DNA from: a virus | Reading direction: 5' to 3' (one strand) | DNA length: 27,630 bases | Virus record (IMG/VR): IMGVR_UViG_3300037089_000362 | Span: 1-27,630 of that record | Part shown: positions 1 to 27,630 of the stretch, in pieces | Layout: each line of letters starts with the position of its first letter | Numbering within the stretch: position 1 is the first letter of the stretch | The notes under the pieces: generated by a model | The model's input: the letters and a program-made list of their open reading frames with translations, nothing else | What the model was told of the DNA's origin: nothing | The model's database searches: none | Made by a program: the position numbers and the translations under genes

Positions 1-1
1 A

Positions 2-1201
2 ACAAGTTGGAATAATGGGTTTATTCGACATGCAGACGGCACCTTTGAAACATATTCTATACCTGATATTGGGTTAGGTTCACTTGGTAGCACTTGTATA
101 AATAATAGTGGGGTAATTTCTGGATACTATCTTGATGGTGATGATGTGTCCCATGGGTTTTTACGAGCAACAGACGGTACAATTACAACGGTAGATGCTC
201 CCGGTTCAGAACAAATTTTTGGACACGGAACTTCAGTTAATCGGCGCAGCCTTGATGATGATGGGAATATGGCCGGAATTTTTACTAATGAAGTTGCTCC
301 CGGAATTCATTATTTTGTTCGTCATCCAGATGGGTCTTTCGATATATTTGACACAGGTTCAAACTACGGTCAACTTAGCATTAATACCCACGCTAATACT
401 GCAATTGGATGGTATTTTGACGCTGCTTTATATCAACATGGGTATTTAAACACTCCAATTACACAATTAGTTAGTGGTGGAACTTATGACCCTACTAATC
501 CTAATGTACCTGAAATTGGTTTCCTTAGAGATGGTAGTGGAAATATTACTTATTATCAAGCACCTGATGCTTATTTAGGGGTTGATGGTGGAACTGTTCC
601 AACTGATTTAAATGGGTTGACCTTACCACCACCTATATCCCTTCGTTGTGCATCTGGAGAAGGTGCCCTTGATGAAGCTTATTCATCATATTTAATTGCA
701 TCAGGTGGAACTACTCCATATTTTTTCTCAATTATTGATGGAATTTTGCCTCCCGGATTATCGTTAAACTCTAGTACAGGGCTTATTAGTGGTATTCCTT
801 CTAGACCCGGAAATTACCCTTATACTGCACAAGTAGTAGATTCTGCTTCTCCTCCAAATGTAGCTACTGCTTCTTGTAGTATTTTTATAAGTGTTTTTAC
901 TTGCTTTCTAGTTGATTTTCCAATTAATGGGCCATTTTATGATGCCACAGGGAAAGTGTTAAGTAATGGATATTTAGCTTTACGCCTAGTTTTTGATTGT
1001 AATTGTCCATGCGCTGATTATCAAATTACTGGAAATAACCATACAACTATACAATTAGATTCTAATGGGATGGTAACAGGTTCCCCACAAATTAGACCCA
1101 ATGATCAATTAAAACCTAATGGGTCATATTATATTCTACAAGCATTTTCAGAAGCAGGACAACTTGTACTTGGCCCTAAGGTACTTTTAGTAACGAGTTA
1201 A
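2..1201 (+). CDS. Fibre-like protein with HAF-like repeats and an Ig domain (5' end outside window)
   Basis: The frame is open to the left window edge, so the start is missing and 399 residues are visible. The first ~190 residues hold about five repeats of the pattern HGFLR..DGT...D.PG followed by GYY.D, which resemble the HAF-type extracellular repeats common in predicted secreted Acidobacteriota proteins. Residues ~213-301 form a putative Ig domain of the He_PIG type (PPGLSLNSSTGLISGIPS core). The last ~90 residues are a separate module ending in YYILQAFSEAGQLVLGP, which recurs in the next gene. The position just upstream of the tail nozzle-like gene suggests a tail fibre or other virion surface protein; that role is inferred. 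The stop lies 2 nt before the next start. Confidence 0.8.
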   Translation, partial: TSWNNGFIRHADGTFETYSIPDIGLGSLGSTCINNSGVISGYYLDGDDVSHGFLRATDGTITTVDAPGSEQIFGHGTSVNRRSLDDDGNMAGIFTNEVAPGIHYFVRHPDGSFDIFDTGSNYGQLSINTHANTAIGWYFDAALYQHGYLNTPITQLVSGGTYDPTNPNVPEIGFLRDGSGNITYYQAPDAYLGVDGGTVPTDLNGLTLPPPISLRCASGEGALDEAYSSYLIASGGTTPYFFSIIDGILPPGLSLNSSTGLISGIPSRPGNYPYTAQVVDSASPPNVATASCSIFISVFTCFLVDFPINGPFYDATGKVLSNGYLALRLVFDCNCPCADYQITGNNHTTIQLDSNGMVTGSPQIRPNDQLKPNGSYYILQAFSEAGQLVLGPKVLLVTS

Positions 1202-1203
1202 TT

Positions 1204-1620
1204 ATGGATGGACTTATTCAACTTATAGGTGGAAGCTGGCAAGACTCACTCCAGAACCTTGTGGCTTTCGGAACACTGGTGATGACCCTTACACAGAGCG
1301 ATAATCAGACACCGTATCTTTATTCTAATTTAAGTCCAGCAGTGTTGAGTCCAGTAGTAAATGCAGAAGTTTGCCAAGGGATTACCTTTAAAATTCCCTT
1401 AGATGCAAACGGTAATATAGTAGCCTCACCAGCTTATAGTGTATATGCTAATAATATTCTAGACCCACCTAATAGCTACTATTTATGCACAGTTTATTCG
1501 GAACGGGGCGAGCTTCTGTGGGGGCCAAACCCTCAACAGGTAACTATGGGATTGTCACCAGTTACTACAACTTTTGATGTAGGCCAATGGGTTCCCGGAC
1601 AGATTCAGGAAAGTTACTAA
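1204..1620 (+). CDS. Small structural protein sharing the C-terminal module of the upstream fibre protein
   Basis: The 138-aa product matches no family I can name. Its residues ~22-118 parallel the C-terminal module of the preceding gene: a GTLVMTL strand, an LDANGNIV turn, then PPNSYYLCTVYSERGELLWGP against NGSYYILQAFSEAGQLVLGP. It therefore looks like a stand-alone copy of a beta-sandwich module, probably a virion appendage part. The start follows the upstream stop by 2 nt, with no clear Shine-Dalgarno sequence. Its stop overlaps the ATG of the GIY-YIG gene as TAATG. Confidence 0.8.
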   Translation: MDGLIQLIGGSWQDSLQNLVAFGTLVMTLTQSDNQTPYLYSNLSPAVLSPVVNAEVCQGITFKIPLDANGNIVASPAYSVYANNILDPPNSYYLCTVYSERGELLWGPNPQQVTMGLSPVTTTFDVGQWVPGQIQESY

Positions 1621-2279
1621 TGAAAGAGCCTTGTATTTATATTTTTACAAGTCCTAGTGACACCGTTTATGTTGGACAGACTGTTAATTTTAAATCTCGT
1701 TGCAACGTGCATAAAGGCGACATGAACCGAGGAAGTTCAACCCCTTTCCATAATGCGATGAGAAAGTATGGTTTACATAACTTTGATGTTGAGATTATAC
1801 CCTGTAAAGAAGAGGAATTAAATTTATTTGAAAAATTTACTATTTTATTGTTTAAAGGTTTTACTAAACCATATAATTTAACTAATGGCGGTGATGGTAG
1901 ACCCGGATATATAGCTTCCTTAGCAACACGAATGAAAATTAGTAACGCACACAAAGGGAGAAAATTTTCTCCAGAGCGTTGTGAAAAAGCTCGTATTGCA
2001 GCATTAGAGCGGCTTAAAGACTCTGTTTATAAAAACAAATTAATTGAAAGTCTCAGTAAGGCTAGAGAATCAATTACGGAAGAAAGCCGTAAGAAGATGA
2101 GTGAGTCGCAAAAACGTAGACAAAATAAATTATCTAAACCAACACATTGTCCAAAAGGACATGAATATACACCAGAAAATCTTTGCTCGGATGGAAGGCA
2201 TTGCAAAGAGTGCCACCGACTTAGAACTAGAGCACATCGTGCTAGAATCAAAGGTAATGCAAATTATCTTGTTACATAG
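1620..2279 (+). CDS. GIY-YIG homing endonuclease with NUMOD3-like repeats and a zinc finger
   Basis: A 219-aa DNA endonuclease, probably a free-standing homing enzyme. The N-terminal GIY-YIG core reads CIYIF then YVGQT (residues ~4-20), followed by R and H in the SR...H helix and an E in NLFEKF. Residues ~100-170 carry NUMOD3-like DNA-binding segments (MKISNAHKGRKFSPE; EESRKKMSESQKRRQ). The C-terminus has a zinc-finger pattern CPKGHEYTPENLC...CKEC seen in phage homing nucleases. I start it at the ATG overlapping the upstream stop, preceded by AGGAAAG; an in-frame ATG at 1587 would add 11 residues inside the upstream gene. It splits the virion gene run and lies directly before a gene that lacks a normal start. 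Confidence 0.9.
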   Translation: MKEPCIYIFTSPSDTVYVGQTVNFKSRCNVHKGDMNRGSSTPFHNAMRKYGLHNFDVEIIPCKEEELNLFEKFTILLFKGFTKPYNLTNGGDGRPGYIASLATRMKISNAHKGRKFSPERCEKARIAALERLKDSVYKNKLIESLSKARESITEESRKKMSESQKRRQNKLSKPTHCPKGHEYTPENLCSDGRHCKECHRLRTRAHRARIKGNANYLVT

Positions 2280-2302
2280 GGGATGATAAAATTCCGAATC
2301 TT

Positions 2303-5300
2303 TTGCAATTAGCGGGTGCTCAGACAAATAAACAAACGCGCTTCACTCCCATTTATACGGGCCGATGGTCAAGCGGCATTTGGACAAATCGCTCGCCCCT
2401 GCGGGACGCGAACACTACGCGCTTAGTAGAAAAATTTTATGGGCCAAGTGGCGATGCGTTAATCGCAGGGTTAAACGTAGAAATTACTAACCGATTAACA
2501 TTAGCACGTCGTCCGGGAAATATTATATTCGATAATGAGACTTGGGATTCTATTAATACTTTTTATGAGTTTCATGCCTTTCATGGTTTTGCAGGACAGC
2601 AACTAAAAGAGCACATTCATATAATGATTGATGATCCTGATAGTCTCTATTCTCTTGTTGTAGGAGAATCTCGTGATTTACTCTGGACAAAAAGTGCTGG
2701 TGCTGGTCAAACTTATATGCAGGGAGTGGGAAACTCTTTATACTTCGGTAACGGGGTAGATAATAAAAAATGGCTTCACCAAGTTTATTTATGGGCACCT
2801 AATGAGGATTGGACAGGAGCATCAACACCTGTATTAAGTACGTTTGTTGAAGATGATAATAATAACATTCAACAGTTAACAGTACAAGGTGTTTCTGGCG
2901 CAACTGTACCCATTTGGAGTACAATCGTACCCAATGTGAGTAACAATTTCTTAGGAGGAACAACAATTGATGGAACTGCTCAATGGGTTAATAGAGGGCC
3001 AAGAGTCGAAAATTGGGGAATTGTTGCTCCTACTGCTACTTTAGCTCCTGAAATTGCCTCTGGTGGGGTAGCATGGCAACCTAATACAGTATTTTCACAA
3101 GTTGGGGTTGTAATTGATAGTAATGGTAATTTACAAAAAATAACCACTGCTGGTAAATCAGGGACTAACCCTCCTACATGGGCAACTAGTGTAGGATTGA
3201 CCACTAATGATGGTACTATAGTTTGGACTATGATTCAAACAGCCGCATCTTTAATTTGGCAACCACATACTGTTTATCCAATTGGAAGTTATGTGGTTGG
3301 TAACGGATGTCTATTTCAAGCACAGAATAATGGAACTGCAACTATCAGTGGTACAGTAAATGCTTATGTTTGGCCAAGCGTCGGTAATAATGGCCAATTT
3401 TCACGTTTATATCCTCTAAGTACTGGAACTGCATCAGCGTCAGCAACTAATAATTCATTTCAATTTCCATTAACTTATCCTACATTTACCCCCATTGAAT
3501 GGAACACTTTAAATGGAGCAGGGGAAGTTACCGGAGCGACGACACCATTTCCTGCATTTACATTCGGCTATGACATTGCTGTTTTAGGAAGTATTAATGT
3601 GCCTATAGCTGGTAACTGGCAAGTCACACTAAACGCTCATCATGATGGGGCTATTTTAGGAATTGGTGGTGGAGCTATTAAAGTGTCTGGTGTGCTTACT
3701 GACCCATATAATCACAGCCAAAGTGCCGTTGGTGGATATCCTATTATGGGAGGAACCAATTTAGGTAATGCAGGAACTACTACTACCGACGGTATGGTAG
3801 TTAATTTTCCCGTTGCTGGTGTTTACCCTATTGAAATGGACTATGCGTTTGATGGTCATAATGGGCCAGCAGAGATTCAGTTTTTGCTCCAAGGAAACCC
3901 CCCGGTTCCAGCACCAGCAGAAAGCGGTACAAATGAACCTGCATGGCCAGCGTGGAGTCTTGCATACGCTCCCGGTTATCCCTCTATCGAAGAGAGCATA
4001 GCAGCACAATTTCTGTGGTGTAATTTTGGGCCAATTGCCGATTTTCAATGGATTGCTAATGCTAACTATAAATTAGCAGGAATAGGTATTATTGATCCCA
4101 ATGCTAATACTGAATACGCATATCGTACAGGTTTGACTGGAGCTACAGCACCGACATTTGCCACAGGATTATATCAATTAACATTAGATAATCCAAACCT
4201 TATTTGGATTAATTATGGCCCTATTGTTGCTCCTCCTCCCGGCACACTTAGTACTTTTAATGGAGGTTGGAAATATTGTATTGCATTAGTGAATACGCTA
4301 GATAATACAGTATCGAATGCTGGAAAAATATCTGCTGCTACTGGAAACTTTATTGGAGTACCGGGAATATTTTTACCTCCGGGAAGCGGATTAGATGTAA
4401 ATGCAATTGACCCACAAGCTGATTATGTTGCTATATTTAGAACTACAGATGGTCAAAGTGTGCCATTTTTGATTCCCGGATTTATAACAGAAGGTTCCCC
4501 TGCGACACAGATAGCTGTGCCATGGACTGTTCCATTGCACACCTATTTAACTGCTGGATATACAGATACAGCAACGGATGAAGATTTAAATAACCTTATT
4601 AGTGCTCCATTGTTAGGACAAAATACTCCTCCGGGTAGAGGAGCAATTAATTTAGCATTTCATTTAAATAGAATTTTCTTTAGTATTAATAATACAGTAT
4701 ACTGGACAAGTGGGCCTGATACTCCTGCGGGAAATGGTATTAATGGAGTATCTCCATTAAATATTGATACTGTTCCTTCTACAGTAACTCGTATAGTTCC
4801 TACTGCTATTGGAGCGTTAATATTTACAGTAGATTCAACTTGGCTAATTCAAGGTTCTGGTACTCAATCTAGCCCAATTCAAGGTAGTATTCCATATTTA
4901 CCGACGATTGGCTTGCGAACTTATAATGCACTGGATATTGATGGTTCTATTATAGGATTGTTTACTACAGAAAAACAGTTTATTATTTTAGACCCTTCTG
5001 CCGGTACAGTAGATGCTGGATTTCCTATTGGTAATAAATTTAGATTAAACAACGGTTTGCCGGGAGAATCATGGGATGTTTCAAAGGTATATGTTACATG
5101 TCACACTGAGGGTGAAGATCATGCATTTTATGTATGCGATGGTGTTAATGGTTGGTATCGTTTAATGCCTACTCCGTCACCTGAGGTTGGCTATACTTGG
5201 TCACCTTTTGCCTATATTAATCAAATTGGCAATATTAGCCTATTTATTGGTACAGGTTGTAAATGTATTAAAAGTGTAGAGGTTTCTTTAGGAGTACAGA

Positions 5301-5752
5301 AGCTACTAATTGGGCCTTTAGTTACAGGGCCAATTTTAAATAGAGACATTGATACATTTACAGATGCTGGTGTGCCTTATCCTGCAAATGCAACTATTGG
5401 TTCTGCTGTATTAGCACAACCGGGACAATTAGCATTAGTAATGTTTATAACTACCGATTCTGTACGAATTGGAACACCATTGAATTTAGGTCTTTTACTT
5501 GATGAGGCTTTGCCTTATTATACAGGGCCAATTGAAATATTTAAACAATGGGAAAGTGATCCAATTAACATTTCTCCGGGTGATCAAGGAAGTTCTTCTA
5601 TATTAGGTCAGAGATTCTATTTAGATGAAATGAAGGAATTGGCAGCAGTTTGTAGACATATGCAGGTACAGATTTTGTGGTCTGATACTGATAGTGTTCA
5701 AAATGAATTACAAACATTAAGCATTTTTGGTGGCTTTATAGCGGAATTGTAG
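2303..5752 (+). CDS. Tail nozzle/hub-like protein with inserted carbohydrate-binding-like domains
   Basis: An 1149-aa virion protein. The N-terminal part (NRLTLARRPG, then VGNSLYFGNGVDNKKW) and the C-terminal ~380 residues (VYWTSGPD, LNIDTVPSTVTRIVP, GALIFTVDSTWLIQG) resemble the beta-propeller nozzle proteins of podoviruses (T7 gp12 and P22 gp10 types); this is pattern recall, not a search. Between them are repeats of the W.P.TVF....GT.PPTW form (~165-345) and a PA14-like segment (~395-530, with GNWQVTLNAHHDG), plausible glycan binders. The start is doubtful. The frame is open from 2258 with no ATG or GTG. TTG at 2303 is used here, but ATT at 2291 lies 8 nt behind AGGGG (2278-2282). Position before the internal virion proteins fits T7-like order. 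Confidence 0.75.
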   Translation: MQLAGAQTNKQTRFTPIYTGRWSSGIWTNRSPLRDANTTRLVEKFYGPSGDALIAGLNVEITNRLTLARRPGNIIFDNETWDSINTFYEFHAFHGFAGQQLKEHIHIMIDDPDSLYSLVVGESRDLLWTKSAGAGQTYMQGVGNSLYFGNGVDNKKWLHQVYLWAPNEDWTGASTPVLSTFVEDDNNNIQQLTVQGVSGATVPIWSTIVPNVSNNFLGGTTIDGTAQWVNRGPRVENWGIVAPTATLAPEIASGGVAWQPNTVFSQVGVVIDSNGNLQKITTAGKSGTNPPTWATSVGLTTNDGTIVWTMIQTAASLIWQPHTVYPIGSYVVGNGCLFQAQNNGTATISGTVNAYVWPSVGNNGQFSRLYPLSTGTASASATNNSFQFPLTYPTFTPIEWNTLNGAGEVTGATTPFPAFTFGYDIAVLGSINVPIAGNWQVTLNAHHDGAILGIGGGAIKVSGVLTDPYNHSQSAVGGYPIMGGTNLGNAGTTTTDGMVVNFPVAGVYPIEMDYAFDGHNGPAEIQFLLQGNPPVPAPAESGTNEPAWPAWSLAYAPGYPSIEESIAAQFLWCNFGPIADFQWIANANYKLAGIGIIDPNANTEYAYRTGLTGATAPTFATGLYQLTLDNPNLIWINYGPIVAPPPGTLSTFNGGWKYCIALVNTLDNTVSNAGKISAATGNFIGVPGIFLPPGSGLDVNAIDPQADYVAIFRTTDGQSVPFLIPGFITEGSPATQIAVPWTVPLHTYLTAGYTDTATDEDLNNLISAPLLGQNTPPGRGAINLAFHLNRIFFSINNTVYWTSGPDTPAGNGINGVSPLNIDTVPSTVTRIVPTAIGALIFTVDSTWLIQGSGTQSSPIQGSIPYLPTIGLRTYNALDIDGSIIGLFTTEKQFIILDPSAGTVDAGFPIGNKFRLNNGLPGESWDVSKVYVTCHTEGEDHAFYVCDGVNGWYRLMPTPSPEVGYTWSPFAYINQIGNISLFIGTGCKCIKSVEVSLGVQKLLIGPLVTGPILNRDIDTFTDAGVPYPANATIGSAVLAQPGQLALVMFITTDSVRIGTPLNLGLLLDEALPYYTGPIEIFKQWESDPINISPGDQGSSSILGQRFYLDEMKELAAVCRHMQVQILWSDTDSVQNELQTLSIFGGFIAEL

Positions 5753-5755
5753 ATT

Positions 5756-6436
5756 ATGGCGATTAAAGATAAACTAATTAACCCGAATGATGTTGAGATA
5801 ATACAGCCGAATCTTAACCCACAAATTGCGCCATCAGTGGATTTAGAACCGACACTTAATCCTATGATGAAGTGTCCGTTACCACCAATTTCAGTATCTC
5901 CTGACTCTCTTAGGCAATATTATCGTGGTGGTATGTTTCCTCAGAAGCGGCTATTTGGCCCATCTAATAATCCGTTGACAGGGGGAGGAACTGGTGGAAC
6001 CACAACTCAAGGAAATACTGAGAATATATCAGTACCTCCAGCCGTTATAAACTTGCAAATAAAACAAACGGCTATTGTAACACCATCATTGGGAGTAGGA
6101 CAGGTTCTTAATGCTGTAACATTATTAGGAAAAGCCTTTCAGATCATCGGTATGGCAGCAAGTTCTCCCACTAGAATTCAATTATATGGGTCTGCACAAG
6201 CACGTTCATTAGATGCTTTTAGGCCCATAGATGTTCCCCCTGATGCTGGAACAGCACAGGGAATTATATGTGACCTTGTACTTGACACATCACCGTTAAC
6301 TTGGCAATTTCAGAATCTTACAGGAGATAATGGGGATGCACCACAGACGAACGTTATTTATGCATCTATTACAAATCTTGGCCCCGGAAATCAAGCTATA
6401 ACGGCCACTATTTTGTATTTGCCATTTGTGAACTAG
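5756..6436 (+). CDS. Small structural protein, function unknown
   Basis: The 226-aa product has a proline-rich N-terminus (~1-70), a Gly/Thr-rich linker (GGGTGGTTTQG, ~77-87) and a C-terminal domain that reads as all-beta (QLYGSAQARSLDAFRP; VIYASITNLGPGNQAITATILYLPF). The shape of linker plus beta-sandwich is common in phage decoration and tail-tip proteins, but I do not recognise the family. It starts 3 nt after the nozzle stop and ends 1 nt before the next ATG, so it is co-transcribed with virion genes. Confidence 0.8.
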   Translation: MAIKDKLINPNDVEIIQPNLNPQIAPSVDLEPTLNPMMKCPLPPISVSPDSLRQYYRGGMFPQKRLFGPSNNPLTGGGTGGTTTQGNTENISVPPAVINLQIKQTAIVTPSLGVGQVLNAVTLLGKAFQIIGMAASSPTRIQLYGSAQARSLDAFRPIDVPPDAGTAQGIICDLVLDTSPLTWQFQNLTGDNGDAPQTNVIYASITNLGPGNQAITATILYLPFVN

Positions 6437-6437
6437 T

Positions 6438-6968
6438 ATGAATAGATTAAATTACCCTCAGAGTCTTTATCCGCTTGTAGGAGATATAAATAGTCAAACA
6501 GGGTCACCTTATGTTGTAGTCACTGGTATACAACGTTATCCCGTATTAAATACGCCTCCTGCAAACGGTGACATATTAATGTATCAATATTCACCTAGTC
6601 CCTTTGTGAATGAATGGATACCTACACCTTGGGGAATAATTAAAATTTATGTAGAACCTAGTAGCTCACCAGCAGGAGTGTTAACTATAGATGCATCTTT
6701 AGGAAATAGTTTTTATATAAATGTAAATCAAGTTATTAGCAGTATGAATGTAATAAATGGAACTGATGGGCAAGAAATTACATTATTATGGGTACAGGAC
6801 TCTAGTGGTCATATAATAACATTAGCCACTAATTTAAAAGGCGCTACTGCTCCTAGTATTACAGCAAATAGTGTAAGTTGTCAAAAATTTACCTATAGTG
6901 AGGTTCAAGGTAGTAGCCCACTGGTTGCTAATTGGTACGCAATTGCTCCGGGAAGTATAGGCATGTAA
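6438..6968 (+). CDS. Small virion protein with an attachment-like motif
   Basis: The 176-aa product contains VVVTGIQRYPVLNTPPANGD followed by ILMYQ and WIPTPWG (residues ~26-67). The pattern GI...PV..T.P..GD.L.Y.....W.P is frequent near the N-termini of phage fibre and collar proteins. The remainder is beta-rich (LTIDASLGNSFYINVNQ; EITLLWVQDSSG). It is probably a minor virion protein; the assignment is by pattern and position only. It is packed between structural genes with 1-nt spacing on both sides. Confidence 0.75.
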   Translation: MNRLNYPQSLYPLVGDINSQTGSPYVVVTGIQRYPVLNTPPANGDILMYQYSPSPFVNEWIPTPWGIIKIYVEPSSSPAGVLTIDASLGNSFYINVNQVISSMNVINGTDGQEITLLWVQDSSGHIITLATNLKGATAPSITANSVSCQKFTYSEVQGSSPLVANWYAIAPGSIGM

Positions 6969-6969
6969 T

Positions 6970-7356
6970 ATGATTACTGATAGACTCTTACAAGCATCTG
7001 ATTATGAATTGTTAAATGAATCTTTAAAAAAAGATGAATTTCATAAAACTACTACACCAGAGTTCTTTACTCAAGAAGGAACCATTACGAAACTCTACTC
7101 TCTTGATGGTGAACCTGTATTATTTTGTAGAGCCTGTAAGAGTTTGCGTTTAGATGCACAGTTTTTAGATAACAATAATGTGCAAGCTAATCGGAAAACT
7201 CTAGAACAAGGATTTAAAGAGGTGGAACAAAAGGCTAAAGAAAATGGCTTTATTGAGGTTTTATTTAATACTTCAAATCCCTTGTTTAAACGCTTTGCGA
7301 CTAGAAAATTAGGTTATACTGTTGTTGAAGGTGATGAGCTAAGAAAGGTTCTGTAA
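6970..7356 (+). CDS. Small GNAT-like (N-acetyltransferase fold) phage protein
   Basis: The 128-aa product has the look of a short GNAT fold: an N-terminal LLQASDYELLNESLKKDEFH segment, central strands (PVLFCRACKSLRLDAQFLD), a long helix (GFKEVEQKAKENGF) and a C-terminal SNPLFKRFATRKLGYTVVEG, which resembles the final GNAT motif. The acetyl-CoA loop (Q/RxxGxG/A) is not obvious, so catalytic activity is uncertain. Similar small GNAT-like genes occur among podovirus tail genes, with unknown substrate. The stop overlaps the next ATG as TAATG. Confidence 0.65.
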   Translation: MITDRLLQASDYELLNESLKKDEFHKTTTPEFFTQEGTITKLYSLDGEPVLFCRACKSLRLDAQFLDNNNVQANRKTLEQGFKEVEQKAKENGFIEVLFNTSNPLFKRFATRKLGYTVVEGDELRKVL

Positions 7357-8177
7357 TGGCTAAAATTATAACTAAAGCTAGTGGTATTTGGAATGGGGGT
7401 TCCTATATAACTACGGTAACCGAAAGTTTTGAATATACTGGCCCAATTTATAAGCTATGTGGGGCTACTCAGCAACAAAAAGATATCGAGAATCAACAAA
7501 CCGCATTCTATGGAACCTTACAGCAACAACTTGCTACTGTTTTTGGGAACAGCAGTACTGTATTTAATGATTTAATGAATACATATGCTCCTATTGTAGC
7601 CGCAGGGCCAAATCAACAAGGGTTTAGTGCAGCAGAAGATGCTAATTTAAGATCGCAAGCTATTACAGGAACTGGTACAGCTTATGAACATGCTAGTCAG
7701 GCAGTTGGTGAGAACATTGCCGCTCAAGGTGGTGGTAATGTTCCGGGATTAATCTCCGGGACTAATATTGGAACAAACCTTTCATTGGCTGAATCGGCTG
7801 CCAATCAAACATCTGGTGAGTTATCTCAAATTACCGAGGCTAATTATGCACAAGGTAGACAAAATTGGTTGTCCGCAACACAAGGTTTAGCAGGAGCACC
7901 TAGTGTATTTAATCCGGCTACTGGTGTGGCAAGTGCAACTAATACAGCGGGTGAAAACGCTGCTAACACAGCTAATCAGATTGCTCAACAGAACAACAGT
8001 TGGATAAATGCTGTAGCAGGATTAGGTGGGGCAATAGGGGGTGCCGCCATTAATGCGGGTTTTAATGGAGGGAGCAGCACTCCCGATTGGTTAAATAACG
8101 GGAACTTCCAACCCACAGATATAAATATAGCACCAACAGGATCAGGCGGCGTATTTGGTACGCCCCCACAAGGATAA
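7356..8177 (+). CDS. Internal virion (DNA-ejection) protein candidate
   Basis: The 273-aa product is rich in Ala, Gln, Asn and Gly. It has helical stretches (QQKDIENQQTAFYGTLQQQL; AENTANQIAQQNNSW type) and a C-terminal Gly/Ala hydrophobic segment (AVAGLGGAIGGAAINAGF, ~218-235) able to insert in a membrane. Composition, size and position between the nozzle-like gene and a transglycosylase-bearing virion protein match the small ejection proteins of podoviruses (T7 gp14 or P22 gp7 position). No sequence family is recognised, so the role comes mainly from gene order. Confidence 0.6.
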   Translation: MAKIITKASGIWNGGSYITTVTESFEYTGPIYKLCGATQQQKDIENQQTAFYGTLQQQLATVFGNSSTVFNDLMNTYAPIVAAGPNQQGFSAAEDANLRSQAITGTGTAYEHASQAVGENIAAQGGGNVPGLISGTNIGTNLSLAESAANQTSGELSQITEANYAQGRQNWLSATQGLAGAPSVFNPATGVASATNTAGENAANTANQIAQQNNSWINAVAGLGGAIGGAAINAGFNGGSSTPDWLNNGNFQPTDINIAPTGSGGVFGTPPQG

Positions 8178-8179
8178 AT

Positions 8180-10972
8180 ATGGCAGATATAACACCGGAT
8201 ATTAATACACAGCAATATGGCCCCTCATCGGTAGATACTGGTGGAAATATTCCACAAACTACTACAGATGCACCTAATCCCGATTATACTCAATACAATA
8301 AAGATGTCCCTGCTATTCAAGCAGAAGGTCAAGGAATTGCCCCTCAAGGACAACCTGCACCACAGGCTCAACCTCAGGCACCACAGCCTCAACAGCCTAA
8401 TCAAGCTCCAGAAGGATTACGTCCAGTTACCTCTTCTACTCCAACAGAACAACATCCATCTGTTCAACGTGCAGGATGGGTTCATGATGTAGCTGAGACT
8501 TTATCTGGTGGGCCTCGATATAAGTATGATGTTGACCCTAATACAGGAGAGATGAAGAAAACTCCAGTTCCGGTTAGTGGTAAGCATCTCGCACTAGCAA
8601 TCGCGTTAGAAGCACTACAAGGCAGTTTAACTGGTTTAGCCGCTGGTAGAGGTAAAGGGCCGGGTGCCGCTGGTGCCGCTGCTATGGCACAACAGCAAGC
8701 ACAGCAACAGAAGATTAAAGAACAGGCACAGCGTGAAGCCAGTGACAATTATGCTCGTGGTGCAGCTATTGCTGAAACCAATATGCGTATGATTCGTAAT
8801 GAGCAAATTAGCGCACAAGCTGACTCTGAATTACAACAAAAAGATGTTGATAGAATGGCTCCTGTCATGAAAGATTTGCAGGATGGTGGGCATATTAAAC
8901 AACTTGGGATCACTGATGCTCAAGCTAAGGCAATGTTAGCAGATAAGAAATTAAATATTACCTCTGACATGTTGATTCCATATGCAGTGGCCGAAGAAAA
9001 AGACGCAAGCGGAAATCCAGTAAAAACAATTCATGGAGTCCCAAAGTTTCAAAAATTATATGCATTAGCTGATCCATTGGCAGATGTTACACTTCCTCCT
9101 GAAATACTACAAAAAGCATATGACTATAAACTTACAGGTTTTGTAAATCCTAACACTGGTGAACCTTTACCGTTATCCCCCGATCTACAACTAAGAGCAC
9201 ATCAGGTTGTAGGAGTTGCAGGAAAAATTAGATCATATGAGTTAACGCAAGCTGCTGTTGATGGACAAGATGCTGGAAACGTCCATACATTACATTCTGG
9301 AACTAATCCTGCTAATGCTACGATTGAAGCTCCAACAGGGGCTACATTAATTAAAGACCCTGCTTTAGCCGACATTAATGACAAAGCTGCCACTTCTCAT
9401 GATTTAAACCCTGCTATATTAGCAGCGGTAGCACAACAAGAATCGAGTGGGAACACTAAAGTAGCAGATAGTAAACCAAATAAAGAAGGTGTATATGCTG
9501 TTGGGCCTTATCAAGTAACTCCCGGAACAGCAAAACAGTTTACTAATCCTGATACTGGAAAACCATATACTGAGACTGAAATTCGTGACCCCAAAACTAA
9601 CGCCACTGTAGCAGCACAATATCTGAGCAATTTGATTAAATCAAATGCTGGAGATGTTCATAAAGCATTAGTTATGTATCATGGTGCCCCTGCTGATGTT
9701 TTAGGGGTTACAGGTGAAGCATATGCCAATCAAGTAATGGCTAAAATTCCACAAGGAGCAACTCCTATTGCTGCGCCAACAGAACCTGCGCCTAAAATTC
9801 CCTCATTACAAGATGCTGTCAATAAGGGTCTTATTTTATCTAAAGATATTGACACTCTTAATGGAAAACTCTTTGGTGCTGCAACTTTATTAGATGGACA
9901 AATGAGTGTCAAAGACATTGCAGCAATGGCAGAGAAACAAAAAGCTGATCCTGATTCTGTAGGTCGTTTAATGAGTTGGTTAGGGCCGAAAATTGATTGG
10001 GCCAATAAACAGTATGAAGAGCGACAACTTAGTATTAAAGGTGGTGCAGCGGTACAAAAAGCAGAGGATATTCAACAAGGTAAAGATAAAGCACAACTTG
10101 CATTAGATAAACAGGCTGCTGGTTTCTTAGAGCCTCCTACGAACTTTACCTTTGATCCTAATATTATGAACATGACTATGCCTCAAGCAAAAGCTGCTTT
10201 ACAAGCAAAAGGTGTTCAAATTCCTGATAATTTTTCTGATCTTTATCAAACTGCTCATTATAAATCTGATTCTGCTGATCTTACCCCTCGTGTATATAAA
10301 GGGGTTAGTGGTGTGTTGGGTATGAATAGAACTATGGGCAAAACCTATATTGATAACTTTCTAAACGATAACTATCAAGAAGGTAATTATAAGATTAGAA
10401 ATGAATTTCTAAATACACTACGCCCTACTGGAACTGGTTCAGGGCCGGGAGCTACTATTTACAATGGTGGAGTTGCAGGACAACACTTAGACCTAGCAGA
10501 ACGTTTATTTAAAAATATGAATAATAGACAGTCTCCTGTTTGGAATGAAGCTGCAAATGTGTTTGGTAAGAAGATTCTCGGTCAAGCAGCACCCGCAGTT
10601 TATGACACTGTTGCCACTCAGTTAGCAAATGAATCTTCTAAGGTTACTACGGGAAGCAGTACAATTACTGACACTGCTGTTGAACATATTCGTGAGAATC
10701 TGAAAAACTCGATGTCACCAGAAACGGCTCGTGAAAACTTAGAAGCTTTGATGTATCTAATGCAACCAAGATTTTCAGCTATTGCAAATGATGCAAAAGG
10801 ATGGGATGCCACAAATGAATATAGACGTTATGTTGATCCTAATTTAGTTAAAGTTTACGCAAAGCACGATATTCCATTTCCGGGTTATGGTAAATTGTTC
10901 TATAGCCCAAGTGCAGACCAAGTTTGGGAATCACAAACTGGCGACAAAAAAGATGCAAAGCTGTTACAATAA
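8180..10972 (+). CDS. Internal virion protein with SLT lytic transglycosylase domain
   Basis: A 930-aa ejection-protein candidate that would cut peptidoglycan during DNA entry. Residues ~55-80 are a Pro/Gln linker. A hydrophobic Ala/Leu segment (~135-155) leads into an Ala/Gln helix. An SLT domain lies at ~395-545: catalytic Glu421 in AAVAQQESSG, the core YAVGPYQVTPGTAKQF, then AAQYLSNLIK and ALVMYHGAP. The rest is helical and matches nothing I recognise. T7 gp16 also carries an SLT domain, though at its N-terminus, so this is an analogue by architecture. It starts 2 nt after the upstream stop, with AAGGAT ahead of the ATG. Confidence 0.85.
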   Translation: MADITPDINTQQYGPSSVDTGGNIPQTTTDAPNPDYTQYNKDVPAIQAEGQGIAPQGQPAPQAQPQAPQPQQPNQAPEGLRPVTSSTPTEQHPSVQRAGWVHDVAETLSGGPRYKYDVDPNTGEMKKTPVPVSGKHLALAIALEALQGSLTGLAAGRGKGPGAAGAAAMAQQQAQQQKIKEQAQREASDNYARGAAIAETNMRMIRNEQISAQADSELQQKDVDRMAPVMKDLQDGGHIKQLGITDAQAKAMLADKKLNITSDMLIPYAVAEEKDASGNPVKTIHGVPKFQKLYALADPLADVTLPPEILQKAYDYKLTGFVNPNTGEPLPLSPDLQLRAHQVVGVAGKIRSYELTQAAVDGQDAGNVHTLHSGTNPANATIEAPTGATLIKDPALADINDKAATSHDLNPAILAAVAQQESSGNTKVADSKPNKEGVYAVGPYQVTPGTAKQFTNPDTGKPYTETEIRDPKTNATVAAQYLSNLIKSNAGDVHKALVMYHGAPADVLGVTGEAYANQVMAKIPQGATPIAAPTEPAPKIPSLQDAVNKGLILSKDIDTLNGKLFGAATLLDGQMSVKDIAAMAEKQKADPDSVGRLMSWLGPKIDWANKQYEERQLSIKGGAAVQKAEDIQQGKDKAQLALDKQAAGFLEPPTNFTFDPNIMNMTMPQAKAALQAKGVQIPDNFSDLYQTAHYKSDSADLTPRVYKGVSGVLGMNRTMGKTYIDNFLNDNYQEGNYKIRNEFLNTLRPTGTGSGPGATIYNGGVAGQHLDLAERLFKNMNNRQSPVWNEAANVFGKKILGQAAPAVYDTVATQLANESSKVTTGSSTITDTAVEHIRENLKNSMSPETARENLEALMYLMQPRFSAIANDAKGWDATNEYRRYVDPNLVKVYAKHDIPFPGYGKLFYSPSADQVWESQTGDKKDAKLLQ

Positions 10973-10979
10973 GGAATAA

Positions 10980-13100
10980 ATGGCTGATACTAACACACAA
11001 ATGCCGAACGATTTACAAGCAGTGGGCGGACAATCTGCTTCTCCATCACAAATTCCTAATGATGCCCAAGAAGTAGGTACTGGAACACTAAAGACCGCTT
11101 CTATGGATACTGGTATAGGCCCAAGTCCTGCTCAAGCATTATTTGGACAAGTTAAAGACCTTGGGGTTGGCGCAGCAAAAGGTCTAGAAAGCACCATTGA
11201 AGGTGGTGGGCATTTAATTAGAAGCGCCTTAGGTATGCCGCAAGTTAATGATCTAAACCGACCAGAGCTTCAACCACAAAATACTGGTGAAAAAATTGGG
11301 TATGGCGGCGAAACGTTAACTGAGTTTGTACTAGGTGACGAGGCTTTAAAAGGGTTATCACAATCAGAAAAACTTTTACAAGCTGCTAAGACGATGAAGA
11401 TTCTTGAAAATTCTCCTAAGACAATTGCTGCTTTACGTATTGGTGCTAATGCATTACGCGCTGGAACTGTACAAGGTGCTCAAACCTTAGTACGCAGCGG
11501 TGGAGATACAGGAGAGGCTGTTAAATCTGGTGGAGAAATGGCTGCCATTGCTGCTCCATTAGGTGTGATTGGAGAAGCTGCTGGTGCATTTGGAAAAGGA
11601 ATTACTAAGGGAGTACAAGGTGCTGAAAATTTAACGGAAGCTGCACAGAACGCCGCATCCACGCCAGTAGTACGTCAATCTATTTCTGACGCTATAGATA
11701 CTTCTGAAAAGAATCTTCATGCGAATTATGAGAATACCATCAAAGGTTTTAAAACACAATTAGCAGGACAAGAATTAGACCCTGTTGATAAGACATTACC
11801 AATTTCTCAACGCGCCACTGAATTGCTTCAAAAGCCTATACCAGAAGAACACGAGTTGGTTACTGATGTAAAAAATATGCGTGGAGATAAACTAGACGCT
11901 CAAACACGCAATATTTTAGAAAAAGCATCTTCTGGTTATAGTGAACCTGTAGATTTAGGCAAAGAGATTAAAATTAAACTTCCTAAAGGAACAGGTGCCA
12001 CAGAAGAAGGTGGGTTACCGGGACAAACTATTGATAGTGTTACTACAAATAAATACCAATATTGGGATGGAAAACGTTTTTCAACAGACCCTGTAACTGG
12101 AAATGACCTCATAGATTTATCTAAATTGAACCCTGAGAAGATAGATTTTACCAACGGAACTTATCGTGGAGCAGTTCCTGAGGATGCTATTATTAAAAAG
12201 TTGTCCCCTTATAATGTTGACAATCTTATAGACTTAAGACAGCAAGTTCGTGCTGCTGCTTCTGAATATCCTTATGGTGATGTTAATGCTCGTGTATTAA
12301 AACGATTTTTAGGAAGCATTGATGATACTATTGGCAGATTGACAGATAAGCAGGGTGGTACAATTACAAATGAGTATAATGCTTTGAAAGCTGATTATAA
12401 ATCAAAAATAGGAATTTATGATGACCCCATTGTAGACAATCTAAGACAAGGAAAATATGGGGATGCAGCGAAGGAGGCAATGTCTCCTGCAAACAAACGA
12501 GCACCTATATTAACTAACTTACGTACTATTTTGGGTGACCAAGAGATGGATAAATTTAGCAACAATGTTTTTGGTCGCTTATTAAATAACTCATTAGGCC
12601 CACACGGTGAGGCTAATCCTGCACGATTGCTGGAAAATTGGGGAAAGATTCCGCCTGAAAGCAGGGAAGCATTATTCAATCAAGGTGTTCCTAAACAAAC
12701 AATTGGTGCTTTAATGCAAGATGCTAACTCTGCTAGAACTTTACAATATCTTAGTCGTGCTGGTGTAATAGGCCCATTAGTTGCTAGTGGCCCAATGTTA
12801 TACCATTTGGGTGTAATTGGCCCCATGTTATTAGCGGGAGAAGCAGGAGCACTTGGAACAGCCGCAATCACTAAATATGGTGGAGTGCGTACCTTAATTG
12901 ATTATATTGCTGATCATCCTAAAATGTGGAAAACTTGGGGAATGTTAGGAAAAGGATTACAATCAGGTAATGCTGCTGGAGGAACGGTCGGCACTGCTAT
13001 CAAAGGCGCTATAGGACAAGCAGTTACTGGTGCGAACCAACCCCCAAGCAATCAGGCGAAACGTACTGTATACGCTGGAGCCTCTGGATTGGGGCAATAG
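10980..13100 (+). CDS. Large internal virion protein candidate
   Basis: The 706-aa product begins with MAD, like its upstream neighbour, and repeats the short motif PNDLQAVG / PNDAQEVG (~9-16 and ~26-33), a type of N-terminal repeat seen in phage internal proteins. Ala/Gly-rich helical regions follow (~50-230). The centre is mixed and charged (~230-560). Near the C-terminus a hydrophobic stretch (GVIGPLVASGPML and GVIGPMLLAGEAG, ~590-625) could span a membrane. It is the last gene of the virion run and ends before a promoter region. It is probably the third ejection-complex protein, by position. AAGGA precedes the ATG. Confidence 0.65.
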   Translation: MADTNTQMPNDLQAVGGQSASPSQIPNDAQEVGTGTLKTASMDTGIGPSPAQALFGQVKDLGVGAAKGLESTIEGGGHLIRSALGMPQVNDLNRPELQPQNTGEKIGYGGETLTEFVLGDEALKGLSQSEKLLQAAKTMKILENSPKTIAALRIGANALRAGTVQGAQTLVRSGGDTGEAVKSGGEMAAIAAPLGVIGEAAGAFGKGITKGVQGAENLTEAAQNAASTPVVRQSISDAIDTSEKNLHANYENTIKGFKTQLAGQELDPVDKTLPISQRATELLQKPIPEEHELVTDVKNMRGDKLDAQTRNILEKASSGYSEPVDLGKEIKIKLPKGTGATEEGGLPGQTIDSVTTNKYQYWDGKRFSTDPVTGNDLIDLSKLNPEKIDFTNGTYRGAVPEDAIIKKLSPYNVDNLIDLRQQVRAAASEYPYGDVNARVLKRFLGSIDDTIGRLTDKQGGTITNEYNALKADYKSKIGIYDDPIVDNLRQGKYGDAAKEAMSPANKRAPILTNLRTILGDQEMDKFSNNVFGRLLNNSLGPHGEANPARLLENWGKIPPESREALFNQGVPKQTIGALMQDANSARTLQYLSRAGVIGPLVASGPMLYHLGVIGPMLLAGEAGALGTAAITKYGGVRTLIDYIADHPKMWKTWGMLGKGLQSGNAAGGTVGTAIKGAIGQAVTGANQPPSNQAKRTVYAGASGLGQ

Positions 13101-13102
13101 GC

Positions 13103-13132
13103 TTGACCAGCTACAACCTGTTGTGGTAATAT
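13103..13132 (+). promoter_or_regulatory. Sigma-70-like promoter with extended -10, predicted leaderless
   Basis: TTGACC (13103-13108), an 18-nt spacer ending in TGG, then TAATAT (13127-13132). The -10 is followed by 6 nt and an ATG at 13139, so transcription should begin at or next to the start codon. No Shine-Dalgarno is present. The same geometry occurs at 20619-20654 and, on the minus strand, at 26346-26311. Confidence 0.5.
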
Positions 13133-13138
13133 AAGAGT

Positions 13139-13291
13139 ATGAAACCTTATCAATATCCAGAACTTCAAGAGAATCAACACGATAGTGGCATACTTGACAA
13201 CAAATGGTTTTTTCTATATACTAAAGAATACCGTGTAAGAAAAGGATTGCACGTATTTTGTCATAATAGTTACTGTAAAATGTGCAATTAG
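13139..13291 (+). CDS. 50-aa protein, function unknown
   Basis: A small open frame filling most of the gap between the last virion gene and the lysis-like cassette. It begins MKPYQYPELQ and ends HVFCHNSYCKMCN. Three cysteines (41, 46, 49) near the end could bind metal together with the neighbouring His. No Shine-Dalgarno precedes the ATG, but an extended -10 promoter sits exactly 6 nt upstream, which supports translation of a leaderless message. A second strong promoter (13194-13222) lies inside it, and its TAG stop touches the ribosome-binding site of the next gene. The alternative is that this stretch is only a regulatory region. Confidence 0.5.
   Translation: MKPYQYPELQENQHDSGILDNKWFFLYTKEYRVRKGLHVFCHNSYCKMCN
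13194..13222 (+). promoter_or_regulatory. Near-consensus sigma-70 promoter for the lysis-like cassette
   Basis: TTGACA (13194-13199), exactly 17 nt, then TATACT (13217-13222). A start near 13229 would leave a leader of about 80 nt carrying two purine-rich ribosome-binding sites (AGGAGG at 13290-13295 and AAGGAG at 13299-13304) ahead of the ATG at 13311. It lies inside the 50-aa open frame. Confidence 0.7.
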
Positions 13292-13310
13292 GAGGGAAAA
13301 GGAGAAAATC

Positions 13311-13721
13311 ATGCTCCGCGTAGATGATTTCCAAAAGAGCCAATTGGTTCTAATAGCATATAAATATTCTCTAATGTACGGGCAAGGTGGACATCTTTTA
13401 GCAGAGATTATTATGTCCTGCATTATGAACCGTGTAAAAAGAGGTTGGGGGACACTATTAGAAGTAATAGATAGAATCCCAATGTATACTGCTGAAAATG
13501 AAGTGCCTACAGGAACCCCGCTTGTTTGGGAGCCTACGTTTCTCAAGCTGCTTCATTCTGTAGAGGGGATTTTTGATGGTACATTAGACACAGCAAAAGG
13601 TGGTTTATATTGGGCCGATTTGCGGCACATAGAAACTGATTTTTTTATAAACAAAATCCTAGCTAATCCTGAGGAACATCCTAGAATAGTAGATATGAAC
13701 AGTTTTGCAGTATTTCGTTAA
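13311..13721 (+). CDS. SleB-like cell-wall hydrolase candidate (putative endolysin)
   Basis: The 136-aa product resembles the SleB / Hydrolase_2 pattern: LLAEIIMSCIMNRVKRGWGT (~29-48) corresponds to the helix ending in NRV, and the C-terminal half has GGLYWADLRHIE where the family has G-A-xxF/Y. The Glu expected in the family's FEAR motif is not visible in the aligned segment (KYSLMYGQGG), so activity is uncertain. It is the first gene behind a strong promoter, has an AGGAGG/AAGGAG ribosome site, and precedes two small membrane proteins, which fits a lysis cassette. It could also be a virion peptidoglycan-binding protein. Confidence 0.5.
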   Translation: MLRVDDFQKSQLVLIAYKYSLMYGQGGHLLAEIIMSCIMNRVKRGWGTLLEVIDRIPMYTAENEVPTGTPLVWEPTFLKLLHSVEGIFDGTLDTAKGGLYWADLRHIETDFFINKILANPEEHPRIVDMNSFAVFR

Positions 13722-13757
13722 CTAACATTGAATCTGGAGGGATTCAAAGGAGAATAT

Positions 13758-14033
13758 ATGAATTCCTTCATTATGGCTGTATACAATTTTATTAACTTAC
13801 ATCCTTTAGGAAGTGCCTTTATAGCAGCAACATTCGTAGCTTCTTTACCTAAACCGGGAGCACCATGGACATTCTATGAAGTTATTTATAAATTCTTGAA
13901 TGGTATTGCTGCTAATTTACCTGAGAAGAAATCGGTTGTACAAACTGAGACTATTACCGATAAAGGTGTAGTAACCACTAAAACTAATACCTCTATAGAT
14001 GCTAATTTGTCTCCATTAGTGGGAGGTAAATAA
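13758..14033 (+). CDS. Small membrane protein, holin-like
   Basis: The 91-aa product has one hydrophobic segment (LGSAFIAATFVASLP, ~17-31) after a short N-terminus, then an amphipathic helix (WTFYEVIYKFLNGIAANLP) and a polar Thr-rich tail. I start it at the ATG preceded by AAAGGAGA, not at an upstream TTG (13728). Its stop overlaps the ATG of a second membrane protein (TAATG), so the two are probably coupled. Position next to a hydrolase candidate suggests holin or antiholin; no family is recognised. Confidence 0.6.
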   Translation: MNSFIMAVYNFINLHPLGSAFIAATFVASLPKPGAPWTFYEVIYKFLNGIAANLPEKKSVVQTETITDKGVVTTKTNTSIDANLSPLVGGK

Positions 14034-14332
14034 TGTGGCTACATAATGTTTTTACATTGCTTATGTTACAGGCTTCTAATATCCCGTTACATGATATTTG
14101 GGTTACTTTTTATCCTGAATTTAAGTTTTGGGGAATGATGGGAGGCATTCTTTGGACAATTTACAAGGGAATAGCGTGGGTAAAAGAGATTAAAACCAAT
14201 GATTTACAGCATATTCATCAAGGAATTATGGATATGGAAAATGGAATGAAGGAACAGACTAAAGCTATTGTAGATGAATTGAAAGAAATACGTAGTGACT
14301 TTAGAGCCTTGATGACGGCATTGATGAAATAG
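14033..14332 (+). CDS. Small membrane protein with C-terminal coiled coil, holin/antiholin-like
   Basis: The 99-aa product has an N-terminal hydrophobic stretch (WLHNVFTLLMLQ) and a clear membrane segment FWGMMGGILWTIYKGIAWV (~32-50). A charged helix with heptad-like spacing follows (DMENGMKEQTKAIVDELKEI). One or two membrane spans plus a cytoplasmic coiled coil is typical of small phage holins. It overlaps the previous membrane gene by one base and is followed, after AGGAGG, by the metallophosphoesterase. Confidence 0.6.
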   Translation: MWLHNVFTLLMLQASNIPLHDIWVTFYPEFKFWGMMGGILWTIYKGIAWVKEIKTNDLQHIHQGIMDMENGMKEQTKAIVDELKEIRSDFRALMTALMK

Positions 14333-14339
14333 GAGGAAA

Positions 14340-15107
14340 ATGGAGGAAGTTAAGAGTAAACGCTATGCTGTATTGTTTGACATTCATTACCCAAAATACC
14401 ACAAAGCAGCTTTTGGGGCTGTAATGGACTTTCTAAGTCACAACAAGATGGATGGAATTACATTAGGTGGTGACCAGTTGGATATGAATTCTATATCTCA
14501 ACATACTAAAGGAAAAGCATTATATAAACTTCCCGGTTCGTACATGCAGGATATAGAGGGATTTGATAGAGATATATTGACTCCATTAGAGTCTGTAGTA
14601 AAAACCAATCGTGTTTATATTATTGGTAATCACGAAAGGTTTGAACAGGATTTAATTGAACAGCAACCGGAACTACAAGGCACAGTTGACCATGTAAAAT
14701 GGCTACGATTAAAAGAAAGAAATTGGAAGGTTATACCATTAGGACATTGTTCTAAATTGGGACATTTAATTGTGAGCCATGGCGAGATATTATCAGAATA
14801 TGGTAATGGTGGGCAATATCCTGCAAAGAAAGCAGTGGAATTGTATGAAAATTCAATTTTATGCGGACATTCCCATGCCGCCCAAAGTTATACTAAAATC
14901 TCTCCCGTTGAGCACATTAAAAAGCATATGGGATTTATCAGTCCTAGTCTTTGTAATATAAACCCCTCTTATTTGAGAAACAAACCTGTGTCTTGGAATA
15001 CAGGGTTCAATATAGTAGAGGTTATGCCTAACGGCAATTTCTGTTTATATCAAATTATAATTACAGGGGGGAAATTTAGTTGGAATGGTGTTATTTATGG
15101 AAAATAA
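14340..15107 (+). CDS. Calcineurin-like metallophosphoesterase
   Basis: A 255-aa enzyme with the complete dimetal motif set: D14-I-H16, GGD45, G-N97-H98-E, S-H147-G and G-H177-S-H179. It should hydrolyse a phosphomonoester or phosphodiester; the substrate cannot be told from sequence. Phage members are often DNA or nucleotide phosphatases, but the lysis-cassette neighbourhood gives no clear hint. AGGAGG directly precedes the ATG. Its last 23 bases overlap the start of the HNH gene. Confidence 0.85.
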   Translation: MEEVKSKRYAVLFDIHYPKYHKAAFGAVMDFLSHNKMDGITLGGDQLDMNSISQHTKGKALYKLPGSYMQDIEGFDRDILTPLESVVKTNRVYIIGNHERFEQDLIEQQPELQGTVDHVKWLRLKERNWKVIPLGHCSKLGHLIVSHGEILSEYGNGGQYPAKKAVELYENSILCGHSHAAQSYTKISPVEHIKKHMGFISPSLCNINPSYLRNKPVSWNTGFNIVEVMPNGNFCLYQIIITGGKFSWNGVIYGK

Positions 15108-15630
15108 AGAATATGCAATCTGCCATCCCGATAGATTGTCTGCTGGTCGGGGATTGTGTGACCCCTGCTATTTGCGAGAATGGAAAAAACATCACATTGA
15201 GTGGGATAAAGAAAGAGAATTAAGGAAACACTTTTGTAAAAATTGTGATGTTACAATAGATAACACTTTGTCACACGTAAAATATGGTTGTTATCTTTGT
15301 TCAAATTGTTATAATAATAGAACAAATGAACGAAGAAAAATAAAACGACAACACGTGATAGAGCATTATGGAGGCAAATGTATTTGTTGTGGAGAGAGTT
15401 ATTTTGAATTTTTAGTATTTGACCACATTAATGGTGGCGGAACGGAGCATAGAAAAAAAATTAGTGGTGGAAATTGTACAAGTGGGACAGCCATTGTGCC
15501 ATGGATAATTAAAAATAATTATCCAAACTCTATTCAACTTCTATGCCACAATTGTAATGCGGCAAAAGAGCTTTATAATTTATGTCCTCATCAAACTATA
15601 AAGTTCAAACCAGTGGTTGGCATATGGTAA
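15085..15630 (+). CDS. HNH homing endonuclease
   Basis: A 181-aa nuclease. Zinc-binding pairs occur early (CDPC; CKNC) and at CYLCSNC. The HNH core is the classic phage form: YGGKCICCGE, then FDHINGGGTEHRK, a WIIKNNYPNS segment, and LLCHNCNAAKE. An in-frame ATG at 15097 is an alternative start; neither has a strong ribosome site. It overlaps the end of the phosphoesterase and the start of the dCMP deaminase, as expected for a mobile nuclease wedged between two host-useful genes. Confidence 0.85.
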   Translation: MVLFMENKEYAICHPDRLSAGRGLCDPCYLREWKKHHIEWDKERELRKHFCKNCDVTIDNTLSHVKYGCYLCSNCYNNRTNERRKIKRQHVIEHYGGKCICCGESYFEFLVFDHINGGGTEHRKKISGGNCTSGTAIVPWIIKNNYPNSIQLLCHNCNAAKELYNLCPHQTIKFKPVVGIW

Positions 15631-16121
15631 GTGAACGTTGGGATAGAAAGTATCTTGAATTGGCAAAACATGTTTCTATGTGGTCACATGATCCTTCAAC
15701 TAAGGTCGGAGCCATTGTAGTCAATTGGGATTATCAACAAGAGTTTATAGGATATAATGGTTTTCCTAAAGGCGTATTCGATACGCCTGAACGCTATGCC
15801 AATAGAGAACTAAAGTATCAAATGGTAGTTCATGCAGAAGTAAATGCAATACGAAAAGCTGGACACTTAGCCAAAGGTTCTACTTTATATGTTTATCCTG
15901 CATTTTCCTTACCCCCGATTTGCAATAATTGTGCTAAGAATGCTATTCAAGCTGGCATAAAGGAAGTTGTAGGATATAACCCTGATCTTAATGATGAACG
16001 AGTTAAACGCTGGTTACAATCCATTGAAGTTTCACAGACAATGTTTAAAGAGGCAGGAATCACTTGGAGAAGTTTAGATGAAGATAAAACACCTATGTGT
16101 ACTACTTTTACTATTACTTAG
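15624..16121 (+). CDS. dCMP deaminase (deoxycytidylate deaminase family)
   Basis: A 165-aa enzyme converting dCMP to dUMP, the precursor of dTMP. The zinc motif is complete: H70-A-E72 (VVHAEVNAI) and P-I-C100-N-N-C103. The N-terminal SHDPSTKVGAIVV is typical. I start it at the ATG overlapping the HNH stop region; a longer frame from 15582 would run inside the HNH gene. There is no good Shine-Dalgarno, perhaps because the HNH insertion replaced the original leader. Its 3' end overlaps the next gene by 44 nt and carries that gene's ribosome site. Confidence 0.9.
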   Translation: MVSERWDRKYLELAKHVSMWSHDPSTKVGAIVVNWDYQQEFIGYNGFPKGVFDTPERYANRELKYQMVVHAEVNAIRKAGHLAKGSTLYVYPAFSLPPICNNCAKNAIQAGIKEVVGYNPDLNDERVKRWLQSIEVSQTMFKEAGITWRSLDEDKTPMCTTFTIT

Positions 16122-19100
16122 TTTTGGTTGGACGCAACAAACTCAAAACCCTGACCTTAAAGTTAATTTAAATGATTATGCGTTAGGGCTTGGCAGTGGT
16201 TCTTATACTTGCTATGATGGGGTAGTTAGAACTGGCAATCAGTGTCTTTCACAGTGGTTAAAAACCAGCGTGTATGTTATTAACCAAGCAACTTCTGGTT
16301 TTGACTGTACGACATCATATCCTAGTAGCTGGTGCATTTTATACTCTAGTAGTGTGCCTTATCAGAGTGCAATGTATTACATTAGAGATGCGGTAGGCGC
16401 ATCAAAATATGAAAATGCTATCTTACATTATGATATAGATGTTGGTGGATTACATGCATCTTCATTAATCGGAATGAATCAATTTGATTGGTTTGATCAA
16501 ATTCACGGATTAACAGAAGGGTTCTCCTATTATCACCCTGATGAAGCACAAAATGGTGTTTTACTTTATAATGGGTCTACTTTTGTTTCAGATATTACAG
16601 GCTATGCTTATGGTGCAGCTATTACTTCTGTTGGCTACAACAGTGGAACATTTACTTTAACAGGAATTGCCTCAGAGAATTTTATTAACATTGGTGCTGG
16701 AAGCGTCATTACACTCACTGGTTTTACTAGTGCAACCTTTTTAAACGGAAAAACAGCTACTGTAATTAGCTCTACAGGTACAATTATGACGTTTGCTTTA
16801 ACCTGCTCTGCCAATTGTACAGGCAGTAATGAGACAGGTTATATAGCAAAGGCCCAATTTATTCCGGCAGGAGATACTTTTTATATTGGGTTAATGGAGC
16901 CTTTTGACCATGTTAATGTGCGTCTAGCAGTTCCGCAACACGGTGGTTCTGTAACCTACCAATATAGTAAAGGTGCTGGTGTATGGGGAGACTTAACTAC
17001 AGCACTACATTGGAACGACGGTACTGTTGGCCTAACATCTGGTTTAAATGTTGCACAAATTAGCTTCTATCCGCCTACTGATTGGGCATCGGATACTGTT
17101 CATGGTACAAGGGCAAAGTTTTGGATAAGAATTATCCCAATTGGTGCCACTACTCAGCCTACTATTTTTAACCTTCGCGGTGACAATCTTTTATCAGCAT
17201 ACAGTAGTACCGCACAGTGCGGTACATTAGTGCAACAGCAAACAGGCACTAGTTGTTTATTACGTGGCTGGTCACAAGCTGCTTGGTCTGCTTCTACAGC
17301 ATGTAGTGGTTCACCATGTACCGTTGCAGGAACTTATGAATATAATCCTAACCCCCCTGTTGCTTCTAGTGCTCGTTTTATTTATCAAGCACGGACTGGC
17401 TTATATGGTGGATATGGGAACGAAACATGGCTTAACCCATCCACTTTAGATAATGATGGTAAAACTTTAGCTGGAAAAGTTCTTCCTGCATTATGGACAG
17501 CTAATAAAGTTGTCACTGGAATCGCTGCAAATGGAACGATGTTTGACAATGCAGCAACGACTAATTACGGTTATGGGGCAGCATGGAACGCTGGTAATCA
17601 AACTGATTTAGCCTGTTCTCCTAGTTGTGTAGACACGTTAGCTACTTCTAATTTTGAATCGTATTGGGCCACTGCTTTTGCTGAAACTAGTACTAATCTT
17701 CATACTACATATAGTCCGTTTTTTGTGGTTGGTAATGTGCAAATAGGTCACCCTACTTCGACAGAACTTAATACCAATCCATTTTCTACAAGTGGTACAA
17801 TGGCTAGAGTAGGATCAGTATTTGATTTAGCAGGGATAGAGGCAAGTGGCGCTGCGACTTCACAAGGCTATTTTAATTCATACCCACAAACCGCTGAAAA
17901 TCAATATACTGTTGCTTCTGGTTTTCAAGTAGCAAATGGAGTATCTGATCATCAATTCCAATTTGGTTTCTGTGATATTATTAGTCAAACCGTTCCTTGT
18001 TTACCCACTGTTTGGAACAGGGCAATACAAGGTTCAATGGCGGCATTGGCTGGTCAATACATATTTGGAAACAGTGACACTGATTTAACTTATACCATTA
18101 CCAGTGAGTCGTCATATACTGCTGGTGATCAAGGTTATTATGCCGTTGACTCTGGTGCTTTTCTTACTGTCCCAATTACAAGCGGATTACATGCTACGCC
18201 ATTTACTTTTTCTGTAACTATGACGACACCTTTAGTTGCTATGCTTAATAACTTGGGAGGATTAGGAACATGCGTTTCTCCGGGTTGTGGAACGGATAAC
18301 GTGTATGCAGGTGACATATTTGTTCGTATTTGTCCAACATCTACTTGTGAAACTGGTGATATTTTCCAAGTAACCACAACTGCTCCATATACTGTAACAC
18401 CAAACAGTAATGTGACTCAAAATGGTACTAGCTATGTTGCAGTTGCTAATAATTACATAGGTAATGAAAAGGTTCAAATTGTTAAATATTATCACGCTGC
18501 TTTAACCCCACTAGCGCAAGTGCCAGCGTGGAACAATATGATCCTTTATGCTAGTTTATCGCCAGCATTTCGTTTTGATATTGGTATACCTGATACGGTT
18601 AATGGTTGGCAACCTCCCAATGGAAACTGTATTTATAATGTAAATCATTCAACGTTTACTCAACCAACTACATCTTGCAATCATGGTGATCCCGATTTAT
18701 TCTACGGTGGTTCTGGAAGTACAGCATTTCGTGACTCCGCGCAAATGTGGTCTGGATTACCCTGTGTACTAGGTAAATATAATAGTCCACATGGTACAAT
18801 TAATATGGATTGTTCCCCTTTAATGCGACGTGATTATGTTACATCGTCTGGTCAACATGCAGTAGTGCTATTACGTTCATTTAGAACAGGTGGAACATTA
18901 CCAACAGCACCAGAAGAACTAATCACCCCAAGTAAACCAATTGCTCTTTCTAACTTTGAAGATGCCTGTACTCCTAATTGTTCATACCGTCAATTATTAC
19001 CAGATGGCACATTAGGTACTTCTATTAGCAGTATAACTATTGTAGGCGCAGGGTCAGCCATTTTAATACGCAACGGGGGTGGTGGAGGAACATTAGTTTA

Positions 19101-20256
19101 TAATGGCCCTTCAAGTTGCCCCAATGGTTATCAAAATTCAATATATACTGGATGCTTCCCATCAGCTTCTGGCGGTCAAACACCTTTTACATTCACCATT
19201 AACAGCGGTAGTTTATGTGCTGGATTGAACATTAATTCATCTACAGGAGCAATTACTGGAACTCCAACAATACCGGGAGTGTGTACTTTTGTTGTTAAGG
19301 TGACTGATTCAACATCACCGACACCCCAAACAGTTTTATCACCAACTTATACGCCAACTATTTACTATCCAGTGTTATCTATTACAACTCCGCCATGTCA
19401 ATCTGGAACTATTAATGTTCTATATGTAGGTTGTAATCAAACATATCAAGGTGGAAATGGAAACAATGCTTGGTCTGTTAATTCTGGAACGTTACCTAGT
19501 GGGTTACATATGGACTCAATGACAGGTGCTATTACAGGAACTCCAAATGCTTCTGGTACATTCCCATTCCAAATTAAAGTAATGGATAATGAAATTCCAC
19601 CACAAACTGCATTGGAGAATAATAGCATTACAATAAATGGGTCAGGTGGTATTATTATTACAACCACAACATGTCCAATTGGTAATCAAAATTCACTATA
19701 TAAATGTCAAATGATGGCTACAGGTGGAAGCCCTCCATATTTATGGAGTGTTACATCGTATAATGGTGGATTTGTAACTTGTGCTTCTGGTTTAACCTCC
19801 ATTAATCAAACAACTGGTGCATTTGGTGGAACTCCAACAATTCCAAAATCATGTACTATACAGGTAAAGGTTACTGATACAGTAAATAATACTGCTTTAC
19901 AGATTATTACAATTTTAATTCAATATCCTAAGTTAATAATCACTACTAATGTTTGCCCAACCGGATTTGTAGGACTTCCCTATAATTGTCAATTACAATA
20001 TCAAGGGGGGAATGGTGATAATATATGGGAAGTTATTTTAGGAGCATTACCTGAAAATTTAGGGTTAAACGTTAACACTGGAATTATCTCTGGTATACCT
20101 GTAATAATTGGTAACTCATTTTCGACAATTCAAATGACAGATACTGAAATACCTCCACAATCTTCTTCTATTCCGCTTGAAATGGAAATTAGAATAGGTA
20201 TTTTTAACAATCTATTTGGCCCCGGTATCTATGGTACAGGGATTATTTTACACTAA
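16078..20256 (+). CDS. Large secreted cysteine-rich protein with four C-terminal Ig repeats
   Basis: A 1392-aa protein starting with a Sec-type signal peptide (MKIKH, then LCVLLLLLLSFGW). The start is supported by GGAGAAG 5 nt upstream, inside the deaminase gene. The N-terminal ~1000 residues have no family I can name; parts look like beta-sandwich and a possible glycosidase-like barrel (MFDNAATTNYGYG; PFFVVGNVQIGHP), weakly. Residues ~1011-1375 are four He_PIG-type Ig domains, each opening with a close Cys pair (CPNGYQNSIYTGC; CQSGTINVLYVGC; CPIGNQNSLYKC; CPTGFVGLPYNC). Closely spaced cysteine pairs recur throughout, implying disulfides and an exported or extracellular product. It may be a receptor-binding, adhesin or polysaccharide-degrading protein. 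Confidence 0.8.
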   Translation: MKIKHLCVLLLLLLSFGWTQQTQNPDLKVNLNDYALGLGSGSYTCYDGVVRTGNQCLSQWLKTSVYVINQATSGFDCTTSYPSSWCILYSSSVPYQSAMYYIRDAVGASKYENAILHYDIDVGGLHASSLIGMNQFDWFDQIHGLTEGFSYYHPDEAQNGVLLYNGSTFVSDITGYAYGAAITSVGYNSGTFTLTGIASENFINIGAGSVITLTGFTSATFLNGKTATVISSTGTIMTFALTCSANCTGSNETGYIAKAQFIPAGDTFYIGLMEPFDHVNVRLAVPQHGGSVTYQYSKGAGVWGDLTTALHWNDGTVGLTSGLNVAQISFYPPTDWASDTVHGTRAKFWIRIIPIGATTQPTIFNLRGDNLLSAYSSTAQCGTLVQQQTGTSCLLRGWSQAAWSASTACSGSPCTVAGTYEYNPNPPVASSARFIYQARTGLYGGYGNETWLNPSTLDNDGKTLAGKVLPALWTANKVVTGIAANGTMFDNAATTNYGYGAAWNAGNQTDLACSPSCVDTLATSNFESYWATAFAETSTNLHTTYSPFFVVGNVQIGHPTSTELNTNPFSTSGTMARVGSVFDLAGIEASGAATSQGYFNSYPQTAENQYTVASGFQVANGVSDHQFQFGFCDIISQTVPCLPTVWNRAIQGSMAALAGQYIFGNSDTDLTYTITSESSYTAGDQGYYAVDSGAFLTVPITSGLHATPFTFSVTMTTPLVAMLNNLGGLGTCVSPGCGTDNVYAGDIFVRICPTSTCETGDIFQVTTTAPYTVTPNSNVTQNGTSYVAVANNYIGNEKVQIVKYYHAALTPLAQVPAWNNMILYASLSPAFRFDIGIPDTVNGWQPPNGNCIYNVNHSTFTQPTTSCNHGDPDLFYGGSGSTAFRDSAQMWSGLPCVLGKYNSPHGTINMDCSPLMRRDYVTSSGQHAVVLLRSFRTGGTLPTAPEELITPSKPIALSNFEDACTPNCSYRQLLPDGTLGTSISSITIVGAGSAILIRNGGGGGTLVYNGPSSCPNGYQNSIYTGCFPSASGGQTPFTFTINSGSLCAGLNINSSTGAITGTPTIPGVCTFVVKVTDSTSPTPQTVLSPTYTPTIYYPVLSITTPPCQSGTINVLYVGCNQTYQGGNGNNAWSVNSGTLPSGLHMDSMTGAITGTPNASGTFPFQIKVMDNEIPPQTALENNSITINGSGGIIITTTTCPIGNQNSLYKCQMMATGGSPPYLWSVTSYNGGFVTCASGLTSINQTTGAFGGTPTIPKSCTIQVKVTDTVNNTALQIITILIQYPKLIITTNVCPTGFVGLPYNCQLQYQGGNGDNIWEVILGALPENLGLNVNTGIISGIPVIIGNSFSTIQMTDTEIPPQSSSIPLEMEIRIGIFNNLFGPGIYGTGIILH

Positions 20257-20264
20257 GGAGACTC

Positions 20265-20618
20265 ATGAAATCAACTTTACTTACACTATTTATAATGCTT
20301 TTTTCATTAAGCATTTTTGCCCAAGCCCCAAGTAAACCTACAATACCCGGACTTCCTCCCGGAACTACTATGAGTTCAACTGGTTTAATTACAGGAACTC
20401 CAACTGCATTAGGAACCTATGTTGCTAATATCCAAGCATGTGATTCAGAGAGTCCAATACAATGCTCAGATATAACCCCGATTACTATTTCTGTTTATGG
20501 AGCAGTAGTGATTGGCCCACCGACCACATTACCTTTTGGTATTGTTGGAAAACCATATTCCCAACAGATTCCTATCTCTGGTGGTGTACCACCTTATACT
20601 GTCACCATTCAGCCGTAG
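20265..20618 (+). CDS. Secreted Ig-repeat fragment protein
   Basis: A 117-aa protein with a good signal peptide (MKST, hydrophobic LLTLFIMLFSLSIF, then AQA as the likely cleavage site). AAGGAG precedes the ATG. The mature part begins in the middle of an Ig repeat (PPGTTMSSTGLITGTPTALG) and ends in the first half of another (GKPYSQQIPISGGVPPYTVT), so it resembles a circularly offset piece of the repeats in the upstream gene. A pair of cysteines (ACDSESPIQC) matches the disulfide theme. The TAG stop abuts the -35 box of the next promoter. It may be a partner or decoy of the large protein, or a remnant. Confidence 0.65.
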   Translation: MKSTLLTLFIMLFSLSIFAQAPSKPTIPGLPPGTTMSSTGLITGTPTALGTYVANIQACDSESPIQCSDITPITISVYGAVVIGPPTTLPFGIVGKPYSQQIPISGGVPPYTVTIQP

Positions 20619-20647
20619 TTGACATTGAATCGAAACTATGATATCAT
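20619..20647 (+). promoter_or_regulatory. Sigma-70 promoter with extended -10, predicted leaderless
   Basis: TTGACA (20619-20624), 17 nt ending in TGA, then TATCAT (20642-20647). Six bases later comes the ATG at 20654, with no Shine-Dalgarno. It should drive the nucleotide-metabolism block. Confidence 0.7.
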
Positions 20648-20653
20648 GGGTTT

Positions 20654-20860
20654 ATGATGTCTCATAATGTTTGGAATGATTACAATCTAGCTGACACAGC
20701 CTCACGCTATCAAATTGGTGACGTGTTTCTTTATAATGAACGTTATTATAAACTATTAAAGAAAACTGTGAGTGCTGTGTCAGTAGAACGTTATTATTTT
20801 TGGAATCGTTTTGCAGATTGGATAGGAGGAAAACTTGGCATTAGAACAGACAGGAACTAA
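20654..20860 (+). CDS. 68-aa protein, function unknown
   Basis: First gene behind a near-consensus promoter and probably translated from a leaderless message, since the ATG lies 6 nt after the -10 box. The product is aromatic-rich (YQIGDVFLYNERYYKLLKK; YYFWNRFADWIGGK) with a basic tail. I recognise no domain. It overlaps the following gene by 26 nt and contains that gene's AGGAGGA ribosome site, so it may serve to couple translation. A second in-frame ATG lies immediately after the first. Confidence 0.65.
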   Translation: MMSHNVWNDYNLADTASRYQIGDVFLYNERYYKLLKKTVSAVSVERYYFWNRFADWIGGKLGIRTDRN

Positions 20861-21347
20861 AGGTGGAATTGTACGTCAATTCGAGACAGGGGCTACTAGA
20901 GACATTGATACGAACAAATATGATTATGAAGGATTTTTGTCTCCACTAGTGTTACAACGTTATGCAGAGTACATGCATGGTCATCGTAAGCAAAAAGATG
21001 GTAGCATTAGAGACTCAGATAATTGGCAAAAAGGGATGGAATTTTCAGTTTATATGAAGTCTCTTTATCGTCATTTTATGGATGTATGGAAGGGGCATCG
21101 GTCAACCTATACGGATAGTCATTATTTTGAAGATGCTTTGTGTGGAGTACTGTTTAATACAATGGGTTATTTGCATGAACATCTAAGAGCACGAGATTAT
21201 AAAGCACGAAAGGAATCAGGGGAAGATGAGACAGTGGATAAATATAATGATGTTTCTCCTGCTACTCCTGCACCCAAAACCAATGCTCAAAGCTTCTATC
21301 GTCCATCCCCAAGTTCTTACGATTTATCGGCACATAGGAAAAGCTAG
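20835..21347 (+). CDS. dATP/dGTP diphosphohydrolase-like phage protein
   Basis: The 170-aa product fits the phage dATP/dGTP diphosphohydrolase N-terminal domain pattern: FETGATRD (~16-23), NKYD, FLSPLVLQRYAEYM, then DNWQKGM (62-68), SLYRH (76-80), and FEDALCGVLFN (98-108). It would remove excess purine dNTPs, in keeping with the ribonucleotide reductase downstream. The TTG start is chosen because AGGAGGA lies just ahead. The last ~40 residues are low complexity (PATPAPKTN; PSPSSYD) and overlap the start of the RlpA-like gene in another frame, which may explain that composition. Confidence 0.7.
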   Translation: MALEQTGTKGGIVRQFETGATRDIDTNKYDYEGFLSPLVLQRYAEYMHGHRKQKDGSIRDSDNWQKGMEFSVYMKSLYRHFMDVWKGHRSTYTDSHYFEDALCGVLFNTMGYLHEHLRARDYKARKESGEDETVDKYNDVSPATPAPKTNAQSFYRPSPSSYDLSAHRKS

Positions 21348-21651
21348 TTGGTATGGGAAACAATTTCATGGAAAATTAACAGCTAGTGGTAAACGATACA
21401 ATATGTATGGTCTTACTGCTGCTCATCGCACATTACCGCTCGGTTCTTATATTAGAGTTACTAATTTAAGAACTAAGCGGTCTATTGTTGTCTGTATCAT
21501 AGATCGTGGCCCATGGATTAAAGGTCGCGCATTAGATTTATCATATGAAGCAGCTAGGAGGATTAACATGACAGGAGTTGATTATGTCGAGTACCATGTG
21601 GTCGCTTATCCTACTGTACATTATTCTCATTCTATTGGGGATGCTTTGTAG
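21226..21651 (+). CDS. RlpA-like peptidoglycan lytic enzyme with signal sequence
   Basis: The 141-aa product carries the double-psi beta-barrel of RlpA: KASWYGKQFHGKLTASG (39-55), LTAAHRTLPLGSYIRVTN (63-80), IIDRGPW (91-97) and RALDLSYEAA (101-110). RlpA enzymes cleave peptidoglycan glycan strands, so this may assist lysis or virion release from the periplasm. The N-terminus (MRQWINIMMFLLLLLHPKP) reads as a signal peptide or anchor and is encoded within the upstream gene, a 122-nt overlap. AGGGGAAG lies just before the ATG. In-frame ATGs at 21247 and 21283 are alternatives; the last would remove the signal. Confidence 0.85.
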   Translation: MRQWINIMMFLLLLLHPKPMLKASIVHPQVLTIYRHIGKASWYGKQFHGKLTASGKRYNMYGLTAAHRTLPLGSYIRVTNLRTKRSIVVCIIDRGPWIKGRALDLSYEAARRINMTGVDYVEYHVVAYPTVHYSHSIGDAL

Positions 21652-21672
21652 TTATTCTAAGCGGAATTAAAC

Positions 21673-21798
21673 ATGAAACGCAAGAAAGAATATGCTCGAC
21701 ATAGCCGTTGGACTGAGTGGATGATTGGTAGATGGTCTAAGTGGTTCAAATTAAAATATAGACCAGCTAGACGAGGTTTAAAAAATAAAGGATATTAA
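21673..21798 (+). CDS. 41-aa basic, tryptophan-rich protein
   Basis: A short frame between the RlpA-like and reductase genes. It begins MKRKKEYARHSRWTEW and is dominated by Lys, Arg, Trp and Tyr, with WSKWFKLKYRPARRG in the second half. The charge suggests nucleic-acid or membrane-surface binding. The ribosome site is weak (GCGGAA, 7 nt upstream). No family is recognised; kept because it fills the gap exactly and has a non-random composition. Confidence 0.5.
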   Translation: MKRKKEYARHSRWTEWMIGRWSKWFKLKYRPARRGLKNKGY

Positions 21799-21817
21799 AA
21801 GAAACTAGGAGATTAAA

Positions 21818-23683
21818 TTGAAAGACTGGAGTAATCTAGCCCGTATTATATACCGTCGCACTTACAGTAGACAACAAGAAAATGGACAATTAGAAAATTG
21901 GAATGATACATGTGAGAGGGTCATTGCCGGAAATGTAAAAGGACATAATGTAGATGAAAAAGAAGTGAAAAGGTTATTAAAGTATCTAAAGGAACGTAAG
22001 GCTGGCCCCGCTGGTAGAGGTTTATGGTTTTCTGGTGCTCCACAAGCAGATCGAATAGGTGGTAGAGCATTAACTAATTGTTGGTTCTTTACAGCAGATA
22101 AATTAGAAAACTATCTAATAGCCATGGATTTGTTGATGCTTGGTGGTGGAGTTGGATTAAGTGTAGAAAATCGTTTTTCTAGTAAACTTCCTAAAGTTAA
22201 AAAGAGTGTAGTAATTACTCACAAGCCAACTAAAGATGCTGATTTTATCATCCCTGACAGTCGAGAGGGATGGGTTAAATTATTAGAGTTGATTTTAGAG
22301 GCTTACTTTGAAACTGGTAAATCATTCTCTTATTCGACAATTTGTATTAGAGGCAAGGGAGAGCCGATTAAAGGATTTGGTGGTACAAGCAGTGGCCCTG
22401 TATCTATTGTGGGTTTTGTAGACACGTTAAGTAGTATATTAAACGCACGAGAAGGAAAATCTTTAAACCCTGTTGACGCTGCTGACATTCTAACAACTAT
22501 TGCTGAATTGATTATCTCCTGTAATATTCGACGTTCAGCTACTATTATTTTAGGTGATTGTTATGATAAAGACTTTCTTAAAATTAAAAGATGGGATTTG
22601 GGGGCTATTCCGGCTCATAGGGCCAATGCTAACTATTCTGTTGTTTGCGATGATGTGGATGATTTGCACCCATTATTCTGGAAAACTTATGAGTTTGGTG
22701 AACCATTAGGTATTGTCAATCGTAAAAATATCCAGAAATATGGACGGATGGGAGAGTTAAAAAAAGACACTGCGATTGGAACTAATCCATGTGCAGAGGC
22801 GACATTAGAAAGTGGAGAACCTTGTAACTTAACTGAAGAGGTTTTATCGAATCTAAAAAATGAAGAAGAGTTTATTGAATCTTCTCGATTAATGTGCCGA
22901 TACGCTCAACGAGTGACAATGGCTGACTATCACCATGACAAATGTAATGACGTAATTAGAAAGAATCGTAGAATAGGTATTGGTATTACAGGATGCTTAT
23001 CATCTCCGTTGTTTACTTCTGAGATATTAGATAGAGTCTATGGTGAGATTCAAGAAGAGAATATAGCCTATGCAAAGGAACTTGGAATTCCTCCGAGTAT
23101 TCGCACTACTGTTGTTAAACCGTCAGGTACGTGGTCTAAATTGGCCGACTGTGCAGGATATGATGGCGTTCATGCTACATATTCTCGCTATATGATTCAA
23201 CGTGTACGCTTCGCATCTAATGATCTTCTGGTGCCAAAACTAAAAGAAGCTGGTCATCATATCGAGCCAGTTATGAAATTTGATGGGTCTACAGATCGCA
23301 ATACATTGGTTGTAGACTTCTATATGGCTGCTCCTGAGGGTTATCCTGTAGCTGACGAGGATTTCTCTACATGGCAGCAATTAGACACCGTTTTGATGGC
23401 ACAGAAGCATTGGGCCGACCAATCAGTGAGCACTACAGTTTACTATAATAAAGAGGATATTTCACAGGTTAAAGAGTGGCTCTCTAAGAATTTATGTAAC
23501 ATCAAAACTATCTCATTTTTACTTCATAGTGAACATGGGTTTGCTCAAGCTCCTAAAGAAGCCATTACTAAAGAGCAATACGAGAAACTATCAGCTAAGG
23601 TTAAACCATTGCAGGAAGAAGAAATTCAAGAAGGCGAATTGGAGACTAATGAATGCCTAAAGGGAAGTTGTCCAATAAGGTAA
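21818..23683 (+). CDS. nrdJ: Adenosylcobalamin-dependent ribonucleoside-triphosphate reductase (class II, monomeric type)
   Basis: A 621-aa enzyme making dNTPs from NTPs with vitamin B12 coenzyme. Key cysteines match the Lactobacillus leichmannii enzyme: C88 (LTNCWFF, equivalent of C119), C325 (TNPCAE, C408) and C336 (GEPCNL, C419), with the same 11-residue spacing. The C-terminal redox pair C613/C618 (ECLKGSCPIR) has the same CX4C spacing as C731/C736. It is ~120 residues shorter than that enzyme, and the C88-C325 interval is also shorter, so allosteric parts may be reduced. The TTG start follows AGGAGA. Its last 31 nt overlap the HNH gene. Confidence 0.9.
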   Translation: MKDWSNLARIIYRRTYSRQQENGQLENWNDTCERVIAGNVKGHNVDEKEVKRLLKYLKERKAGPAGRGLWFSGAPQADRIGGRALTNCWFFTADKLENYLIAMDLLMLGGGVGLSVENRFSSKLPKVKKSVVITHKPTKDADFIIPDSREGWVKLLELILEAYFETGKSFSYSTICIRGKGEPIKGFGGTSSGPVSIVGFVDTLSSILNAREGKSLNPVDAADILTTIAELIISCNIRRSATIILGDCYDKDFLKIKRWDLGAIPAHRANANYSVVCDDVDDLHPLFWKTYEFGEPLGIVNRKNIQKYGRMGELKKDTAIGTNPCAEATLESGEPCNLTEEVLSNLKNEEEFIESSRLMCRYAQRVTMADYHHDKCNDVIRKNRRIGIGITGCLSSPLFTSEILDRVYGEIQEENIAYAKELGIPPSIRTTVVKPSGTWSKLADCAGYDGVHATYSRYMIQRVRFASNDLLVPKLKEAGHHIEPVMKFDGSTDRNTLVVDFYMAAPEGYPVADEDFSTWQQLDTVLMAQKHWADQSVSTTVYYNKEDISQVKEWLSKNLCNIKTISFLLHSEHGFAQAPKEAITKEQYEKLSAKVKPLQEEEIQEGELETNECLKGSCPIR

Positions 23684-23907
23684 GATGCTATTATTGTGGT
23701 ACAATTTTAGGGAAGTCTAATACAACTACCGATCATGTTGTTCCATTATCAAAAGGCGGAAGCAATAAAGACTCTAACTTAGTTACTGCCTGTCTCAATT
23801 GTAATCATGATAAAAATGGATTAAGTATTCAAGAGTGGAGAGTAGTTATGGCATTTAGAAAAGGATTGTTGCCGGAAGTTACTATGAGGTTCTATGGAGA
23901 ACAATAG
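23653..23907 (+). CDS. Small HNH endonuclease
   Basis: An 84-aa HNH protein: CYYCG zinc pair, TTDHVVPLSKGGSNKDSNLV core and CLNCNHDKNG with the second zinc pair, then a short helix. It is similar to compact phage HNH enzymes; a homing role is possible but the size also fits a packaging-associated nuclease. It begins inside the reductase gene (AAGGCGAATTGGAG region upstream) and its TAG stop forms part of the hairpin that ends the plus-strand block. Confidence 0.85.
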   Translation: MPKGKLSNKVRCYYCGTILGKSNTTTDHVVPLSKGGSNKDSNLVTACLNCNHDKNGLSIQEWRVVMAFRKGLLPEVTMRFYGEQ

Positions 23908-23936
23908 CCCCACCTTAATGTTCCAAAGTGGGGCTA
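23905..23936. terminator. Hairpin between convergent gene blocks, likely bidirectional terminator
   Basis: A perfect 9-bp stem, TAGCCCCAC (23905-23913) with GTGGGGCTA (23928-23936), and a 14-nt loop. No long T-run follows on either strand, so the termination mechanism is uncertain. Location between the last plus-strand and last minus-strand genes supports the call. The stop codon of the HNH gene lies within the left arm. Confidence 0.65.
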
Positions 23937-23987
23937 CATAAATTATCAACGGTCATTGGTCTGACTCTACTAATATTTATACCCTCC

Positions 23988-24068
23988 TTATCTACAAACG
24001 TAAAACAAAATTGCTAAAGCTGCGACTAATAGAAGATAGTGGAAAATTCCCCTTAACAGTTGTTTCAT
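23988..24068 (-). CDS. 26-aa single-span membrane protein
   Basis: A tiny frame, MKQLLRGIFHYLLLVAALAI then LFYVCR, which is nearly all one membrane helix with basic ends. Its ATG overlaps the stop of the upstream small lipoprotein-like gene (TAATG on the minus strand), so translation is probably coupled. It is the last gene of the minus-strand operon. Function unknown; small membrane partner of the neighbouring protein is the simplest idea. Confidence 0.55.
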   Translation of the reverse strand: MKQLLRGIFHYLLLVAALAILFYVCR

Positions 24069-24268
24069 TATGTCACACTTAACACTCTATTGTTACACGG
24101 TTTATCTACGTGTTCAAACTCTGAATCATTATCAGGATTACAATCAGTATCACGATTATACGGTCTATTAATTGTAGGTGCTGCTGGAACCTGTATTACT
24201 ACAAATTCCTTTTTAGGAGCGCACCTTGTTAAACTAAGAACCATCACTAAGATAAGCATCACGCGCAT
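24068..24268 (-). CDS. Small lipoprotein-like protein (possible outer spanin)
   Basis: The 66-aa product starts MRVMLILVMVLSLTRCAPKK: a short signal sequence ending in LTRC, which resembles a lipobox but has Arg where Gly, Ala or Ser is usual. The mature part is Pro/Asn/Asp-rich with two further cysteines. Small phage outer-membrane spanins (Rz1 type) look similar, and a 26-aa membrane protein is coupled behind it, but no inner-membrane spanin with a coiled coil is adjacent. Its start overlaps the end of the upstream gene by 10 nt, with AGAGGG as ribosome site. Confidence 0.6.
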   Translation of the reverse strand: MRVMLILVMVLSLTRCAPKKEFVVIQVPAAPTINRPYNRDTDCNPDNDSEFEHVDKPCNNRVLSVT

Positions 24269-24453
24269 TTTTTCCCTCTAATTAAATTTTCAAATTTGAT
24301 CTCCATCTGTTTGGCAACCAACTTTCCTAACTCAAAAATCGCTTGGAATTTTTCCGAGTGCCTATAGGTTAGACGAGTGGGAAGATGCGTAGCTTCCCAC
24401 TTATCTGCTAGTTTCTTCACTTTTATTTCCTTCATATCGTTATAATGTTTCAT
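24259..24453 (-). CDS. 64-aa basic protein, function unknown
   Basis: The product begins MKHYNDMKEIKVKKLADKWE and is helical and lysine-rich. I start it at the ATG at 24453, which overlaps the upstream stop as ATGA and has GTGGAGAA a few bases ahead, in preference to the ATG at 24468. No domain recognised. It sits in the middle of a chain of translationally coupled genes. Confidence 0.65.
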   Translation of the reverse strand: MKHYNDMKEIKVKKLADKWEATHLPTRLTYRHSEKFQAIFELGKLVAKQMEIKFENLIRGKKCA

Positions 24454-24902
24454 AAAAATTCTCCACATTTACAATTTTCAATGTGACACTTACCTTTACC
24501 ATCTGTACTATGGGCAGTAGCTGTATGACCACAATATCCTCTAGCACAAAAACGTTTCCAATCCTGATTCCTACTGCGCCTAATTTTATCCTTTTCCTCT
24601 TCCAAAGGGTCTATAGGTGGTGCTTCCCATTCTACAGCAGATTCATTAAGTGTACCTATAATAGTATATTCAGGTTCTTTTTCCTTTTTTGGCCGACCAC
24701 GTTTACCCGTTCGATAACACTTTAAATCTTTAGGTTCTGTCAGTTCAGCACTAATCTTTACTATCTCTTGTTCACGTAATGTTGAAAATTTCTGTTTATT
24801 CTTCGCTCCCGGTGGCCTACCACGACGCTTAGGCGTATTCGATACGTTTGGTAGTGGCACGTTATTTTCTATTTGTACCTTTAACTGATCAAATAGGCTC
24901 AT
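24450..24902 (-). CDS. AT-hook and zinc-cluster protein
   Basis: The 150-aa product has two AT-hook-like motifs, KRRGRPPGAKNK (~25-36) and GKRGRPKKEK (~66-75), both with the GRP core that inserts in the minor groove of AT-rich DNA. The C-terminus (~118-150) is a Cys/His cluster: C...YCGHTATAH, then C-x5-C-K-C-GEF, a likely zinc site. A DNA-binding regulator or nucleoid-like protein suited to an AT-rich phage genome is inferred. The ribosome site GCAGGAAA is intact, and its ATG overlaps a TGA that once ended the interrupted gene upstream. Confidence 0.75.
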   Translation of the reverse strand: MSLFDQLKVQIENNVPLPNVSNTPKRRGRPPGAKNKQKFSTLREQEIVKISAELTEPKDLKCYRTGKRGRPKKEKEPEYTIIGTLNESAVEWEAPPIDPLEEEKDKIRRSRNQDWKRFCARGYCGHTATAHSTDGKGKCHIENCKCGEFL

Positions 24903-24923
24903 TTATTTTCCTGCTCTAAAACA

Positions 24924-25050
24924 TCACCGGGAGCGACGACGCCCAGATGAAGGCTGACTACGATGCGAAGCACGCGGCCCACGTTAACGTCTCGGGGGCG
25001 TTGCTGCAGCGTAAAAATCATGTCGCGCTGATCCCACAGGGGACGGGATG
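24924..25050 (+). other. 127-bp GC-rich foreign insertion
   Basis: About 60% GC by hand count over 24921-25060 (84 of 140), inside sequence that is clearly AT-rich. On the plus strand it is open from 24920 to the stop at 25073, with GC-rich third codon positions, and reads as part of a protein (ADYDAKHAAHVNVSG; RKNHVALIPQGTG), opposite to the operon around it. The minus strand is also open in two frames. It is bounded by TGA on both sides when read on the minus strand. Biological insertion and assembly or amplification chimera cannot be separated here. Confidence 0.65.
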
Positions 25051-25193
25051 TCAGAATCGTTCCATATTTTTTTAGACTCTTTAATAGCTTTTTCTCTAGC
25101 ACATGCACCCTCTTTGCCAGCACCAACCATTCCTCCATAAATTGCACACGCACCAATAAAAATCAATTCTTCAACATCAAGTGTTGCTTGCAT
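24984..25193 (-). pseudogene. Small operon gene interrupted by the GC-rich insertion
   Basis: A good ribosome site (AAGGAGG) precedes the ATG. The first ~48 residues look native (MQATLDVEELIFIGACAIYG, then GAGKEGACAREKAIKESKKIWNDSD). The frame then enters the GC-rich insert and ends after ~21 unrelated residues, giving 69 aa. If bases 24924-25050 are removed, it continues as DVLEQENK and stops at 24899, making 55 aa and an ATGA overlap with the next gene, as elsewhere in this operon. Function unknown; the conserved-looking part contains a short hydrophobic segment (LIFIGACAIYGGMVGA). Confidence 0.6.
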
Positions 25194-25350
25194 GTTCCTC
25201 CTTAACATTCTTACGAGATACAGAACATGGTTTGCCACATTTAGTACAAATCCAACTGCCGAGACTACTATCTGCATCTTTAGATGCTACACAAGGCGGT
25301 TTTATTGCCTTTATATTACAACATTTGCTGATATATTGAAATTGGCTCAT
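25177..25350 (-). CDS. 57-aa zinc-ribbon-like protein
   Basis: A frame beginning MSQFQYISKCCNIKAIKPPC, with a second cluster WICTKCGKPCS. The CC...C and C-x2-C-x3-C spacing suggests one bound zinc. Its ATG overlaps the upstream stop as ATGA, and its end overlaps the next gene by 17 nt while carrying that gene's AAGGAGG. No family assigned; probably a small nucleic-acid or adaptor protein. Confidence 0.65.
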   Translation of the reverse strand: MSQFQYISKCCNIKAIKPPCVASKDADSSLGSWICTKCGKPCSVSRKNVKEEHASNT

Positions 25351-25520
25351 AGTGTATAAAAGTCTCCTCTAAGCTCCTCAATACTGATTTCTTCGGCCAA
25401 TTCATAAAGTGAATCGGACATAGTATCACCAAATCCTTCAAATGTCTTACCTTGTACATCCATCGAGGCAATAAAATGTCCGGGTTCACAACTAAGAACA
25501 ACATTGTGTGTTTTTATCAT
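25347..25520 (-). CDS. 57-aa protein, function unknown
   Basis: The product begins MIKTHNVVLSCEPGHFIASM and ends in an acidic helix (YELAEEISIEELRGDFYTL). I start it at the ATG with AGGAGC ahead, overlapping the nucleotidyltransferase stop as ATGA; a longer frame from 25550 lies inside that gene. No domain is recognised. Small mixed alpha/beta shape. Confidence 0.7.
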   Translation of the reverse strand: MIKTHNVVLSCEPGHFIASMDVQGKTFEGFGDTMSDSLYELAEEISIEELRGDFYTL

Positions 25521-26311
25521 ATAGCTCCTATTGATTGTTCCATTTCCCAATGCTCTCGATAAGCATTAGCTACTGCATTTGATAATAAATGTACATCTAC
25601 ATTCTCAGGTAGATCACTTTTTTCTAATAGAAGTTCACAGTCAGCCATTAATTCTTTTCCAATTGAAAATATTTCATCTTGGAAAAACTTTCCTATTCTA
25701 ATTTCAATTAAGAAATTTTTTTTCTTTGAAGGTAACGTTAGAAACTTATCGGTCAACAACTCTTTACATTCTAATAACAGTCGAATGTAGTGCATGGCAA
25801 ACTTAACATCATACCCGTATTTTTCAATTAGGTCGGGACGTTGCCCATGTCTTCCCATTCCACGTTCACCTGTAAGCCTCATACGCTGACTATTAGCAAA
25901 TCCTAAATACTGTTTGGCTGCTTTCTTGGTCAATAATTGCTCACGTAATGGTACAATATGGTTCTCCCAAACAGTGTTTAAATGATAAACAGGGGAATAT
26001 AAATAATGAAGAATAGCAGGATTGCCCTTCATCATCAATTCGGCCCAACGATGCAAACTGTACATCGTAATATCCACATCATTGGCAGTGTTCTTCTCCG
26101 CTTGAGAACCACTAGACCATACAAAATGCTCCATAGTTTTGATACCTAATATACGGTCAGGAGGTTCTACATAGCATCCATAAATGTCCAAATCATCATA
26201 CCCCTCCACTTTGGCACCATGAAGCGTAGAACCCCCTACGAACAAATGAATAATGCTCGATTTGTCTAATGGAAACCCATTCGTAAGTACATGACCGAGT
26301 AAGTCGTTCAT
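25517..26311 (-). CDS. RlaP/YcgL-type nucleotidyltransferase (DNA polymerase beta superfamily)
   Basis: The 264-aa product has the minimal nucleotidyltransferase signature: GGS (26-28) followed by D40-L-D42 in YDDLDIYG, and a third acidic candidate in NDVDITMYSLH (D78 or D80). The helical second half (KKAAKQYLGFANSQRMRLTG; YDVKFAMHYIRLLLE) matches the RlaP-type predicted RNA-repair family. It would transfer a nucleotide to RNA or protein; the substrate is unknown. There is no Shine-Dalgarno, but a promoter whose -10 ends 6 nt before the ATG lies in the 3' end of recA, so a leaderless message independent of recA is likely. Confidence 0.8.
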   Translation of the reverse strand: MNDLLGHVLTNGFPLDKSSIIHLFVGGSTLHGAKVEGYDDLDIYGCYVEPPDRILGIKTMEHFVWSSGSQAEKNTANDVDITMYSLHRWAELMMKGNPAILHYLYSPVYHLNTVWENHIVPLREQLLTKKAAKQYLGFANSQRMRLTGERGMGRHGQRPDLIEKYGYDVKFAMHYIRLLLECKELLTDKFLTLPSKKKNFLIEIRIGKFFQDEIFSIGKELMADCELLLEKSDLPENVDVHLLSNAVANAYREHWEMEQSIGAI

Positions 26312-26317
26312 AAATCA

Positions 26318-26346
26318 ACCATATCACGCTGTCTGAGGCTTGTCAA
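26318..26346 (-). promoter_or_regulatory. Sigma-70 promoter with extended -10 inside the recA 3' end, predicted leaderless
   Basis: On the minus strand: TTGACA (26346-26341), 17 nt ending in TGA, then TATGGT (26323-26318), then 6 nt and the ATG at 26311. The TG of the extended -10 belongs to the recA stop codon. The -10 itself is weaker than at the other two sites. Confidence 0.55.
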
Positions 26347-27391
26347 GCCCAAATCCAATTATTTTTTTAAAGGCTGTAGGATTCGATTCTAGCCACGATC
26401 TAAGGGCTTCCTTGCCGTGAGCTACCCGCTCTCCTTCAAAATCAAAATAGGCCCCTTTCTGAGCGATTACACCACTATCTATAGCGTGGTCTAAGATGTT
26501 TCCCGTTTGATCTATCCCTGTTTCATAAAACAAATCAACCGTTGTTTCACGAAAAGGTGTAGATACTTTGTTTTTTGTACATTTGATTTTAATGGTATGG
26601 CCGATAATAGTGTCTCCATCTTTTATTGCCTCTTTACGACGTAAATCTAGCCTAATGCTCGCATAAAACCGCAACGCACGTCCACCACTTGTTACCTCAG
26701 GATTTCCATATACTATCCCAATTTTCTCCCTGATTTGATTTAAGAATACCAAGGTACAGTTGTTTTCATTAGCAATTCCTCTAAGCTTACGCATAGATTG
26801 TGACATAAGTCTAGCTTGAAGTCCCATAAATGATGATCCCATATCACCGTCTAACTCGGCTTGTGGTACTAATGCACTGACACTATCAACAACTATTAGT
26901 TCAACTGCTCCAGTTTTTACAATCTCTTCAACTACGGTTAATGCCTCTTCACCACTATCCGGCTGGTTTACAAAAAGATCGGTTGTATTGACGCCTAATT
27001 TAGATGCCCATGAAATGTCAAAACTGTGTTCAGCATCTACAAAAGCACATAAATGTCCTTGTTTTTGATACTCACTAATTAGCCACAAAGCTAAGGTAGT
27101 TTTCCCTCCAGACTCTGCTCCATATACTTCACATATACGACCAATTGGTAATCCTGTTCCTAAAATATAATCTAATGTTGGCAATCCTGTAGTTATGGAT
27201 GGCACAGGCTCAACAATACGATCCCCCAAACGTACTAATGAATTTGTGGTATTAAACTGTTTGTTAATTGAGCGTTCAACTTCTTTTAGTGCTGTAAATT
27301 TATCTTCTTTAGAGTCAATTTTAGATTTTTCTTTTGTTTCTTTTTTAGTTTGCGGTAGCACTTCTGACAGTTCCTGCAATGCTTTTGACAT
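26324..27391 (-). CDS. recA: RecA-family recombinase
   Basis: A 355-aa strand-exchange ATPase. Walker A is GAESGGKTT (91-99), VDAEHSFD follows (118-125), Walker B is ELIVVDSVSAL (164-173), loop L1 region DGDMGSSFMGLQARLMSQ, and the sensor VFLNQIR (215-221). The central domain is full length and the C-terminal DNA-binding extension is short. It has a ~65-residue N-terminal region rich in Lys/Glu that is longer than in E. coli RecA. Ribosome site AAGGAAA; the start overlaps the end of the endonuclease VII gene by ~47 nt. Phage-borne RecA of this type serves recombination-dependent replication and repair. Confidence 0.95.
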   Translation of the reverse strand: MSKALQELSEVLPQTKKETKEKSKIDSKEDKFTALKEVERSINKQFNTTNSLVRLGDRIVEPVPSITTGLPTLDYILGTGLPIGRICEVYGAESGGKTTLALWLISEYQKQGHLCAFVDAEHSFDISWASKLGVNTTDLFVNQPDSGEEALTVVEEIVKTGAVELIVVDSVSALVPQAELDGDMGSSFMGLQARLMSQSMRKLRGIANENNCTLVFLNQIREKIGIVYGNPEVTSGGRALRFYASIRLDLRRKEAIKDGDTIIGHTIKIKCTKNKVSTPFRETTVDLFYETGIDQTGNILDHAIDSGVIAQKGAYFDFEGERVAHGKEALRSWLESNPTAFKKIIGFGLDKPQTA

Positions 27392-27630
27392 TAATTGGTT
27401 TCCTTTTTAAATATTGGATTGCTTTTTTTAATATTATGCAATTGTCTTTTGAGAACCCTAATATTGAATTACAATTGGTACACAATAAACCTCTTATACA
27501 TTTTCCACAAGATTTATTTCCCTTACAACAATTGTGATCATGATCCACATGCCACGTTCCTTGACCTCTCGGTTTATTTTCTCCACAAAGGGCACAACTA
27601 TTATTTTGAAAAGTTAATATAGTATTAAAT
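27345..27630 (-). CDS. Recombination endonuclease VII (5' end outside window)
   Basis: The frame is open to the right window edge. Visible motifs are those of phage T4 endonuclease VII: CALCG zinc pair, HVDHDHNCC, IRGLLCTNCNSILGFSKDN and a final helix LKKAIQYLKRK. The enzyme cuts Holliday junctions and other branches, fitting its place before recA. A GTG at 27548 could be misread as a start, but the first zinc pair lies upstream of it, so the true start is beyond the window. It could also act as a free-standing homing nuclease, as some family members do. Confidence 0.85.
   Translation of the reverse strand, partial: FNTILTFQNNSCALCGENKPRGQGTWHVDHDHNCCKGNKSCGKCIRGLLCTNCNSILGFSKDNCIILKKAIQYLKRKPINVKSIAGTVRSATAN

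Follow-up and report, generated by a model that had tools for sequence, protein, structure and literature searches.

A soil phage of the Acidobacteriota appears to have captured a secreted bacterial protein from the exopolysaccharide (EPS) cluster of an acidobacterial host and to have fused four Ig-like repeats to its C-terminus, giving a protein that would act on the EPS or surface polymer of the host, a reading to which we assign a probability of about 0.6. The gene lies on a single IMG/VR viral contig of 27,630 bases, called the window here. The preliminary description of this DNA had recognised a secreted, cysteine-rich Ig-repeat protein and a smaller secreted companion, and missed that the N-terminal 1000 residues would be a captured bacterial gene and the Ig repeats an addition. 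The coordinates of all the features are collected in Table 1.

Table 1. Features of the exported gene pair and its surroundings in the window.
Feature	Position	Strand	Evidence or remark
Promoter-like site (11/12)	13194..13222	+	Upstream of the endolysin/lysis cassette
Metallophosphoesterase-like gene	14340..15107	+	Left border of the insertion; counterpart of larger phosphoesterase genes in related phages
Large exported protein, 1392 aa, whole gene	16078..20256	+	Open reading frame, ribosome site, Pfam
Sec-type signal peptide (predicted), residues 1 to ~20	16078..16137	+	Hydropathy against shuffles; host homologues alike
Host-derived region, residues 21-995	16138..19062	+	72-73% identical to the Acidobacteriaceae G001 exopolysaccharide-locus protein; 24 Cys, all kept in G001
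Invariant D490-N491, motif NGTMFDN	17545..17550	+	Same in the phage and three host sequences; candidate active-site acid
Invariant E588, motif FDLAGIEAS	17839..17841	+	Same in the phage and three host sequences; candidate second acid
Gly-rich junction (AILIRNGGGGGTL) where the host proteins end	19063..19092	+	Alignment
Four He_PIG Ig-like repeats	19093..20253	+	Pfam PF05345; repeat alignment
Small exported companion, 117 aa	20265..20618	+	Signal peptide, then He_PIG half-repeats
Promoter-like site (11/12)	20619..20647	+	Starts directly after the small-gene stop
Small conserved phage gene	20654..20860	+	Borders the insertion on the right; L027 has a similar ORF

The kind of phage is indicated by the 1149-residue protein encoded at 2303-5752, which is 54% identical over its full length to gp19 of the Tunturiibacter podovirus Tunturi_3 (PP885686). 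The structural, lysis and nucleotide genes of both phages, including the endolysin, the holin-like genes and the ribonucleotide reductase, are similarly ordered, although the exported pair lacks a counterpart in Tunturi_3. No lysogeny genes were seen within the window. The actual host of this soil phage is not proven, since the genomes of the donor genus hold no trace of its gp19-like protein. Within the structural block, an ORF at 6970-7356 is 42% identical to a Tunturi_3 gene annotated as an acetyltransferase. The class II ribonucleotide reductase gene is interrupted in roughly nine related phages (L049, L050, L052-L057 and L051) by about 0.3-1.1 kb near one site (residue 325-332; region 320-335), probably by introns or inteins that share a conserved position; in the window the gene is uninterrupted, and an HNH gene follows it at 23653.

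Homologues of the large protein were found by a scan of one genome per species, which yielded two Acidobacteriaceae MAGs (palsa_340, PMAT01000051, and palsa_354, PLYW01000276), and by a genome search, which added a third species (genome G117). The two MAGs encode the same protein from the signal peptide to residue ~996, and the likeness of all three to phage residues 21 to ~996 (55-73% identity) extends to the signal peptide and the cysteine positions. The phage sequence is 72-73% identical to that of G001, similarly close to that of G002 and ~55% identical to that of G117, and the host sequences share 79-84% (G001/G002) and 56-60% (G001/G117) identity with each other. They differ from the phage protein in stopping where its Ig repeats begin, in their gene neighbours and in GC content (~57% vs 40% in the phage). 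The closest relatives of the large protein are thus chromosomal genes of the host group and not phage genes, and by this comparison residues 21 to ~996 are of host type.

The family is carried by three of the nine species of one genus. It was found in no other of the ~398 Acidobacteriaceae genomes sampled, save for a short single-domain match in G172, no further members were found among 396 genomes sampled across the phylum, and none appeared in 50,697 phage records, plasmids or the viral contigs scanned by pattern. Matches at E 0.01-1 in 349 Terriglobia genomes were weak, short and scattered, and were set aside. The G172 match lies on an acidobacterial contig (L012, G172:C384), in a structural ORF of phage type that shares one beta-rich domain (36%) with residues ~180-270, a module that is thus found in both virion-type and secreted proteins.

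The host contig is chromosomal, as indicated by the presence of RNase J and BacA, and the neighbours of the host gene encode a Wzy-type ligase, a Wzx-type flippase, several glycosyltransferases, an NDP-sugar epimerase, a polysaccharide deacetylase and a hexapeptide acyltransferase. By gene content this is an exopolysaccharide-type (Wzx/Wzy-type) cluster. In all three species a second secreted Cys-rich protein is encoded near the host gene (L062:10954-13914, L064:11158-14049 and L007:2514-5444). This partner has 963-986 residues, at least 25 cysteines and a C-terminal domain of the Pur_ac_phosph_N type, is 78-87% conserved, has a distant paralogue (32%) at L063:12056-13210 and was not captured by the phage. 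The family itself diverges faster than its surroundings, with 56% identity between species against 78-88% for its neighbours, which fits a surface factor under conflict.

The large gene follows a ribosome site (GGAGAAG) and its product begins with MKIKHLCVLLLLLLSFGWTQQTQ, in which sequence and hydropathy reveal the positive n-region, hydrophobic core and small residues at -3/-1 of a Sec-exported protein of the signal peptidase I type. The 10-residue hydrophobic peak (3.25) tops every other stretch of the protein and lies above 99.9% of shuffles of equal composition (P 0.00075), and cleavage would probably occur between SFG and WT or between GWT and QQ. A similar signal peptide occupies this position in the host homologues, with AFA preceding QQ at the cleavage site, and we consider this agreement stronger support for export than any score. 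The small gene is likewise preceded by a ribosome site (AAGGAG), and its product starts with MKSTLLTLFIMLFSLSIFAQAP, whose hydrophobic core is weaker than that of the large protein (P 0.03 vs shuffles). The coordinates and reading frames given for the two genes were confirmed, and the proposal that both encode Sec-type signal peptides behind ribosome sites therefore stands, less firmly for the companion.

The large protein contains 37 cysteines, one within the signal peptide and 36 in the mature part. The preliminary description had reported closely spaced cysteine pairs along the whole protein, including one at the start of each Ig repeat. The latter part holds, since C-x(10-11)-C opens all four repeats; for the former, 14 gaps of ≤12 residues were found where 10.0 ± 2.3 are expected (P 0.066), a spacing not beyond chance, and conservation was used as evidence in its place. 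Between residues 45 and 968, the closest host homologue, with an overall identity of 71%, retains 24 of the 24 cysteines (P ~3e-4), and the most distant one, with 54.5% identity, retains 22 of them (P ~1e-4). Considering these host-conserved cysteines and the opening pair in every Ig repeat, disulfide formation is likely, and folding with disulfides outside the cytoplasm, as originally suggested, gains support from secreted host homologues that share the cysteines.

The host proteins end where the phage protein enters a Gly-rich linker (AILIRNGGGGG) leading into the four repeats, which locates the apparent fusion. Both the large protein (70.4 bits) and the small one (27 bits) exceed the curated cut-off of 24 for He_PIG (PF05345), a repeat that is abundant in Acidobacteriaceae proteins (related repeats occur in 107 of 150 genomes) and is found in some phage tail proteins. 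The phage repeats match it in sequence and length, and differ from the host repeats in the opening Cys pair (1014/1026, 1107/1119, 1199/1210 and 1293/1304), which was absent from all 60 He_PIG-like repeats sampled at ten Acidobacteriaceae host loci. Repeats 1 and 3 have a second Cys pair, ~22-24 residues apart, and the pairs r1/r3 (45% identity) and r2/r4 (41%) rank among the most similar. In the mature small protein, the latter half of an He_PIG repeat comes first and the initial half of a further repeat comes after it, which amounts to roughly a single unit with its halves exchanged. This protein may be a remnant of a longer repeat protein, or a unit completed by its neighbours.

In the phage, the metallophosphoesterase-like gene and the conserved gene at 20654 enclose an HNH-like gene, assigned by eye and without a Pfam match, a dCMP-deaminase-like gene (PF00383) and the exported pair. 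No exported Ig or Cys-rich protein is present in the corresponding stretch from the holin-like genes through the phosphoesterase to the ribonucleotide reductase in the syntenic relatives L027, L030 and Tunturi_3, and the pair thus sits as an insertion between conserved phage genes, as captured auxiliary (moron) genes do. The start of the large gene overlaps the end of the deaminase gene by 44 nt and the small gene begins 8 nt past the stop of the large one, so co-transcription of both with the preceding genes is probable. Only two promoter-like sites scoring 11/12 occur on the plus strand of the window (0.62 expected), and since they bracket the stretch from the lysis cassette to the small gene, the pair may form the end of the lysis transcription unit; this operon assignment is tentative because conservation of the sites in relatives is not clear. 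Farther on, an RlpA-family (DPBB) protein with a signal-peptide-like N-terminus is encoded at 21226-21651, a third possibly exported protein, whose ORF starts within the preceding gene in another frame with an overlap of ~120 nt; in the relative L035 an RlpA-like gene lies ~5 kb downstream of the ribonucleotide reductase.

The captured part has taken on the composition of its phage. Its GC3 is 0.23, compared with 0.66 in the host, and its codon usage correlates with that of the phage core genes at r 0.97, whereas the host gene gives 0.06. Synonymous change has reached saturation with pN at 0.19-0.32 (pN/pS ~0.2-0.33), which implies an old capture and a protein kept under purifying selection. 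A chimeric assembly with host DNA is excluded by these codon-usage and substitution figures. The phage copy falls among the host sequences, nearer to G001 and G002 than G117 is; with few sequences and no outgroup, this is suggestive, and not proof, of transfer from host to phage. That the gene is a functionless passenger, recently acquired or decaying, might be argued from its presence on one phage contig only and from the resemblance of the small gene to a fragment of a longer repeat protein, but 1392 codons remain intact after synonymous saturation, all the cysteines are kept and codon usage is fully adapted, which makes such a passenger scarcely credible.

Another possibility is that the protein belongs to the virion. 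The genes of tail fibres and spikes belong to the tail module and their products lack signal peptides, and the large gene, located after the lysis cassette and outside the tail module, fits neither description. The same phage supplies a within-genome control, as a He_PIG protein of its tail module (window 2-1201; 443 aa complete in L003) has no signal peptide, so virion-type He_PIG protein appears signal-less and the exported one is encoded elsewhere. An ordinary virion fibre is disfavoured for this reason, in line with the preliminary description, which had argued against an ordinary fibre and proposed comparing the position relative to tail genes in relatives; L027, L030 and Tunturi_3 lack the gene altogether. 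The secreted protein could instead stay on the surface or in the medium and at lysis decorate particles, or adhere to them through its Ig repeats, as an add-on depolymerase or adhesin. The He_PIG repeats of the tail-module fibre and the likeness of residues ~180-270 to a domain of the phage-like structural ORF in G172 are compatible with this, yet the gene is not part of the tail module and is missing from syntenic relatives, its N-terminus is a cleavable-looking signal peptide, no virion-docking domain was recognised and the host homologues stand alone in an EPS locus; we regard virion association after export as quite unlikely. The tail fibre itself varies among relatives: in L002, which is 98% identical in the gp19-like protein, its C-terminal part is unchanged and its N-terminal part is another one (L002:1210-3075 compared with L003:7568-8899 and window 2-1201), as expected of a receptor-binding protein and likely reflecting host-range diversification. 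By eye, the N-terminal repeats of the window and L003 fibres resemble HAF-type extracellular repeats.

Searches for an enzymatic fold gave no match of the host-derived region in Pfam (to E 10), NCBIfam, PHROGs or the PDB, and no significant match of the large protein to a glycoside hydrolase or polysaccharide lyase family. Profile comparison with a set of glycosidase sequences, GHL15-, GH114- and other glycosidase-like Acidobacteriaceae proteins, remained at noise level. AlphaFold runs on 977 residues with 4 close sequences and on 358 residues with 3, the G117 homologue being left out of the input, returned unusable models with pLDDT of 29.5 and 30.6, because homologues are too few. The motifs NGTMFDN (D490) and FDLAGIEAS (E588) look, as a reading of pattern, like strand ends of a glycosidase (TIM-barrel-like) barrel, and any enzyme activity of the large protein is guesswork. 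The polysaccharide-active role put forward earlier thus keeps circumstantial backing from the host exopolysaccharide neighbourhood, and lacks a recognised enzyme family or fold. A secreted enzyme that degrades environmental polysaccharide and feeds the infected cell would have precedents in the active GH5 endomannanase of a soil virus from a permafrost site (PMC6786970) and the active soil-virus GH75 chitosanase (PMC9485262), but the host gene belongs to an EPS biosynthesis cluster and not to a utilisation locus, and an enzyme family match is absent, so we consider such metabolic cargo very unlikely.

Our preferred reading begins with the capture of a secreted EPS-cluster gene from an acidobacterial host and the fusion of its C-terminus to four disulfide-stapled Ig-like repeats. 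The large protein would be made in the late (lysis) transcription unit, exported through the host Sec system and oxidised outside the cytoplasm, where it would bind or act on the EPS or cell-surface polymer of the host itself. The EPS context is that of the host gene, and we infer that the phage copy acts there too. The matrix could thereby be loosened for progeny release and spread, or the surface altered against re-adsorption of progeny. The Ig repeats may serve as a rigid spacer or a polymer-binding stalk, and the small companion as an accessory of the same exported system.

A related explanation is that the phage copy competes with or replaces the host EPS-locus protein and thereby changes the polymer, which would block adsorption by other phages or by the progeny of the phage itself on debris. 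Membership of the same family as that protein, and the faster divergence of this family (expected under conflict), point in this direction, but late expression is suggested by the place of the gene behind the lysis genes, a membrane anchor was not seen, and no known exclusion family was matched, as judged by the PADLOC defence models only, in which the exported protein found no match. We therefore hold exclusion by surface remodelling to be rather unlikely. More speculative, and slightly less probable still, is the idea that this genus-restricted, disulfide-rich EPS-locus family is a battleground between acidobacteria and phages, in which a host surface-polymer factor was taken, given disulfide-stapled Ig repeats and turned, from the extracellular side, on the host coat in order to convert or dissolve it; in its extreme form, the small companion, as an Ig unit cut in two with its ends exchanged, would complete the folds of its neighbours and so polymerise head to tail into a filament.

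That soil phages capture host carbohydrate-related genes is already known. The soil-virus auxiliary glycoside hydrolases mentioned above (PMC6786970, PMC9485262) are likewise host-type carbohydrate-related genes flanked by phage genes, whereas the large protein has no recognisable enzyme family, comes from an EPS-biosynthesis locus and is fused to Ig repeats. Glycoside hydrolases of exopolysaccharide clusters, a class that includes PelA (PMC9894940), resemble it in being secreted proteins encoded within an EPS biosynthesis locus, which serves as a working analogy only. What we judge to be new here is the capture of an EPS-locus protein of an uncharacterised family that has stayed an exported protein and has gained Cys-stapled Ig repeats by fusion.

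A phage of the poorly studied Acidobacteriota thus carries an ameliorated and selected host exopolysaccharide-locus protein that is apparently exported and not built into the particle. This offers a one-gene test of the long-standing question of whether phages remodel the extracellular matrix of their hosts via secreted non-virion proteins. It also provides an entry to an uncharacterised EPS-cluster family, together with a natural experiment in which the host form can be set against the phage form with its Ig stalk.
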